Source: Planotetraspora sp. A-T 1434 (lineage in GTDB: Bacteria; Actinomycetota; Actinomycetes; Streptosporangiales; Streptosporangiaceae). From it: a stretch of DNA of 64,000 nt. Position numbers and translations under genes: made by a program. Where the stretch lies: assembly GCF_025420585.1 (NCBI RefSeq), contig NZ_JAOEGB010000010.1, forward strand, positions 186,001 to 250,000. Reading direction: 5' to 3'. A model generated the notes under the pieces. It had not been told where the DNA came from. It ran no database searches and saw nothing but the letters and a program-made list of their open reading frames with translations. This document shows, piece after piece, positions 1 through 64,000 of the stretch (its first letter is position 1; every line of letters starts with the position of its first letter).

Positions 1-57
1 ACCTGGGCGTCCTTCGCCGCCACCATGAACGACCTGCTCAAGGAGGTTGACGCCTGA
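1..57 (+). CDS. PadR-family regulator, C-terminal end only (partial)
   Basis: The first 54 bases read as an open frame ending in MNDLLKEVDA followed by TGA at 55-57. Only 18 residues are visible, so no domain can be shown. The assignment rests on context: the next gene starts on the stop codon (TGATG) and begins with a HAAS/DUF1700-type domain, which in actinobacteria and Firmicutes usually follows a PadR-type repressor gene. The short helical tail with a Trp fits the end of a PadR C-terminal helix. Inference only. Confidence 0.4.
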   Translation, partial: TWASFAATMNDLLKEVDA

Positions 58-1313
58 TGAACCCGCCGATGAGCCCAGGCGAGTACGCCCGTGCCGTACG
101 CGACGCCCTGGCGGACCTGCCCGACAGGGACCGCGAGGAGCTGCTGGAGGACCTCGACGACCATCTCAGCGAGGTCGCCGCCGAGTCGGACGTGCCGCTG
201 GAGGATCGCCTCGGCTCCCCGATCGCGTACGCCGCCGAGCTGCGGGCCGCCTACGGGGGCCGTCCCGTGGCGCCGCGCCGAGCCCCGCGATCAAGGGACC
301 GGATCCGCTCAGCCACCCGAACGGCTCACGCCCGGCTGCTCGGCCTCCCGCCGTACCAGCAGGCGGCCGCGTTCCTGCCCGAGCTCCGGCCCGCCTGGTG
401 GGTGTTACGCGGCTACGCCCTCGCCCTCGTCGTGCTGGGAACGCTGGGACCGGACGATGTCGTCCCCGGCAACCTCGTGGCGTGGGCGTTCACCCTCATG
501 GTGATCTGGGCATCCGTATGGCTCGGGCGGCGGACCGTGAGCCGTGGAGTGCCCACCCGGCCGGCGCCCGCCGCTGGACAGCCCGAGCGCTGGGGAGCCG
601 CGTCCGCCAGAGGATCCGCGTCCGCCGGAGAATTCGGGTCTGCGGGAGAGCGTGTGCCTGCGGGAGCTTCCGGGTCTGTGCGGGGACCGGCCTCCGGGCG
701 GCGAAGGGTCCTCACCTGGCGACGGGCGCTGCTGCTGGGGATCAACGCGCTCGCGGTCGTGTGCGTGCTCTCCGGGATGGCGAAGGCCTCCGACGCCGGG
801 GACGGGGACAAGGTCGCCTTCGCGTACGGCGGGCCGGGATCCCGCGTCCCGGTCGAGAGCGTCGCGAGCCTGGACGGGGGAGGCGTCTACAACATCTTCC
901 CCTTCTCCGCGGACGGCACGCCGCTGAGCGACGTCCGGCTCTACGACCAGGACGGCAAGGCGATCACCACCGACCCCGAGATGTACGGCCAGGCGATCAT
1001 CGCCCCGTGCGGGGGAGGGCCGATCATCCGCAACGCCTACCCGCTGCCGCTCAAGCCGGAGGTCGAAGCCTTCGGGGACGGCCCCGGCCCACTCCCGGAA
1101 GGGGCTCCGGCGTGCGTCACGCCGACGCCCTTCCCGTCGCCGAGCACGTCCCCGAGCCCGGCCGACTCCCCAAGCGGGAGCCCGAGCGAGACGCCGAGTG
1201 CCGGCCCGACCCTTGGTCCCAGCCCGACCTCGACGCCGATGCCCAGCCCGACGCCGAGCCCGACGCCGAGCTCGACGCCGAGCCCGAGCCGGACCGGGAA
1301 GAAGGGTCACTGA
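57..1313 (+). CDS. HAAS-domain membrane protein coupled to a PadR regulator
   Basis: 418 aa, starting on the ATG that overlaps the previous stop, so it is probably translationally coupled. Residues 1-70 are a helical, acidic HAAS/DUF1700-like domain (LADLPDRDREELLEDLDDHL). Hydrophobic stretches near residues 118-135, 140-158 and 225-243 look like membrane segments. The last 70 residues are a low-complexity Ser/Pro/Thr tail ending GKKGH, likely extracytoplasmic. HAAS domains are known as partners of PadR repressors; the signal sensed here is unknown. Codon 117 is a rare TTA. The 3' end overlaps the convergent P450 gene by 7 bp. Confidence 0.75.
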   Translation: MNPPMSPGEYARAVRDALADLPDRDREELLEDLDDHLSEVAAESDVPLEDRLGSPIAYAAELRAAYGGRPVAPRRAPRSRDRIRSATRTAHARLLGLPPYQQAAAFLPELRPAWWVLRGYALALVVLGTLGPDDVVPGNLVAWAFTLMVIWASVWLGRRTVSRGVPTRPAPAAGQPERWGAASARGSASAGEFGSAGERVPAGASGSVRGPASGRRRVLTWRRALLLGINALAVVCVLSGMAKASDAGDGDKVAFAYGGPGSRVPVESVASLDGGGVYNIFPFSADGTPLSDVRLYDQDGKAITTDPEMYGQAIIAPCGGGPIIRNAYPLPLKPEVEAFGDGPGPLPEGAPACVTPTPFPSPSTSPSPADSPSGSPSETPSAGPTLGPSPTSTPMPSPTPSPTPSSTPSPSRTGKKGH

Positions 1314-2512
1314 CGCAGCCGGACCGGCAGCGAGAAGAGCCCGCGCATGATGGCGCTCGGCCACCACGTCAGCCCGGCCGGGTCGGCGGCGAGCCGTAGA
1401 TCCGGGAACCGGCGAAGCACGGTCCCGATCGCGACCTCGGCCTCGACCTTGGCCAAGGCCGCCCCGATGCAGTAGTGGGGCCCGCGCCCGAACGCCAGGT
1501 GCGGTTCGCCGATCCTGCCGGGGGAGAACGCGTCGGGGTCGGGGAAGGCCGACGGATCCCGGTTGGCGGCCAGCAGGGACACCAGGATGGGGTCTCCGGG
1601 CAGCATCTCCTGCCCGCCGATGACGACGGGCTCGGTCGGGAAACGCCAGGTCGCGTTCCGCACCGGCCCGTCGTAGCGGAGCATCTCGTCGATGACGTCG
1701 GGAAGCCGTGAGGGGTCCGCGCGGAGGGCCGCCGCCTGGCCGGGGTGCCGCAGCAGCGCCAGCAGACCGTTGCCGATCAGCGCCACAGTGGTCTCGTGGC
1801 CGGCGATGAGCAGCAGGAACGCCGTGGACGTCAGCTCGTCGGTGTCGATCTCGCCGTCCTTCGAGCGCCTGACCAGGTCGGTCAGCAGGTCGTCGCCGGG
1901 GCGCGAGCGCTTGAGCTCGACCAGGTCGGCCAGGAACTTCTCCAGGGCGTCGGTGGCCCGCGCGATCTCCTCGACCTCGGAGGCCTCCGCCGAGTCGATC
2001 ACCGAGGCGTGGCGGTGGAAGGTCTCCCGTTCCTCCTCCGGCACCCCGAGGAGGTCGCAGATGATCGTGATCGGCAGCGGGTAGGCCAGATCGGCGATCA
2101 GGTCGGCCTCTGGCCCGTCGAGGCGGTCGAGCAGGCTGTCGGTCACCTCCTGGGCGCGGGACCGGAGGCCCTCCATGCGCCGCGGGGTGAAGGCCGCGCT
2201 GACCAGCCGCCGCAACCGGGGGTGATCGGGCGCGTCCGCGTTGATCATATGGCGGGCGAGCGAGGGCCGGTGGTCCAGGGGAAGGCCGAGGCCCGCCGCG
2301 CGCCACTCGGGCGAGCCCGAGGCGGGGTCCTTGGACAGGGAGGGGTGCGTGAGCGCGGCCACCGCGTCCTCGTAGCGCGTGACCAGCCAGGTCTCGCAGC
2401 CCGGCAGTGGGACGCGAACGACGGGGGCGTTGCGCCGCAGCCAGTCGTAGGCGGGATAGGGGTCGGCGTCGAAGGACGGACCGAACAGCGGGGGGCATGA
2501 GTCGTCAGACAC
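1307..2512 (-). CDS. cytochrome P450
   Basis: 401 aa, the usual length of a soluble bacterial P450. The I-helix oxygen-binding motif AGHETT is at 237-242, the K-helix ExxR (EMLR) at 276-279, and the heme loop [10 protein letters not shown] at 341-350 with Cys348 as the iron ligand. All catalytic signatures are intact. The start is a GTG ([11 protein letters not shown]). No ferredoxin, ferredoxin reductase or biosynthetic cluster is adjacent, so the substrate cannot be inferred; the general look is CYP107/CYP105-like. Convergent with the HAAS-protein gene and divergent from udgB. Confidence 0.93.
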
Positions 2513-2641
2513 GGGCGGTACGTACCCACCTCATGTCCTGGAGAAAAGACGCTTTGCCCGCCTTCATGCGCCGGCGATGCGGCCGGGGATATGACTGGGC
2601 GCGTGGGCCTGGCGGCTGCCCGGGCTGGCACGATCGGTGTC

Positions 2642-3451
2642 ATGAGTTCCGTACCTCCCGGATCCGGCTGGCCGGACGACCCCGCCAGGCCGGACACCCC
2701 CGTCGCCCACGATGCCGTGGAGGTCGCCAAGCTCGCGGCCGACAGCCGTACGCCGGCGGAGCTGACGGCCCGGCAGTCGGTCTGCCGGGCCTGCCCCCGG
2801 CTCGTGGAGTGGCGGGAGACCGTCGCCGACGTCAAGCGACGGGCCTTCGCCGGCGAGACCTACTGGGGGCGCCCCGTCGCAGGGTGGGGGGACGATAACC
2901 CGCACACGCTCATCGTCGGGCTGGCCCCGGCCGCCCACGGTGGGAACCGTACCGGCCGGATCTTCACGGGCGACCGCAGCGGCGACTGGCTGTTCGCGTC
3001 GCTCTACCGGACCGGCCTCGCCGTACAGGAGACGAGCACGCACGCGGGGGACGGCCAGCGGCTCGTCGGCGCACGCATGATGGCGGCGGTCCGGTGCGCG
3101 CCGCCCGCGAACAAGCCCACGCCGGAGGAGCGCGACGCCTGCTTCCCGTGGCTCTCCAGGGAGCTCGCCCTGGCCGCGCCGTCCACTCGGGTGGTCGTGG
3201 CCCTCGGGGGGTTCGCCTGGCAGGCCGTCTGGCCCGCTCTCCGGGACGCGGGTTTCTCGCTGCCTCCCCGCAGGCCGCCTTTCGGTCACGGGGTGGAGGT
3301 GCCCATCGCGTACGGCTCGGCGGCCGCGACCCTGCTGGGTTGCTACCACCCCAGCCAGCAGAACACCTTCACCGGGCGGGTGACGGCCGGCATGCTCGAC
3401 GCGATCTTCACGAGGGCCCTCGTGCTCGCCACCGCCCAACCACCGGCGTGA
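2642..3451 (+). CDS. udgB: family 5 uracil-DNA glycosylase (UDGb)
   Basis: About 269 aa from ATG 2642 (MSSVPPGSG); the frame is open upstream to 2591 but that part lacks family similarity. The protein removes uracil and related deaminated bases from DNA in base-excision repair. The N-terminal [12 protein letters not shown] supplies two Cys of the 4Fe-4S cluster, and later Cys residues (VRCAPP and RDACFPW) fit the other ligands. The block [20 protein letters not shown] is the family-5 active-site region, and the C-terminal [16 protein letters not shown] is the HPSxxN motif. The stop codon lies inside the first unit of repeat array A. Confidence 0.92.
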
Positions 3452-3699
3452 TCATGCAGAGGTTCCCGCACCTGCGGGCCGAGCTGGGCACTTCCGGTGC
3501 GTGATCTGGCAAACGTTCCTCGGATAGACCTCTAACGTGCGAACTTCCGATTCGTGATCATGCACGGGTTGCCGATATCCGACTGCATGATCACGAGTTG
3601 TCCCCTGCGAGGTCAGCGGGCGCCTACGGGAACCCGTGCATGATCACCTGCGACGGGTGCGCAGGCCTCGGCATTGCGCGGGAACTTGTGAATGATCAC
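3448..3699. repeat. 53-bp periodic inverted array A
   Basis: Six copies of a repeat whose head is GTGATCATGCA. Forward copies start at 3448, 3501 (degenerate) and 3554, exactly 53 bp apart. Reverse copies (TGCATGATCAC) end at 3594, 3647 and 3699, 53 and 52 bp apart. The best copies continue with four variable bases and TTCCCG. The two half-arrays are mirror images about a dyad near 3574. The 30-odd bases between heads are unique. The first copy contains the udgB stop codon. Unlike the other three arrays, the next gene (ndh) points away, so this array is not between convergent genes. Confidence 0.9.
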
Positions 3700-3726
3700 G
3701 CGGGGCATCACGGTGGCTGCGAGGGG

Positions 3727-3746
3727 CTTGTGAACCGTTTCACGAG
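3727..3746. promoter_or_regulatory. Rex-type operator 1 (upstream, one mismatch)
   Basis: CTTGTGAA-CCGT-TTCACGAG is a near-perfect inverted repeat (one mismatch in the arms) with the same spacing as the site at 3879. It fits the TTGTGAAnnnnTTCACAA pattern of the NADH/NAD+ sensor Rex. It lies about 180 bp before the ndh start and may be a secondary or looping site. Confidence 0.65.
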
Positions 3747-3878
3747 TGTGAAGTGCGTCACGGACGGAAGTTCGGTGAAATTTTCGCCGTAAAACCAGCG
3801 CTGATGTGGCTAAAGGCGCAAATCTCGTCAAAGTTACGCCATGGGGGGATTGGTGCTGTCGCCTGCCCGTGACGTAGC

Positions 3879-3898
3879 CTTGTGAATGCTTTCACAAG
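3879..3898. promoter_or_regulatory. Rex-type operator 2 at the ndh promoter
   Basis: CTTGTGAA-TGCT-TTCACAAG is a perfect palindrome with 8-bp arms and a 4-bp centre. It matches the redox-sensor Rex operator (TTGTGAAnnnnTTCACAA). It sits 25 bp before the chosen GTG start of ndh, where a bound repressor would block transcription. NDH-2 genes are established Rex targets, so the site and gene support each other. Confidence 0.82.
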
Positions 3899-3923
3899 CC
3901 ATCAGGCACGAAGGGCATCCGTG

Positions 3924-5252
3924 GTGAACCGCAAGTCGAAGCACATCGTCATCGTCGGCGGTGGATACGTGGGCCTCTACACCGGCCTGCGCCTCCAGCG
4001 CACGCTTCGCCGTGAGCTGCGCGACGGGAGCGTGCGGATCACGCTCATCGACCCGCAGTCCTACATGACCTACCAGCCGTTCCTTCCCGAAGCCGCGGCG
4101 GGCAACATCTCGCCGCGCCACGTCGTGGCCCCGCTCCGCCGGGTGCTGCCCAAGGTCCGGATCCTCAACGGCAAGGTCTCCAAGGTGCACCACGAGGCCA
4201 GGACCGTGACCTTCGAGCCTGCCGTCGGCCACTCGCGGGAGATCGAGTACGACGTCATCGTCATGGCCGCCGGTTCCATCTCGCGGACGCTGCCGATTCC
4301 CGGCCTGGCGGACTCCGCCATCGGCTTCAAGACCGTCGGTGAGGCCATCGCGCTGCGCAACCGCGTCCTGGCCCTCCTCGACCGGGCCGAGTCGACCGAT
4401 GACGAGGACGTGCGCCGCCGCGCGCTGACCTTCGTCGTGGTCGGCGGCGGTTTCGCGGGCATCGAGGCCCTCGCCGAGCTCGAGGACATGACCGAGGATT
4501 CGATCAAGTACTACCCGAGCATCGAGAAGAAGGACCTGCGCTGGGTCCTGATCGAGGCGAGCAACCGCATCCTGCCCGAGGTCGGCCCGGAGATGGGCGA
4601 GTGGACCGCCGAGCAGCTCCGCGAGCGCGGCATCGAGCTCAAGATGGAGACGCTGCTCCAGTCCTGCGAAGGCGGGCTCGTCAGGACCTCGGACGGCGAC
4701 GAGTTCGAGGCGGCCACGATCGTGTGGACCGCCGGCGTCAAGCCGAGCCCGGTCGTCAACTCCACGGACCTGCCGCTCGACGAGCGTGGCCGGATCAAGA
4801 CCACGACCCGGTTAACCATCGCGGGTGTCAAGGGCGCGTTCGCCGCCGGAGACATCGCCGGTGTGCCGGATGTGACCAACGCGGGCCAGTACTGCGCGCC
4901 CAACGCCCAGCACGCCGTCCGCCAGGCCAAGGTCCTGGCCGAGAACATCACCGCGTACCTGCGAGGCGAGAAACTGAGGGACTACCGGCACAAGTACGCC
5001 GGATCGGTCGCCGGTCTCGGCCTCTACCGCGGTGTGGCGAACGTCTATGGGGTGAAGCTACGCGGGTTCCCGGCGTGGTTCATGCACAGGACGTATCATC
5101 TCTCGCGGGTGCCTACGGTGAACCGCAAGGTCCGTGTGGTGGCCGACTGGACGCTGTCGCTGTTCTTCAAGCGGGAGACCGTCTCGCTGGGCGAGATCGA
5201 GAACCCGCGCGAGGTGTTCAAGGCCGCCGCCGAGAGTGGTCGCAAGCGCTGA
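3924..5252 (+). CDS. ndh: type II NADH dehydrogenase (NDH-2)
   Basis: 442 aa from GTG 3924 (VNRKSKHIVIVGGG); AAGGG at 3911-3915 is a suitable ribosome site, while the longer frame from 3882 would run through the Rex operator. It oxidises NADH and passes electrons to menaquinone at the inner face of the membrane without pumping protons. The FAD-binding Rossmann motif (IVIVGGGYVG) is at residues 8-17 and the NADH motif (FVVVGGGFAGIE) near 170. The C-terminal amphipathic region (WTLSLFFKRETVSLG) fits peripheral membrane binding. Codon 297 is a rare TTA. Likely repressed by Rex at low NADH/NAD+. Confidence 0.92.
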   Translation: MNRKSKHIVIVGGGYVGLYTGLRLQRTLRRELRDGSVRITLIDPQSYMTYQPFLPEAAAGNISPRHVVAPLRRVLPKVRILNGKVSKVHHEARTVTFEPAVGHSREIEYDVIVMAAGSISRTLPIPGLADSAIGFKTVGEAIALRNRVLALLDRAESTDDEDVRRRALTFVVVGGGFAGIEALAELEDMTEDSIKYYPSIEKKDLRWVLIEASNRILPEVGPEMGEWTAEQLRERGIELKMETLLQSCEGGLVRTSDGDEFEAATIVWTAGVKPSPVVNSTDLPLDERGRIKTTTRLTIAGVKGAFAAGDIAGVPDVTNAGQYCAPNAQHAVRQAKVLAENITAYLRGEKLRDYRHKYAGSVAGLGLYRGVANVYGVKLRGFPAWFMHRTYHLSRVPTVNRKVRVVADWTLSLFFKRETVSLGEIENPREVFKAAAESGRKR

Positions 5253-5264
5253 CCATCGCCGTAC

Positions 5265-5294
5265 GGCACGCGCCTCCACCGTGGGGCGCGTGCC
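5265..5294 (+). terminator. intrinsic terminator-like hairpin after ndh
   Basis: Perfect 10-bp arms GGCACGCGCC (5265-5274) and GGCGCGTGCC (5285-5294) with a 10-base loop whose ends (CCAC/GTGG) can pair further. No T-run follows, as is common in high-GC actinobacteria. It begins 12 bp after the ndh stop. Confidence 0.7.
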
Positions 5295-5377
5295 GCGCCG
5301 GCACCCCGTAGCACGACGCCGGCCACCCCTTCGTCGGCAGTGCGGTCCGCATGTGACTGCGACGGAGGTGGTTCAGA

Positions 5378-5992
5378 GTGGGGCTCTACGCTGTAACGGT
5401 GATCGGACGGGATCGTCCCGGCGTGATCGCCGAGGTCACGAGGGCACTCGCGGACCGAGGCGCCATCGGCGACTCGTCGATGATCCTGCTGGGCGGCTAT
5501 CTCGCCATGACCCTCGTCATCACGGCCGGCCTCGGTGCCGACCGTCTCGGGGAGGGGCTGACCGGGCGCTTTCCGGGCTACGCCGTAGGCGTCGCCGATC
5601 TGGTCGAGACACCGCTCGCGTCGGCGCACAACGGCGAGACGGCGAGAGCCGCGCGGGAGGTCGTGACGCCGGGCGTCGTGGGGGGCGCCCGGCCGATTCG
5701 AGGCCCCCAGGGCCTCGGGGTGGTGGAGACCATACGAACGGGGCTGGGCTACGTGCTCACCCTCCATGGCCCTACGCAAGGGGACGTGCTTCCCGTCCTC
5801 ACGGGACTCCTCGCCGGCTCCGGCTGTTCCATCACTTCTCTGATCACCCGGGTCGTGGGAGATCTGCTGGTGCTCGTGGCCGATGTGGAATTGCCGGAGC
5901 GAGCCGACGTACCGTCACTTATGCGGGGCATGTCCTCGGCTCTGGACGATCATCGGATCGCCTTCCGGCCCGCCGAGCCGGCGGTGATCTGA
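5378..5992 (+). CDS. double ACT-domain protein (GcvR-like)
   Basis: 204 aa from GTG 5378, preceded by GGAGGTGG. Two ACT domains are visible: residues 3-75 (YAVTVIGRDRPGVIAEVTRAL) and about 122-200 (YVLTLHGPTQGDVLPVLTGLL). ACT domains bind amino acids and regulate neighbouring or partner proteins; the two-ACT layout is that of the glycine-cleavage repressor family (GcvR). No DNA-binding or catalytic domain is present. The stop overlaps the ATG of the deformylase-like gene (TGATG), so the two proteins are probably made together. Confidence 0.8.
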   Translation: MGLYAVTVIGRDRPGVIAEVTRALADRGAIGDSSMILLGGYLAMTLVITAGLGADRLGEGLTGRFPGYAVGVADLVETPLASAHNGETARAAREVVTPGVVGGARPIRGPQGLGVVETIRTGLGYVLTLHGPTQGDVLPVLTGLLAGSGCSITSLITRVVGDLLVLVADVELPERADVPSLMRGMSSALDDHRIAFRPAEPAVI

Positions 5993-6525
5993 TGGAGGGT
6001 GACAGCCGTACGGCACTGTTGGAGGGGGTGGTCACCGCGCCGCATCCCGTGCTCGTGACGCCTGCGGCTCCGGTGGACGCCACCGACGCCGCAGTGGTCG
6101 CCGCCGCGGCCCGGATCCTGGAGGCCATGCGGAGCATCCCCGGATGTCTCGGCCTGACGGCTCCCCAACTCGGGTTGGGACAGCGGTTGATGTGCCTCGA
6201 CGTCTCGGGACACCCGCTGGCCCGATCGTGCTCCGGGGAACTGGTGATCGCCAACCCCGAGGTCGTCGAGGCCGCTCACTGGGAGGTCGCCAGGGAGGGC
6301 TGCCTGTCGGTCCCCGGCCTCGCCGCCGAGGTCGCGCGGGCCGGCCTTGTCACGGTCCGCGGTGTACGGCCCGGCACGGGGGAGGCTGTGACGATTTCCG
6401 CCGACGGCTTCGAGGCCCGCTGCGTCCAGCATCAGATGGACCATCTGGACGGTCTACTCTTCCTGGACCGGGTCGCGGGCACCTGGGCCGTTCATGCTGT
6501 CCGGAAAGGGGGACAAGCGGCGTAA
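5992..6525 (+). CDS. peptide-deformylase-like protein with HQxxH in place of HExxH
   Basis: 177 aa, a normal PDF length. PDFs remove the formyl group from nascent proteins. Motif 1 is GLTAPQ (54-59, usually GLAAPQ) and motif 2 is EGCLS (102-106) with the metal ligand Cys104. Motif 3 is QHQMDHLDG (146-154): the two His ligands (147 and 151) remain, but the catalytic Glu of HExDH is Gln148 (codon CAG). Loss of this general base normally removes most PDF activity, so this may be a non-catalytic or altered-function homologue. The housekeeping def must be elsewhere. Translationally coupled to the ACT protein and directly upstream of a tRNA gene. Confidence 0.8.
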   Translation: MEGDSRTALLEGVVTAPHPVLVTPAAPVDATDAAVVAAAARILEAMRSIPGCLGLTAPQLGLGQRLMCLDVSGHPLARSCSGELVIANPEVVEAAHWEVAREGCLSVPGLAAEVARAGLVTVRGVRPGTGEAVTISADGFEARCVQHQMDHLDGLLFLDRVAGTWAVHAVRKGGQAA

Positions 6526-6535
6526 GGCCTAACCA

Positions 6536-6565
6536 GTTACAGATGAGTGATCCGTGGCATATGAT
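6536..6565 (+). promoter_or_regulatory. sigma70-type promoter of the tRNA gene
   Basis: GTTACA (6536-6541, four matches to TTGACA), 18-bp spacer, and TATGAT (6560-6565, five of six matches to TATAAT). The predicted transcription start is about 7 bases after the -10 box, which is the first base of the mature tRNA at 6572. This supports independent expression of the tRNA. Confidence 0.6.
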
Positions 6566-6571
6566 CGCGGC

Positions 6572-6644
6572 GCCCCCGTAGCCCAATGGCAGAGGCAAGC
6601 CCCTTAAAAGGGCTGTTGTGCGGGTTCGAGTCCCGCCGGGGGCA
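6572..6644 (+). tRNA. tRNA, anticodon UAA, class I fold (short variable loop)
   Basis: 73 nt. Acceptor stem GCCCCCG/CGGGGGC (6572-6578/6637-6643), discriminator A6644, no encoded CCA. D arm 6581-6596 (three good pairs plus a C-A mismatch). Anticodon stem AGCCC/GGGCT (6598-6602/6610-6614) with loop CTTAAAA, so positions 34-36 are UAA, reading UUA (Leu). T arm GCGGG-TTCGAGT-CCCGC (6620-6636). The variable region is only 5 nt (GTTGT). Bacterial tRNA-Leu, including bldA-type tRNA-Leu(UAA), is class II with a long variable arm, so the identity is uncertain. A73 is the leucine discriminator. Pair 3-70 is C-G, so it is not an alanine-type tRNA. Confidence 0.85.
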
Positions 6645-6972
6645 CTCGCCTCTGCATTCCCGCTTACAGCCCTGTGACCTGGTCTATCCGGCCGGTCGTT
6701 GCCAGCGTCGCGGTGTCTCCGTCTCCGCGCGGGGCTGATCGGCCACGGCAAGGCAGTACCCCACCTGTTGCACCCTTATGCCTGAAGTGCGGCAGTTTCT
6801 CGCGTCTCTTCTGGTCCGTCCCGGCGAAGTCCCCCTTCCTGACCGACCTGCTCGCCGGACCGGCGGCGCGGCGGGGAGCGATCGTCAAAGCCCGCGCGGC
6901 GCTGACGGTCGCCCTCGGCGCCGGAGGCCGCGACGCCGTACGCGACTGGTTCGGCAGGCTGTGACCCGTCGA
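6645..6972. other. tRNA-to-kinase intergenic region with a possible gene remnant
   Basis: No convincing gene. A plus-strand frame ending at 6964 has strongly G/C-biased third positions over its last 45 codons (from AKSPFLTDLLAGPAARRG to RDAVRDWFGRL), which looks like coding sequence. It lacks a plausible start or ribosome site, and its upstream part looks non-coding. It may be a short alpha-helical protein or the 3' remnant of a lost gene. Its stop is followed immediately by short direct repeats. Confidence 0.3.
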
Positions 6973-7022
6973 TCAAACCCGTCGATCAAACCCATGATCG
7001 AATCCGTTGATCTGACCCGTCG
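6965..7022. repeat. ACCCGTCGATCAA short direct repeats
   Basis: ACCCGTCGATCAA occurs twice in tandem, followed by diverged copies (ACCCATGATCGAA, CCGTTGATCTG, ACCCGTCGATCCG). The array encodes the very C-terminal tail of the minus-strand sensor kinase, so slippage here would change only that tail. Confidence 0.7.
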
Positions 7023-8463
7023 ATCCGGACGTCAGCGCGCGTGAGTTCACGGGAGAGTTGCCCAGAGGCAGGTTCAGCACGAAGCGAGCACCGCCGCAGG
7101 GCGACTCGCCGACCCGCAGGGTGCCCTGGTGGGCCTTGGCGATGTCCCGGGCGATGGCCAGGCCGAGCCCGGTGCCTCCGCGGTCGCGGCTGCGGGCGGC
7201 GTCCAGCCGGGTGAACCGCTCGAAGATCCGCTCTCGCTGGCATGGCGGGATTCCGGTGCCGTCGTCGCTGACCGAGAGCTCGGCGTCGCCGCCGTTGAGG
7301 TGCACCTCGACCCGGACCGAATGCCTGGCGTGCCGCTGGGCGTTGTCGAGCAGATTGGTGAGCAGCCGGCCGATGTGGGAGCGGACGGCGCAGACCATCA
7401 CTCCCGACTCCAGCCGCAGATGCACCCTCACCCGGTCGTTCCGCCGCAAGACCTCCTCCTCGACCAGCTCCGCCAGGTCCACCGGCTCCTTGTCGGTGAA
7501 CTTGCTCGCGCCGACCCGGGCGAGCAGGAGGAGGTCGGTGATGATCGCCTGTAGCCGGTCGACGTCTGACAGAGCCCGGTCGAGCAGCTCCCGCAGATCG
7601 GTCTCGTCCGGGTGCAGCTGCGCCTCCTCCAACTGGGCGCGCAGCCCGGCGAGCGGCGTCCGCAGCTCGTGCGAGGCGTCCGCGGCGAACTGGCGCTGCT
7701 GCTGAAGGGTGAGCTCGGTCACCTGCTTCGCCCGCTCTATCCGCCCCAGCGTGCTGTTGACCGTCTGCGCGAGCCGGGCGATCTCGTCGTGGCCGGAAGG
7801 TTCGGCTATCCGGTTGCCGACGTCGTTGACGTTGATCGCGGCCAGCTCGGACCGGATGTCCTCCACGGGGCGGAGCGTGCGACCTGCGATCTTCCAGGTT
7901 CCCCACATAGTGAGCATGATCAAGGCAGCCACCTCCGCGGCGAATAGCGCGTTCAAGACCCCGGACGAGCCCGTCCCCCCAGAGGGACGCCCCGCGTAGA
8001 CGACGAGGGAGTCGGCCGCCGGTTCGACCCTGAGGGCCGAGACGTGCAGGCATGTCTTCGGGTTGGCAAGGCAGGTCCGCAGGTCCTGATGTGGACGGTT
8101 GGACGGCGGCCACACCGAGGCCAACGGCGGCAGGGCCTTGGCCGCGGCCGACGACGCGACGACGCGACGATCGGGCGTCACGACCTGGACCAGGTCGATG
8201 CCGGCGACGCGCGGCACGATCGGGTCAGCCAGCTGTCCGAGGCGTGCGGCCGCCGCGGTCAGCGTGGCCTGCTCGCGGGTGTCCAGCCACGTGGCGTCGC
8301 CTGCCCCCTGGCGGACGATCATGCCGCTGATCAGGCCCATCGGGATCAGGAGCCCGAGGGCGAGCATGGTCACGAGGATGGTGATCCGGCCGCGGATCGA
8401 CCGCGGGCGCAACCGTGCCAGAGGTGAGCGGACGCGTCTGGCGAGATTACGGATGGTGTCCAC
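6973..8463 (-). CDS. orphan membrane sensor histidine kinase
   Basis: About 496 aa from GTG 8463, which has GGGAGGAGG 7 bases upstream; the frame extends to 8481 but that would include the ribosome site. Membrane segments lie at about 27-50 and 172-192, enclosing an extracytoplasmic sensor domain of about 120 residues. A HAMP domain follows (193-245), then HisKA with the phospho-acceptor His265 (SHELRTP), and an HATPase_c domain with [20 protein letters not shown] and [10 protein letters not shown]. No response regulator is next to it, so its partner is unknown. The C-terminal tail is encoded by short direct repeats. Confidence 0.9.
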
Positions 8464-8898
8464 AACGCGGCCTCCTCCCACAGGACCATGTCTCCGTTGC
8501 CCAGAGTGCGGTGAGAGATCGTGACGCTTGTCTGTCTCCGTACGCCAGGTCGGCTGGATTATCGGACGGGCCTCTCAAGGTCTCCGTACGGCGGGCTCTC
8601 GCGAGATTGTCTCCTCGGGCGGAGCCGGCCGCCTTTCGTCCACGAGCACTACGGTAGCACTAGAATTGAACGACTCAAGTAAAAGAATCGTCCCAGTCTT
8701 GCGTCGTGGAGCATAGATTCCGCGGGGGGTGTCCTCGAAGAAGACATGCCGCCCCGGAAGGGCGGGGAACTCGTGCGCCGGGCTGATCGTTGGAGCGGGT
8801 GGTGGAGTGGCGAGATCCCTTGCCGGGGCCGTCACGCCCCGGGCACCATCCCGATATGAGCCGCGCAAGAGGCTGAGAAGTCGCGTCCTGGAGGCACG
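8464..8898. other. divergent intergenic region (kinase / Bax1-I)
   Basis: 435 bp without a convincing gene; a minus-strand frame at 8575-8868 has a poor composition and no family look. The most AT-rich part (about 8650-8720, ACTAGAATTGAACGACTCA) is the likely location of the divergent promoters, and on the minus strand TTGAGT could be a -35 element. The Bax1-I gene has a good ribosome site (GGAGG) just before its ATG. Confidence 0.5.
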
Positions 8899-9684
8899 AT
8901 GGAGAGCAGGAACCCCATATTCAGCCGGCGTGGGACGGCCGGTCAGCAGACATGGTCCACGCCGACGCCGAGCGTGCAGCAGCTGAACGACATGTACGGC
9001 ACGCCGTCGTACGCGCCGCCGTCCGAGCGGACGATGACGATCGACGACGTCGTCGTGCGTGGCTTCATGACACTCGGCACGCTGGTCGTGTCCGCGGCCC
9101 TGTCGTGGTACTTCGACCTCGGCATAGTGATCGGCGGGCTGGCGGCGATCGTCGGCCTCGTGCTCGGACTGATCGTCTCCTTCCGCCAGAGCACGAACCC
9201 GGTTCTCATTCTCGGCTACGCCGTCTGCTACGGCATCGCCATCGGCGCGCTGAGCCAGGCGTATGAGGCCCGGTTCAACGGCATCGTCCTGCAGGCCGTC
9301 CTCGGCACGATGGTCGCCTTCGGCGGCACCTTGGCCGTCTACGCGCTGAAGATCTTCCGGCCCACGCCGAAGTTCACCAAGTTCGTGATCGCGGCCGGCT
9401 TCGGCGCCCTTGGACTCCTGCTCATCAACTGGATCGCGAGCATCTTCGTCACGGGCGGCCTCGGCCTGCGGACGGACAGCCCCATCGGCTGGATCTTCAG
9501 CGTGGCGATGATCCTGCTGGGCTGCTTCTTCCTGCTCCTCGACTTCAGCGAGATCGAGCGGAGCGCGCGGGCCGGCGTTCCGGAGCGCTACTCCTGGCTG
9601 ATGGCGTTCGGCCTGACGCTGAGCCTGGTCTGGCTCTACCTGGAGATCCTCCGGTTCATCAGCTACTTCACGAACAACGACTAG
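8899..9684 (+). CDS. Bax inhibitor-1/YccA family membrane protein
   Basis: 261 aa with a soluble N-terminal 55 residues and then seven hydrophobic segments (for example TLGTLVVSAALSWYFDLGIV and WLMAFGLTLSLVWLYLEILR), the layout of actinobacterial Bax1-I/YccA proteins. The conserved acidic residues near the last helices (DFSEIERSARAGVP) resemble the family's pH/Ca-sensing di-acid region. Homologues are Ca2+ leak channels or protease-associated proteins; the physiological role in actinobacteria is not settled. Single gene, followed by a strong terminator. Confidence 0.88.
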   Translation: MESRNPIFSRRGTAGQQTWSTPTPSVQQLNDMYGTPSYAPPSERTMTIDDVVVRGFMTLGTLVVSAALSWYFDLGIVIGGLAAIVGLVLGLIVSFRQSTNPVLILGYAVCYGIAIGALSQAYEARFNGIVLQAVLGTMVAFGGTLAVYALKIFRPTPKFTKFVIAAGFGALGLLLINWIASIFVTGGLGLRTDSPIGWIFSVAMILLGCFFLLLDFSEIERSARAGVPERYSWLMAFGLTLSLVWLYLEILRFISYFTNND

Positions 9685-9698
9685 CGTCCGTCTCCGGA

Positions 9699-9733
9699 AA
9701 GAGCGCTCCTCCTCGCCGAAGAGCGCTCTTTTT
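9699..9733 (+). terminator. Rho-independent terminator after the Bax1-I gene
   Basis: Perfect 10-bp arms AAGAGCGCTC (9699-9708) and GAGCGCTCTT (9721-9730), a 12-base loop, and a run of five Ts at 9729-9733. This is the clearest classical terminator in the window. Confidence 0.9.
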
Positions 9734-9873
9734 GTGCGCTATAGCAGGACATCGCGGCTCCGCGCGTAAATTTTGATCAACTTAACGTAACGAATCGATG
9801 TCTGCCAGGGTCTTGTCAATCACGGGCGCGTGATGCACTGTGACACAAAGCAGCCTTATCCGTGGAGGTGCCC

Positions 9874-10092
9874 ATGTCGTTGAACCACTCACCGGAGACA
9901 CAGAACAAGCTGATCGCACGCGTCCCGTCCATCACCGGCCGCGACCTCCCAGAGTGGTTCCAAGCCATCGACAACGGCCCATCGTTCCTGCGGTGCGAAG
10001 AGAGGGCCAACTGGCTCGCCGACGAGCACGGGCTGAGCCACGGCTACGCCGCCGCCATCGTTCTCGAGCACGAACGGCGCCGTCGCTTCTGA
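9874..10092 (+). CDS. DUF4287 domain protein
   Basis: 72 aa from ATG 9874, which has GGAGGTG 6 bases upstream; an in-frame ATG at 9862 overlaps that site and is less likely. The sequence matches the DUF4287 type of small soluble protein: TGRDLPEWFQ, then LREERANWL-like and LSHGYAAAIVLEHERRRRF. The family is widespread in actinobacteria; its function is unknown and no partner is obvious here. Confidence 0.8.
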   Translation: MSLNHSPETQNKLIARVPSITGRDLPEWFQAIDNGPSFLRCEERANWLADEHGLSHGYAAAIVLEHERRRRF

Positions 10093-10135
10093 CGACACAG
10101 CTTCTAGCGACACAACGGACACAGACGACGCACTC

Positions 10136-10162
10136 GCGCCCGCGCCGCACCGGTGCGGGCGC
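10136..10162 (+). terminator. hairpin between DUF4287 and PPOX genes
   Basis: GCGCCCGC (10136-10143) and GCGGGCGC (10155-10162) form a perfect 8-bp stem over an 11-base loop, with no T-run. It likely ends DUF4287 transcription and is 11 bp before the next ATG. Confidence 0.55.
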
Positions 10163-10173
10163 ATCATTGTCTT

Positions 10174-10584
10174 ATGGATCTCGATAAGGCGCGTGCGTTC
10201 GTCAGGGACAACCACCGCGCGGTCATGCTGACCTGGCACGCCGACGGGCGGCCGCAGATGTCCCCGGTGACCGTGGGCCTCGACAAAGACGGATATGTCG
10301 TCATTAGCAGCCGTGAGACGGCGATCAAGACCCGCAACAGCCGCAAGAACCCCCAGGTGCACCTGACGGTGATGACCGACGCCTTCTACGGCCCGTGGAT
10401 CTACATCGAGGGCCAGGCGGAGATCATCTCGCTGCCGGAGGCGATGGACCAGCTGGTCGACTACTACCGGGGCATCAGCGGCGAGCATCCGGACTGGGAC
10501 GACTACCGCGCGGCGATGGTCCGGGACAAGCGGGTCATCATCCGCGTCACCCCCACCCGCGCCGGCCCCGACTACCAGGGCTGA
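10174..10584 (+). CDS. PPOX-class F420/FMN-binding oxidoreductase
   Basis: 136 aa from ATG 10174 (MDLDKARAFVRDNHRAVMLT); the frame is open to 10153 but the upstream codons overlap the hairpin. It has the split beta-barrel flavin-binding fold: AVMLTWHADGRPQMSPVTV near the N-terminus and KTRNSRKNPQVHLTVM in the middle, typical of TIGR03618-like F420-dependent PPOX proteins. Members reduce diverse substrates with F420H2 or bind FMN; which applies here cannot be read. No clear ribosome site, so the mRNA may be nearly leaderless. Confidence 0.82.
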   Translation: MDLDKARAFVRDNHRAVMLTWHADGRPQMSPVTVGLDKDGYVVISSRETAIKTRNSRKNPQVHLTVMTDAFYGPWIYIEGQAEIISLPEAMDQLVDYYRGISGEHPDWDDYRAAMVRDKRVIIRVTPTRAGPDYQG

Positions 10585-10625
10585 TCCCGCCCCGCCGTGG
10601 TGGTGATTCCCGCCCCACCATGGTG

Positions 10626-10754
10626 GTGATCATGCACACCTTCCCCCGCACCTCACTCAACCAGCCTCTTGTTGGTGCGCGATCATGCACGAGCATGATC
10701 ACGGCCAGGGTTGGGCCGGTGAGGGTGGCCGTCCAGGAACTTGTGCATGATCAC
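10626..10754. repeat. 53-bp periodic inverted array B
   Basis: Forward GTGATCATGCA copies start at 10626 and 10679 (one mismatch), 53 bp apart. Reverse copies end at 10702 (one mismatch) and 10754, 52 bp apart. The inner pair forms a compact palindrome, GATCATGC-ACGA-GCATGATC at 10681-10700. The dyad is near 10690. A further GTGTGATCAC at 10766-10775 is off-period. The array fills the gap between the convergent PPOX and thiolase genes. Confidence 0.88.
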
Positions 10755-10821
10755 CACCAGTGGGTGTGTGATCACCACCCGTGGAGGGGGCGCTGGGATC
10801 CCGCCGGAACAGAACGAGCTG

Positions 10822-12042
10822 CTAGGACAGGCGCTCCAGGACCATGGCCATGCCCTGGCCGCCGCCGACGCACATGGTCTCCAGGCCGATCGACTTGTCG
10901 TGGAACCGGAGGCTGTTGAGGAGCGTCGAGGTGATGCGCGCCCCGGTCATGCCGAACGGGTGCCCCACCGCGATCGCGCCGCCGTTCACGTTGAGCCGGT
11001 CGAGGTCGATGCCGAGCTCCTGGTAGGACGGGATGACCTGGGCGGCGAACGCCTCGTTGATCTCGACGAGGTCGATGTCGCCGATGGACATCCCGGCCCG
11101 GGCGAGCGCCTGCTTCGACGCCTCGACCGGCCCGAGGCCCATGATCTCGGGGGAGAGGCCCGTGACGCCGGTCGAGACGATCCGCGCCAGCGGGGTGATG
11201 CCCAGCTCGGCCGCCTTGGTGTCGCTCATCACAATCACGGCGGCGGCGCCGTCGTTCAGCGGGCAGCAGTTACCCGCGGTGACCGTGCCGTCAGGGCGGA
11301 AGACCGGCTTGAGCTGGGACACCGCCTCGTAGGTCGTGCCGGCCCGCGGGCCGTCGTCCTTGCTCACCACCGTGCCGTCGGGCAGGGTCACCGGCGTGAT
11401 GTCGCTCTCCCAGAAGCCGTTGGCGATGGCCTTCTCCGCCAGGTTCTGCGACCGCACACCGAACTCGTCCTGCTCCTGCCGCGAGATGCCCTTCAGCGCG
11501 GCGACGTTCTCCGCCGTCTGGCCCATGGCGATGTAGACGTCCGGCAGCGCGCCGTCCTCGCGCGGGTCGTGCCAGACCGGCGCGCCGCCCTCCGCCGCCT
11601 TGTCGGTGCGGCCCTTGGCGTCCAGGAAGACCGGGTTCGTCGTTCCTGGCAGGGAGTCGGAGTTCCCCGTGACGAACCGGGACACCGTCTCCACGCCGGC
11701 GGAGATGAACACGTCGCCCTCGCCCGCCCTGATCGCGTGGAACGCCATCCGGGTCGTCTGCAGCGACGACGAGCAGTAGCGGGTGATCGTGGTGCCGGGC
11801 ACGTTGTCCAGGCCGAGCAGCACGGACACGACCCGGCCCATGTTGTAGCCCTGCTCGCCGCCCGGTAGACCGCAGCCCAGCATGAGGTCGTCCACGTCGT
11901 TCGGGTCGAGTTGCGGCACCTTGGCGAGCGCGGCGCGGATCATCTGGGCGGTCAGGTCGTCGGGACGGATGTCCTTCAGCGATCCCTTGAAGGCGCGGCC
12001 GATCGGCGAACGCGCGGTCGCCACGATCACTGCCTCGGGCAT
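10822..12042 (-). CDS. thiolase (acetyl-CoA C-acyltransferase)
   Basis: 406 aa from ATG 12042 (MPEAVIVATARSPIG), preceded by AGGAGAG; the longer open frame to 12324 lacks thiolase similarity. Thiolases cleave 3-ketoacyl-CoA to acetyl-CoA plus a shortened acyl-CoA, or run the reverse condensation. Nucleophile Cys90 lies in ITRYCSSSLQ, the GHPFGMTGAR motif gives the catalytic His, and CVGGGQG near the C-terminus gives the second Cys. All three are present. No other beta-oxidation gene is adjacent, so the substrate range (fatty acid or sterol side chain) is open. Confidence 0.92.
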   Translation of the reverse strand: MPEAVIVATARSPIGRAFKGSLKDIRPDDLTAQMIRAALAKVPQLDPNDVDDLMLGCGLPGGEQGYNMGRVVSVLLGLDNVPGTTITRYCSSSLQTTRMAFHAIRAGEGDVFISAGVETVSRFVTGNSDSLPGTTNPVFLDAKGRTDKAAEGGAPVWHDPREDGALPDVYIAMGQTAENVAALKGISRQEQDEFGVRSQNLAEKAIANGFWESDITPVTLPDGTVVSKDDGPRAGTTYEAVSQLKPVFRPDGTVTAGNCCPLNDGAAAVIVMSDTKAAELGITPLARIVSTGVTGLSPEIMGLGPVEASKQALARAGMSIGDIDLVEINEAFAAQVIPSYQELGIDLDRLNVNGGAIAVGHPFGMTGARITSTLLNSLRFHDKSIGLETMCVGGGQGMAMVLERLS

Positions 12043-12299
12043 GTCACTCTCCTGCCTGGTTTCCGGCCACCACGCGCAGAGTTCGGGCGGCCCTCCTCCG
12101 CAGGAGGTTACCCCTCGGTACGGCTCCCGCCACGCCCAGGCCCCCACAAAACAGAACTTTGTACCGGAGACGTGAAATTGCTTCTCCGAGGCCCACCAGT
12201 TGCGAGGGGCGCGGCTGTGTCTGGACTGAGAGCGCCCGGAGCGAGGAACGAGTGAGGACGCGACGAGGGAAGACGCGGCCTCAAGGGCGCCCCGAGCCC

Positions 12300-12318
12300 G
12301 CCTCGCCGAAGGCGAGGC
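12300..12318 (-). terminator. hairpin downstream of the PQQ-propeller gene
   Basis: GCCTCGCC-GAA-GGCGAGGC is a perfect 8-bp stem with a 3-base loop, 13 bp past the minus-strand gene's stop. No T-run. The rest of 12043-12331 (289 bp) shows no gene. Confidence 0.55.
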
Positions 12319-12331
12319 AATCAAACACTGC

Positions 12332-13726
12332 TCAGCCGTACATGCCGGGGGTGGTGGCGGTGCCGTCGTTGACGGCGTGCAGGGCGCCCTTCTCGTCGCG
12401 CCAGAGGCGCCAGCCGTTCTGGCTGCCGGTGAACCAGGCGGGCGGGGCCGTGGAGGAGTCGATCCGCCTTCCGGTGGCGAGGTCGAATTCGCAGAGCGCG
12501 GCGATGGAGTAGAACCCGGGGGTCATCCCCGTGAGCGACAGGGGCTTGGGGTCGGTCACGCAGAACGACCAGCCGCTGGCGCCCTTCACCGGGGTGGGCT
12601 CGCCGGTCGTCAGGTCGAATGCGGTGCCGGGTGCGCCACGCTTGAGGAAGCCCAGTTTGTCCATGGCGTTCGGGAAGGCGAGCCACCAGCCCGAGCCGGG
12701 GACCTGGGTGGGCGTGATCTGCCCGAGGACGCGCCCGGTCTCTCCGTCGAGGCGGGCGAACCCGCCGTACTGGCCCTGCTCGTCGACCGGCCGGACCACG
12801 GGCGCGAACGCCGGGTTGCCGCTGGGGTAGACGCGGACGACCGAGGGGCGCATCCAGTCGACCACGCCGTCGTTGAGCTGTACGGAGAACAGGCCGAATG
12901 TCGAGGTCTGCTTGGTCTGGGGGTTGGTGTAGGGGGCGACGTAGCCCACCAGATTGTCCCCGGTCGAGCCGAAGGCCCATCCTCCCGACAGGTCGACGCC
13001 GGGGCCGAGCGCCTGCTCGATCGGGAGCTGCCAGATGACCTTGCCGTTCTTCAGCGAGTGGGCCTCCAGCACGGGGTGGGAGGCGAGCCGGAGCATGACG
13101 ACGCGGGTGGGATCGGACCATTCCACCTCGGCGATGCCGGGCAGGTTCCACAGGGTCTTACCGGTCTGGGGCTCCAGGACGACGAGGCGGGCCGACGAGA
13201 GCGCGGTGTTCTCGGACAGGCAGACGTACGGCCCGCAGCGCTGGGGCCCGAAGGTCGACTCGATGGGCCGGGTCCACCGCTGCCGCCCGGTGCGGGCGTC
13301 TCGGGCGACCAGCGTCGCCTTCCATTTGCCCGCCGAGCCGGTCGCCGAGCTCGCCCCCGCCTTGGCGGGGTCGACCGCAACGACGACGGCCTGCCCGGTC
13401 CCGGTCCCGGTCTCGACGGTCGCGGGGGCCTGCACGCCCATGCCGGGGAGCCGCCCGACCATCGTCGCGGGGGAGGACCAGAGCTTCCTGCCGGTGGACA
13501 GGTCGAGGGCGACGGTCTCCAGGGTGCCGCCCGACGTCATCGAGGTCGCCGCCGCGACGCCGGCGGCCGCGGTGGCCCGGCTGACGGCGTTCACCTGGGC
13601 GTTCTGCCAGGCCCGCTGGGCGTCGTCGTGGGCGGCGTCACTGCCGGAACAGCCGGTGAGGACGCCGCCGGAGACGAGGGTCGCCGCGGCGAGCGCCAGA
13701 GCGGGTTTCGCGTGAGGCCGTGTCAT
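12332..13726 (-). CDS. lipoprotein with PQQ-like beta-propeller repeats
   Basis: 464 aa from ATG 13726, preceded by TAGGAGTG. The N-terminus is a lipoprotein signal with lipobox LTGC (ALALAAATLVSGGVLTGCSGS). After a helical linker, the protein shows repeated propeller blades of the form TGRKLWSSPA, TGRQRWTRP, TGKTLWNLPG and NGKVIWQLP. These are typical of PQQ/quinoprotein-like propellers that act as extracellular binding or scaffold domains, often without PQQ. Role unknown. It is separate from the SGNH hydrolase gene 48 bp upstream in the same direction and could share its mRNA. Confidence 0.82.
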   Translation of the reverse strand: MTRPHAKPALALAAATLVSGGVLTGCSGSDAAHDDAQRAWQNAQVNAVSRATAAAGVAAATSMTSGGTLETVALDLSTGRKLWSSPATMVGRLPGMGVQAPATVETGTGTGQAVVVAVDPAKAGASSATGSAGKWKATLVARDARTGRQRWTRPIESTFGPQRCGPYVCLSENTALSSARLVVLEPQTGKTLWNLPGIAEVEWSDPTRVVMLRLASHPVLEAHSLKNGKVIWQLPIEQALGPGVDLSGGWAFGSTGDNLVGYVAPYTNPQTKQTSTFGLFSVQLNDGVVDWMRPSVVRVYPSGNPAFAPVVRPVDEQGQYGGFARLDGETGRVLGQITPTQVPGSGWWLAFPNAMDKLGFLKRGAPGTAFDLTTGEPTPVKGASGWSFCVTDPKPLSLTGMTPGFYSIAALCEFDLATGRRIDSSTAPPAWFTGSQNGWRLWRDEKGALHAVNDGTATTPGMYG

Positions 13727-13773
13727 GTCACTCCTACAGGGGGTGATGGACAGGCCGCGAAGGGTGACCGGCT

Positions 13774-14748
13774 CTAGCCGCTCGGCATCGGCCCAGGTCT
13801 CCGGCGAAGCAGCGCCGCCCATCGTCCATGGGGGCCGACCGCCCGGCCGGCGACGCGGGTCGCGGTGACCTCGGTGCCGGGTTCCTCCACGGCCATTGCC
13901 GCCAGAAGGTATTGCGATCCTTCGACGCGCGCGGGTTCCGGCTCGGGCCACAACTCCAACGCAGCGCATACAGACGGTAGCACTGCGTACGCGGCTTGTA
14001 GGTAACCTCGGGCAGATGGATGAAAACGATCAGGTCCGAACATCTCGGCCGGGTTGGTCTCGAACTCCGGTCCGAGGAGGTCGGCGAAGGCCACCGTCCT
14101 GCCGCCCGCGTCGATGACCGCGACGGTCTGCGCGGCCGCGAGCTGGCGCGACCATCGACGGCTGACCCAGCGCAGCGGCTGCGGGAGGGGCCTGACGGTC
14201 CCGAGGTCGGGGCAGGTCCCGACGACGACCTCCGCCCCCTCGTCGCGGAGCCTCCGCACGGCCTTCTGCAGGTGCCGTACGGCACGGGCCGGGGGGGTCG
14301 CGGTCGTGACGTCGTTGGCGCCGACGAAGACGACGGCGATCTCCGGCCGGGACTCGATGGCCTTGTCCACCTGGACCCCCAGGTCGGCGGAGGCCGCGCC
14401 GGACTGGCCGAGGACGCTGAGCCGTACCGGACGCTCGGCGACGGCGGCGAGGCCGCGCGCGATGATCACTGCCGGGGTGTCGGCCGGGTCGGTCAGGCCG
14501 AGCCCGACGGAGGTGGAGTCCCCGAGCACCACCATGCGGATCGGCTCGCCGGGGAAGTCGCCGTAGAGCCCGTCGGCCGGCGGGCCGTCCAGGCCGTGCG
14601 GCTGCCCGACGATCCTGCGGGCGACCATGGCCTCGGCCCTGAGCAGGCCGTACGTGACGGCTCCCAACGCGGTCAGGCCGCCTCCACCCAGTGCGGCGGC
14701 GGTGGCGATGCGGCGGGCGGCGCGCGCCGCGCCGGACGTCCAGATCAC
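13774..14748 (-). CDS. SGNH/GDSL-family hydrolase, membrane-anchored
   Basis: 324 aa from GTG 14748 after a GGGGGAGAG ribosome site. Residues 15-38 are hydrophobic, probably a membrane anchor. The GDSL block is VVLGDSTSVGLG with nucleophile Ser78, the Gly block is LGQSG (113-117), block III is VGANDV with Asn145, and the catalytic pair is Asp240/His243 in DRFHPS. All four SGNH residues are present, so it should be an active esterase or lipase on a cell-surface substrate. Divergent from cbs. Confidence 0.88.
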   Translation of the reverse strand: MIWTSGAARAARRIATAAALGGGGLTALGAVTYGLLRAEAMVARRIVGQPHGLDGPPADGLYGDFPGEPIRMVVLGDSTSVGLGLTDPADTPAVIIARGLAAVAERPVRLSVLGQSGAASADLGVQVDKAIESRPEIAVVFVGANDVTTATPPARAVRHLQKAVRRLRDEGAEVVVGTCPDLGTVRPLPQPLRWVSRRWSRQLAAAQTVAVIDAGGRTVAFADLLGPEFETNPAEMFGPDRFHPSARGYLQAAYAVLPSVCAALELWPEPEPARVEGSQYLLAAMAVEEPGTEVTATRVAGRAVGPHGRWAALLRRRPGPMPSG

Positions 14749-14865
14749 CCGCTCTCCCCCCGTGACGGTACGGTTTGAAATGAGAATCAGCCGGTCCCGG
14801 CCACCCCCACGGGATCGGCGGCCGGCAGGCTGACAAAGCTTAAGTTAACCAAGGTGGTCTTCGCG

Positions 14866-16236
14866 GTGCGCGTACACGACTCGCTGATCGAGCTGATGGG
14901 CAACACCCCGCTCGTCCGGCTGCGCAAGGTGGTGGCGGGCGCGCCCGCCCAGGTGCTGGCCAAGGTGGAGTACTTCAATCCGGGCGGTTCGGTGAAGGAC
15001 CGGATCGCGGTGCGGATGATCGAGGCCGCCGAGCGGAGCGGCGCTCTCAAGCCCGGTGGCACGATCGTCGAGCCCACCTCGGGCAACACCGGTGTGGGGC
15101 TGGCGATCGTCGCGCAGGAGAAGGGCTATCGCTGCCTGTTCGTCTGCCCGGACAAGGTGGCCCAGGACAAGATCGCCGTGCTCAGAGCGTACGGCGCGGA
15201 GGTCGTGGTGTGCCCGACCGCCGTCTCCCCGGACCACCCGGACTCGTACTACTCGGTCTCCGACCGGCTGGCCCGCGACACGCCCAACGCGTGGAAGCCC
15301 GACCAGTACTCGAACCCCGAGAACCCGGCGAGCCACTACCACTCGACGGGTCCGGAGATCTGGGAGCAGACCGAGGGCAGGGTCACCCACTTCGTCGCCG
15401 GAGTCGGCACGGGCGGCACGATCAGCGGCACCGGCAAGTATCTCAAGGAGGTCTCCGGCGGCCGCGTGAAGGTCATCGGGGCCGACCCGGAGGGCTCGGT
15501 CTACTCGGGCGGCAGCGGCCGTCCCTACCTGGTGGAGGGCGTCGGCGAGGACATCTGGCCGGCGACCTACGACACCACGATCTGCGACGAGATCATCGCG
15601 GTCTCCGACAAGGACTCCTTCGGCATGACCCGCCGCCTCGCCCGCGAGGAGGCCCTGCTCGTCGGCGGCTCGTGCGGCATGGCCGTGGTGGCCGCGCTCC
15701 GAGTCGCCCAGGCCGCCGGGCCGGACGACGTGGTGGTCGTGCTGCTGCCGGACAGCGGCCGGGGCTACCTGTCGAAGATCTTCAACGACGAGTGGATGGC
15801 CGACTACGGCTTCCTCACGACGTCGAGCGACGAGGGCCTGATCGGCGACGTGCTGAGCCGTAAGGCGCCCGGTCTGCCGGAGTTCGTGCACGTCCACCCG
15901 CACGAGTCGGTCGGCACGGCCATCGCCGCCATGCGGGAGTACAGCGTGTCGCAGCTCCCGGTCATGAAGGAGGAGCCGCCCGTCATGGCGGCCGAGGTGG
16001 TCGGCTCGATCGTCGAGCGCGACCTGCTGGAGGGCCTCTACAAGGGGAGGCTGCGCTCGGACGACCCGATCGGCAACCACATGTCCGCGCCGCTTCCCAT
16101 GGTCGGCTCGGGCGAGCCGGTCGCCCGCGCGGTGGAGGCGCTGGAGAAGGCCGACGCCGCCGTGGTGCTCGACGACGGCAAGCCGGTCGGCCTCCTCACC
16201 CGCCAGGACCTGCTGACCTTCCTTGCGGGCCGCTGA
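14866..16236 (+). CDS. cbs: cystathionine beta-synthase
   Basis: 456 aa from GTG 14866 (VRVHDSLIELMGNTPLVRL); AAGGTGG lies 8 bases upstream, so this fits better than the GTG at 14854. It condenses homocysteine with serine to cystathionine. The PLP lysine is Lys44 in NPGGSVKDR, TSGNTG contacts the carboxylate, and GVGTGGTISGTG binds the PLP phosphate. Two CBS (Bateman) motifs fill residues about 330-456, so allosteric control by an adenosyl ligand is possible. No heme-binding N-terminal extension. With the metB-type gene at 19339 it completes reverse transsulfuration. Confidence 0.93.
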   Translation: MRVHDSLIELMGNTPLVRLRKVVAGAPAQVLAKVEYFNPGGSVKDRIAVRMIEAAERSGALKPGGTIVEPTSGNTGVGLAIVAQEKGYRCLFVCPDKVAQDKIAVLRAYGAEVVVCPTAVSPDHPDSYYSVSDRLARDTPNAWKPDQYSNPENPASHYHSTGPEIWEQTEGRVTHFVAGVGTGGTISGTGKYLKEVSGGRVKVIGADPEGSVYSGGSGRPYLVEGVGEDIWPATYDTTICDEIIAVSDKDSFGMTRRLAREEALLVGGSCGMAVVAALRVAQAAGPDDVVVVLLPDSGRGYLSKIFNDEWMADYGFLTTSSDEGLIGDVLSRKAPGLPEFVHVHPHESVGTAIAAMREYSVSQLPVMKEEPPVMAAEVVGSIVERDLLEGLYKGRLRSDDPIGNHMSAPLPMVGSGEPVARAVEALEKADAAVVLDDGKPVGLLTRQDLLTFLAGR

Positions 16237-16251
16237 AGCCGGGCTGAAACG

Positions 16252-16303
16252 TTAGGGAACCTTCCTAACGAACGTTGACATCGTGGTGAGTGCTTGTCAC
16301 GAT
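16252..16303 (+). promoter_or_regulatory. promoter with palindromic operator before the phosphoesterase gene
   Basis: TTAGGGAACCTTCCTAA (16252-16268) is a near-palindrome directly upstream of a perfect -35 box TTGACA (16275-16280). After a 17-bp spacer comes a weak -10 CACGAT (16298-16303). The leader also holds CATCGTG and CACGATG as inverted arms. The palindrome's position next to the -35 fits an activator or repressor of the secreted hydrolase. No regulator is nearby. Confidence 0.55.
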
Positions 16304-16450
16304 GCCGGGTAACGGCTTGGCGCGGCGTCCGTGAGGACGTGACGCGCTCAGTGAGATCTGCCCCGGCCGTTCAGGGAGTGCCCGGCGTCGCGTCGCGCGA
16401 CGTCGGACGCGCCCCGGTCCGCCGTGGACTCTCACCCCCAGGAGACAGCC

Positions 16451-18301
16451 GTGTCCCCGCTCTTCCGCCGAAACCGGTACGGCGCCGCCGCCGCAGCCGG
16501 AGTGCTTCTCGCCGGTGTGCTCACCGGCCTCACTGTCACAGCCCAGCACGCCGACGCCGCCGAGACCCTGCTGTCGCAGGGCAAACCGGCGACGGCCTCC
16601 TCGGCCGAGTCCTCGTCCTACGCCGCGTCGTACGCGGTGGACGGCAACACCACCTCTACCCGGTGGGCGTCGGCCGAGGGCCACGACCCCGAGTGGCTGA
16701 GCGTCGACCTCGGCGCCTCCTTCTCGATCTCCCGCGTGAAGCTGTATTGGGAGGCCGCCTACGCCAAGGCGTACCAGGTGCAGACGTCCACCGACGGCGC
16801 AGCCTGGACGACCGTCTACTCCACCACCACGGGAGACGGCGGCACGGACGACCGGACCGGCCTGTCCGGCACCGGAAGGTACGTCCGCGTCCTCGGCACC
16901 GCCCGCGGCACGTCCTACGGCTACTCCCTCTACGAGGTGCAGGTGTACGGCGAGGCCGGGGCCACACCCAGCCCGAGCCCGAGCCCCAGCCCGAGCCCCA
17001 GCCCGAGCCCCAGCCCGAGTCCCAGCCCGAGTCCGAGCCCCACGCCGACGGTTCCGGCGGGCGGTGACTACCAGGCCGAGGACGCGACGCTGTCGCAGGC
17101 GGCGGTGTTCTCCAACCACACCGGATACACCGGCACCGGGTTCGTCGACTACGTCAACGTGGCGGGCGGATCCATCGAGTGGACGGTGAACGCGGCCACG
17201 GCGGGCAACGCGACGCTCGCCTTCCGGTATGCCAACGGCACCACGGCCAACCGGCCCATGGACATCGCGGTCAACGGCGCCGTCGTGGCGAGCCCGGTCT
17301 TCGCGCCGACCGCCAACTGGGACACCTGGGCGACCGCGAGTGTCGTGGCGGCGCTGCCCGCCGGGACGAGCAAGATCCGCGCCACGGCGACCGGCGCCAC
17401 GGGCGGCCCGAACGTCGACAAGCTGACCGTGACCTCCGGCGGAGCCTCCCCTTCGCCGTCCCCCTCCCCGTCTCCCTCCCCGTCGCCAAGCGGGCCGGGT
17501 GGCGCGTTCACGGTGGTGGCGGCCGGGGACATCGCGGCGCAGTGCACGGCGTCGTCAAGCTCATGCGCCCACCCCAAGACGGCGGCGCAGGTCCAGGCGA
17601 TCAACCCGGACTTCGTCCTCACGATGGGCGACAACCAGTACGACGACGGCACGATCACCGACTTCCGGAATTACTACGACACCTCGTGGGGCAAGTTCAA
17701 GGCCAAGACGCACCCGGCGGCGGGCAACCACGAGAGCTATGACCCCGCCGGCTTCGAGGCGGGCTACAAGTCCTACTTCGGGGCGATCGCGTTCCCGGCA
17801 GGCAAGAGCTACTACAGCTTCAACCAGGGCAACTGGCACTTCATCGCGCTCGACTCGAACATCTTCGACCAGACCGCGCAGATCGACTGGCTGAAAGCCG
17901 ACCTCGCGGCCAACACCAAGGGCTGCGTCGCCGCCTACTGGCACCACCCGCTGTTCAGCTCCGGCGAGCACGGCAACGACCCGGTCAGCAAGCCGGTCTG
18001 GCAGATCCTGTACGCCAACAAGGCCGACCTGATCCTCAACGGCCACGACCACCACTACGAGCGGTTCGGCCCGCAGAACCCCTCCGGCGCGGCCGACCCC
18101 AACGGCCTGGTCGAACTGCTGGGCGGCATGGGCGGCGCCGACCCGTACCAGATCGTGAACGTCCAGCCCAACAGCCAGTTCCGGCTGAGCGGCACGTACG
18201 GCGTGGCGAAGCTGACGTTCACCGACACCACCTACTCCTGGCAGCTCATCGGCACCGACGGCAAGGTCAAGGACTCCAGCCCGACCTACACCTGCCACTG
18301 A
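16451..18301 (+). CDS. secreted metallophosphoesterase with discoidin and CBM modules
   Basis: 616 aa from GTG 16451, with AGGAG 8 bases upstream (the GTG at 16424 lacks one). A Sec signal peptide ends near ADAAET (about residue 36). Modules in order: F5/8-type C (discoidin) domain about 37-165; an (SP)n linker; a CBM6/35-like domain about 200-335 (QAEDATLSQAAVF); a second SP linker; and a calcineurin-type phosphoesterase about 365-616. The metal motifs are AAGDI, MGDNQYD, GNHE, WHHP and GHDHHYE, all present. The substrate is probably an extracellular phosphoester, with the two modules binding polysaccharide. Ends on the next gene's ATG. Confidence 0.88.
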   Translation: MSPLFRRNRYGAAAAAGVLLAGVLTGLTVTAQHADAAETLLSQGKPATASSAESSSYAASYAVDGNTTSTRWASAEGHDPEWLSVDLGASFSISRVKLYWEAAYAKAYQVQTSTDGAAWTTVYSTTTGDGGTDDRTGLSGTGRYVRVLGTARGTSYGYSLYEVQVYGEAGATPSPSPSPSPSPSPSPSPSPSPSPSPTPTVPAGGDYQAEDATLSQAAVFSNHTGYTGTGFVDYVNVAGGSIEWTVNAATAGNATLAFRYANGTTANRPMDIAVNGAVVASPVFAPTANWDTWATASVVAALPAGTSKIRATATGATGGPNVDKLTVTSGGASPSPSPSPSPSPSPSGPGGAFTVVAAGDIAAQCTASSSSCAHPKTAAQVQAINPDFVLTMGDNQYDDGTITDFRNYYDTSWGKFKAKTHPAAGNHESYDPAGFEAGYKSYFGAIAFPAGKSYYSFNQGNWHFIALDSNIFDQTAQIDWLKADLAANTKGCVAAYWHHPLFSSGEHGNDPVSKPVWQILYANKADLILNGHDHHYERFGPQNPSGAADPNGLVELLGGMGGADPYQIVNVQPNSQFRLSGTYGVAKLTFTDTTYSWQLIGTDGKVKDSSPTYTCH

Positions 18302-19278
18302 TGCAGATCTCCGCGACCCGGCGACCTGTGCGCCGGGTCCTCATCCTGGTCGTGGCCGTCATCGCCACGGTGGCGGCCGCGTACACGGCCGTCGCGGCCA
18401 GGCGTCACCCACAGCCGGTGACCCACGGCCTGGATCTCGCCACGAACGGCCGGCTGCTGTTCGTTTCGGCCGGCGAGGTGGCGTCCGCGCCCCTGGCCGG
18501 CCCGGGGCCGCGGACGGTGAGCGGCATCGCCTGTCAGCGGTTCTACGCGGCGGCCGGCACCGGGGTCTGCCTGCTGGAGACGGCGGGTCCGGTGCGGGCG
18601 ACCTACGTGAAGGTCCTCGACCGCTCGATGAGGGAGATCCGGCGCGTCCAGACCGCCGGCATCCCGAACCGCGCCCGCGTGTCGGCCAGCGGGCGCATGG
18701 TCACGTGGACCGTCTTCGTGGCCGGGGACTCCTACAAACAGGGCGGGTTCTCCACGTGGACCGGCATCCTGGACACCAAGACCGGCTACGCCGTACCGAA
18801 CATGGAGAACATCCAGCTCTACATCGACGGCAAGCGCTACCGGTCCCCGGACGTGAACTACTGGGGGGTCAACTTCGCCTCCGACGACAACCGCTTCTAC
18901 GGGGCGGTCTCGACCAGGGGAAAGACGTACCTGATCGAGGGCGACTACGGGAAGTGGAAGGCGCGGACCCTGCGGGAGAACGCCGAATGCCCGTCGTTGT
19001 CGCCCGACGGCACCCGCCTCGTCTTCAAGAAGCGGGTCCGGCCGGGCCCCTGGCGGCTGTACGCGCTCGACCTGGCCACGATGAGGGAGACGCCGCTCGC
19101 GGAGCCGGAGAGCGTCGACGACCAGGCGGCCTGGCTCGACGGCGACACGGTCATGTACGGCAAGCGGGGGTCCGTCTGGGCGGTCCCCGCCGACGGGACC
19201 GGAGCCCCTCGCCTGCTCCTCACCGGGGCCTCCTCGCCCGTCGCCGTCGGCACGGCACAGCCGGTCGCGATGGGGTAG
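18301..19278 (+). CDS. membrane-anchored beta-propeller (TolB/PD40-like) protein
   Basis: 325 aa; its ATG overlaps the phosphoesterase stop, so the two are co-expressed. Residues 12-32 form a single N-terminal membrane anchor after an Arg-rich start. The rest shows propeller-type repeats such as NAECPSLSPDGTRLVFKK and DDQAAWLDGDTVMYGKRGSVW, as in TolB/WD40-like PD40 proteins. No catalytic motif is evident. The likely role is a surface binding or sensing partner of the phosphoesterase. Confidence 0.75.
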   Translation: MQISATRRPVRRVLILVVAVIATVAAAYTAVAARRHPQPVTHGLDLATNGRLLFVSAGEVASAPLAGPGPRTVSGIACQRFYAAAGTGVCLLETAGPVRATYVKVLDRSMREIRRVQTAGIPNRARVSASGRMVTWTVFVAGDSYKQGGFSTWTGILDTKTGYAVPNMENIQLYIDGKRYRSPDVNYWGVNFASDDNRFYGAVSTRGKTYLIEGDYGKWKARTLRENAECPSLSPDGTRLVFKKRVRPGPWRLYALDLATMRETPLAEPESVDDQAAWLDGDTVMYGKRGSVWAVPADGTGAPRLLLTGASSPVAVGTAQPVAMG

Positions 19279-19338
19279 GGCACGGCGGCCGGGGCGGCTC
19301 GCCGGGAGCAGGGCGGCTCAGCGGCTACGCTCGTCCTC

Positions 19339-20478
19339 ATGAACGAAGGCTTCGAGACGCTCGCCATCCACGCTGGTCAGGAGGCGGACCCCCATACCGG
19401 CGCGGTCGTGCCGCCCATCTACGCCGTGTCCACCTACAAGCAAGACGGCGTGGGCGGCCTGCGGGCCGGATACGAGTACAGCCGCTCCGCCAACCCGACC
19501 AGGACGGCCCTGGAGGAGGCCCTCGCGGCCGTCGAGGGCGGCGCGCGCGGGTTGGCGTTCGCGTCCGGCCTGGCCGCCGAGGACACGCTCCTGCGGGCCC
19601 TGTGCAAGCCCGGGGACCACGTCCTCATCCCCGACGACGCGTACGGCGGCACCTACCGGCTGTTCGCGAAGGTCCTGGAGCGGTGGGGCCTGTCCTTCGA
19701 CCCGGTCCCGGTCGGCGACCTGGACGCCGTCCGCGCCGCCGTACGGCCCGAGACCCGGGCGATCTGGGTGGAGACCCCGACGAACCCGCTGCTCGGCATC
19801 GCCGACATCGCCGGGCTCGCGCAGATCGCCCACGAGGCGGGCGCGCTGCTGCTGGTCGACAACACGTTCGCCTCGCCGTACCTGCAGCAGCCGCTGGCGC
19901 TGGGCGCCGACGTGGTGGTCCACTCGACGACCAAGTACGTCGGGGGGCACTCGGACGTCGTCGGCGGAGCCCTGGTGAGCGGTTCCGCGGAGCTGGGGGA
20001 CCGGCTCGCCTACCACCAGAACGCGATGGGCGCGGTCTCCGGGCCGTTCGACGCGTGGCTGACCCTGCGCGGCCTCAAGACGCTGGGCGTCCGGATGGAC
20101 CGGCACTGCGACAACGCCGAGCGCGTGGTCGACCTGCTGCTGTCCCACGAGAAGGTGTCCCAGGTGCTCTACCCGGGGCTGCCCGAGCACCCCGGCCACG
20201 AGGTCGCCGCCAAGCAGATGAGGCGCTTCGGCGGGATGGTCTCGTTCCGGGTGGCCGGCGGCGAGGAGGCGGCCGTCGAGATCTGCAACCGGACCAGGCT
20301 GTTCACCCTCGGGGAGTCGCTCGGCGGCGTCGAGTCGCTGATCGAGCACCCCGGCCGGATGACGCACGCCTCGGCCGCGGGCTCTCCCCTGGAGGTCCCC
20401 GCCGACCTCGTCCGCCTGTCCGTCGGCATCGAGACGATCGACGACCTCCTCGCGGACCTGTCCCACGCGCTCGGCTAG
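19339..20478 (+). CDS. metB: cystathionine gamma-synthase / gamma-lyase
   Basis: 379 aa, the usual length of the Cys/Met-metabolism PLP family. PLP lysine Lys199 is in VVHSTTKYVGGHSDV. YSRSANPTR and the LFTLGESLGGVESLIEHP motif are typical of MetB/CGL enzymes. It either makes cystathionine from an activated homoserine and cysteine, or cleaves cystathionine to cysteine; sequence alone does not decide. The nearby cbs gene favours the lyase direction. A TACGCT box a few bases before the ATG suggests a short leader. Repeat array C begins 15 bp after the stop. Confidence 0.9.
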   Translation: MNEGFETLAIHAGQEADPHTGAVVPPIYAVSTYKQDGVGGLRAGYEYSRSANPTRTALEEALAAVEGGARGLAFASGLAAEDTLLRALCKPGDHVLIPDDAYGGTYRLFAKVLERWGLSFDPVPVGDLDAVRAAVRPETRAIWVETPTNPLLGIADIAGLAQIAHEAGALLLVDNTFASPYLQQPLALGADVVVHSTTKYVGGHSDVVGGALVSGSAELGDRLAYHQNAMGAVSGPFDAWLTLRGLKTLGVRMDRHCDNAERVVDLLLSHEKVSQVLYPGLPEHPGHEVAAKQMRRFGGMVSFRVAGGEEAAVEICNRTRLFTLGESLGGVESLIEHPGRMTHASAAGSPLEVPADLVRLSVGIETIDDLLADLSHALG

Positions 20479-20492
20479 GCCTCTCATCGCAC

Positions 20493-20686
20493 GTGATCAT
20501 GCACGGATTCCCGGTGACCGCACCCTAGCCGCGCGAAAGCCGCACGTGATCATGCACTCGCAACGCGTCTGCATGATCACGAAATTGCCGTCCGCGGCTC
20601 ACCATAGGCGCGGATGAAGCTGTGCATGATCACGTACGGCTGGGGCGCAGGTCAGCAGGACACCCTGGGAACCTTTGCATGATCAC
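20493..20686. repeat. 53-bp periodic inverted array C
   Basis: All five copies have an exact GTGATCATGCA head. Forward starts are 20493 and 20546 (53 bp apart). Reverse ends are 20580, 20633 and 20686 (53 and 53). The dyad is at 20563, and both nested pairs centre exactly on it. The inner pair is an 11-bp inverted repeat separated by 13 bases. The array fills the gap between the convergent metB and DUF2269-like genes. Confidence 0.93.
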
Positions 20687-20700
20687 GCGCAATGTGGGGG

Positions 20701-21132
20701 TCAGGGGTTGAAGAAGACCATCAGGAAGAGGATGACGAGCCAGATCAGGGCGGTGACGCCGGCGAGCGCGGCGATCCGCCCGGTCTGCATCCTCGCGTCG
20801 TCCTCCCGGCTTTCGGTGGTCAGCGCCAGGATGGCGCTCCGCTGATCACGGTCGATGATCACCAGGAGCACCGCCGCCACGATGAACAGCGTCATCGAGG
20901 CCGACAGGTACGGCTTGGCGAGCGCGCTCCGGCCCAGGAGCAGACCGAACAGGAACACGCCGAGCGTGAGCAGCCCGAAGAGCCGGGTCGACCGGTTCAG
21001 GTAGCGGAGGACGTTGACGTCACGCGCCCGGATGTAACGGGGCGTGACGCTCGTCACCGCGGTCAGCGGGCCGATGGCGAAGATCGCGAAGCCTATGTGC
21101 AGCCACAGCAGGAGCTTGTCGGGAAACGACAT
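20701..21132 (-). CDS. small integral membrane protein (DUF2269-like)
   Basis: 143 aa with four hydrophobic segments: LLLWLHIGFAIFAIGPLTAV, LFGLLTLGVFLFGLLLG, MTLFIVAAVLLVIIDRD, and a C-terminal IAALAGVTALIWLVILFLMV. The N-terminal pattern with a His in helix 1 resembles DUF2269 predicted membrane proteins. No enzymatic motif; function unknown. It ends next to repeat array C and is followed upstream by the AAA/VWA pair in the same direction. Confidence 0.7.
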   Translation of the reverse strand: MSFPDKLLLWLHIGFAIFAIGPLTAVTSVTPRYIRARDVNVLRYLNRSTRLFGLLTLGVFLFGLLLGRSALAKPYLSASMTLFIVAAVLLVIIDRDQRSAILALTTESREDDARMQTGRIAALAGVTALIWLVILFLMVFFNP

Positions 21133-21168
21133 GGGGCTGAGGTTATCGCCTGATTGATCGGATCGGCC

Positions 21169-23175
21169 TCACTTGCGGCGTCTGGCTCGCAGGAAGTCGC
21201 TGACGACGTACTCACCGAGGCGTTCGGCACTGGGGGCGAACACCCGACCGCCGTTCCGCCGGGCCACCTCGTCGACGAAGTCCCGTAGCCGCTCGTCGGC
21301 CGCCAGCATGAACACGTTGAGGGTCGCCCGCCGCCGGGTCATCTTGTCGACTTCGGCCAGCGTCAGCTCCACGGTCTCCGGCGACGGCGGCCAGTCGAAG
21401 CGCGGCACGCCGTTGCGCATGAGGTGCGCGGTGGGCTCGCCGTCGGTGACGACCAGGACCACGGGCTCGAAGTCCGGGTGCCTGTCGAGGTGACGGCCCG
21501 CGATGAGCAGCGCGTGATGCAGGTTGGTGCCCTGAACCATGTCCCATTCCAGGCCGGCCAGCTCCTCGGGCTGGAGCACCCGGGCGTAGTTCGAGAACCC
21601 GATGATCTGCACTGCGTCCTGGGGGAACTTCGTGGCCACGAGCGACTGGAGCGCCAGCGCCGTCTGCTTGGCCACCGCCCAGGTGCCGCGCAGGGCCATC
21701 GAGTACGACAGGTCGACCAGAAGGCACACGGCGGCGGCGGTCCGCCGTTCGGTCTCCGCCACCTCGAAGTCGTCCACGGACAGCTCCACCCGCGCGGGCG
21801 TCCCAGCCAGAGCTCCAGTACGGCTCCCGCCGCGCCGCACGCCGTTGACCACGGTCCGCACGACGTCGAGGGGCTGTTCGTCGCCGAACCGCCAGGGCCG
21901 GCTCGACCCCGTGAGCTCGCCCGCGGTCCCTGCGTCCCGCTGGTCGTGGTCGCCGCGGCGGCCCGCTTCGAGCGATGAGAACACCCGCCGGAGGGCGGTC
22001 TCCCCCAGGCGGCGGACCGCCTTGGGCGTGAGCTCCAGCTTGCCCCGATGGCGCCGGAGATAGCCCTGGGCCTCCAGTTCCCGCTCGACCTGCCGCAGGG
22101 CCTCCAGGTCGTCCACGGCGGACCGGCCCAGCGCCCGCCGGATCGCGTCCTCGTCGATGTCGTCAAGCCGGGCACCCGGATAGTCCTGCCGGAGTGAGGT
22201 CTCCAGGTCGCCCAGGTCGGCCAGGTCCTGAAGCGCCGTCACGGCGTCGCCCATGCCCATCGGGTCCTCGCCGGAGACCCGTTCGGGCGTTCCCCAGGCG
22301 AGGTCGGGGCGACGCGAGTAAAGGGCGTCTCCGAGGCGGCGCATCTGCTCGGCGAGGCCGGCCTGCTCCAACGTCTGCTCGATCAGCGCGGCCAGCTCCT
22401 CGCGCTGCTCCGGGGTCAGCGAGGCCAGCAGCCGCTGAGCCGCCGCCGCCCGCCGGGCCAGTGTGTCGACCAGCTCCTCCAGGTTCCGGGGATTCTCGGG
22501 GAACATCTCCCCGTATTTCTCCATGAACTGGTCGAAATCCTGCTGTGTGTGCTCGCCCCGCGAGTCCCGGTCCAGCATGTCGTTGAGGTCGGACATCATC
22601 TGGCGGACCCGCTCCATCGCGGCCGGGTCGGGGTTGGCCAGCGCGTCGCGCATCCCGCGGAACTGGCTGTCCAGCACCTCCCGGCGCAGCAGGTCACGCA
22701 GCTCATCGAACGTCTGCCGGGCGGCGGCCGAGCGCCAGTCGTAGGAGCTCAGCTCCTGGATGGCCCTGGCCGTGTCCGAGGGCAGCGCGTCGAGCGCCGC
22801 CTCCCGGAACCGCGCGTCGTCGGAGGGGTCCGGACTCTGCTCACCCGGGGGACGACCCCCGGACCCCCGCTGAAGTTCCGAGCGCTCCTGGCCGATCGCC
22901 TTGTCGAGCAGGGCGCGGGCCCGCTCCAGCGTGCTGTCGAGCCGCGTGTTCTCCCGCAGCTCGCGGCGGCGCTGCCGTACCTGCCGGAGCAGGTCGTCCA
23001 GGCCGCGCCGGTCCGGGGCGCCCGGCAGGCCGCGTTTCAGCAGGTCCCGCAGGGCGTCGAGTGGAGTCGAGCCGGACAGGATCGCGTCGCCCATGTCGTC
23101 GAGCGCCGAACGCACGTCGTACGGCGGAGCCAGCGGATCGGGCCCGTCGTCATATGCGCCGTACCGGTAAGCCAT
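21169..23175 (-). CDS. VWA-domain protein paired with an AAA ATPase
   Basis: 668 aa. The first 450 residues are highly charged and helical (many Arg, Asp and Glu, with repeated LRD/LDD segments) and may be the substrate or scaffold part. The von Willebrand A domain occupies about residues 470-660. Its MIDAS motif is DLSYS (near 486), followed by TDGEPT. Upstream by 12 bp in the same direction is the MoxR/ChlI-like AAA gene. AAA plus VWA pairs (BchI/BchD, RavA/ViaA) work as chaperone or metal-insertion complexes. The client here is unknown. Confidence 0.85.
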   Translation of the reverse strand: MAYRYGAYDDGPDPLAPPYDVRSALDDMGDAILSGSTPLDALRDLLKRGLPGAPDRRGLDDLLRQVRQRRRELRENTRLDSTLERARALLDKAIGQERSELQRGSGGRPPGEQSPDPSDDARFREAALDALPSDTARAIQELSSYDWRSAAARQTFDELRDLLRREVLDSQFRGMRDALANPDPAAMERVRQMMSDLNDMLDRDSRGEHTQQDFDQFMEKYGEMFPENPRNLEELVDTLARRAAAAQRLLASLTPEQREELAALIEQTLEQAGLAEQMRRLGDALYSRRPDLAWGTPERVSGEDPMGMGDAVTALQDLADLGDLETSLRQDYPGARLDDIDEDAIRRALGRSAVDDLEALRQVERELEAQGYLRRHRGKLELTPKAVRRLGETALRRVFSSLEAGRRGDHDQRDAGTAGELTGSSRPWRFGDEQPLDVVRTVVNGVRRGGSRTGALAGTPARVELSVDDFEVAETERRTAAAVCLLVDLSYSMALRGTWAVAKQTALALQSLVATKFPQDAVQIIGFSNYARVLQPEELAGLEWDMVQGTNLHHALLIAGRHLDRHPDFEPVVLVVTDGEPTAHLMRNGVPRFDWPPSPETVELTLAEVDKMTRRRATLNVFMLAADERLRDFVDEVARRNGGRVFAPSAERLGEYVVSDFLRARRRK

Positions 23176-23187
23176 CTGGTTACGCTC

Positions 23188-24597
23188 TCATGTCCGGTAG
23201 ACCGCCCCGCCCGCCAGCTCGTCCTTCGACAGGCGGCGCATCAGGTAAAGCCCTTCCAGGGCGAACTCCAGCGCGGCGGCGGCGTGGCCCGGGGACTCGT
23301 CGCCCTCGCCCATGCCGAGCCGCGACATCATCTTGGACAGCCCGTCGACCCTGCCGACGCGGCGCAGCAGCTCGGTGGCCGGGACGAGCTCGCCCGACTC
23401 GACCTGGACGCCTTCGGAGAACTTGTCGAGCAGCGGCGTCAGATCCATCCCGCCCAGGGATCCGCGGAACGTCTCGGCCGTCGCCCGGCGCAGCAGGTGG
23501 GCCAGCACCTCGATCTCCCGGCCCTCCTCGCTGACCTCGAACTCGACCTTGCCGCGCAGCGTGTGAACCACGCCGGGCAGGTCGCACACCCGCGTCACCG
23601 GCCGTTCCTCGCCGGACAGGGCGGCCCGCCGTACGGCTGACGCGGCGGCGGTCTCGGCGGCGGCGATGGAGAAGCGCGCGGAGACGCCGGAGCGGGAGTC
23701 CACGGCGGTCGACTCGCGAACGAGCCGGGTGAACCGGGCGATGACCTCCAGCAGGTGGTCGGGGAGATCGGCCCCCAGCTCGGACAGCGTGGCCTCCTGC
23801 CGGATCAGGACCAGCTCGTCCTCGATCGACAGCGGGTAGTGGGTGCGGATCTCCGCTCCGAACCGGTCCTTCAGCGGCGTGATGATGCGGCCGCGGTTGG
23901 TGTAGTCCTCGGGGTTGGCGCTGGCGATCAGCAGGATGTCCAGAGGGAGCCGCAGGTTGTAGCCCCGGACCTGGATGTCCCGCTCCTCCAGCACGTTGAG
24001 CAGCGACACCTGGATCCGCTCGGCCAGGTCGGGCAGCTCGTTGACCGAGAACACCCCCCGGTTGGTGCGGGGCACCAGGCCGTAGTGGACGGTCTCCGGG
24101 TCGCCCAACGTGCGACCTTCGGCGATCTTGATGGGGTCGACGTCGCCGATCAGGTCGCCGACCGAGGTGTCGGGAGTGGCCAGCTTCTCGCCGTAGCGGT
24201 CGTCGCGGTGCTTCCAGGCGACCGGAAGGCCGTCGCCGAGGTCGGCGGCCAGCCGCAGGCACCGCACGCACACCGGGTCGTACGGGTGGTCGTTGATCTC
24301 GCAGCCGGCGACGACCGGCGACCACTCGTCGAGCAGTTCGGTGACCGTGCGGATGAGCCGGGTCTTGCCCTGGCCGCGCTCGCCGAGCAGCACCAGGTCG
24401 TGGCCGGCGATCAGGGCCCGTTCGAGGTGCGGCAGGACCGAGTCGTCGAAACCGACGATGCCGGGAAACCTGGGCTCGCCGGCGCGCAGCCGCGCCAGCA
24501 GGTTCTCCCGGATCTCGGCTTTGACCGTCCGGTGGACGTGTCCACTCTCGCGCAGTTCACGCAGAGTGCTGGACGCAGGCGCGGGCGATTTGTGCAC
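23188..24597 (-). CDS. MoxR/Mg-chelatase-like AAA+ ATPase
   Basis: 469 aa from GTG 24597 (VHKSPAPASS); the open frame continues upstream but without similarity. Walker A is GERGQGKT (72-79). The Walker B/sensor region is VSLLNVLEERDIQVRG with ILLIASANPEDYTNRG, the Mg-chelatase ChlI type with an inserted helix. The Arg-finger region ITPLKDRFGAEIRTHYP follows. It forms the ATPase partner of the VWA protein encoded 12 bp downstream. Divergent from the FIST gene across a region with a perfect palindrome. Confidence 0.9.
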   Translation of the reverse strand: MHKSPAPASSTLRELRESGHVHRTVKAEIRENLLARLRAGEPRFPGIVGFDDSVLPHLERALIAGHDLVLLGERGQGKTRLIRTVTELLDEWSPVVAGCEINDHPYDPVCVRCLRLAADLGDGLPVAWKHRDDRYGEKLATPDTSVGDLIGDVDPIKIAEGRTLGDPETVHYGLVPRTNRGVFSVNELPDLAERIQVSLLNVLEERDIQVRGYNLRLPLDILLIASANPEDYTNRGRIITPLKDRFGAEIRTHYPLSIEDELVLIRQEATLSELGADLPDHLLEVIARFTRLVRESTAVDSRSGVSARFSIAAAETAAASAVRRAALSGEERPVTRVCDLPGVVHTLRGKVEFEVSEEGREIEVLAHLLRRATAETFRGSLGGMDLTPLLDKFSEGVQVESGELVPATELLRRVGRVDGLSKMMSRLGMGEGDESPGHAAAALEFALEGLYLMRRLSKDELAGGAVYRT

Positions 24598-24646
24598 GCT
24601 GTCGAGACTACGTCCCCATAGTGGGATCCGGCATCCCGGTTGGCCG

Positions 24647-24663
24647 GATCCGAATTTCGGATC
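24647..24663. promoter_or_regulatory. perfect 17-bp palindrome in the AAA/FIST divergent region
   Basis: GATCCGAA-T-TTCGGATC has 8-bp perfect arms around one base. It lies about 50 bp before the AAA start and 92 bp before the FIST start, so one regulator could act on both. The binding protein is unknown. Confidence 0.5.
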
Positions 24664-24754
24664 TTCACCATCGTGTGACGCATTGTGTGCGTTGTTGTCG
24701 GCGTAGTGGGGAGAATCGGCAAGAAGGACTACTCCCAACTGAGGGGGCGAGACG

Positions 24755-25948
24755 ATGGCGGTAATGACGAGCCGCTTCGCCGACGGTCTCGCCGTGGGGA
24801 CCAACCTGGTGGACACCGCCGAGGCCGCGATCCGCCAGGCGCTGGCCGGCCTGTCCGGCCCGCCTGACCTGGTGTGCTTCTTCATCTGCGGCGACGATCC
24901 CGACGACGTCGGCCGCGCGGGACAGCGGGCGATGGCCATGGTGCCGGGCGCCCACGTGATCGGGTGCAGCGCGACAGGCGTGATCGGGGCCGGGCAGGGA
25001 GTGGAGCTGCAGCCCGCGGTCAGCGCCTGGGCCGCGTCCCTCGGCGACACGAAGATCACCACGTTCGCCCTGGAGACTCTGCGCGCGGACGACAGGTTCG
25101 TGGTCGTCGGCCTCCCCGAGCGCGGCTCCGACGATCAGGTGGCCATCCTGCTCGCCGACCCCTACAGCTTCCCCACCGACGCGTTCATCGAGCATTCGAG
25201 CGAGGCGCTGGGCAGCCTCCCGATCATCGGCGGCCTGGCCAACGGCCTGCAGGGCCGCGGGTCGGTACGGCTGTTCGCCGACGGAGAGGTCCACGAGGAA
25301 GGGGCGATCGGAGTGGTCCTCGGTGGCCCGGTTAGCATCGGGACCGTGGTGAGCCAGGGATGCCGTCCGATCGGGCCGTCCATGGTGGTCACCCGCGCGG
25401 AGGACAACCTGCTTCTCGAGCTCGCCGGCCAGCCGGCCCTCGCCCGCCTGGAGGACATCGTCAGCGCCCTCGACGAGGACGACCGCGAGCTGGTCGCCTC
25501 CGGGTTACAGATCGGCGTCGCCATGGACGAGTACGCCGAGCGCCACGAGCGCGGCGACTTCCTCATCCGCGGGGTGCTCGGCATCGACCCGGAGCGGGAG
25601 GCCGTCGCCATCGGTGACGTCCTGGAGGTCGGCAGGACCGTCCGCTTCCAGGTCAGAGACGCCGAAACCGCCGACGAGGATCTCTACGAGCTGCTCGACG
25701 CCCACGTGGAGCGGACCGGCCGGGTCGACGGCGCGCTGCTGTTCTCCTGCAACGGCCGCGGCTCGGCGATGTTCGGCTCCGCCGACCACGACGCGCTCGC
25801 CGTACGGGACACGCTCGGCCCCATAGGCGTCGCCGGGTTCTTCGCCGCGGGCGAGGTCGGCCCCGTCGGGGGCCACAACCACGTCCACGGCTTCACCGCG
25901 TCCATCCTGGTGTTCTCTTCGCAGGCGGCTCCGGCCGCGGGAGCGTGA
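24755..25948 (+). CDS. FIST-domain sensory protein
   Basis: 397 aa from ATG 24755 after a purine-rich GAGGGGGCGAGA. The N-terminal FIST domain (about 20-225) begins AAIRQALAGLSGPPDLVCFF with GCSATGVIGAG. FIST_C (about 235-385) ends with GPIGVAGFFAAGEVGPVGGHNHVHGF, the strongly conserved block. FIST domains are predicted small-ligand, perhaps amino-acid, sensors, often linked to signalling proteins; here it stands alone. Codon 251 is a rare TTA. The stop overlaps the start of the ROK gene (GTGA), so the two form an operon. Confidence 0.9.
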   Translation: MAVMTSRFADGLAVGTNLVDTAEAAIRQALAGLSGPPDLVCFFICGDDPDDVGRAGQRAMAMVPGAHVIGCSATGVIGAGQGVELQPAVSAWAASLGDTKITTFALETLRADDRFVVVGLPERGSDDQVAILLADPYSFPTDAFIEHSSEALGSLPIIGGLANGLQGRGSVRLFADGEVHEEGAIGVVLGGPVSIGTVVSQGCRPIGPSMVVTRAEDNLLLELAGQPALARLEDIVSALDEDDRELVASGLQIGVAMDEYAERHERGDFLIRGVLGIDPEREAVAIGDVLEVGRTVRFQVRDAETADEDLYELLDAHVERTGRVDGALLFSCNGRGSAMFGSADHDALAVRDTLGPIGVAGFFAAGEVGPVGGHNHVHGFTASILVFSSQAAPAAGA

Positions 25949-26919
25949 AAGTGGCAGACCTGGTGCTGGCCGTCGACATCGGCGGGACGAAGTTCGCGGC
26001 GGGCCTCGTGGGGCCGGACGGGGAGCTGGTGTCCTCGGCACGGGCCGCCACCCCTCCCGACGGTGACGCCGAGAGCCTGTGGGAGGCGCTCGACGCCCTG
26101 CTCGACGGCCTCGGCGCCCCCGAGGACGTGACCGGCGTGGGGATCGGCTGCGGCGGCCCCATGACCTGGCCGTCCGGCGAGGTGTCACCGCTCAACATCA
26201 CCGGCTGGCGGGATTTCCCGCTCCGGGAGCGGATCGCCGCCCGGTTTCCCGGCCTGCCGGTCCGCATTCACAACGACGCCATCTGCCTCGCCATCGCCGA
26301 GCACTGGCTCGGGGCCGGCCGTGGGAGCGACAACATGCTCGGCATGGTCGTCTCCACCGGCGTCGGAGGCGGGCTCATACTCGGCGGCCGCCTCATCGAC
26401 GGCGGAACCGGCAACGCCGGCCACATCGGGCACGTCGTCGTCGATCCCGAAGGGACGCCCTGCCGCTGTGGCAGCCGCGGCTGCCTGGAGGCGATCGCCC
26501 GCGGCCCCGGCCTCGCCGAGTGGGCCCTCGAGCAGGGCTGGACCCCGGGGGCCCGCGCCGACGACGGCGAGGGCCTCTACCAGGAGGCCGTCACCGCCAC
26601 CGCACGCAGGCTGGCCGGCGACGCCGCGGCCGGAGACCCGATCGCGCTGGCCGCCATGACCCGCGCCGGACGCGCCCTCGGCCTCGCCATCGCCTCCGCC
26701 ACCAACCTGTGCGACCTCGACGTGGTGACCGTCGGCGGCGGGCTCTCCCAGGCCGGGCCGCTGCTCTTCGACCCCCTCGAAAAGGCGCTACGCGAGCACA
26801 CGCGCATGGACTTCGCCGGGCGCGTCCGCGTCGTCCCCGCCTCGCTCGGCCAGGACGCCGGACTCATCGGCGCCGCCGCCCTCGTCCTCGCCGCAGACAG
26901 GTACTGGTCTGCGCGTTAG
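25945..26919 (+). CDS. ROK-family sugar kinase (glucokinase-like)
   Basis: 324 aa. GTG 25945 overlaps the FIST stop by 4 bp. The ATP phosphate-1 motif is AVDIGGTKFAAGLV (8-21). VGIGCGGPM and IHNDAICLAIAEHW carry substrate residues including the catalytic Asp. The ROK zinc motif is CRCGSRGCLE after GHIGHVVVD. It lacks an N-terminal HTH, so it is a kinase rather than a repressor. It probably phosphorylates glucose or a related hexose. The link with FIST is unusual and unexplained. A GC-rich hairpin follows. Confidence 0.88.
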   Translation: MKVADLVLAVDIGGTKFAAGLVGPDGELVSSARAATPPDGDAESLWEALDALLDGLGAPEDVTGVGIGCGGPMTWPSGEVSPLNITGWRDFPLRERIAARFPGLPVRIHNDAICLAIAEHWLGAGRGSDNMLGMVVSTGVGGGLILGGRLIDGGTGNAGHIGHVVVDPEGTPCRCGSRGCLEAIARGPGLAEWALEQGWTPGARADDGEGLYQEAVTATARRLAGDAAAGDPIALAAMTRAGRALGLAIASATNLCDLDVVTVGGGLSQAGPLLFDPLEKALREHTRMDFAGRVRVVPASLGQDAGLIGAAALVLAADRYWSAR

Positions 26920-26923
26920 TTTT

Positions 26924-26942
26924 GCCGCGCCTTCGGCGCGGC
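26924..26942 (+). terminator. hairpin after the FIST-ROK operon
   Basis: GCCGCGCC-TTC-GGCGCGGC forms a perfect 8-bp stem 5 bp after the ROK stop. The T-run (TTTT) precedes rather than follows it, so it may work as an I-shaped actinobacterial terminator. Confidence 0.6.
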
Positions 26943-27009
26943 GGGCTCGGGGGAGCGGCCGCTGCGGGCCTTGCGTTCATGGTGCCGGTGGTCCTGGGAA
27001 GATGGCCTC

Positions 27010-28224
27010 ATGGCAGTCCCACAGGTGACGTACGACGATGTCGTCGCCGCACGCGAGCTCCTCAAGGGCGTGGCCGCCCAGACTCCGGTCGTGCACTCCC
27101 GCGTGCTGTCGGAGACGGTCGGGGGCGCGGTCCACCTCAAGTGCGAGAACCTCCAGCGGTCCGGGTCGTTCAAGGTCCGCGGGGCGTACGTGCGCATCGC
27201 CCGGCTGACCGACGAGGAACGGGCGCGGGGCGTGGTCGCCGCCAGCGCCGGCAACCACGCGCAGGGCGTGGCGCTCAGCTCTGGGCTGCTCGGCGCCAAG
27301 TCGACCGTCTACATGCCGGAGGGCGCGCCCCTGCCGAAGGTCGAGGCGACCCGGGCGTACGGCGCGGACGTCGTCTTCGCCGGACACACGGTTGACGTGG
27401 CGCTCCAGGCGGCCCGGGAGCACGCCGACAGGACCGGCGCGGTCTTCATCCACCCGTTCGATCACCCTGACGTCGTCGCCGGCCAGGCCACGATCGGGCT
27501 GGAGATCCTGGAGCAGCTTCCCGACGCGGCCACGATCGTGCTGCCGATCGGCGGCGGCGGGCTGGCCGCCGGGGTCGCGCTCGCGGTGAAGTCACTGCGG
27601 CCGGGGATCAGGGTCGTCGGCGTCCAGGCCGAGCGCGCCGCCGCCTACCCCGAGTCGCTCGCGGCCGGGCATCCGATCATGGTGGAGCCCTCGTCCACGA
27701 TGGCCGACGGGATCGCGGTCGGCAGGCCGGGCGAGCTGCCGTTCGAGCTGATCCACTACCTGGTGGACAGCGTGGTCACCGTCTCGGAGGAGTCGCTGTC
27801 GCGGGCGCTGCTGCTCTGCCTGGAGCGCTCGAAGCTCGTCGTCGAGCCGGCGGGCGTCGCCGGGGTGGCCGCGCTGCTCGACCAGCCGCACGCCTTCGAG
27901 CCGCCCGTGGTGGCGGTGCTCTCCGGCGGCAACATCGACCCGCTGCTGCTCGCCCGGGTCCTCCGGCACGGCCTCGCCGCGGCCGGGCGCTACCTGGCCT
28001 TCCGGATCCGGCTGGCGGACCGGCCCGGCGCGCTCGCGTCACTCCTCGGCAGGCTGGCCGAGCTCGGGGCCAACGTGCTCGACGTGGTCCACGAGCGGGT
28101 CGGCGCCCGCCTGCACCTTGAAGAGGCGGAGGTCCTGCTCCAGCTGGAGACCAGGGGCCCGGCGCACTGTGACGAGGTGCTGAGCGCCCTCAGGCGCGAC
28201 GGGCACAAGCTGATCTTTTCCTGA
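27010..28224 (+). CDS. ilvA: threonine ammonia-lyase with C-terminal ACT domain
   Basis: 404 aa from ATG 27010 (MAVPQVTYDDVVAAR). It deaminates threonine to 2-oxobutyrate, feeding isoleucine synthesis, or serine to pyruvate. PLP Lys55 is in SGSFKVRGAY, SAGNHAQG binds the carboxylate, and PIGGGGLAAG binds the phosphate. A single ACT domain covers about 330-404 (RYLAFRIRLADRPGALASLL). The length and single ACT domain fit the short IlvA/TdcB class found in actinobacteria. No other isoleucine-pathway gene is near. Confidence 0.9.
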   Translation: MAVPQVTYDDVVAARELLKGVAAQTPVVHSRVLSETVGGAVHLKCENLQRSGSFKVRGAYVRIARLTDEERARGVVAASAGNHAQGVALSSGLLGAKSTVYMPEGAPLPKVEATRAYGADVVFAGHTVDVALQAAREHADRTGAVFIHPFDHPDVVAGQATIGLEILEQLPDAATIVLPIGGGGLAAGVALAVKSLRPGIRVVGVQAERAAAYPESLAAGHPIMVEPSSTMADGIAVGRPGELPFELIHYLVDSVVTVSEESLSRALLLCLERSKLVVEPAGVAGVAALLDQPHAFEPPVVAVLSGGNIDPLLLARVLRHGLAAAGRYLAFRIRLADRPGALASLLGRLAELGANVLDVVHERVGARLHLEEAEVLLQLETRGPAHCDEVLSALRRDGHKLIFS

Positions 28225-28244
28225 GCCCGATCCCGAGCACCGCG

Positions 28245-29705
28245 TCAGGTCACCGGCGCGGGACGCCGGGGTTGGTAGAGCCAGGCGTCGAAGAGGCCGT
28301 CGAGCTTCTTCCCGGACATGTGCTCGGCCAGCGCGACGAACTCCTCCGTGGTGGCGTTGCCGTACCGGTGGGCGGCGGTCCACTTCTTCAGCAGCGCGAA
28401 GAACGTCGCGTCGCCGATCTCTTTGCGCAGGGCGTGGAGCGTCATCGCCCCCCGCGTGTAGACCGAGCCGTTGAACAGGTCGGCGCGCTGGGCCCGGCCG
28501 GGTGGGTAGCTCCAGATCGGGTCGAGGTTGTTCGCGTAGTAGGACCGGAAGAGCGCGTCGGCGGTCTGGCCGCCCCTGTGCTCGGACCAGAGCCACTCCG
28601 CGTAGGTCGCGAAGCCCTCGTTCAGCCACAGGTCCTTCCACCGCGTGATGCTCACGGAGTCCCCGAACCACTGGTGGGCCAACTCGTGGGCGATGATCCC
28701 GGTGTCGGGGGTGAAGCCGCCGTAGACGGGCTTCGTCTGGTTCTCCAGGGCGTATCCGGCGGAGTAGTTGTCCACCACGCCGCCCGTCGAGGAGAACGGG
28801 TAGGGCCCGAACACGGTCGTCCAGTAGTCGGTGATCTTCGCGGAGGCCGTGTAGAGGTTGTCCAGCGAGCCGTGGAACGCCGGATCGACGGCCGCGTAGA
28901 CGGGGATCCCCAGGTCGCTGGTGCCGGTGCGGACCTCGAACTTCCCAGTGGTCATCGTGGCCAGGTAGGTCGCCATGGGGTGCTTCTCGCGCCAGGCGAA
29001 CGTCGTCTTGCCGTCGCTCGTCTTCGGCTGGGCGTCCATCTCGCCGTTGGCGATCGCCGTCAGCCCCTCGGGCACTGTGATCTTGAAGTCGTAGGTCGCC
29101 TTGTCCGACGGGTGGTCGTTCGACGGGAACCAGGTCTTGGCCCCGTTGGGCTCGCAGGTGACGAACGACCCGTCCGTGGTCGCGATGAACCCGTAGGTGC
29201 CCAATCCGGCGTAGTTGCGCACGGGGTCGGGCACCCCGGCGTAATCGACCGTCACGTCGAACCGGGTGCCGTTCTTGATCCGCGCGGGGGCGGTGACGGT
29301 CAGTTCGTCCTCGCGCCGGCCGAACTGGGCGGCCGCGCCGTCGACCGTCACCCGGCTCACCGTGAGCCCGTGCAGGTCAAGGTCGAAGGCGGTCAGGTCC
29401 TGTACGGCTCTCGCCCGGATGGCCGCGCTGCCTTCGAGCCGCTTGGACGCCGGGTCGTAGGAGAGTTTCAGGCCGTAGTGGTCGACGTCGTAGCCGCCGT
29501 TGCCATCCTGCGGGAAGTCGGGGTCGCCGACTCCGGGGGCGCCCACCGTGTCCCCGGCAGGTGGGGCCTTGACGCCCCCCGGGACCGTCTCAGCGGCGAC
29601 CGCCCCCTCGGACGCCGTGCAGGCCGTGGCGAGCCCTAGGAAGGGGGCTCCGAGGGACAGTGCGGTGGTCAGGGACAGCGTTGTCGCGAATCGGTGAGCA
29701 GCCAT
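28245..29705 (-). CDS. secreted M1-family zinc metallopeptidase
   Basis: 486 aa with a signal region ending LGLATACTAS; the Cys at 29 could be lipidated, though the box is imperfect. The N-terminal beta-sandwich (75-270) leads to GYALENQTKP, a variant of the M1 GAMEN exopeptidase motif. The zinc site is HELAHQWFGD (340-349) plus Glu363 in NEGFATY. At 486 aa it lacks the large C-terminal helical domain of PepN-type enzymes, as seen in short actinobacterial M1 peptidases. Probably trims extracellular peptides. AAGGTGG precedes the ATG. Confidence 0.9.
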   Translation of the reverse strand: MAAHRFATTLSLTTALSLGAPFLGLATACTASEGAVAAETVPGGVKAPPAGDTVGAPGVGDPDFPQDGNGGYDVDHYGLKLSYDPASKRLEGSAAIRARAVQDLTAFDLDLHGLTVSRVTVDGAAAQFGRREDELTVTAPARIKNGTRFDVTVDYAGVPDPVRNYAGLGTYGFIATTDGSFVTCEPNGAKTWFPSNDHPSDKATYDFKITVPEGLTAIANGEMDAQPKTSDGKTTFAWREKHPMATYLATMTTGKFEVRTGTSDLGIPVYAAVDPAFHGSLDNLYTASAKITDYWTTVFGPYPFSSTGGVVDNYSAGYALENQTKPVYGGFTPDTGIIAHELAHQWFGDSVSITRWKDLWLNEGFATYAEWLWSEHRGGQTADALFRSYYANNLDPIWSYPPGRAQRADLFNGSVYTRGAMTLHALRKEIGDATFFALLKKWTAAHRYGNATTEEFVALAEHMSGKKLDGLFDAWLYQPRRPAPVT

Positions 29706-29740
29706 ATGTCAAGCCACCTTACGTGAGGTGGGTTCCCAGG

Positions 29741-30262
29741 TCAGGCATCCACGACCAGGGTTTTCGCGGCCTTGTCGTGGAGGGCCTGCTTCCTGCGGTC
29801 GAACAGGATCCAGGCGAGATCGATGATCCCGAGGCAGCACAGCCAGGCCAGGAGGATCTCCACGACCTGCCGGACGGCGATCTGTCCCTTCGCGGCGGGC
29901 TCCCCGGTCTCCCTGACGACGCGCATGCCGAACGCCTTCTTACCGAGCGTCTGGCCGTTCCAGAACGACTGGAGCAGCCAGAAGTAGAGGAAGCCGATGA
30001 GGCCGGCGAGGAAGGTGTGGGTGACGTTCACCCGGGCGGCCGTGCCCGTCGCCGTGTCGGAGACGGCTCTCCAGTCGGTCCAGGAGAACGGGGCGGAGAG
30101 CGCGGCCACGATGATTGCGTCCGTCACCCCGGCGAACAGGCGGCGCCACCGCCCGGCGAGCGGCGGGGCCGCCGGACCGAACGGCGGTGGAGTCCACGGC
30201 ACCCGCGGTTCCTCGTACGGACCCTCGTACGGGCCGCCCGGAGGCGGCGGTGGTGCTCCCAT
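29741..30262 (-). CDS. RDD-family membrane protein
   Basis: 173 aa from ATG 30262 (MGAPPPPPGGPYEGP). The first 45 residues are a Pro/Gly-rich cytosolic head, common in actinobacterial RDD proteins. The RDD core begins LAGRWRRLFAGVTDAIIVAAL, with membrane segments near 58-75 and 95-112 and a hairpin near 150. NGQTLGKKAFGMRVV is the conserved loop of the family. RDD proteins have been proposed as transporters; function here is unknown. It lies between hppD and the M1 peptidase gene, all on the minus strand. Confidence 0.85.
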   Translation of the reverse strand: MGAPPPPPGGPYEGPYEEPRVPWTPPPFGPAAPPLAGRWRRLFAGVTDAIIVAALSAPFSWTDWRAVSDTATGTAARVNVTHTFLAGLIGFLYFWLLQSFWNGQTLGKKAFGMRVVRETGEPAAKGQIAVRQVVEILLAWLCCLGIIDLAWILFDRRKQALHDKAAKTLVVDA

Positions 30263-30334
30263 GGCTGGTAGGTCACCACGCCGCCTTCCGGGCAAAGCCG
30301 TGGGCACGCAAAGGCTTCACAGACGGGCAAAGGT

Positions 30335-32002
<1,668 letters not shown>

Positions 32003-32127
32003 GCCGCTGGGAGATAGGTCGTGCCCCGCCCGGCGGTATCGGAATGTGCCGAGCATCGTTATCCATCGTTTACCGTGGTTCCATCCGCCCAGCTCACGGG
32101 TGTAAGCGGACATATCGGGGGGAACGC

Positions 32128-34407
32128 GTGCACAGCGGCGAGGAAGGTCCTGTGGAGCCGGACGAACCGGCCCGCGGGGAGGGGGCGGGGCGACACAGCG
32201 CGTTCACGCCGCTCGCCGGTCCGGTTCCCGCGCGCCCGGCGAAGAAGCCGGGGAAGAAGCGGCGGCGGCTGCTCCGGATCCTTTTGGTCACCTTCGCCGC
32301 CTGTGTTCTCGCTCTCACCGCGATGATCGCCGCCGTGTGGGCGCTGACCCCCATTCCCGACACCGCCCAGCCGCTCGCCACGGCCCAGGGCTCGGTCATC
32401 TATTACCGGGACGGCAGGACCGTGCTCGCCACCGAGGGCGTCAACCGGAAGAACGTGCCGCTCAGCCAGGTGCCGCAGGTCGTCAGGAGCGCCGTCATCG
32501 CCGCCGAGAACCGGACGTTCTATCAGGACAAGGGTGTCTCGCTCTCCGGCACCGCGCGGGCCATGTGGTCCACCCTCACCGGCCACCAGCTCCAGGGCGG
32601 CTCCACGATCACCCAGCAGATGGTCCGCAACTACTACAGCGGCCTCGGCCAGGAACGTTCCATCGGGCGCAAACTCAAAGAGATCATGATCTCGCTGAAG
32701 GTCGACCGTTCGAAGTCGAAGGACTGGGTCCTGGAGCAGTACCTCAACACGATCTACTTCGGACGCGGCGCGTACGGCATCCAGGCCGCCTCCCGGGCCT
32801 ACTTCGCCAAGGACGTGCGCGACCTCACTCCCGCCGAGGGCGCCTACCTCGCCGCGGTGATACAGCAGCCGTCCAGGTTCGCCGACCCCCGGGGCGCGGA
32901 CCTCGACGCGGTGCGCTCCCGCTGGAAGACCGTGGTCGACGGCATGGTGGAGACGGGCGCGCTCAGCCGTGACGAGGCCGAGCGGCAGGCGTTCCCCGAG
33001 CTGGCCACCCAGAAGGCCCCCCTCTCGCTCGGCGGCCAGAACGGCTACATGCTGGCTCAGGTGCGAGCCGAGCTGAACCGGATGGGCTACACCGACGAGG
33101 ACATCAACCACGGCGGGCTGAAGATCACCACGACCTTCGACAAGAAGCTCATGGCGCTGGCAGCGCAGGCCGTGAAGTCGATCCTGCCGGACGACACGCC
33201 CAAGAACGTCAGGACCGGCCTGGCCGCCGTCGACCCGGACACCGGCGAGGTCGTCGCCTTCTACGGCGGACGCTACGAGACCAACCAGTACGACAACGCC
33301 TTCTCGGCCAAGGTCCAGGCCGGCTCGACCTTCAAGCCGTACACGCTGGCCGCCGCCCTGGAGGCCGGCTACGGGCTCGGCACCAGGGTCAACGGCAACT
33401 CGCCGATGCGGGTCGCCTCGGCCGAGATCCCCAACTCCGACGGCAGGTCGTACGGCTCGGCCATCACGCTGGTCGACGCGACCCGCCACTCGGTCAACAC
33501 GGCCTTCGTCGACCTCGGGCAGATCGTCGGCCTCAAGAAGGTCGCGGCGGCGGCGGAGGCCGCGGGCATCCCCGCGGGGCAGCTCGCGCCGCACGAGTCC
33601 GCCCCGACGTTCCCGCTGGGCGTGGCCTCGGTGAGCGCCGTCCAGCAGGCGTCCGGGTTCGGCACGTTCGCCGCTCAGGGCGTCCACCACGCCGCCCACG
33701 TGATCCGGTCGGTGACCGACGCCAAGGGGCAGAAGAAGAAGGTCACCACGCCCGGCACGCGGGCGTTCAGCGAGGACACCGCCGCCGACACGACGTACGC
33801 CCTGGAACAGGTCGTGCAGGGCGGCACCGGCACGGCGGCCCGCCTCTACGACCGGCCGGTGGCCGGCAAGACGGGCACCACCGACGAGTCGGCCGCCGTC
33901 TGGTTCAGCGGCTACGTCCCGCAGCTCTCGGTCGCGGTCAACATGTTCCGCGACGACAACAAGCCGGTGACCGTGCCCGGCTACGGGGAGCTGTACGGCG
34001 GAACGCTGCCCGCCGAGATCTGGAAAGAGTTCATGAGCGAGGCGATGGACGGCAAGCCGGTCAAGGACTTCCCGGACCCCGTGTCCTGGGACCCCTATTA
34101 CTACTGGGACGGGTACGGCAACAGCCGGTCCGCCCTGCCCGGCACAGGCACCGCGTCGCCGTCCCCGGGAGACACCTGGGCGCCGGAGCAGGACCCCTCA
34201 GAAGGCGGCACGGGGGACGGCCAGCCGGGCGATCCCGGCGTGGGCGTCCCCGGAGGCCCCGGTGACCAGCCCGGCGGCGGCGACCACGGCGACGGAGGCG
34301 GTGATCCCGGCGGCGGCCCCGGAGGGGACGGTCCGGGAGGCGGCGGTCCCGGCGACGGCGACGGCGGCGCGCCCCCAGACGACGGCTTCGGCGATCCGGG
34401 CTTCTAG
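32128..34407 (+). CDS. class A penicillin-binding protein
   Basis: 759 aa from GTG 32128 after GGGGGGA; an alternative GTG at 32152 also has a ribosome site. A basic cytosolic tail leads to one membrane helix (48-72). The GT51 domain follows with Glu127 in ENRTF (a variant of EDRxF) and GGSTITQQMVRN. The transpeptidase has STFK (400-403), SVN (455-457) and KTGT (581-584). It polymerises and cross-links peptidoglycan. The last 100 residues are a Gly/Pro/Asp-rich tail with no domain, probably extending into the wall. Repeat array D lies downstream. Confidence 0.93.
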   Translation: MHSGEEGPVEPDEPARGEGAGRHSAFTPLAGPVPARPAKKPGKKRRRLLRILLVTFAACVLALTAMIAAVWALTPIPDTAQPLATAQGSVIYYRDGRTVLATEGVNRKNVPLSQVPQVVRSAVIAAENRTFYQDKGVSLSGTARAMWSTLTGHQLQGGSTITQQMVRNYYSGLGQERSIGRKLKEIMISLKVDRSKSKDWVLEQYLNTIYFGRGAYGIQAASRAYFAKDVRDLTPAEGAYLAAVIQQPSRFADPRGADLDAVRSRWKTVVDGMVETGALSRDEAERQAFPELATQKAPLSLGGQNGYMLAQVRAELNRMGYTDEDINHGGLKITTTFDKKLMALAAQAVKSILPDDTPKNVRTGLAAVDPDTGEVVAFYGGRYETNQYDNAFSAKVQAGSTFKPYTLAAALEAGYGLGTRVNGNSPMRVASAEIPNSDGRSYGSAITLVDATRHSVNTAFVDLGQIVGLKKVAAAAEAAGIPAGQLAPHESAPTFPLGVASVSAVQQASGFGTFAAQGVHHAAHVIRSVTDAKGQKKKVTTPGTRAFSEDTAADTTYALEQVVQGGTGTAARLYDRPVAGKTGTTDESAAVWFSGYVPQLSVAVNMFRDDNKPVTVPGYGELYGGTLPAEIWKEFMSEAMDGKPVKDFPDPVSWDPYYYWDGYGNSRSALPGTGTASPSPGDTWAPEQDPSEGGTGDGQPGDPGVGVPGGPGDQPGGGDHGDGGGDPGGGPGGDGPGGGGPGDGDGGAPPDDGFGDPGF

Positions 34408-34444
34408 AGATCTTTTTAAGAGAGCCGGTCACGTAACCGTCGCC

Positions 34445-34769
34445 GTGATCATGCAGGGTTTCCCGGGAAGCTCGGCGACAAGGGGCTCCACGGGGTTCCC
34501 CGGTTCGTGATCATGCATAGATTCCGCCGTACGCGGTCTGACCAGGGCCGACACTGTTCGTGATCATGCATAGATTCCGCCGTACGCGGTCTGACCAGGG
34601 CCGACACTGTTCGTGATCATGCAGTATCCGTCCGCCGGGCGCACCCTCGTCATGCATGGTCACGCTGCACAAAGCGCCAGGTGGGACGGCGCGTGCGGGA
34701 ACATGTGCATGATCACAACTGAGGTCGGCGCTGGTCGTGCGGCATGCCCGGGAATCTCTGCATGATCAC
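34445..34769. repeat. 53-bp periodic inverted array D
   Basis: Seven copies. Forward GTGATCATGCA heads start at 34445, 34507, 34560 and 34613 (62, 53 and 53 bp apart). Reverse heads end at 34663 (one mismatch), 34716 and 34769 (53 and 53). Three nested pairs all centre exactly on 34638. Forward units 34507 and 34560 are identical over the whole 53 bp. The array fills the gap between the convergent PBP and DUF255 genes. Confidence 0.93.
34503..34623. repeat. exact 53-bp tandem duplication within array D
   Basis: A 53-bp unit starting GTTCGTGATCATGCA and containing ATTCCGCCGTACGCGG is present twice without a mismatch (34503-34555 and 34556-34608), then a third time for 15 bases. This shows that arrays can grow by tandem duplication of one 53-bp unit, and that the duplication is recent. 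Confidence 0.95.
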
Positions 34770-34785
34770 GCCGGGAGTGGGGGGG

Positions 34786-36834
34786 TTAGCGGGCCAGTTC
34801 GGCGCGGAGCTCGGCGGGGGTGGTCACCGGGGCCCGGCAGGTGAAGCGGCGGCACACGTACGCCGCCGGTTCGCCGCCGACCATGCCGCGCCCCTCAAGC
34901 AGCGGGACGTCCTCCGCCCCGATCACGCCCGCCTCCGGTGTTCCGGGGCCGAGGGCGATGACCAGGCCCGGGGCGTTGGACATGAGGGCGGCGCGGTGCA
35001 GCGTCCTGGTCCGGGGGTCGTCGGCGGGGCCGATGACGGCCACCTCGGCGGGGCCCCCAAGCGCTGCTTCCGCCACCGCCAGCCCCCAGCCGGCGAACCT
35101 GGCGTACTTGCCGGCCAGCACGGACACCGCTCCGAGCGCCGCCTCGGCGGCCTCCCGGTGCCGGGCCGATCCGGTGAGCGCCGCGTAGGACAGCAGCGCG
35201 CCCGCCGCCGCGAACTGCCCCGACGGCGTGGCGTTGTCGGTCGGGTCCTGGGGCCGCTGGAACAGCCGCTCACCATCGTCGGCCGAGTCGAAGAACCCCC
35301 CGGACCCGTCCGGGAACCGGATGAGCACGGTCTCCAGGAGATCGCCGGCCAGATGGAACCACCGGGTCTCGCCGGTCACGCCATAGAGCGCGATAAAGCC
35401 CTCGGCCACGTTCGCATAGTCCTCCAGGACTCCGGGGTTGGCCCCCGCTCGCCCGTCCCGGGAGGTCCGCAGCAGCCGCGCCGGCCCCCGTCCGTCCTCA
35501 CGGCGGCCGTCGTGGCCCTCCATGTGGTCGTGGCCCTCCATGTGAAGGTCGGCGAGCAGGGCGGCCGCCGTTCGGGCGGCGTCTACCAGGTCGGGCCGTT
35601 CGAACAGGGCTCCGGCCTCGGCGAGCGCCGCGATGACGAGCCCGTTCCACGCCGCGACCACCTTGTCGTCCCGCCCGGGCCGTGGCCTCTTCTCGCGGGC
35701 GGCGCGCAGTGCCGTACGGACCCGGTCGAACCGGGCCTGGTCGTCGGGGTCGGCGAGGAGTTGGAGGACGGAGGTCCCGTGCTCGAACGTGCCGGTGACC
35801 TCGAACAGCGAGGCCGCCCAGGCGCCGTCGTCGGCTCCCAGCACGTCGTGGAGCTGCTCGGGCGTCCAGACGTAGAACAGGCCCTCTCCGTGGGAGCCGT
35901 CCGGCCCCTCGCTGTCGGCGTCGAGCGCGGAGGCGAAGCCGCCCTCGGGAGTGGTCATTTCGCGGAGCAGCCAGTCGGCGGTCTCCAGGGCCACGCGCCT
36001 GGCCGGCACGGACCCGGTGGACCGCCACCAATGGGCGTAGACCCGCAGCAGCAGGGCGTTGTCGTACAGCATCTTCTCGAAATGGGGGACCACCCAGTCC
36101 GCGTCCACCGAGTAGCGGGCGAAGCCCCCGCCGAGCTGGTCGTACATGCCGCCCCTGGCCATGGCCTCCAGTGTCGCGCCGGCCATGGCGAGGGCGTCGC
36201 TCGTGCCGTGCCGGAGAAGGAACTCCAGGACCATCGACGGCGGAAACTTGGGCGCGCCGCCGAAGCCGCCGCGTTGTGGATCGAAGCTCCCCGCGAGATT
36301 CCGTACGGCCTGCTGCAGCGTCTCGGTGGTCGGCAGCGGGCCCGACGGCAGGGCGGCCCGCTCGTTGAGCGCCTGGACGACGGCCGATCCCTGGGCGACG
36401 ACGGCCTCCCGATCGTTCCGCCAGGCCTCGGAGACCCCGTGGAGGAGCCGCTGGAACTGGGCGCGCGGGAAGTAGGTCCCCGTGTAGAACGGGTGGCCGC
36501 CGGGCGTGGCGAAGACCGTCATCGGCCAGCCGCCGTGCCCGGTCATCGCCTGGGTGGCGGCCATGTAGACCGCATCGACGTCGGGCCGCTCCTCCCGGTC
36601 GACCTTGACGTTGACGAACAGCTCGTTCATGAGCCGCGCGGTCGCCGTGTCCTCGAACGACTCATGCGCCATGACGTGGCACCAGTGGCAGGCGGAGTAG
36701 CCGACGCTGATCAGCAGGGGCACGTCCCGGTTGCTCGCCTCTCGCATCGCCTCCTCTCCCCATGGCCACCAATCCACCGGATTGTCAGCATGTTGGAGGA
36801 GGTAGGGAGAGGTCTCACCACCCAGCCGATTCAT
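34786..36834 (-). CDS. DUF255 / thioredoxin-fold protein (YyaL/SSP411 family)
   Basis: 682 aa. The N-terminal DUF255 thioredoxin-like domain has [20 protein letters not shown] and an active-site-like CHWC (Cys49 and Cys52), followed by MAHESFED and [11 protein letters not shown]. The rest is an (alpha/alpha)6-barrel-like region similar to the YyaL/spermatogenesis-associated protein 20 family. Biochemical role unknown; a redox or carbohydrate-related function has been suggested from the fold. Near residue 435 an 18-bp tandem duplication gives a doubled HMEGHD. Upstream of, and convergent with, array D. Confidence 0.87.
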
Positions 36835-36910
36835 ACGATCAGCCTCTCACACCGTCAGAAGAGGACGATGCGGGTAAGGCACGCCGTCTCGCGGGGGTCG
36901 TGCGCGGGGT

Positions 36911-38218
36911 TCAGCCTTCGAAGGCGGTCATCTGGACTCCGGAGACGGTGAAGTGCACCGGGCTGAAGTGCGCCGGGTCGGCATGCTCCCGCAGCGCCTC
37001 GCTCAGATATATCCGGCCTGGCCGGCCCATGTCCTGGGCCATCTTGGAGGCGATGTTGACGGGCATGCCCGCGATGTCCGTGCCGCCACCGGGCAGTCCG
37101 CTGACCAGGACGGGCCCGGCGTCGATGCCGATCCGGCAGGTGATCTGCCGCTCCTCCAGGTCCCCCCGGACCTTCCGGGCGAAGCCGACAGCGGCGGTGG
37201 GGTCGTCGAAGAGGTAGATCCCCAGGCGGCCGGAGACCTTGACCTCGGAAGCGCCGTCTTCGGGGAGATGGCGCAGGCCGGTGTCCTTCATGAGCGCCGA
37301 GAGCGCCAGCTCGTTCAGCAGGGAGGCCTCGTGGTCTCGGGCCGGGCGGGCAGCGTGGGCCGGGTGGGCCCGGTGGGCAGGCTGGGCAGCGTGGGCCGGG
37401 TGGGCATGGTGCTCGACGAGGACGACCGTGCTGTCCCGCAGATGCCTGTCCGCGAGCCGGCGGCCGAAGGCGGCAGCGTCGTCCAGACGTTCCGCGTAGG
37501 CGACGAGGCCGGTGTAGAAGACCTCGGAGTAGGGGATCGGGTAGTGCCCGCCGACCGGCTGCACGTCGTTGAGGCGGGGGCCGTCGAGCACGCGGTACAT
37601 CGCGCCGATCGCCGGATGCTCGCCGTCCTTGCGGGTGAGGGTGAAGGTGTGGCCGTCCGGCAGTTGGTCAACGACCGTCTGGCTGACGAGGATCTCTCCC
37701 GCTTCGGTGTCGTTCTCCGTGATCTCCTCGATCGCGTTGGCCTCGCCGCCGTAGAGGCCGCCCGCCAGGCGGTAGAACTCGCCGAAGTGCGCCCCGAGGC
37801 CGATCTGGACCCGGCAGCGGCGCGCGATCTCGTCCTGCACGGTGAGCAGGCTGGAGAGCAGCACATCGGCGCCGGTCGAAGGGGGATAGAGCATCTGCGT
37901 GTTGTCGGCGGCCCAGATGCCCACGCCCTCGCCTCCGATGGCGGTGCCATGGCCGTACACGATCTGCTTGGGCCGGTCGATCAGGGCGAGGATCTCCATC
38001 AGGCCCTTCTGGCGGGTCAGCCTCGTCAGGCCGGCGGAGTCGGAGACGACGGTGTAGCCCAGGACCTTGTGCTCCTTCAGCAGGCGCAGCGCGGCGTCGG
38101 AGCTCTGTTCACTCTCGATCCAGAGCTCGACGAGCTTGATCGGCAGTCCGCCGGTGATGTCCCGCGCGAGGTCGAACAACGCGGGGGAGTAATGCGCCTT
38201 CGCGAGTCTCTCGGCCAT
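36911..38218 (-). CDS. protein with two degenerate nucleotidyl-cyclase homology domains
   Basis: 435 aa. Domain 1 (about 50-215) reads like a class III cyclase: VSDSAGLTRLT, IGGEGVGIWAAD, then LGAHFGEFYRLAGGLYGGEANAIEEIT and AGEILVS. Domain 2 (about 300-425) has KVSGRLGIYLFDD, RIGIDAGPVLV, GMPVNIASKMAQ and GRIYLSEAL. In domain 1 the second metal Asp appears as Glu (GGEG); in domain 2 it is Arg (SGRLG). Catalysis is therefore doubtful. The linker is a His-Pro-Ala-rich repeat (HPAHAAQPAHRAHPAHAAR). It may bind nucleotides or scaffold. The start has no clear ribosome site and may be leaderless. Confidence 0.65.
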   Translation of the reverse strand: MAERLAKAHYSPALFDLARDITGGLPIKLVELWIESEQSSDAALRLLKEHKVLGYTVVSDSAGLTRLTRQKGLMEILALIDRPKQIVYGHGTAIGGEGVGIWAADNTQMLYPPSTGADVLLSSLLTVQDEIARRCRVQIGLGAHFGEFYRLAGGLYGGEANAIEEITENDTEAGEILVSQTVVDQLPDGHTFTLTRKDGEHPAIGAMYRVLDGPRLNDVQPVGGHYPIPYSEVFYTGLVAYAERLDDAAAFGRRLADRHLRDSTVVLVEHHAHPAHAAQPAHRAHPAHAARPARDHEASLLNELALSALMKDTGLRHLPEDGASEVKVSGRLGIYLFDDPTAAVGFARKVRGDLEERQITCRIGIDAGPVLVSGLPGGGTDIAGMPVNIASKMAQDMGRPGRIYLSEALREHADPAHFSPVHFTVSGVQMTAFEG

Positions 38219-38395
38219 GGCCAGACAATAAACTAACTGTGGGTAATCCTTAAAGTGCTGACAGTAGTAATCGCTGTCGCGGCACGCCGTACGGCCTGGG
38301 CGAGGGCGTGAGAGATCCGTCCGGCGAGGCGGCGATGAACCGCCGGGGGTGGCCGGGGATGTGTTCCGGCGTCGTGCGGCGTAGGCTCACGGGGC

Positions 38396-39544
38396 GTGAG
38401 CTTGGATCTGGACTTCGCGGTCAACCATTCGGGTCGGCCGGCGACGGCGCTGACGCGGCGTGACGTGGCACGCGCACTGCTCGCCGTACCGTCGGGGCAG
38501 GCCCTGGTCTCCCTTCCCGACCTGCGCAGGGAGCTGCTGGCCGCCGGCAACCCGCTGTCCGTCACGTTCTGGGAATCGGCCAAGAGCATCCTCGCCCGGA
38601 TCGAGTCCGGGGTCGCCACGGTGGGCGACGTGCAGCGCTGGCTGGAGTCCAGCGGGACCGAGCCGATCCTGCTCACCCGCAGCTACTTCGTGTGGCCCGA
38701 CGAGAGCGAGCGCGGCCCGGTGGCGACCGAGATGTACGAGCGCATGGTCGAGTTCCTGGAGCAGCGGGTCGCCGCCGGCGAGATCGACGCGGACGCGCTG
38801 GCCGCCGGAGACACCGACGCCCGCCACGCGTACGAGGAGCTCCAGGAGCGCTGGCTCAGCACGCCGCTGCCCGACGGCCGGGTGCCGAGCGTCGTGGTGA
38901 GCGACGAACAGGATCAGGAGCTGTTCGCGGCCTGGGACGAGGAGGAGGCGTTCGCGCTCAGCGAGCTCCGCCGGGTGCTCGAGGGGCTGCCCGAGCCTCC
39001 CTTCCCCGCCGCCGACCTGCGGTCGGCCGCCGGGCGGCTCCGCGTCACGCTCACCCAGACCGGCTATCCGGGCAACGTGCTGCGCGCCTGCGCGGGCCTG
39101 GACGACGGGATCCTCCCCGAGCGGGACGAGGATCTCTGGCTCGCCGTGGCCGCCGGGATTTCGGCCCCGATCTCCGACCTTCCGGATGAGGAGGACGCCG
39201 CCCGCTTCTTCGACATGGAGGGCGAGCTGAGCCACGAGGACTCGATACTGGCTTCGCTGTGCGCCATCCACCACGCCGACTGGCTGGCGGCCGTGACCGC
39301 GCTCGCCCGCTACGGGCCGGGGGTGCTCGCGTCCCCCGAGCGGATAGCCCGGTTCATCGCCGACTCCGAGGACATCGACGTGGAGCCGGACGAGCCGGAG
39401 GACCTGGAGGCCACCGAGATGCTGTTCACGGCGGTCACGCCGCTGTGGGCGCACCTCGGCATTGTGGACAAGGCGGAGGTTCTCACCCCGCTGGGCTGGT
39501 GGGGCCTGCCGAAGGCGCTGGAACGCGCCTGGTCGGTGGACTGA
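38396..39544 (+). CDS. uncharacterised soluble acidic protein
   Basis: 382 aa from GTG 38396. I do not recognise the family. The protein is soluble, rich in Glu, Asp and Leu, and mostly helical, with no signal peptide, membrane segment or metal motif. The N-terminal part (TRRDVARALLAVPSGQALVSLPDLRRELL) has an HTH-like pattern but not a convincing one. The C-terminal half has acidic runs (DLPDEEDAARFFDMEGELSHEDS, in two halves). Codon use is typical of its neighbours, so it is a real gene. Convergent with the GNAT gene. Confidence 0.6.
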   Translation: MSLDLDFAVNHSGRPATALTRRDVARALLAVPSGQALVSLPDLRRELLAAGNPLSVTFWESAKSILARIESGVATVGDVQRWLESSGTEPILLTRSYFVWPDESERGPVATEMYERMVEFLEQRVAAGEIDADALAAGDTDARHAYEELQERWLSTPLPDGRVPSVVVSDEQDQELFAAWDEEEAFALSELRRVLEGLPEPPFPAADLRSAAGRLRVTLTQTGYPGNVLRACAGLDDGILPERDEDLWLAVAAGISAPISDLPDEEDAARFFDMEGELSHEDSILASLCAIHHADWLAAVTALARYGPGVLASPERIARFIADSEDIDVEPDEPEDLEATEMLFTAVTPLWAHLGIVDKAEVLTPLGWWGLPKALERAWSVD

Positions 39545-39561
39545 GGCCGGGGAGTCCGGCC

Positions 39562-39879
39562 TTACGGCTCGTCGGTGGAGGAGGACACGAACTCGCGGTA
39601 GTTCTCGTCCACGAGGTCGCGGTACTCCGGGTGGCGCTGGATGTACCCGGCGACGAACGAGCACAGCGGCGCGACCTCCAGGGCCGCGGCCCGCGACCCG
39701 TCCAGGGCCGTGGAGACGAGCCTGCCGCCCAGGCCCTGGCCCTCGAACTCGTCGCGGATCTCGGTATGCGTAAAGGTGATCTTTCCGGGCCGCAGGCGGT
39801 ACTGCGCGAAGCCGGCGATCCGGCCGTCGACCAGGATCTCGTAGCGTGCTGCCCCGGGGTTGTCGACGACCTCGATCAC
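39562..39879 (-). CDS. small GNAT-family N-acetyltransferase (YjdJ type)
   Basis: 105 aa from GTG 39879, overlapping the stop of the small membrane protein (GTGA). It is the minimal one-domain GNAT (Acetyltransf_CG type): YEILVDGRIAGFAQYRL, ITFTHTEIRDEFEGQGLGGRLV with the acetyl-CoA loop (EGQGLGGR), and CSFVAGYIQRHPEYRDLV. Homologues acetylate small molecules or proteins; the substrate is unknown. Last gene of an mca operon. Confidence 0.87.
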   Translation of the reverse strand: MIEVVDNPGAARYEILVDGRIAGFAQYRLRPGKITFTHTEIRDEFEGQGLGGRLVSTALDGSRAAALEVAPLCSFVAGYIQRHPEYRDLVDENYREFVSSSTDEP

Positions 39880-40049
39880 TCACCGGCTCCGTTCTGACGG
39901 TCCTCGGGCTTGTCGTCCCGCGGTTGGATCTTGGCGAACTGCCTGTTCATCGATTTGATGAGGAAGAACAGCGCGAGACCGATCGCGGCGACGACAAGGA
40001 ATGCGAGGATCCCGGGACCGACGTTGGAGTAGTCGGGAGTGGCGTTCAC
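39876..40049 (-). CDS. 57-aa single-pass membrane protein
   Basis: Found by reading the gap between mca and the GNAT gene. GTG 40049 (VNATPDYSNVGPG), one hydrophobic segment (ILAFLVVAAIGLALFFLIK, residues 14-32), then a basic/acidic tail ending QNGAGE with stop at 39876. It begins 9 bp after the mca stop and its stop overlaps the GNAT start, so the three genes are one unit. Third positions are mostly G or C. Many actinobacteria carry a similar tiny membrane protein beside mca; function unknown. Confidence 0.8.
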   Translation of the reverse strand: MNATPDYSNVGPGILAFLVVAAIGLALFFLIKSMNRQFAKIQPRDDKPEDRQNGAGE

Positions 40050-40058
40050 ACCTCAAGC

Positions 40059-40940
40059 TTACGAGCAGGCGGGGGAGACCCCCGCGTGGATCCCCGCGAA
40101 CAGGTCGTCCTCGGGAAGGGTCGTGTCCACCAGAGACCGCGCCAGGTGGTAGTCCTCGGTGGGCCAGACCTCCTGCTGGATCTCGCGCGGGCAGACGAAC
40201 CAGAACCCGTCCGGGTCGACCTGGGTGGCGTGCGCCAGCAGGGCGAGGTCACGGGTCTCGAAGTAGTCGGCGCACGGCACCCGGGTGGTGATGTCCCACT
40301 TCTGCGGGCGGTCCTCCCACCGGGCGATCCAGTCGCCGTACGGCGAGCCCATCCCGCGCTCGGTCATGGCGTCGTGCAGCGCCTCGAAACGCTCGCGGGT
40401 GAAGCCCATGTGGAAGTAAAGCTTCAGCGGCTGCCACGGCTCCCCGGTGCCCGGGTAACGGTCGGGGTCCCCCGCCGCCTCGAAGGCCTCCACCGACACC
40501 CGGTTCGTCATGATGTGGTCGGGGTGCGGGTAGCCGCCGTTGTCGTCATAAGTCAAGATCACATGGGGGCGGAACTCGCGGACGGCGGCCACAAGTGGCG
40601 CGGACGCCACCTCGATCGGCTGCAGGCCGAAGCAACCCTCGGGGAGAGGCTCGTTCTCGTCCTCCGGCAGCCCGGAGTCCACGAAGCCGAGGAACTGCTG
40701 CTTCACGCCGAGGATGTCCCGCGCCTTCTCCATCTCCTGGCGGCGCACCTCGGCGATGTTGTCCAGGATGTCCGGTCGATCCATCTTCGGGTTGAGGATC
40801 GAGCCACGTTCACCGCCCGTGCACGTCACGACGAGGACCTCGGCGCCCTCGGCGACGTAGCGGGCCATCGTGGCGGCACCCTTGCTCGACTCGTCGTCGG
40901 GGTGCGCGTGAACGGCCATCAGCCTCAGCGGTGCACTCAC
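40059..40940 (-). CDS. mca: mycothiol S-conjugate amidase
   Basis: 293 aa from GTG 40940 (VSAPLRLMAVHAHPDDE), with AGGAGA 6 bases upstream; an ATG at 40952 overlaps that site. Mca cuts mycothiol S-conjugates of electrophiles and drugs into a mercapturic acid and GlcN-Ins. The LmbE-fold zinc motif is AVHAHPDDE (9-17), with the third ligand in GGYPHPDH. The insert GSILNPKMDRPDIL distinguishes Mca from MshB deacetylase. Its presence shows the host makes mycothiol and is thus an actinobacterium. First gene of an operon with a 57-aa membrane protein and a GNAT. Confidence 0.92.
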   Translation of the reverse strand: MSAPLRLMAVHAHPDDESSKGAATMARYVAEGAEVLVVTCTGGERGSILNPKMDRPDILDNIAEVRRQEMEKARDILGVKQQFLGFVDSGLPEDENEPLPEGCFGLQPIEVASAPLVAAVREFRPHVILTYDDNGGYPHPDHIMTNRVSVEAFEAAGDPDRYPGTGEPWQPLKLYFHMGFTRERFEALHDAMTERGMGSPYGDWIARWEDRPQKWDITTRVPCADYFETRDLALLAHATQVDPDGFWFVCPREIQQEVWPTEDYHLARSLVDTTLPEDDLFAGIHAGVSPACS

Positions 40941-41089
40941 GGCTCTCCTCATGGTGTTCTGTAGCTCCCCAGAGAGGTTAGCTTCTAATTGGCCGTGTGC
41001 TTCGGATTCGTCGCGTGCCGCGACCCCGCCATGGCCCTCTATGAACAATTGTCTCGGACAACGCCGAGAGAGCGCAGGGAGATTCCGTC

Positions 41090-41527
41090 ATGCCCAGCGA
41101 CGAGGCCAACGGCACAGCCGGCGGCCCGGGGGCTCGCCCGATCCTCGGGACGCCGGACGACTTCGAGGAGCGTCCGGCCGGTCCCGGGCGATTCCTGGCA
41201 TACCTCATCATCGGCGCGATCGTCGCCATCATGGCTGGTGGCTGGGGATACGTCATGGTGGCCGCGCGCGGCAACCCCGAGGTGCGGGCCGAAGTCATCG
41301 CGTTCGACGCGAGCGCTCCCACCTCCGCCCAGATAACCTTCTCCGTGCACAAGCCCGCCGATCGCGAGGCGACGTGCCGGTTGCGGGCGGTCGACACCCA
41401 GCACATCGAGGTGGGCAGCCGTGAGATCGACGTTCCCCGGGGGAAGTCCGACCTGGCGTTCACCGAGCGCCTGAAGACCAGTGCCCAGGCCACAGCAGTG
41501 CACGTCCAGTACTGCAATCTCGTATAG
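41090..41527 (+). CDS. DUF4307 membrane protein
   Basis: 145 aa from ATG 41090 after AGGGAGA. A polar head of about 35 residues, one membrane helix (FLAYLIIGAIVAIMAGGWGY, 36-55), and an extracytoplasmic beta-rich domain with QITFSVHKPADREATCRL and VHVQYC, two Cys that could pair. This is the DUF4307 type, conserved between mca and greA in actinobacteria. Function unknown. Confidence 0.85.
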   Translation: MPSDEANGTAGGPGARPILGTPDDFEERPAGPGRFLAYLIIGAIVAIMAGGWGYVMVAARGNPEVRAEVIAFDASAPTSAQITFSVHKPADREATCRLRAVDTQHIEVGSREIDVPRGKSDLAFTERLKTSAQATAVHVQYCNLV

Positions 41528-41602
41528 TGGAATCTTTGGGGAAGCGTTCGAAGGCGTTAACTTGTCAGCCTTTCGAGTCACTTACAGGAACAAGGAGAAC
41601 CC

Positions 41603-42103
41603 GTGGCCGTCTCCCAGAACGAAAACGTCACCTGGCTGACGCAAGAGGCGTATGACCGCCTCAAGGAGGAGTACGAGTACCTTTCGGGCCCGGGTCGCAC
41701 GGACATCGCCAAGAAGATCGAAGCCGCCCGGGAAGAGGGTGACCTCAAGGAGAACGGCGGCTACCACGCCGCCAAGGACGAGCAGGGCAAGATGGAGGCC
41801 CGCATCTTCCACCTCCGCCAGATCCTCGACAGCGCCAAGGTGGGCGAGGCCCCGCGCGCCGAAGGCGTCGTCGGCCCCGGCATGACCGTGACGGTCCGTT
41901 TCGGCGGCGACGAGGAGGAGGTCACCTTCCTGCTGGCCTCCCGCGAGGAGAGCGGCGCCCCCATCGACGTGTACTCGCCGAAGTCCCCCCTCGGTGCCGC
42001 GATCAACGGCAAGAAGATCGGCGAGAAGGCGACCTACACGCTGCCGAACGGCCGGCAGAACACCGTCGAGATCCTCGAGGCCGTGCCGTACATCGGCAAC
42101 TAG
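41603..42103 (+). CDS. greA: transcription elongation factor GreA
   Basis: 166 aa from GTG 41603 with AAGGAG 8 bases upstream. It rescues backtracked RNA polymerase by stimulating transcript cleavage. The N-terminal coiled coil has the acidic tip EEGDLKENGGYHAAKDEQ (the D-x-x-E residues enter the polymerase channel). The C-terminal FKBP-like domain has SPKSPLGAAINGKKIGE. It carries the actinobacterial extra N-terminal residues (MAVSQNENVTWLTQEAYD). Confidence 0.95.
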   Translation: MAVSQNENVTWLTQEAYDRLKEEYEYLSGPGRTDIAKKIEAAREEGDLKENGGYHAAKDEQGKMEARIFHLRQILDSAKVGEAPRAEGVVGPGMTVTVRFGGDEEEVTFLLASREESGAPIDVYSPKSPLGAAINGKKIGEKATYTLPNGRQNTVEILEAVPYIGN

Positions 42104-42222
42104 TCCAAGGCCAGGTAATCAGGGACACCAGGTGCCGGGGGTCCCGCCGCTGATTGCGGGATTCCCGGCCGTACGGCAGGCTCGTTCATGGAACGGACCA
42201 TTGCCGTGGAAGGGGTGAGAAC

Positions 42223-43575
42223 GTGCTCGACCATCGAGCGCGCGTTTTCACCCGTGTCCGGAAGAGCCTCGGCCGAGTGCTGTCGGAGGCCCGCCAGGAC
42301 CTCGCCTACCGGCCCAGGATGTCCGGGCGCGCCCCCTGGCCGAGTCCCTGGCAAGACCCGTTGCGGGACCGGGCGCGCCGATCCCGGAACTTACGCCGCG
42401 ACGTGCCGCTCATCGCCGTGCTGCTGGTCTCGGTCCTCGCCGCCGACCTGGTGATCCTCGAAGAGCTCGGCGGGCCGGAGTCGCAGGCGGTGGCCGTACG
42501 GTATCCGCAACGACCGGCGCGTCAGCACGGTGACTACGTCGCCGCGGTGGACGAGCGTAAGCCGGGGCCGGCGGAGGCCGCCACGGCGGCGGTCGCCCCG
42601 CTGAAGAGGCTGGTCCAGCCCCATCTCTTCGTGGTCGCGAACCGGGCCCTCGCACCCAAGGTGGTGGACAGGGTGCGCCACCAGAAGGGCGTGGTGGCGG
42701 CCGAGGTCACCGACGCCGCCGAGGTGACGGTGGACGGCAAGCGGGTGCCGACGATGGGCGTCGACCCATCGACGTTCCGGGCCTACACACCGTCGTCCAC
42801 GGCGGGGTCGGACGCGCTCTGGACCAACATCGCCGCCGGGGACATGGCCGTTTCGTTCGAGCTCGGCCACGACGGGGGCCTGGAACTGGGGTCCGTCGTG
42901 GACGGGGGAGGCCGGCGGCTGCGGGTCGGGGCGTACGCCACGGTCGGCATGGGCTCCATCGCGGCGATCGTGTCCCGGCAGACCGCCAGCTCATTGGGCA
43001 TTCCCGAGGGCAACGCCCTGGTCGTGAGCGCGCCCAAGGCCGACTCGCGGAAGCTGCGCGCGAGGCTGCTGAAGATCCTGCCCAAGGGCAGCCAGGTCGC
43101 CACGATCAACCCCGTCACGGTCGCGCCAAGGACGAGCCCGGGTGGGGCCGGGACGGTGTGGCCCTCCACCGCGTTCATGTCCGCCCAGCAGCTCCAGGTC
43201 GCGTTGCAGGCCGCGATCGGCAAGCTCGGCCGGCCGTACGTCTGGGGGGCGGAGGGGCCGGACAGCTTCGACTGCTCGGGGCTGGTGCAGTGGGCCTACG
43301 GGCAGGCGGGAGTGCGGATGCCGCGCGTGGCGGCGCAGCAGTGGGCGAGCGGGCCGCAGATCCCCCTCTCCCAGGCGCAGCCCGGCGACCTGCTCTTCTG
43401 GCGTAACGACCCGACCAACCCCGGCTACATCTCGCATGTGGCGATCTACTGGGGCGGGGACAAGATGCTCCACGCCCCGCACACGGGCGACGTCGTGCGG
43501 ATCGCCAAGATCTACACGCGCAACCTGGCCGGTGTAGTGCGGATCAGTCCCCTGGTGTCCGCCCGCGTCCGCTGA
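42223..43575 (+). CDS. membrane-anchored NlpC/P60 peptidoglycan hydrolase
   Basis: 450 aa from GTG 42223 (VLDHRARVFTRV) after AAGGGGTGAG. A basic cytosolic head of 60 residues, one membrane helix (61-79), then a central domain (130-300) resembling the extracytoplasmic domain of MacB/FtsX-type proteins (inference). The NlpC/P60 domain covers about 325-450 with catalytic Cys351 (SFDCSGLVQW), His405 (SHVAIYW) and His420. It should cut peptide stems of peptidoglycan. Single gene, convergent with the SBP gene. Confidence 0.88.
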   Translation: MLDHRARVFTRVRKSLGRVLSEARQDLAYRPRMSGRAPWPSPWQDPLRDRARRSRNLRRDVPLIAVLLVSVLAADLVILEELGGPESQAVAVRYPQRPARQHGDYVAAVDERKPGPAEAATAAVAPLKRLVQPHLFVVANRALAPKVVDRVRHQKGVVAAEVTDAAEVTVDGKRVPTMGVDPSTFRAYTPSSTAGSDALWTNIAAGDMAVSFELGHDGGLELGSVVDGGGRRLRVGAYATVGMGSIAAIVSRQTASSLGIPEGNALVVSAPKADSRKLRARLLKILPKGSQVATINPVTVAPRTSPGGAGTVWPSTAFMSAQQLQVALQAAIGKLGRPYVWGAEGPDSFDCSGLVQWAYGQAGVRMPRVAAQQWASGPQIPLSQAQPGDLLFWRNDPTNPGYISHVAIYWGGDKMLHAPHTGDVVRIAKIYTRNLAGVVRISPLVSARVR

Positions 43576-43576
43576 G

Positions 43577-45133
43577 CTACGAGACCGTCACCGAGTTGGG
43601 GTCCAGCCAGCCGAACGGCGTGAGCTTCGCCGTCGTTATCTTGGCGGAGTAGCCCGACAGGTCGCGGTAGAACCAGAGCGGGATGGCCGGCATGTCCTTG
43701 ACCAGCAGCGACTCGGCCCGCTGGTAGAGCTTGATCGCCTTGGCCGGGGAGATCTGCCGGTCGGCCGCGTTCAGGAGGCCGTCGAACTTCTTGTTCTGGT
43801 AGACCGAGTAGTTGGCGTACCCGTCCGAGGCGTAGAGCGGGCCGAGGGCGTTCTGGATGTGCGGGAAGTCCAGCACCCAGCCCGCGCGGAACATCCCGTG
43901 GAGGGTCCCGGCCGACTGGGCCTTCATGAACTCGTCGTAGGTCTTGATCCCCGTCGGAACGATCTTCACCTTGCCGTTGAAGGTCTTGTTCACGCTCGCC
44001 GCGAGCGCGTCGACCCACTCTCCGTGGGCGCTGTCGGCGTTGTAGTAGAGCGGCAGGGCCGCCGGGGGCCGGAAGCCCTTCGACATGGCCTTGGCCAGGT
44101 ACCTCCGCGCCAGGGAGGGGTTGTAGGCGCACACCTGGCCGCAGGCGTTCCGCCGGGCCCCTTCCGCGACGGGTGAGACGAACGAGTGGGCGGGAACCCG
44201 CAGCCCCGCGAAGACCCGCTTGGTGATCGTCTCCCGGTCGATCGCCATGGAGATCGCCTTGCGGAAGTCGGCGTCGGTCGCGAGCGAGATCGGGAAGTCG
44301 ACGGTCTGCAGCGTGTTCCCCGCCCGGTCGATGACCCGGCCGTGCAGGTCCTTCTTGTAGCGGGTCAGTTTCGAGTACGGGATCAGGCCGACGAAGTCGA
44401 CATCGCCGGAGATGAGGGCCCGATAGCTCGCGTCCCAGTCCGAGAACACCTGGTAGGTGATCTTCGAGACGTTGGTCCGCACAGTCCCCGCGTAGCCGTC
44501 GTAACGTTCGACGACGGCATCGGAGCCCGGCTTCCCTGAGGTGAGCTGGAACGGGCCGTCGCCGACCGGGATCGCCGCGAACGACGACGGCTTGGCGAGG
44601 ATCGAGTCGGGCAGCGGCGAGAACGCCACCTGACCGAGCTTCTTCACGAAAGGCCCGAAGGGCCTGTTCAGCTCGATCGTGAAGGTGTGGTCGTCGATCA
44701 CCTTGAGGCCGGACATCCTCCGCGTGCCGTACCCCTTGATGTCCTCGAACAGGAACGACGACGTCCCCTTCGAGAAGGCGGTCTGGTTCCACGCCTCGAC
44801 GAAGTTACGGGCCTTGACCGGGGTGCCGTCGTGGAAGGTCCAGCCCTTCCGCAACGTGACCGTGAACCGCCGGTTGTCCCTCGTGGTGATCGACTTGGCG
44901 ACCGCGTAAGACGAGCGGCCCGTTACGGGGTCGTACTCGGTGAGCCCGGTGAACAGCGCGTCGAGCACGTCAGCTCCGCAGACGCCCGCGTTCCCCAGCG
45001 TCACCGTCTCGTACGGCGCGCAGGTCACGACCGTGATCTCGGTGTCCCCGGCCGCTGCCGAGGCGGACGTCGGCATGGCGACCAGCGTGGACGAGAGTAG
45101 GGCGAGGGCGAGGCCCAGCCTGCGGTGAGGCAC
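43577..45133 (-). CDS. secreted family 5 solute-binding protein (oligopeptide type), orphan
   Basis: 518 aa. The Sec signal peptide ends SASA-AAGDTEI with no lipobox Cys, unlike most actinobacterial SBPs, so the protein is probably released or held by other means. The family 5 signature is YDPVTGRSSYAVAKSITTRDNRRFTVTLRKGWTFHDG (in parts), followed by GDGPFQL and DADFRKAISMAIDR. No permease or ATPase gene is adjacent, so its transport partner, if any, is elsewhere. Ligand unknown, probably peptides. Confidence 0.87.
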   Translation of the reverse strand: MPHRRLGLALALLSSTLVAMPTSASAAAGDTEITVVTCAPYETVTLGNAGVCGADVLDALFTGLTEYDPVTGRSSYAVAKSITTRDNRRFTVTLRKGWTFHDGTPVKARNFVEAWNQTAFSKGTSSFLFEDIKGYGTRRMSGLKVIDDHTFTIELNRPFGPFVKKLGQVAFSPLPDSILAKPSSFAAIPVGDGPFQLTSGKPGSDAVVERYDGYAGTVRTNVSKITYQVFSDWDASYRALISGDVDFVGLIPYSKLTRYKKDLHGRVIDRAGNTLQTVDFPISLATDADFRKAISMAIDRETITKRVFAGLRVPAHSFVSPVAEGARRNACGQVCAYNPSLARRYLAKAMSKGFRPPAALPLYYNADSAHGEWVDALAASVNKTFNGKVKIVPTGIKTYDEFMKAQSAGTLHGMFRAGWVLDFPHIQNALGPLYASDGYANYSVYQNKKFDGLLNAADRQISPAKAIKLYQRAESLLVKDMPAIPLWFYRDLSGYSAKITTAKLTPFGWLDPNSVTVS

Positions 45134-45193
45134 GAGATTCCTCCGGGATGAACGCCCCGTTCACGGACAGAGCGATCATCCTAGCGGCGAAGA

Positions 45194-45826
45194 TCAGATT
45201 GGCAGGCCGGATTCCAGGTAGCCGAGGGCCTCGTCCAGGATGACGGGCAGGGGAGTGGCGCCGTCCTGCTCGACCCAGGCGAAGATGGCGGAGAACGTCA
45301 CCCCCATCACCGCGCCGACGAGCGCCCGTACGGCTGGGCTGCCGGGATCACGGCCGGACCGCTCGGCGACGGACCCGGTGAGCATGTCGATCGTGGCGAA
45401 CAGGCCGTCCGCGGTCCGCGCGCGCAGGGCCGGGACGCTCGTGGACAGCTTGGCCCGGAACAGGACCTGCGCCTGTTCCTCGGCCGAGAGTTGGGCGAGG
45501 GCCTCCTGGAAGGCCAGGCGAATCGCCCGGATGGGCGGCAGATTCGGCGGCTGGTGCTTGAGCGTCTCCATCAGCAGGGGGTCGTAGTCGTCCTGGATGA
45601 CCACGTCTTCCTTGGTGGGGAAGTAGCGGAAGAACGTGCTGGGCGAGACCTCGGACGCCTCGGCGATCTGCTCCACGGTGGTGGCCTCGTAACCCTGCTC
45701 GGCGAACAACCGCAGGGCCTGCTCCTGGATCGTCCGCCGAGTCTTGGCCTTCTTGCGCTCCCGGAGGCTCGTTACCGCACATTCGGGGGAGCGGGACGCC
45801 CGGTCAGCGCGCCGTGGTGAGCTCAT
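45194..45826 (-). CDS. TetR-family repressor of the MFS efflux gene
   Basis: 210 aa from ATG 45826 with GGAGC upstream, overlapping the MFS gene by 23 bp; a GTG at 45775 is an alternative. The HTH is TRRTIQEQALRLFAEQGYEATTVEQIAEASEVSPSTFFRYFPTKEDVV (residues 30-76, in pieces), a clear TetR_N. The C-terminal ligand domain is variable. Being second in the efflux operon, it most likely represses it at the palindrome 47318-47336. Confidence 0.9.
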   Translation of the reverse strand: MSSPRRADRASRSPECAVTSLRERKKAKTRRTIQEQALRLFAEQGYEATTVEQIAEASEVSPSTFFRYFPTKEDVVIQDDYDPLLMETLKHQPPNLPPIRAIRLAFQEALAQLSAEEQAQVLFRAKLSTSVPALRARTADGLFATIDMLTGSVAERSGRDPGSPAVRALVGAVMGVTFSAIFAWVEQDGATPLPVILDEALGYLESGLPI

Positions 45827-47315
45827 GCTCCGATTCTGCCGCTCCGCCGGGCCTCGCCGTACGGCCGGGAAGAAAGACCGCCATGAGGAGGGCCGCCAGG
45901 AGCGAGGTCGCGCCGCACACGAGGAGGACCTGGTCCATCGCCGAGACGAACGAGACCTGGGCGGCCTGCAGGAGAGACGCGTCGGCCGCTCTCGCGGCGA
46001 GCGCCACGGCGCCGGTGATCGAGTCCTGCGCCGCCTTGGGCGCGCCCGAGGGGAGCCCGCCGATGTAGGCGGCGGACAGCAGGCTGCCCAGTGCCGCGAC
46101 GCCCAGCGTGCCGCCGACCTGCCGCATCGTCTGCAGGGTCGCCGACCCCGAGCCGGAGCGGTCCTCCGGAAGCGTGGCGAGCACGCCGTCCATGGCCGGG
46201 ACCATCGCCAGGCCCACGCCCGCGCCGACGACCGAGAGCCAGGTGGCGATGTAGCCGTAGCCGCTGGTCACCTGGGTCATCGCGCCGAGGCCGAAGCCCG
46301 CGGCGAGGACTGCCAGGCCCCCGGTCATCACCTGCCGGAGGCCAAAGCGCTTCAGCAGTCGCTCGCCGGTCAGGCCGCCCACCATGAGTCCCGCGACCAT
46401 CGGGGTGATCCTGATGCCGGTGCCGAAGGCGTCGTGGCCCAGCACGGCCTGCAGATCCTGGGGGACGACGAACAGCACGCCGGACATCCCCAGGCTGACG
46501 AAGGTCGCGCCGATCGCGCCCCACACGAAGACGCGGTCGCGGAACAGCTTGAGATCCATCATGGGCTGCCTGGTCCTGGCCTCCACCCGGACGAACGCCA
46601 CGAGGAGTACGGCTCCCGCCGCGAGCGCCGCCAGGACCTTGGCGTCCCCCCAGCCGTCGGCCGGGGCCTGGATCAGCCCGTACACCAGCGCCGCGAGGCC
46701 GGTCACCGAAAGGAGGGCGCCCGGAAGGTCCAGCCGCGGAGCGGAGGGGTCACGCGACTCGGGGATGAGCACGGCCCCCGCCACCAGCGCGATCACCACG
46801 ACCGGGATGTTGATCAGGAAGATCGAGCCCCACCAGAAGTGGTCGAGCAGGTAGCCGCCCACGATGGGCCCGAGCGGCAGGCCGAGGGCCATGGCCGCCG
46901 TCCAGGCCGCGATCGCCCGGCCGCGCTCGGCCGGAGGGAAGATCACCGGCAGGATCGACGTGGACAGCGGCATGATCACCGCGGCGCCCGCGCCCATGAG
47001 CGCGCGGGCGGCGATCAGGGAGCCGGTGCCGCCTGCCATGGTCGCGATCAACGACGCCACCCCGAAGGCGGCCAGGGCTCCCAGGAGCAGGCGCTTTCGC
47101 CCGAACCGGTCGCCGAACGCGCCGGCCGGGAGCATCAGGGCGGCGAACGGCACCATGTACGCGTCGACGATCCATTGCAGATCGCCGGTGCCTGCGCCGA
47201 GGTCGGTGGCGAGCGTGGGGAGCGCCACGTTGAGGACGGTCGCGTCGAGGCCGATCACCAGGACGCTGAGCACGAGGGCGCCGAGCGCCCACCACCGGGA
47301 AGTGGAAGTAACCAT
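45804..47315 (-). CDS. MFS drug:H+ antiporter, 14-TM DHA2 family
   Basis: 503 aa with 14 predicted membrane helices, EmrB/QacA type. Motif A (GAFGDRFGRKR) and motif C (LGLPLGPIVGGYLLD) are present, and motif D1 is LDATVLNVALPTL. It exports lipophilic toxic compounds using the proton gradient. The ATG at 47315 is six bases after a -10-like box, so the mRNA is probably leaderless. The 3' end overlaps the tetR gene. Confidence 0.92.
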   Translation of the reverse strand: MVTSTSRWWALGALVLSVLVIGLDATVLNVALPTLATDLGAGTGDLQWIVDAYMVPFAALMLPAGAFGDRFGRKRLLLGALAAFGVASLIATMAGGTGSLIAARALMGAGAAVIMPLSTSILPVIFPPAERGRAIAAWTAAMALGLPLGPIVGGYLLDHFWWGSIFLINIPVVVIALVAGAVLIPESRDPSAPRLDLPGALLSVTGLAALVYGLIQAPADGWGDAKVLAALAAGAVLLVAFVRVEARTRQPMMDLKLFRDRVFVWGAIGATFVSLGMSGVLFVVPQDLQAVLGHDAFGTGIRITPMVAGLMVGGLTGERLLKRFGLRQVMTGGLAVLAAGFGLGAMTQVTSGYGYIATWLSVVGAGVGLAMVPAMDGVLATLPEDRSGSGSATLQTMRQVGGTLGVAALGSLLSAAYIGGLPSGAPKAAQDSITGAVALAARAADASLLQAAQVSFVSAMDQVLLVCGATSLLAALLMAVFLPGRTARPGGAAESEHELTTAR

Positions 47316-47317
47316 AT

Positions 47318-47352
47318 TTTGATAGTAGCTATCAAATAGATGTCACTGTCAA
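47318..47352 (-). promoter_or_regulatory. leaderless promoter and TetR operator of the MFS operon
   Basis: On the minus strand, -35 TTGACA (47352-47347), 19-bp spacer, -10 TACTAT (47327-47322), then six bases to the ATG. The palindrome TTTGATAGTAGCTATCAAA (47318-47336, 8-bp arms) covers the -10 region, an ideal place for TetR repression. The promoter/operator pairing is inferred; the palindrome is seen. Confidence 0.72.
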
Positions 47353-47378
47353 CATATTGGCTTGCGGCGATGGTCGCT

Positions 47379-47392
47379 GTAATCTTGATTAC
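47379..47392. promoter_or_regulatory. palindrome abutting the start of the 172-aa gene
   Basis: GTAATC-TT-GATTAC, perfect 6-bp arms, ends one base before ATG 47393, so the gene has no Shine-Dalgarno and is probably leaderless. A protein bound here would block initiation; the gene's own product has a ribbon-helix-helix-like C-terminus. Confidence 0.5.
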
Positions 47393-47911
47393 ATGAATGC
47401 AGAGGAACAGCTGAGGGCCTGGTTCGCCGGCCGTCTTCCGGAGGGCTGGTTCGCCGACCGGCCCCAGATCGTGCTCGACCGCGAGGAGATCACGATCATC
47501 GGCACGCTTCCGCCGCTCGCGGTCGCCCAGGGGCTTCCCGACCTGGAGCGCGCCGCCGCCGCGGAGGGGTATGTCGAGCGCTTCCGCGAGGAGACCCGCG
47601 AGCGTCGCGTCGAGATCGCCCGAGAGGCCGAGCACCGCTTCCGCCGGAAGGTCTCCTGGGGCGTCGTGGTCGACGGCGAGACAGTGATGTTCACCACTCT
47701 GTCCGTGCCGGTCATGACCCGCCTCCGCCAGTCCGAGCGGCAGGTCCTGGACACACTGGTCGCCGCGGGAGTGGCGCGCAGTCGCAGCGACGCGCTTGCC
47801 TGGTGCGTCAGGCTCGTCGGAAAGCACACCGACACATGGCTCGCTGACCTGCGGGATGCCCTCCAGCACGTCGACCGGGTCCGCGCGGAAGGCCCCGGAC
47901 TGGTGGACTAA
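47393..47911 (+). CDS. uncharacterised protein with RHH-like C-terminus
   Basis: 172 aa from ATG 47393 (MNAEEQLRAWFAGRLPEGWF). I do not recognise a named family. The N-terminal 60 residues are a compact alpha/beta unit with WFADRPQIVLDREEITIIGTL; the middle is charged and helical (RFREETRERRVEIAREAEHRFRRKVSWG, in pieces). The C-terminal RQSERQVLDTLVAAGVARSRSDALAWCVRLV resembles a ribbon-helix-helix module. A role as a DNA-binding regulator is a guess. Divergent from the MFS gene. Confidence 0.6.
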   Translation: MNAEEQLRAWFAGRLPEGWFADRPQIVLDREEITIIGTLPPLAVAQGLPDLERAAAAEGYVERFREETRERRVEIAREAEHRFRRKVSWGVVVDGETVMFTTLSVPVMTRLRQSERQVLDTLVAAGVARSRSDALAWCVRLVGKHTDTWLADLRDALQHVDRVRAEGPGLVD

Positions 47912-47925
47912 ACCAATTCACGCAA

Positions 47926-47960
47926 AGGTCTGGACCATTCACATTGGCCTATACCAATGT
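47926..47960. promoter_or_regulatory. two DasR-like (dre) sites upstream of pckG
   Basis: AGGTCTGGACCA (47926-47937) and TGGCCTATACCA (47945-47956) each match 10 of 12 bases of the dre core TGGTCTAGACCA bound by the GntR regulator DasR. The second sits in a perfect palindrome, ACATTGG-CCTATA-CCAATGT (47941-47960). Centres are 19 bp apart. They lie about 240 bp before pckG, in a 282-bp gap that also holds a GTGGG/CCCAC hairpin (48016-48031). Confidence 0.5.
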
Positions 47961-48193
47961 GTAACTCGCGGGAGGTGGGTAAGGGAAACGGGATGTTTCT
48001 TCGGAAGTGGCCAAAGTGGGTAAGCTCCCACGCACCATCACGGCCCCAGCCTGGCCTGACGCCCATTCGGGGCTTCGTGACGGTGAATATCGCCGAATTA
48101 ACGGCGTGGAAACTTTGTGGTCTACGCCAATTGGATTCGGCGGCTATTCATCGTTGATGATGACTTGGCCCTGAGAGGATAAGGAGCCGCCCC

Positions 48194-49990
48194 GTGTCCG
48201 TTTCAGTAGAGGTATCCCTTCCGACCACTCACGCCGAGCTGGCCGACTGGGTCAGAGAGATCGCCGAGCTGACCCAGCCCGACCGGATCGAATGGTGCGA
48301 CGGTTCCGAGGCCGAATGGACCCGCCTGACCAACCTGCTCGTACGGCAGGGCACGCTCACGCGCCTGGTGAAACGGCCCAACAGCTTCTACGCCGCCTCG
48401 GACCCCAGCGACGTCGCCCGCGTGGAGGACCGCACGTTCATCTGCTCGGAGCGGCCCGAGGACGCGGGGCCGACCAACAACTGGATCGCGCCCGCCGAGA
48501 TGCGCCGGACCTTCTCCACCCTCTTCAAGGGCTGCATGCGGGGCCGGACGATGTACGTCGTGCCGTTCTGCATGGGTCCGCTGGGCGGGAACATCTCCCA
48601 GCTCGGCGTGGAGATCACCGACTCGCCCTATGTCGTGGTGTCGATGCGGATCATGACCCGGATGGGTGAGGACGCGCTGCGCCTGATCGAGGAGCGCGGT
48701 GACTTCGTCAAGGCGGTCCACTCCGTCGGCGCGCCGCTGGAGGCGGGCCAGGCCGACGTGCCGTGGCCGTGCAGCCAGACCAAGTACATCAGTCACTTCC
48801 CGGAGACCCGCGAGATCTGGTCCTACGGCTCCGGCTACGGCGGCAACGCGCTGCTCGGCAAGAAGTGCTACGCGCTGCGCATCGCCAGCGTGATGGCCCG
48901 CGACGAGGGCTGGCTCGCCGAGCACATGCTGATCCTCAAACTCACCCCGCCCAAGGGGGAGGCCCGCTACGTCGCGGCCGCCTTCCCGTCGGCGTGCGGG
49001 AAGACCAACCTCGCCATGCTCCAGCCGACCATCCCGGGCTGGAAGGTCGAGACGATCGGCGACGACATCGCCTGGATGCGCTTCGGGCAGGACGGCCGCC
49101 TCTACGCCATCAACCCCGAGGCCGGTTTCTTCGGCGTCGCGCCCGGCACGGGCCAGTCCACTAACGCCAACGCGGTCAGGACGCTCTGGGGCAACAGCAT
49201 CTTCACCAACGTCGCGCTGACCGACGACGGCGACGTGTGGTGGGAGGGCCTCACCGACGAGCCGCCCGCGCACCTGACCGACTGGCGGGGCCGCTCCTGG
49301 ACGCCGGACTCCGCCGAGCCCGCCGCCCACCCGAACGCCCGGTTCACGACGCCGGCCGAGCAGTGCCCGACCATCGCCCGCGAATGGCAGGATCCGGAGG
49401 GCGTGCCGATCTCGGCGATCCTGTTCGGCGGCCGGCGGGCCACCGCCGTGCCGCTCGTCACCGAGTCGCTGAGCTGGCAGCACGGGGTGTTCCTCGGCGC
49501 CAACGTGGCCTCGGAGAAGACGGCCGCCGCCGAGGGCAAGGTCGGCGAGCTGCGCCGCGACCCGTTCGCGATGCTCCCGTTCTGCGGCTACAACATGGGC
49601 GACTACTTCGCCCACTGGGTCAAGATCGGCAAGACGGCCGACCCGGCGAAGCTGCCGCGGATCTACTACGTGAACTGGTTCCGCAAGGACGCGGGCGGCC
49701 GGTTCGTGTGGCCGGGCTTTGGCGAGAACATGCGGGTTCTCAAATGGATCGTCGAGCGGCTGAACGGCGAGGCGGAAGCCGTACCGACCGCGATCGGCAA
49801 CCTGCCGGCCACGCTCGACACCGAGGGTCTGGACATCTCGCGGGACGATCTGGATCTCCTGCTGAGCGTCGACGCCGACGTCTGGCGCGAGGAGGCCGCG
49901 CTCGTCCCCGGGTTCTTCGAGACCTTCGGCGACCACCTCCCCGTGGAGCTCTGGGACGAGTACCGCGCCCTGGTGAAACGCCTCGGCTGA
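48194..49990 (+). CDS. pckG: phosphoenolpyruvate carboxykinase (GTP)
   Basis: 598 aa from GTG 48194 with AAGGAG 8 bases upstream. It makes PEP from oxaloacetate and GTP, the first step of gluconeogenesis. The kinase P-loop is [13 protein letters not shown] with ACGKTN at 267-272; the catalytic Cys268 within it is typical of the GTP class. [14 protein letters not shown] holds Mn2+ ligands, and the C-terminal [11 protein letters not shown] is conserved. Full length with no missing residues. The upstream dre-like sites suggest control by amino-sugar signalling. Confidence 0.96.
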
Positions 49991-50141
49991 TCCCGCCCGT
50001 ACGGCGTGCGCGCCTGCCGGTCTCGCCAGGGATGCGAAACTTCCGGGTCGATGAGAACGTCTACCAAGTAGACGGGGCACACGCCGTACCGGACACAGGA
50101 GCCGTGCCGCGGCGCCCCCCTCCTCCCCCAGGAGGGCGGAC

Positions 50142-51281
50142 ATGGAGTTAGTGCTTTTCCTCGCCGCGACGGTGGTCGCGGTGCTCCTCGGCTCGGCCGT
50201 GTCCACGCTCAACCGCGTGCACGGCCGGATCCGCTCGGTGACGGCCCTCGGCCGGCCCGACATCGACCACTACGAGCTGGCCTACCTCGCCGGAGGGCCG
50301 CGCCGGGTGATCAACACGGCCATCGCGCTGCTCTCCGCACAGGACCGGATCCGCGTCTCGCGCGGAGGCCGGATCACCACCGTGGCAGGAGCCCCCACCT
50401 CCTCCCGCGACGCCGTCGAGCAGGCCGTCCTCGACCAGGCGTCCTCCCCCGGAGGCCGTACGGCCGGCGAGATCCGGCACGAGGTCGCCGGGGGCGTGGC
50501 CATGACGGGGCTCAAGCACCGGCTGATCGGCCGGGGGCTGCTGCTTCCGGACGGCTCCCTGACGGAGCCGCGGCGGATCCACGCGCGCCTGCGCGGCCTG
50601 ACCCTGCTGGCCTTCGGCGTCGAGGTGCTCTCGCTGGTGATGGCGGCGACGGGTCTCGTCCCCTGGAACGTCCCAACCCTGCTCGCGGTGCTCTTCGCGG
50701 GCGGCTCCGGCGTGCGGGGCCTGCTCGCGTACCGGCGGCACGCGCGCTCGCTGCGCGGACTCCTCACCAGGGGAGGTCTCGACGCACTCCAGGCCGCCCG
50801 GAAGCGGCAGCCGTATTCGGCCGGGTCGGTGTCCGGGCCCGACCTCTACGCGTTGAGCAGCGCCGGATACGAGCCCGGCATGGCCGTCCACCATCCCATC
50901 GCCGCCGAATCGGCCGCGTACGCGGCGATGGCGGGCGCGGTGGCGCTCTACGGACTCGGCCAGTTCGGCGACCAGGCCGTGGCCGCCGAGATCGGCCGGG
51001 AGGAGATCGTCCACCACGGGGCCGGTGGCGCGGGCGCGACCTGCGCGGCCGGGGCGTGCGGAGGCGGCACGCCGGACGGCGGATCGGCGTTCGGGTCGGA
51101 CGGCGGAGGTAGCGGATCCGACAGTGGATCGGCCTCATGGGGCGACTCCGGCGGCTGGGGTTGCGGAGCCGGTGGCGGTGACTTCGGCGGCGGCGACTCC
51201 GGCGGCTCAAGCTGTGGCGGTTCGAGCTGCGGTTCCAGCTGCGGTTCAAGTTGCGGCGGAGGAGGCTGCGGCGGTGGCTGA
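50142..51281 (+). CDS. TIGR04222-type membrane protein with Gly/Ser/Cys tail (putative MNIO substrate)
   Basis: 379 aa from ATG 50142 after AGGAGGGC. Membrane helices lie at about 1-20, 150-170, 175-195 and 265-280. The N-terminal 145 residues ([17 protein letters not shown]) fit the TIGR04222 domain, known for low-complexity C-terminal tails. From about residue 290 the protein is almost only Gly, Ser, Asp and Cys. All eight cysteines of the protein lie in this tail, four of them in repeats of GSSC encoded by a 12-bp DNA repeat. The stop overlaps the MNIO start by 8 bp. I infer that the tail is the MNIO enzyme's substrate. Confidence 0.82.
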
Positions 51282-52092
51282 CCACGCCGGGCCGGCGGAG
51301 CTGGGAGTCGGGATCGGGTGGCGGCCGGAGATCGACCTCACCGTGGAGCGGCTCGGCGTCGACTTCGTCGAGGTGATCGCCGAGAACGTCAACCCGGCGC
51401 GGGTCCCCGAGTCGCTCACCGTGCTGCGGGGCCGGGGTGTGCCGGTCATCCCGCATGGCGTCGGCCTCGGCATCGGAGGCGCCGACAGACCCGACGCCTC
51501 CCGGCTCCGGCATCTGGCCGCCTGCGCCGAGGCGCTGGGCGCCCCCCTCGTGAGCGAGCACCTGGCGTTCGTCAGGGGCGGCGGCCTGGAAGCCGGGCAC
51601 CTGCTGCCGGTCCCGCGCACCCGGGAGGCGCTGTCCGTGGTCGCCGGCAACGTACGGCTCGCCCAGGACGCCCTTCCGGTGCCGCTCGCCCTGGAGAACG
51701 TCGCGGCCCTGTTCGGCTGGCCGGAAGACGAGCTGACCGAGGCCGAGTTCCTCGGGGAGCTGGTCGAGCGCACCGGCGTGAAGCTGCTGATCGACGTGGC
51801 CAACCTGTACACGAACCAGGTCAACCTCGGGCTGGACGCGCGGGACGCCCTGGACGGCCTGCCCCTGGCCGAGCTCGCCTATGTGCACGTGGCCGGAGGG
51901 CACGCCCGCGACGGCGTGTGGCACGACACCCACACCGCCTCGGCGCCGGACGAGGTCCTGGACCTGCTGTCGGAGCTGTGCGCCCGCGCACGGCCTCCGG
52001 GTGTGCTGCTCGAATGGGACGACGACTACCCGAGTGACGCGACGCTGGCGGGCGAGCTGGACCGGATCCGGGCGGCGATGTCCCGTGCCTGA
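51274..52092 (+). CDS. DUF692/MNIO-family iron-dependent peptide-modifying enzyme
   Basis: 272 aa from GTG 51274, with GGAGGAGG 8 bases upstream inside the previous gene. TIM-barrel DUF692 family, related to MbnB and TglH, which use two or three irons to oxidise Cys residues of peptides. Candidate metal ligands are all present: Glu37, His61, Glu95/His96, Glu141-Asn142, Asp174, Asn177, His205 and His210 (HVAGGH), Asp218 and His220 (HDTH), and Glu247. It overlaps both neighbours by 8 bp, so all three are co-translated. Target residue and chemistry are inferred, not shown. Confidence 0.9.
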
Positions 52093-52456
52093 CCGAGGGG
52101 CAGACCCCGGCGCCCGGGAGTCGCTCGCCGCCGCGCAGGCGGATTTGCTGGCGGCTCTGGTCGCGGGAGGCCCCATCCCCGAGGGCTTCGACGTGGCGCG
52201 CGTCCGCATCCAGGCGCACAGCCTGATGGCGAAGCGGAGGGGATCGGTCGCCCGCGTCCTCCCTGGCCTCGTCAGGGCGCTCGGCGGGACCTTCGCCAAG
52301 GAGTTCGCCGCCTATGCCGAGGGCCGTCCCAAACCCGCCGGCGGGTCGCGGGCCGACGCCCGGGCGTTCCTTGACTGGCTGGGCTCGGAGGGACGCCTAC
52401 CGGACCGGCCCGCGCCCGTCGTGGGCGGCGCGGGCACCTCGCGGCGCCCGCGATAA
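52085..52456 (+). CDS. small partner protein of the MNIO enzyme
   Basis: 123 aa from GTG 52085, overlapping the MNIO stop by 8 bp. Helical core: [64 protein letters not shown] and [11 protein letters not shown]. It resembles the small proteins that accompany DUF692 genes in Streptomyces (SCO6045-like) and plays the role MbnC or TglI play in known systems: binding the substrate or enzyme. No catalytic motif. The family assignment is by pattern and position. Confidence 0.72.
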
Positions 52457-52497
52457 TTGCCTGACCGAGCTCCAGGGTCGCAAGGGAAGAGGACTTC

Positions 52498-53259
52498 ATG
52501 GGCATGCGCGATCTCGTGTACAAGCTGTACGAGCGCAGGCTCGAACTGAAGCTCTCCTCTGACCAGATCCCCCGGCACGTGGGCGTGATCGTCGACGGCA
52601 ACCGGCGCTGGGCCAGGGCCATGGGCCTGCGCGACGTCAGCCGCGGGCACCAGAAGGGCGCCGACAAGATTTCGGAACTGCTCGTGTGGTGCAGGGAGGC
52701 CGGCGTCGAGTACGTGACGCTGTGGCTGCTGTCCACCGACAACCTCACCAGGGACAAGGCCGAGCTGGAGCCGTTGCTGCAGGTCATCGAGGGTCTCGTG
52801 CAGGACCTCGTCGATCAGGGCTGGCATGTGACGCCGATGGGGTCGCTCGACCTGCTGCCCGATCACACGGCTCGTGTCCTCAAAGATGCGAAAGAGACCA
52901 CATCACATCGTCCCGGCCTGATTGTGAACGTTGCGGTTGGGTATGGAGGAAGACGTGAGATCGCTGATGCGGTGCGCTCCCTCCTCCAGGAGCACGCAAG
53001 CAAGGGCGCGAGCATCGAGGAACTCGTCGAGGTCCTCGATGTCGAGCACATCGCGGAGCATCTCTACACGCGCGGCCTCCCCGACCCGGATCTTGTCATC
53101 CGGACCTCGGGAGAGCAGCGACTCTCCGGATTCCTGCTCTGGCAGAGCGCCCACTCCGAGTTCTACTTCTGCGAGGCCTACTGGCCTGACTTCCGCAGAG
53201 TCGACTTCCTGCGGGCACTCCGCTCATATGCCGCGCGTCACCGTCGGTACGGCTCCTAG
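52498..53259 (+). CDS. uppS: short-chain Z-isoprenyl diphosphate synthase (UppS family)
   Basis: 253 aa from ATG 52498 after GGGAAGAGG. Cis-prenyltransferase fold: VGVIVDGNRRWAR with the metal/catalytic Asp33, RTSGEQRLSGFLLWQ for IPP binding, and SEFYFCEAYWPDF near the C-terminus. Length and neighbouring phoH2 match the mycobacterial Rv1086 region, whose enzyme makes Z,E-farnesyl diphosphate for decaprenyl synthesis. Chain length cannot be read here. The lipid product would carry wall precursors. Confidence 0.9.
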   Translation: MGMRDLVYKLYERRLELKLSSDQIPRHVGVIVDGNRRWARAMGLRDVSRGHQKGADKISELLVWCREAGVEYVTLWLLSTDNLTRDKAELEPLLQVIEGLVQDLVDQGWHVTPMGSLDLLPDHTARVLKDAKETTSHRPGLIVNVAVGYGGRREIADAVRSLLQEHASKGASIEELVEVLDVEHIAEHLYTRGLPDPDLVIRTSGEQRLSGFLLWQSAHSEFYFCEAYWPDFRRVDFLRALRSYAARHRRYGS

Positions 53260-53490
53260 AACAGTACGTGAACGGCCTTTCAGCCTATTGGGTGACGGAG
53301 GTTCATTACGTACCGTGGTAGGTAAGCGGCCATCGAGCGGATCGATGGCTCTTACCTCGGGAGAGGGCCCGTCCTTGCGTCACGACCTTGCGAGGAGGGC
53401 CGGAGTCCCGGCCCGCTTCGGCAGGTCACGGGCCCGGTCCGTTCACCACCAGTCAAGGCAGGGCGCCCGACAGCGCCCGGGGGAGAACGC

Positions 53491-54801
53491 GTGGCAGTGT
53501 CCTCGAGCAACCCGTCCACATCCCGCACCTACGTCCTGGACACCTCAGTCCTGCTCGCCGACCCGGCGGCGATGAGCCGCTTCGACGAGCACGAGGTCGT
53601 CCTTCCGATCGTCGTCGTCACGGAACTGGAGGCCAAGCGGCATCACCCCGAGCTGGGCTACTTCGCCCGCGAGGCGCTTCGCTTCCTCGACGACCTTCGG
53701 GTGCGGCACGGACGGCTGGATGAGCCCATGCCTGTCGGCGAGGGCACAATCCGGGTCGAGCTCAACCATAGTGATCCATCCGTCCTCCCGGCGGGATTCC
53801 GCCTCGGGGACAACGACACGCGCATCCTGACGGTCGCGCAGAACCTCGCGGCGGAGGGCCGCGACGTGGTCCTCGTGTCGAAGGACCTGCCGATGCGGGT
53901 CAAGGCCGCCTCCATCGGCCTGAGCGCGGAGGAGTACCGCGCGGGCATGGTCGTCGAGTCCGGCTGGACCGGCATGGCGGAGCTCCAGGTCACCACCGAG
54001 GACGTCGAGGCGCTCTTCGAGGCCGGCACGGCCGACCTGGAAGAGGCCCGCGACATGCCCTGCCACACAGGGCTGCGGCTGCTGTCCAGCCGTGGCTCCG
54101 CGCTCGGCCGCGTCATGCCGGACAAGTCGGTACGGCTGGTCCGGGGCGACCGTGAGGTCTTCGGCCTGCACGGCCGGTCGGCCGAGCAGCGGATCGCCCT
54201 CGACATCCTGATGGACCCCGAGGTCGGCATCGTCTCCATGGGCGGCCGCGCGGGCACCGGCAAGTCGGCCCTCGCCCTGTGCGCGGGCCTGGAGGCCGTG
54301 CTGGAGCGCCGCCAGCACCGCAAGGTCATCGTGTTCCGCCCGCTGTACGCCGTGGGCGGCCAGGAGCTCGGTTACCTGCCCGGTTCGGAGAACGAGAAGA
54401 TGGGCCCGTGGGCCCAGGCCGTCTACGACACGCTGGGCGCCGTGACGACTCCCGAGGTCATCGAGGAGGTGCTCGACCGCGGGATGCTGGAGGTCCTCCC
54501 CCTGACCCACATCCGCGGCCGGTCGCTGCACGACGCCTTCGTGATCGTGGACGAAGCCCAGTCGCTGGAGCGCGGGGTGCTGCTGACCGTGCTGTCGCGG
54601 ATCGGGGCCAACTCCCGGGTCGTGCTCACCCACGACATCGCCCAGCGCGACAACCTGCGGGTGGGCCGGCACGACGGCGTGGTGGCCGTGGTGGAGAAGC
54701 TCAAGGGCCACCCGCTGTTCGCGCACATCACGCTCACCAGGTCCGAGCGCTCCCCGATCGCCGCTCTGGTGACCGAGATGCTGGAGAACATCACCGTCTG
54801 A
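53491..54801 (+). CDS. phoH2: PhoH2: PIN-domain RNase fused to PhoH ATPase
   Basis: 436 aa. The PIN domain (12-150) has acidic residues Asp17, Glu45, Asp107/Asp109 and Asp132 (VSKD) for metal. The PhoH ATPase domain follows: Walker [10 protein letters not shown] (251-259), [20 protein letters not shown], Walker [12 protein letters not shown]. In mycobacteria PhoH2 is a sequence-specific RNA helicase/RNase forming a toxin-antitoxin unit with a short upstream ORF. The 231-bp region before this gene contains one frame (53345-53575) overlapping its start, but no obvious antitoxin. Confidence 0.92.
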
Positions 54802-54808
54802 CGGTCGG

Positions 54809-55375
54809 TCACGGGGGGAGATGGCCGTCCTTGGGGGCCAGATCCCAGTACTCCCGGCACGTGTGGATCTTCAACGGTCCCGTGTTGCCGGGAGTCGTGT
54901 GAGCGATCTCCACGGCCCAGATCTCCGAGCGGAGCCGTGCCGTACAGGTGATCTGGGCCATGGCGGTCCTGGAGACCTTCCAGCCGCTGACGAAGATCCG
55001 CATGCGCAGGCTGAGGGTGTTGTCGGGGTCGTTGCGACTGCTCGGGTCGGGCGTGTAGCGGACGAGCTGGACCTCGGCCAGCGTCAGCCCGGTGAGCGCC
55101 GTCGACAGGCCGTTCACCGGCCGGCCGCTGGCCTTGAACAGGGCGGACATCAGGTCGTTGACCTGGAGTGAGGCGGCGGCGACCGTGGTGAGCCAGAGCT
55201 TGCCGTCGCGGATCATGTAGATCCTGGCGGGCGTGGACGCCCCGCTGATGACGGGGGCGGGGCCCACGTCGATCACCTTGGTCGGCTCGATCCCGCACGC
55301 CGCCGTGATGGCGGTGAGCATGGCGGCGAGCGCGCCGGCCAGGGCCGGGCGCGAGAGTCTCCGCATGGCCCTCAT
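54809..55375 (-). CDS. lipoprotein of the AfsQ-like signalling operon
   Basis: 188 aa. Lipoprotein signal ALAAMLTAITAACGIEP with lipobox TAAC, so it is exported and lipidated. The mature part is a small alpha/beta domain (PARIYMIRDGKLWLTTVAA, LTLAEVQLVRYTP) ending in a Cys-containing EYWDLAPKDGHLPP. It begins 8 bp after the kinase gene, completing a regulator-kinase-lipoprotein operon, the same order as afsQ1-afsQ2 with a lipoprotein in Streptomyces. It may modulate the kinase's extracytoplasmic sensor. Confidence 0.78.
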   Translation of the reverse strand: MRAMRRLSRPALAGALAAMLTAITAACGIEPTKVIDVGPAPVISGASTPARIYMIRDGKLWLTTVAAASLQVNDLMSALFKASGRPVNGLSTALTGLTLAEVQLVRYTPDPSSRNDPDNTLSLRMRIFVSGWKVSRTAMAQITCTARLRSEIWAVEIAHTTPGNTGPLKIHTCREYWDLAPKDGHLPP

Positions 55376-55382
55376 CGTCCTG

Positions 55383-56813
55383 TCATTGTCGTGGGATCCA
55401 CAGGGTGAACAGCGTGCCGGGCTCGCACCGCCGCACCGTGATGGCGCCCTGGTGCAACTCGGCGTTGGCCTTGGCGATGGCGAGCCCGAGGCCGCTGCCC
55501 ACGCTCCGGGCGCGACCCGGTCCCGCCTTGAAGAACCGGTCGAAGACGTGGGGGAGCGCCTGCTCCGGGATGCCCGGCCCGTGGTCGCGGACGGTCACCT
55601 CCAGGCCGCCCCTCGCGAGCCGGACGGTCACCACCACCGGCAGGGAGCCGTGGTGCAGGGCGTTGCCGACGAGGTTGGCCACGATCACGTCGAACCGGCG
55701 GGGGTCGAGGAAGAACGCGAGACCGACGGGGACGATCAGCTTCACCTGGTCGGCCCAGCCGCGCACCTCCAGGGAGTCGGCCAGCGTGTCGCCCACGTCC
55801 ACGGACTCCAATCTCAGCACCGCCGCCCCGGAGTCGAAACGGCTCACCTCGATCAGGTGCTCCACCAGCACGCGGAGTCTGTCGATCTCCCGGACGACGA
55901 TCCGTACGGCCTCGCCCGCGTCTTCGGACAGCTCCTCGGCGTCCTCCGAGAGCATGTCGGTCACCGCGGTCATGGCCGTCAGCGGCGTGCGCAGCTCATG
56001 GGAGACGTCCGCGACGAAACGCCGGGACATCGACTCCAGGGTGCGCAGCTCGGAGACCGTGTCCTCCAGGGCGGCCGCCGTCTCGTTGAAGGTGGCGGTC
56101 AGCTCCGCCAGCTCGTCCTTTCCCCGGACGGGAAGCCGGATGTGCAGGTCGCCCGCTCCGAGGGCCCTGGCGGCGGCTCCGAGCCTGCGCACGGGGAGCA
56201 GCACCCGGCGAGCCGACAGCAGCGCCACGGTCAGGGCGATCGTCAGCGTGATGCCGCCCGCCTGGCCGAGGGCGTTGCGGAACCGGAACAGGACGGCCTC
56301 CTCGTCGCCCAGCGACACGAAGACGTACGCCGAGAGGCCGGTCGTCCGCAGGGTGCCGCTCTGACTGACCCGCTGGATCTGGGTGGCGACGATCAGCCAG
56401 GGCTCGTCCCTGAGGCGGACCCGCTGGTAGACCAGCCGCCTCGCGGCCTGCCAGCGGAGCTGGTCGGGGACGTCGGACATCGTGAACCGCCCGCCGGGGC
56501 TCGTCCGCCGGTGGTCGCCGTACGTCACGATCACCGTGCGGGCGGGGCCGTTGAGCGCGTCAACGAGGCCGGCGAGGTCCTCGTCGGTGACGGTGGTGTC
56601 ACTCGGCCAGACCACGTCGCTGGCGCCGACCGGCAGGGTGATCTTGGAGAGCTTGTCCCGCACGTCGGCGACTGAGCCGCGTACGGCCCGCTCGATCAGC
56701 TCCTTGCGGACGAGCTGGTATCCCAGCCCGGCGACCATCGCGGAGGCCGTCACGGCGACGACGGTGAACGTGATGACCAGCCGGGCTCGGAGGCCGGTCG
56801 GCAGCCAGGTCAT
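55383..56813 (-). CDS. afsQ2: AfsQ2-like sensor histidine kinase
   Basis: 476 aa from ATG 56813, overlapping the regulator's stop by 4 bp (ATGA). Membrane helices at about 10-33 and 186-205 flank an extracytoplasmic domain of 150 residues. HAMP (205-258), HisKA with His272 in SHELRTP, and HATPase_c with IVANLVGNALHHG, DHGPGIP and GSGLGLAIA follow. It should phosphorylate the AfsQ1-like regulator. In Streptomyces, AfsQ1/Q2 responds to nitrogen-related signals and affects antibiotics and morphology; orthology here is by sequence look and operon order. Confidence 0.87.
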   Translation of the reverse strand: MTWLPTGLRARLVITFTVVAVTASAMVAGLGYQLVRKELIERAVRGSVADVRDKLSKITLPVGASDVVWPSDTTVTDEDLAGLVDALNGPARTVIVTYGDHRRTSPGGRFTMSDVPDQLRWQAARRLVYQRVRLRDEPWLIVATQIQRVSQSGTLRTTGLSAYVFVSLGDEEAVLFRFRNALGQAGGITLTIALTVALLSARRVLLPVRRLGAAARALGAGDLHIRLPVRGKDELAELTATFNETAAALEDTVSELRTLESMSRRFVADVSHELRTPLTAMTAVTDMLSEDAEELSEDAGEAVRIVVREIDRLRVLVEHLIEVSRFDSGAAVLRLESVDVGDTLADSLEVRGWADQVKLIVPVGLAFFLDPRRFDVIVANLVGNALHHGSLPVVVTVRLARGGLEVTVRDHGPGIPEQALPHVFDRFFKAGPGRARSVGSGLGLAIAKANAELHQGAITVRRCEPGTLFTLWIPRQ

Positions 56814-57484
56814 GGCGGGCTGAAGCGGTACCCGAAGCCGCGGACGGTGTGGATGAAGACCGGGTCGGCGGGGACCGGCTCGATCTTGGCCCGGATCCGC
56901 TGCACGCACGCGTCGACGAGCCGCGAATCCGCCACATGCGTGTGGTCCCAGACCGCGCGGAGCAGATAGCGGCGGTTGAGCACCTGGCCGGGGTGGCGGA
57001 CCAGCTCCAGCAGCAGCCGCAGCTCGGTCGGGGTCAGGTGGATCTCGCGGCCCTTCAGGCTGACCTTCAGCGCGCCGCGGTCGATCACCAGGTCGCCGAA
57101 GCTCACCCGGTCGGACGACGCCGACTCCAGCCGCCGGAGGATCGCCCGGATGCGGGCGTCGAGGACGCGCGGCTCGACGGGCTTGACCACGTAGTCGTCG
57201 GCGCCGGCCTCCAGCCCCACGACGACGTCGAGGTCGTCGCCCCGGGCGGTGAGCAGGATGATCGGCAGGGAGTCGAGCTTGCGGATACGGCGGCACACCT
57301 CGACCCCGTCGATGCCGGGGAGCATCACGTCCAGGATGACGATCTCCGGCCTGCGGGCGCGGACGTGGTCGAGGGCCTCTTCCCCTGTCGCGTACGAGGT
57401 CACGGAGTGGCCCTGGCGGGTGAGCGCGAGCTCGAGCCCGGCCCGGACCGAGGGGTCGTCTTCGACCAGGAGGATGCCTGCCAC
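56810..57484 (-). CDS. afsQ1: AfsQ1-like OmpR-family response regulator
   Basis: 224 aa from GTG 57484 (VAGILLVEDDPSVRAGLEL). Receiver domain 1-115 with the phospho-acceptor Asp in VILDVMLPGIDG and the Lys in YVVKPVEPR. The winged HTH (130-224) has LTPTELRLLLELVRHPGQVLNRRYLL and VDACVQRIRAKIEPVPADP, very close to AfsQ1 in wording. A GTCAC-N6-GTGAC box 40 bp upstream suggests autoregulation. Overlaps the kinase gene. Confidence 0.88.
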   Translation of the reverse strand: MAGILLVEDDPSVRAGLELALTRQGHSVTSYATGEEALDHVRARRPEIVILDVMLPGIDGVEVCRRIRKLDSLPIILLTARGDDLDVVVGLEAGADDYVVKPVEPRVLDARIRAILRRLESASSDRVSFGDLVIDRGALKVSLKGREIHLTPTELRLLLELVRHPGQVLNRRYLLRAVWDHTHVADSRLVDACVQRIRAKIEPVPADPVFIHTVRGFGYRFSPP

Positions 57485-57523
57485 GCGGTCATTATGGGTC
57501 TGACGTGGCCTGTTCCCCGCTAG

Positions 57524-57539
57524 GTCACAAAATCGTGAC
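57524..57539. promoter_or_regulatory. AfsQ1-type box (GTnAC-N6-GTnAC)
   Basis: GTCAC-AAAATC-GTGAC matches exactly the direct-repeat pattern bound by AfsQ1 (GTnAC, six bases, GTnAC), and is also an inverted repeat. Located 40 bp before the afsQ1-like start in the region shared with the transglycosylase-like gene. MtrA and GlnR boxes look alike, so the binder is not certain. Confidence 0.65.
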
Positions 57540-57623
57540 GATCGCGGCACGTGATCCTCATGAAAGAACGGCAGGCTGGAAGGGGCTCCTATGGGTTCGG
57601 CGGCCCGGCCTCCCGAGACGGCC

Positions 57624-57639
57624 TGTGACCAAAGTCACA
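57624..57639. promoter_or_regulatory. CRP/FNR-type site
   Basis: TGTGA-CCAAAG-TCACA is a perfect 5-6-5 palindrome matching the cAMP-receptor-protein consensus. It lies 108 bp before the transglycosylase-like gene and 140 bp before afsQ1. CRP homologues control cell-wall hydrolase genes such as rpfA in mycobacteria, so the target is reasonable. Confidence 0.6.
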
Positions 57640-57746
57640 ATTTCCGGGAAAGCCCAAGTGGCCGCCGGGTTAGGTCAAGAGAACACCAACGGGGTTCCAC
57701 GTATGGGTTGCGCAACACCCCCCAAGACAGGGCAAGCTCATAGGCC

Positions 57747-58457
57747 GTGAGTTCTGGTCAGCAGCTGAGGGATCACCCGCCCAAATCACGGACGCGTGCC
57801 AGGCGGACGAACGAGCGGCCGGGTTCAGGCTGGCTGACTCCCAAGCGCGTCGCCATCATGGGCGTCACGGTGGCCGTTCTGGCGGGAGGCACGGCCTACG
57901 TGGTCCACGTCGCCATCGAGAACGCGAACGCCCCCAGGAAGCCGCTGACCCTGAACGACCTCATCAATGCAGACCCCTACGCGCCCAACCCGGAGGACGA
58001 CGCCCTCAAGGCGGCCGCCGTACAGGCGCTCAAGCGGGGCAGGCTGAAAGCCATCAGAGAGGGCCGTCAGAAGCTCGATCCGGTCAAGATCGTGCCGAAG
58101 GCGCCCGGTGGCGGGGGCTTCAGTCCCGCCGACTTCCCGCCAGGCTCCAGCCCCGACCCGGGCAGCAACAAGGCGCTCGGCAAGGAGATGGCCGCGGCCC
58201 GCGGCTGGGGCGACGAGTGGGGCTGCCTGGAGAAGCTGTGGGACCGCGAGAGCCACTGGAACGAGCGGGCCATGAACCGCTACAGCGGTGCGTACGGCAT
58301 CCCTCAGGCCCTTCCGGGAAGCAAGATGGCCAGCGCGGGCTCAGACTGGCAGACCAACGCCGCCACGCAGATCAAGTGGGGCCTCGGGTACATCGCCGGC
58401 CGCTACAAGACGCCCTGCGGCGCGTGGGGCCACTCCCAGGCGACCGGCTGGTACTGA
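57747..58457 (+). CDS. membrane-anchored lytic transglycosylase-like protein
   Basis: 236 aa from GTG 57747. Basic head, one membrane helix (VAIMGVTVAVLAGGTAYVVHV, 34-54, in pieces), a linker, then a lysozyme-like domain at about 150-236. The domain reads WGCLEKLWDRESHWNERAMN, then SGAYGIPQALPGSKMA, and ends HSQATGWY. The Glu in DRES is the likely catalytic acid. This is the compact actinobacterial GH23-like type that cuts peptidoglycan glycan strands. The promoter region contains a CRP-type site and an AfsQ1-type box. Confidence 0.87.
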   Translation: MSSGQQLRDHPPKSRTRARRTNERPGSGWLTPKRVAIMGVTVAVLAGGTAYVVHVAIENANAPRKPLTLNDLINADPYAPNPEDDALKAAAVQALKRGRLKAIREGRQKLDPVKIVPKAPGGGGFSPADFPPGSSPDPGSNKALGKEMAAARGWGDEWGCLEKLWDRESHWNERAMNRYSGAYGIPQALPGSKMASAGSDWQTNAATQIKWGLGYIAGRYKTPCGAWGHSQATGWY

Positions 58458-58564
58458 CCCACCCCGGGGGCCCCAGACGGCGCTGCCGAAACTCTGGTCA
58501 GGTTTGGTCGACCTTTCGGCAAGCCTGACGGCGTTCCCCCCGTCCGCAATGCACCCTTGGGCTC

Positions 58565-60505
58565 ATGGGTGTAAAGGTCAGCATGGGCGTGAAGGTCAGC
58601 GTGGTTGTGCCCGTGTTCAACCCCGGGCTGGCGGACGACGCCTTCGGCGCGTGCGTGCGTTCGCTGCTTGAGCAGTCGCTGCCGCCCGAAGATTACGAAG
58701 TGATCTTCGCGGACGACGGCTCGACCGACGGGACCCGCAGGCGGCTGGACGCGATCGCCGCGATCCGCCCGAACGTCCGCGTGCTCCACCTCGACCACAG
58801 CGGCTCGCCCGCGCGCGGCCGCAACGTGGGCCTGTCCGTCGCTCACGGCGAGTACGTCTACCTGCTCAACCAGCACGACCGGCTGGAGCCCGGCGCCCTT
58901 GAGCGGATGTACGGCATGGCGGTCGAGACCGACGCCGACGTGCTGGTCGGCCGGCTGGTGGACGACGGGCCGCCGCTGTCGGCCTTCGCGGAGAACAGGG
59001 CCCGCGCGGACATCCTCCGCGACCATCTGCTCACGCTGCCGACGGCGCACAAGCTGTTCAGCCGCGACTTCGTGGAGTCGCAGCACCTGCGTTTCCCCGA
59101 CCGCCCGCTGTCCGAGCAGTCCTTCGTCACCAAGGCGTACCTCGCGGCGAAGGTCGTCGCGATCCTCGCCGACGAGGTCTGCTGTCACCTGGCGCGCGCG
59201 GAGGAGGGGCAGCCGGACGGGGAGGCTCTCTACGACGGCCTGCGGGGGCTCTTCGACGTCATCGACTCGCACACCGAGCCGGGCCTCGAGCGAGACCGGA
59301 TCTACGCGCACTGGTTCCGCGTGCTCGGGCTGCGCCGCCTGGGCGGCGGCCGCTTCGTGGACGCTCCCTTCGAGGAGCGGACGGTGCTGTACTCGTTTCT
59401 CCGCCAGCTCACCGTCGAGCGCTTTCCCCCGTCCCTCGACGTGCATCTGCCGGTGCACCAGCGGGCCCGGGTGGCGCTGCTGCGGGACGGCAGGCCGGAG
59501 GCGCTCGTCGAGCTGGCCGAGGCCTTCCGGGGCACCAGGCTGCGTGCCGAGCTGCGGGACGTGCGCTGGGACCAGAGCGTGCTCATCCTCGATCTCAGCG
59601 TTGAGATCGTCCGGGGCGACGGCACGCCGCTGTGGTTTCGCGTCGAGCACGGCCGCCTCCTGTGGACGCCTCCGGTGCCCATGGAGGGGCTGCTCGACCG
59701 CGAGACGGCCGACGTCAGCGAGGCGGTGGACAAGGCCCGCATGGAGGTCTACATCCGCGACGCGCAGACCGGCGAGACCTACTTCCTGCCCGTGAGCGGC
59801 GCCGTCGGCCGGGCGGTGGTGGAGGGCCAGGTGAGGGTCTGGGCGAGCGGCGAAGCCCGGCTCGACGTGGGCTCGGCCGCCCTCGGCCGCCCCCTGTGCC
59901 CGGGACTGTGGGAGGTCCACGTGCGGATGCGCGGCGTCCATCCCGGCCGCACCCGAGTCGCCCGCCCCGACGCGCAGATGAACTGCGCCGGCGTGCTGGC
60001 CGACGAGTCCCGCAGGCTCGTGGTGCCGTGCTGGTCGGAGCGCGGCGAGCTCAGCGTCTGCGTGGAGCCGAAGTCCTTCGCCGAGTCGATCGCACTCGTG
60101 TCGTCGAGGGCGTCCGTCGCCCACCAGGACGGTCACGTGTTCGTCGTCGTGCCCGTGCCGTACGTGCCGCCGAGCGGCGGGCCGGCGGCGGAGCTGGTGC
60201 TCCGGGAGCAGGACGGGCGGCACCGGAGCATGGCGGTGCCGGCGCTGGTGGAGCCGGGCATTCCGGGACGGCTGGCCGGTCAGCTCATCGCCAGGGTCCC
60301 GGTTAGCAGACTGGGCGGGGAGGACTGCCTCGGCCCCGGGACGTGGCGGCCCAGCCTGCGGGTCGCCGAGAAGGACGTGGAGCTGCTCTTCGGCCTGGCG
60401 GTGGGCCGGGGCGGGCAGGTGAGGGTCCTGCCCGCCGGGGTGTCGCCCGCTCCGTCGCTGCTCAGGAAGATCGCGGGCCGGCTCGGCTACCGCCCGCGCA
60501 GGTGA
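58565..60505 (+). CDS. family 2 glycosyltransferase with C-terminal beta-rich region
   Basis: 646 aa from ATG 58565, or 628 from the in-frame ATG 58583; an 18-bp imperfect tandem repeat duplicates the start (MGVKVS twice). GT2 domain 10-230: VVVPVFNPGLADDAF, IFADDGSTDGTRRRLD for the nucleotide, and LLNQHDRLEPGAL where the usual DxD is NQHD. The C-terminal 350 residues contain beta-sandwich-like repeats of unknown role (WFRVEHGRLLW and GLWEVHVRMRGV). It probably adds sugars to a wall or surface polymer. Convergent with, and overlapping by 19 bp, the frameshifted hydrolase. Confidence 0.85.
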   Translation: MGVKVSMGVKVSVVVPVFNPGLADDAFGACVRSLLEQSLPPEDYEVIFADDGSTDGTRRRLDAIAAIRPNVRVLHLDHSGSPARGRNVGLSVAHGEYVYLLNQHDRLEPGALERMYGMAVETDADVLVGRLVDDGPPLSAFAENRARADILRDHLLTLPTAHKLFSRDFVESQHLRFPDRPLSEQSFVTKAYLAAKVVAILADEVCCHLARAEEGQPDGEALYDGLRGLFDVIDSHTEPGLERDRIYAHWFRVLGLRRLGGGRFVDAPFEERTVLYSFLRQLTVERFPPSLDVHLPVHQRARVALLRDGRPEALVELAEAFRGTRLRAELRDVRWDQSVLILDLSVEIVRGDGTPLWFRVEHGRLLWTPPVPMEGLLDRETADVSEAVDKARMEVYIRDAQTGETYFLPVSGAVGRAVVEGQVRVWASGEARLDVGSAALGRPLCPGLWEVHVRMRGVHPGRTRVARPDAQMNCAGVLADESRRLVVPCWSERGELSVCVEPKSFAESIALVSSRASVAHQDGHVFVVVPVPYVPPSGGPAAELVLREQDGRHRSMAVPALVEPGIPGRLAGQLIARVPVSRLGGEDCLGPGTWRPSLRVAEKDVELLFGLAVGRGGQVRVLPAGVSPAPSLLRKIAGRLGYRPRR

Positions 60506-61643
60506 GCCAGGAGCGCCCCGCGGAACTCGGCCGGCTTCTCGATGTGCGGGCTGTGGCCGCAGCCGGGGATGACCACCTCCCGGTAGGCCCCGTAGCGGTC
60601 CAGCGCCGCGCGGGTCTGGGACACCATCGGCTGTGCGGGTGTGCCGTCCCAGCCCGGCACGGCCCCGATCACGCCGAGATGGGCGAGGTCGAAGAATGAC
60701 GTGTCCGAGACGATCACGTCGTCGGCGCCCCTGACCCACAGGATGGGCGGCTTCGGATTGATCGTGTGCAGGTCGTGGTGAGGGCCACCCGCGCGACGGC
60801 CTGCCGTACGCTCCGGGGCCGGGAGGCGTAGTCGTAGTCGGTGTCGCAGCCGGGCGTGCCGGAGGCGCAGAACGGCGTTCCGGCCTCGGCGTCGCCGTCG
60901 TAGGCCGGGTCGAACTCCTCGCGGTAGACCCGCTGGGTGAGGTCCCAGTAGTAGCGGTAGTGGAAATCCCACAGGAACGCGCTTTCGGGCCAGAAGCCCG
61001 CCGCCGCCATCCCCGCGGCGTCGGCCGGGTAGGCGCGGAGCGCGGGCGGCAGGAAGGTCAGCAGGTTGGGCCCGCCGGCCGTCCAGAGCACGCCCTCCCA
61101 GTCGACTCCTCCGTCGAACAGGTCGGGACGGTTCTCCAACTGCCAGCGCACCAGGTAGCCGCCGTTGGACTGGCCGGCCGCGATCGTGCGCCGGGGCGCC
61201 ATGCCGTACCTCTGTTTCGTCACCGCCTTGGCCGCGACGGCGAGCTGGCTGACGCGCTCGTTCCACTCGGCGACCGCGTCGCCGGGGGCGGCGCCGTCGC
61301 GGTAGAAGGTCACCCCGGTGTTGCCCTTGTCGGTCGCCGCGTAGGCGTATCCGCGGGCGAGCGCCCAGTCGGAGATCGTGAAGTCGTTGGCGTAGGTCTC
61401 CCGGTTGCCGGGGGAGCCGGCCACCACCAGGCCGCCGTTCCAAAGCCCCGCCCAGTCGGCCTTGTCGGTGTGGCCGGAGAGCAGCGTGCCCGCCGTGGTC
61501 AGGTCGCTCAGGCAGGTGCCGACCTGGTGCTCGGCCCCGGGTACGGTGACCGCCGGACAGGCGTCCGCCGAGGCCGGTGCGGCGGACAGAGCGCCGGCCC
61601 CGGCGATCGCGGCCACCACGAGCCCGAGGAGACGCCGCGGCAT
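60487..61643 (-). pseudogene. secreted alpha/beta-hydrolase (tannase-like) broken by a frameshift
   Basis: Starts at ATG 61643 (MPRRLLGLVVAAIAGAG) after GGAGG, with a Sec signal ending ASA-DACPAV. One frame gives the hydrolase to about 60775, including AAGQSNGGYLVRW with the nucleophile Ser and VRQAVARVALT. The rest (DLHTINPKPPILWVRGADDVI and the catalytic-His region GCGHSPHIEKP) lies in the next frame, ending at 60487. One base appears to be missing near 60777. It is either a true pseudogene or a sequencing error. Otherwise full length. Co-directional with the MFS gene, whose stop overlaps its ATG. Confidence 0.78.
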
Positions 61644-62956
61644 CAGGCCTCCTTCAATGCCACGGACTGCGCCGTGCCGGAGGTCGGCTCGATCGCGGAC
61701 AGGTCGCGGCTGCGGGTCTCCCTGGCGGCGAAGACCGCGATGAGGGTGAGCACCGCCGCGCCCGCCACGTAGACGGAGACCGGGAGGCCGGAGTCGTAGG
61801 ACTTGAGCAGGGCGACGGCGACGATCGGGGCGAGCGCGCCGGCCACGATCGAGGCGAGCTGGTAGCCGATGGACACGCCCGAGTAGCGCATCCGCGTCGC
61901 GAACAGCTCGGAGAAGAACGCCGCCTGCGGGCCGTACATCGCGCCGTGGAAGAGCAGGCCGACGGTCACCGCCAGGGTCACCAGGCCGAACGACTTGGTG
62001 TCGATGAGGGGGAAGAAGGCGAAGGCCCACAGGCCGACCCCGGCGGCCCCGATCAGGTAGACCGGGCGGCGGCCGAGCCGGTCCGAGAGCGCGCCCCACA
62101 GCGGGATCGTGACGAAGTGGGCGGCCGAGCCGATCAGCACCGCGTTCAGGACGGTCCCCTTCGGCAGGCCCGCGGCGGTCGTGGCGTACACCAGCACGAA
62201 CGCGGTGATCACGTAGTAGGAGACGTTCTCCGCGAGCCGGGCGCCGATCGCGACCAGGACGTCACGCCAGTGGTGCCGCAGGACGCCGAGGATGGGGGCC
62301 TTCGGCGCGGGCTCCCGTGTGGCCTCCTGGAACACCGGCGACTCGGCCACCGTCAGCCGGATCCACAGGCCGATCAGCACGAGCACGCCGGAGAGCAGGA
62401 ACGGGATCCGCCAGCCCCAGGCGAGGAAGGCGTCGTCCGGCTGGACCGCGGCGAGGAAGGCCAGCACGCCGGTCGCCAGCAGGTTGCCCCCGGGCGCCCC
62501 GGCCTGGGGCCAGGAGGCCCAGAAGCCCCGGTTGCGCGGGTCGCCGTGCTCGGAGACGAGCAGCACGGCCCCGCCCCACTCGCCGCCGAGGGCGAAGCCC
62601 TGCACGAGCCGGAGCGCCGTCAGCAGCAGCGGGGCCGCCGCGCCGAGCGTGGCGTAGGTCGGCAGGCAGCCGATCAGGAACGTCGCGCCGCCCATCATCA
62701 GGAGGCTGATGACGAGCAACTGCTTGCGCCCCAGCCGGTCGCCGTAGTGGCCGAAGACCAGCCCGCCGAGCGGCCGGGCGACGAACCCGATGGCGTAGGT
62801 GAGGAACGCGAGGAGCGTGCCCGTGAGCTCGTCCTCGGTGGGGAAGAACAGCTTGTTGAAGACCAGGGCGGCGGCCGAGCCGTACAGGAAGAAGTCGTAC
62901 CACTCGATGGTCGTGCCGATCAGGCTGGCCCCGACGACCTTTCCGATCTTACTCAT
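61643..62956 (-). CDS. MHS-family metabolite:H+ symporter
   Basis: 437 aa from ATG 62956 after GAGGAG. Twelve membrane helices. The N-terminal SLIGTTIEWYDFFLYGSAA and GLVFGHYGDRLGRKQ (motif A) are signatures of the ShiA/ProP-like metabolite:H+ symporters, as is LRLVQGFALGGEWGGAVLL. Likely imports a carboxylic acid or aromatic compound. The stop overlaps the hydrolase ATG (TGATG), so the hydrolase may release the compound that is imported. The upstream PucR-type gene is probably its regulator. Confidence 0.9.
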   Translation of the reverse strand: MSKIGKVVGASLIGTTIEWYDFFLYGSAAALVFNKLFFPTEDELTGTLLAFLTYAIGFVARPLGGLVFGHYGDRLGRKQLLVISLLMMGGATFLIGCLPTYATLGAAAPLLLTALRLVQGFALGGEWGGAVLLVSEHGDPRNRGFWASWPQAGAPGGNLLATGVLAFLAAVQPDDAFLAWGWRIPFLLSGVLVLIGLWIRLTVAESPVFQEATREPAPKAPILGVLRHHWRDVLVAIGARLAENVSYYVITAFVLVYATTAAGLPKGTVLNAVLIGSAAHFVTIPLWGALSDRLGRRPVYLIGAAGVGLWAFAFFPLIDTKSFGLVTLAVTVGLLFHGAMYGPQAAFFSELFATRMRYSGVSIGYQLASIVAGALAPIVAVALLKSYDSGLPVSVYVAGAAVLTLIAVFAARETRSRDLSAIEPTSGTAQSVALKEA

Positions 62957-63031
62957 GGGAACTCCTCGGATGGGGGTTCCGCAAAGGTATGCAGTGACCG
63001 GGGTCACTCCTATGGGGCCGCCCTACACACC

Positions 63032-64000
63032 TCAGTCGTCGGTCATGTGGGTCCGCAGCCGGTGCAGCCGCAGGGCGAGCTGGATTTCCAGGGACCGCTC
63101 GGGCTCCTGCCAGTCCGCGCCGAGGAGCTGTCCCACCCGGTCGAGCCGCTGGGTCACCGTGTTCACGTGGATGTGCAGAACGTCGGCCGTACGGGACAGG
63201 GAGCCGCCCGCGCCGAAGTAGGCCGCGAGCGTCCTGACCAGGGCGGTGCCGCGCCGCGCGTCGTAGTCGAGCACCGGGCCGAGCGATGAGGCCAGGAAGC
63301 CCGGCACGTCGCGCCCCTCGCCGATCAGCAGGCCGACGAAGCCCAGCTCCTCGGCGCTCGCCCCGTCGCCCGCCCGGCCGAGGGCGGCGAGCGCGCCGGC
63401 GCAGCGCTGGGCCTCCCCGTAGGCGGCCGCGACCGTGGTGAGGCTGCAGCTCGCGGCTCCCGCCGTGGCCGGACGGCCCAGGGAGGAGCTCAGCTCGGCG
63501 GCGACGCGGCGGGCCATCAGGCCGGGTTTGTGCCCGGGCAGCAGGAGCACGACCTCGTCACCCCGCGCGGCGGCCAGGCCGTGGGCGAGCGTGGCCTGGG
63601 AGGACGCCCAGAACGCGGCGCGCTCCCGCTGCCCCTCTCTCCGGCCGGCGTCGTGCCGCGCGACGACCAGCACGTGCGGCGCGTCGAGGTCCACGCCGAG
63701 CCGCCGCGCCCGGTCGTGCAGCCCGGCCAGCTCGGGCCGGGAGATGAGGTCGTCGAGCAGCTCGCCGCGCACCCGCCCCTCGGCCTCGGCCACGCTCCGC
63801 CGGAACAGCAGCAGCAACGCCGTGACCAGCGCCGCCCGCTCCAGGATGCGCTGGTCGGTGTCGGCGACCGGGCTTTCGGTCCGCAGCACCAGAGTGCACA
63901 GCGGCGCGGCCCCGACGTCCACCGAGGCCACGAACGCGTCGCCCCGCTTGACCGTACGGCCCAGCGCCCGCGACGACTGGGCGGCGTCGAACACCCCGGC
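63032..64000 (-). CDS. PucR/CdaR-family transcriptional regulator (5' part outside window)
   Basis: At least 320 aa visible; the frame is open through base 64000, so the N-terminus is missing. The C-terminal PucR-type HTH is LVRTLAAYFGAGGSLSRTADVLHIHVNTVTQRLDRVGQLLG (in pieces), ending 10 residues later with LALRLHRLRTHMTDD. Before it is the GGDEF-like/PucR sensor region (LLLPGHKPGLMARRVAAELS). Such regulators usually activate a nearby catabolic or transport operon, here the MHS transporter and hydrolase 76 bp downstream. Confidence 0.88.
   Translation of the reverse strand, partial: AGVFDAAQSSRALGRTVKRGDAFVASVDVGAAPLCTLVLRTESPVADTDQRILERAALVTALLLLFRRSVAEAEGRVRGELLDDLISRPELAGLHDRARRLGVDLDAPHVLVVARHDAGRREGQRERAAFWASSQATLAHGLAAARGDEVVLLLPGHKPGLMARRVAAELSSSLGRPATAGAASCSLTTVAAAYGEAQRCAGALAALGRAGDGASAEELGFVGLLIGEGRDVPGFLASSLGPVLDYDARRGTALVRTLAAYFGAGGSLSRTADVLHIHVNTVTQRLDRVGQLLGADWQEPERSLEIQLALRLHRLRTHMTDD

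Follow-up and report, generated by a model that had tools for sequence, protein, structure and literature searches.

The 64,000-nucleotide stretch of DNA analysed here (the window) carries a three-gene cassette at positions 50142-52456 of the plus strand, which encodes a TIGR04222 membrane protein, an MNIO enzyme and a small helical partner protein. The preliminary description of this DNA had reported 8-bp overlaps between successive genes, and we confirmed both junctions (51274-51281 and 52085-52092). Its identification of the parts also held. The first protein scores above the NCBIfam cut-off for TIGR04222, the DUF692 enzyme carries a full metal-ligand set with nine of nine iron ligands, and the partner is a 123-aa protein with a four-helix model. 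The eight Cys placed in the last 90 residues of the membrane protein in fact all fall within its last 79. The features of the cassette are:

50142..51281, plus strand: TIGR04222 membrane protein, putative MNIO substrate (379 aa; NCBIfam TIGR04222 98.9 bits, cut-off 43)
50148..50204, plus strand: TM1, residues 3-21, followed by a K/R-rich flank (KD19 2.49)
50604..50660, plus strand: TM2, residues 155-173 (KD19 2.11; model helix 141-169)
50670..50726, plus strand: TM3, residues 177-195 (KD19 1.52; model helix 177-204)
50895..50951, plus strand: weakly hydrophobic stretch, residues 252-270 (KD19 1.21; a helix in the model)
51036..51278, plus strand: disordered Gly/Ser/Cys tail, residues 299-379, with all 8 Cys (pLDDT under 50 over 299-355 and 357-379)
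51207..51269, plus strand: SSC repeats and last Cys, residues 356-376 (four SSC units in four DNA spellings)
51274..51281, plus strand: 8-bp overlap of genes 1 and 2, GTGGCTGA, seen in the DNA
51274..52092, plus strand: MNIO (DUF692/PF05114) enzyme (272 aa, GTG start; PF05114 267.6 bits, cut-off 25)
52085..52092, plus strand: 8-bp overlap of genes 2 and 3, GTGCCTGA, seen in the DNA
52085..52456, plus strand: MNIO partner protein with a DUF2063/MbnC-like helical domain (123 aa, GTG start)

The cassette is preceded by a PEPCK gene (48194-49990) and followed by an undecaprenyl-diphosphate-synthase-type gene (52498-53259) and then a PhoH/PIN gene (53491-54801). There was no copper gene among the identified neighbours, and scanning the neighbours revealed no protease gene. 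The genome has one MNIO and one TIGR04222 gene above the family cut-off, and the nearest of 80 named MNIO loci belong to Planotetraspora, Acrocarpospora, Streptosporangium, Nonomuraea and Microbispora. It falls in the same family group as genomes that are identical to named loci of Planobispora, Herbidospora, Planomonospora and Streptosporangium.

Loci of this kind have already been proposed in print, so that the arrangement, which the preliminary description had presented as unusual, is not new. According to the available part of the text of Antoine et al. (2025; PMC12452194), the only source naming TIGR04222 among the matches listed, TIGR04222 membrane proteins whose Gly/Ser tails contain Cys adjoin MNIO genes, and a subset of them was predicted to be MNIO substrates, with PME-type 2 partners. 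The same text reports that over a quarter of TIGR04222 proteins are without C-proximal Cys and that 490 of 1372 TIGR04222 genomes are without an MNIO gene. The window cassette shares with these clusters the gene pair, the Gly/Ser/Cys tail and the type of partner. What the present analysis adds to the published proposal are co-occurrence counts, a near-universal partner, fusions, other anchors, rules for the Cys and a probable cytoplasmic placement of the tail.

The nine iron ligands of TglH, as listed in the accessible text of PMC10880893, align to H61, H96, E141, D174, N177, H205, D218, H220 and E247 of the window MNIO. These columns were invariant in 12 aligned MNIO sequences, and the ligands were intact in all 96 sample MNIOs of sufficient length. 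The best NCBIfam models for the enzyme were BufB (189.3 bits) and HvfB (148.8 bits), both below their equivalog cut-offs (310 and 360, respectively), and the enzyme is kin to the bufferin enzymes that modify Cys but is distinct from BufB. MbnB is distant (NCBIfam 35 bits, cut-off 325). The MbnB-MbnC and TglH-TglI pairs have the MNIO fold and all nine iron ligands in common with the cassette, but their substrates are small free peptides, whereas the putative substrate here is the tail of a membrane protein. In the bufferin, oxazolin and captophorin systems (BufABC, HvfABC and FonABC), an MNIO and a DUF2063-type partner act on repeated Cys, often in Cys-Gly. As far as the accessible literature describes them, these systems use small precursor peptides that carry Sec signals and are exported, unlike the multi-TM putative substrate of the cassette, and their partners are of PME-type 1 with an RRE-type domain, in contrast to the single helical domain of 123 aa found here. 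The window TIGR04222 protein does not fit the description of a bufferin precursor, which is small and carries DUF2282 or another bufferin signature: it is 379 aa long and has no DUF2282 match in Pfam at E up to 1.

The partner had no NCBIfam or Pfam match, and its sequence profile found nothing credible among solved structures. An AF2 model built from a 39-homologue alignment consists of four helices without a strand (mean pLDDT 87.9). Its best VIA match was MbnC (7dz9_C; Z 6.4 over 83 residues, rmsd 2.9), a middling score, but one that stands apart from the next entry (3.8) and points to the expected protein. Foldseek returned nothing under E 0.001 for the same model, with MbnC third at E 5.2. 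DUF2063 was matched by five of the 39 homologues (best E 2.4e-4), not by the window protein, and a three-sequence bufferin-partner profile gave a weak match (probability 11.5, E 0.0026). Its position 3' of the MNIO, the lack of a Pfam DUF2063 signature and the DUF2063-like helical fold are those of a PME-type 2 partner; the RRE-type domain and length of about 260 residues that define PME-type 1 are absent from this four-helix protein.

To follow the partner across loci, we ran home-made TIGR04222, partner and MNIO profiles over all ORFs of 176 distinct MNIO loci, comprising 102 of the 112 MNIO places in our genome sample and the 80 named loci, after removal of six common to both sets (L219, L223, L228, L236, L265 and L286). 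Of 110 distinct Cys-tail TIGR04222 loci, 107 carry the partner domain; 72 encode it in a gene of its own and 35 as a C-terminal fusion to the MNIO. Two of the three exceptions lie at contig ends (L224 and L225), and one (L259) is a real absence. As a sole query, the window partner matched 76 of 77 fused ORFs (75 distinct) at their C-terminal end. Of the 36 separate partners that served as seeds, 12 have a start that overlaps the MNIO stop by 8 bases, and 14 have one that overlaps it by 4. These figures differ from those in the accessible text of PMC12452194, where partners are found in at least 10% of clusters and many clusters appear to be without one; in our locus set, sequence divergence and fusion explain most of the apparent absences. 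A near-universal partner domain together with natural fusions would answer a question left by that text, namely how these enzymes work without a visible partner gene. The fusions are moreover one-polypeptide enzymes ready for study, of the kind obtained in the laboratory by joining HvfB to HvfC (PMC13419390, part of the text). We found no report of MNIO-partner fusions in TIGR04222 loci, or of a cytoplasmic tail, in the literature listings or in the available text of PMC12452194.

The Cys of the window tail occupy residues 301, 306, 341, 358, 363, 367, 371 and 376. Each of the four SSC repeats is encoded by a different synonymous DNA string, which indicates that the repeats are not a fresh DNA duplication. 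Since, in addition, this type of tail recurs beside MNIO genes in many genera, the pattern of the cassette is unlikely to be due to chance. We then looked for rules in 125 distinct tails, which together hold 653 Cys. There was no CC and no CxC, compared to 66 and 59, respectively, expected from shuffling within tails. Gly followed 563 of the Cys (86%; 331 expected), Ser 76 and Ala 12, the remaining two being C-terminal, such that every non-terminal Cys has Gly, Ser or Ala next to it. The spacing between Cys peaks at 5-6 residues, and the residue before Cys is Gly or Ser, the Lys-Cys-Gly repeat of captophorins being absent. The number of Cys per tail was even in 59 and odd in 66, giving no even bias (p 0.59), and 21 of the 125 tails had at least two His in the last 80 residues. 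Such spacing and context would be expected under selection by an enzyme that acts on isolated Cys among small residues, but selection against Cys pairs would leave the same picture, and the preference for Gly at +1 could also reflect Gly-rich repeats.

Next, we asked whether the tail tracks the enzyme in a sample of 393 class-level genomes, in which TIGR04222 was found in at least 126 and MNIO in 98. The counts refer to 150 listed TIGR04222 places out of more, with the seven best candidates scored in most genomes, and a Cys tail was defined as at least 3 Cys and at least 20 G/S/C in the last 40 residues. By this definition 69 of the 150 had a Cys tail, and an MNIO lay within 8 kb of 60 of these 69, compared to 25 of the 81 others. 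Counted from the enzyme, Cys tails were present in 60 of 85 listed places with an MNIO within 8 kb and in 9 of 65 without (Fisher p 1.4e-12, relatedness ignored). The tail was present in 44 of 46 listed proteins that, like the window protein, have the MNIO downstream, and in 16 of 39 that have it upstream. Seven of the nine listed Cys-tail proteins without a nearby MNIO came from genomes with an MNIO elsewhere. Frequent Cys-tail TIGR04222 genes without any MNIO would have spoken against the preliminary proposal, but genomes without an MNIO match yielded just two Cys-tail calls among 37 listed TIGR04222 proteins; one (G079) is so close to the end of its contig that a downstream MNIO would not fit, and the other (G181) is probably a wrong-frame run-on. 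The gene tree offered only six well-supported independent pairs (median p 0.25), of which on average 3.1 changed in the same direction, 0.1 in the opposite direction and 2.9 showed no difference. The association is thus largely clade-wise: its direction is right and the expectation that tail Cys content follows the MNIO gene is borne out by the counts, but independent proof was not reached.

The tail also recurs on other proteins. In nine of the 176 distinct loci, all with a separate partner, the neighbour of the MNIO is a protein that the TIGR04222 profile does not cover and whose C-terminus is a Gly/Ser/His/Cys tail. Eight of these have a TM segment before the tail, mostly a single TM; the ninth (L287) has no TM in the last 120 residues, and its locus contains an ORF resembling TIGR04222 whose tail narrowly misses the threshold. 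Within one family group (f17), four of the five genomes with an unlinked Cys-tail TIGR04222 (G111, G196, G280 and G304) have such an anchor at the MNIO, the fifth (G100) having no other-anchor protein there. In these nine loci the tail is kept while its anchor or body changes. The very small adjamnio-V proteins of PMC12452194 may be counterparts of the single-TM anchors.

A further 30 of the 176 loci contain only a TIGR04222 protein without a qualifying Cys tail, and 27 of these 30 have a fused partner. Three of the 30 fall just under the threshold and two are cut by a contig end (the 12 distinct named tail-less loci include L226, L232 and L242, with 1-2 Cys among the final 40 residues, and the truncated L267 and L276); G312 and G264:C141 were scored as having no Cys-tail protein despite an upstream ORF ending in a Cys tail. 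About two dozen of the tail-less loci are Streptomyces-type, namely those of 17 sample genomes in the genus group that holds named Streptomyces, and 7 from named Streptomyces. The MNIOs of tail-less TIGR04222 loci had all ligands in 18 of 18 aligned sample sequences. Those of the Streptomyces type adjoin tail-less TIGR04222 genes; the loci that were read also have DUF4142 or PTH2 genes as neighbours, the latter being the adjamnio-II neighbours of PMC12452194 (part of the text). For these enzymes, either the substrate lies elsewhere or the target is another one.

We also modelled the window TIGR04222 protein with AF2 (39 homologues, pLDDT 78.7). Profile comparison indicated that its body is homologous to DUF2207_C (PF20990; probability 91.6, E 8e-7, 174 columns), while the partner and MNIO, used as controls, gave probabilities of 0.2 and 0.1. 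The Pfam DUF2207_C model was touched by 11 of 39 members (best E 0.019), and there was a weak winged-helix likeness (HTH_Crp_2 in 5 of 39, best 0.0012). DUF2207 membrane proteins share this body but differ by an additional domain at the N-terminus, preceded by a putative signal peptide (four of the nine read). Two of 13 relatives read (L302 and L304) end in Gly-rich tails, which, unlike the window tail, contain no Cys. We considered GPP34/GOLPH3 as an alternative fold for the body and rejected it: the profile match covered just 78 columns (probability 82.2, E 1e-5), the DUF2207_C match was better, and GPP34 was absent from the best 25 of 54 families for the 39 aligned members. Five GOLPH3/Vps74 entries matched the body model at Z 7.1-8.6, a range common for helical models.

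TM1, TM2 and TM3 could be placed in 108 of the 125 distinct Cys-tail proteins. Within 15-residue flanks, the mean number of K+R was 3.4 after TM1, 3.4 before TM2 and 3.6 after TM3, compared to 0.5 on the N-terminal side of TM1 and 0.7 in the loop joining TM2 and TM3 (n=108), and 107 of the 108 obeyed the positive-inside rule with a cytoplasmic location of both the body and the post-TM3 stretch. Four of nine DUF2207 proteins, with start codons chosen by script, begin with a signal-like segment, have about 190-240 residues ahead of the TM, and show the same charge pattern behind it, which would place the DUF2207_C domain inside. In the eight single-TM anchors, whose start codons are uncertain, there are 4-7 K/R within 20 residues after the TM and 0-1 before it from the nearest start, with up to 9 in 20 residues in the longer stop-to-stop frames. 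The charge flanks and the homology to DUF2207_C favour a cytoplasmic tail, which we consider likely, over the surface tail of the preliminary description and over the periplasmic tails that the available text of PMC12452194 derives from AlphaFold2 and TM prediction.

The side on which the tail lies is decided by the helix at residues 252-270. With 19 residues in the model, this helix could be a fourth TM, leaving an outside tail as a live alternative, in which the tail would be modified in the cytosol and then cross the membrane through this segment to bind metal outside. The published periplasmic placement fits such a route, as does the export of bufferins (PMC12452194, accessible text), and the fourth segment reaches a KD19 of at least 1.6 in 26 of the 108 proteins. 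We nevertheless regard this as unlikely: the segment is mostly of low hydrophobicity (median 1.31; window 1.21; 0.77 in 22 tail-less paralogues), the body is related to DUF2207_C, and a K/R-rich stretch separates TM and tail in the eight single-TM anchors. The lack of an even-Cys bias argues in addition against disulphide-paired exported tails, not against modified ones.

Given the gene set, the intact iron site, the kinship of the partner, the tail rules and the co-occurrence, all established at the level of sequence, the proposal in the preliminary description that MNIO and partner act on the Cys tail of the membrane protein stands as the best reading. We favour, with moderate confidence, a protein-modification system in which these two proteins oxidise a membrane-tethered tail. 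The TIGR04222 protein would be anchored by TM1 and a TM2-TM3 hairpin around its DUF2207_C-like body, with the disordered tail at the end. MNIO and the DUF2063/MbnC-like partner would form a soluble cytosolic complex that binds the tail and oxidises its isolated, mostly Cys-Gly, Cys; with the tail in the cytoplasm, the complex could act at any time. That the tail is the MNIO substrate is the step in which we have good confidence. By analogy with captophorins, in which related MNIOs form copper-binding 5-thiooxazoles with 4 Da lost per Cys (PMC13097082 and PMC13419390, parts of the text), 5-thiooxazoles with the same loss would be the most likely single product, at about an even chance. The modified tail would stay attached to the membrane, release by proteolysis not being expected, and might bind a soft metal such as copper at the inner face, where it would serve as a buffer or sensor, a role for which the prospects are evenly balanced. 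The conjunction of these steps, a non-cleaved, cytoplasm-facing heterocycle array that binds metal as a fixed buffer or sensor, unlike exported bufferins and methanobactin, is put forward tentatively. Such an array would appear in several formats, with the Cys-Gly tail on a DUF2207_C-like multi-TM body or a single TM and the enzyme as an MNIO-partner pair or a natural fusion.

The tail could also be the substrate and yet carry another product, whether from a different oxidation of Cys (TglH being an example) or from a change to an adjacent residue, and serve a redox or structural role. MNIO chemistry is varied (PMC12452194 and PMC13097082, accessible texts), the window enzyme scores below the BufB and HvfB equivalog cut-offs, and Gly or Ser replaces the Lys that precedes Cys in captophorins; its best models are nonetheless BufB and HvfB, whose products are Cys-derived, and the small residue after every non-terminal Cys also disfavours this option, to which we assign a minor share of the probability. 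It is improbable that MNIO and partner target something else and that the tail, encoded in the same operon, works through unmodified thiols as a metal binder or sensor. The Streptomyces-type fusion loci, with intact ligands and no Cys tail, would suit that idea, and so would the His-containing tails (21/125), but Cys tails are concentrated beside MNIOs (60/69 listed), unrelated anchors bearing the same tail adjoin MNIO as well, and a non-exhaustive look at the locus sets found no other common small peptide gene. Functionless drift of low-complexity sequence, by GGC to TGC changes in a Gly tail, is very improbable: it could draw on 20 TIGR04222 proteins not adjoining an MNIO that have G/S-rich tails with too few Cys to qualify (Asp being the last residue in 12) and on the Gly-rich ends of the two DUF2207 relatives, but it is contradicted by the absence of CC and CxC from 125 tails and by the synonymous variation of the SSC repeats.

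If the tail is modified, MNIO chemistry would extend from small exported peptides to the tails of integral membrane proteins in many actinomycetes, and the topology of the tail would decide between a surface and an intracellular metal system. Finally, no TIGR04222 protein was found in 27 of the 176 loci, and some of these are other MNIO types: the enzymes of G287, G249:C22 and G230 score above 366 bits with PF05114 and are followed by DUF2063-like proteins of 219-281 residues.

Within the Gly/Ser/Cys tail of the TIGR04222 membrane protein, the putative MNIO substrate, a C-x4-C-G motif is separate from the distal SSC repeats and was assigned from the sequence as follows:

51042-51068, + strand: proximal C-x4-C-G motif (CAAGACGG) of the TIGR04222 protein tail, residues 301-309.

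Alignment revealed that this motif is also found in other Streptosporangiaceae, and CAxGxCG was present in 17 of 130 Cys-tail proteins.

At eight loci in other genomes (L185, L186, L188, L189, L196, L197, L205 and L207), the MNIO and its partner adjoin single-TM proteins of roughly 60-120 residues, which fall outside the TIGR04222 profile and carry Gly/His/Cys or Gly/Ser/Cys tails, with two such proteins encoded at L188. These proteins possibly overlap with adjamnio-V, the very small proteins named in PMC12452194. In genomes lacking an MNIO, TIGR04222 proteins (for example at L121, L122, L131 and L143) have long, nearly Cys-free Gly tails closed by a lone Asp or Glu (GGGGGGD). The TIGR04222 tail seems to have a role separate from Cys chemistry.

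In Streptomyces-type loci, including L254, L266, L278, L280 and L283, the partner domain is joined to the MNIO C-terminus, a natural equivalent of the laboratory-made HvfB-HvfC fusion described in PMC13419390. Several genomes with Streptomyces-type loci (for example L055, L056, L173 and L174) share ORFs ending in PQMLL, which lie ~100-150 bases before the MNIO match. This common ending points to a putative conserved stretch of non-coding DNA ahead of the MNIO gene that may be a promoter or operator. In addition, a gene located before the Streptomyces fusion at L067, L054 and L059 encodes a peptidyl-tRNA hydrolase of the PTH2 type, and a gene located after the fusion at L174, L054, L061 and L170 encodes a DUF4142 membrane protein (one protein of each kind tested).
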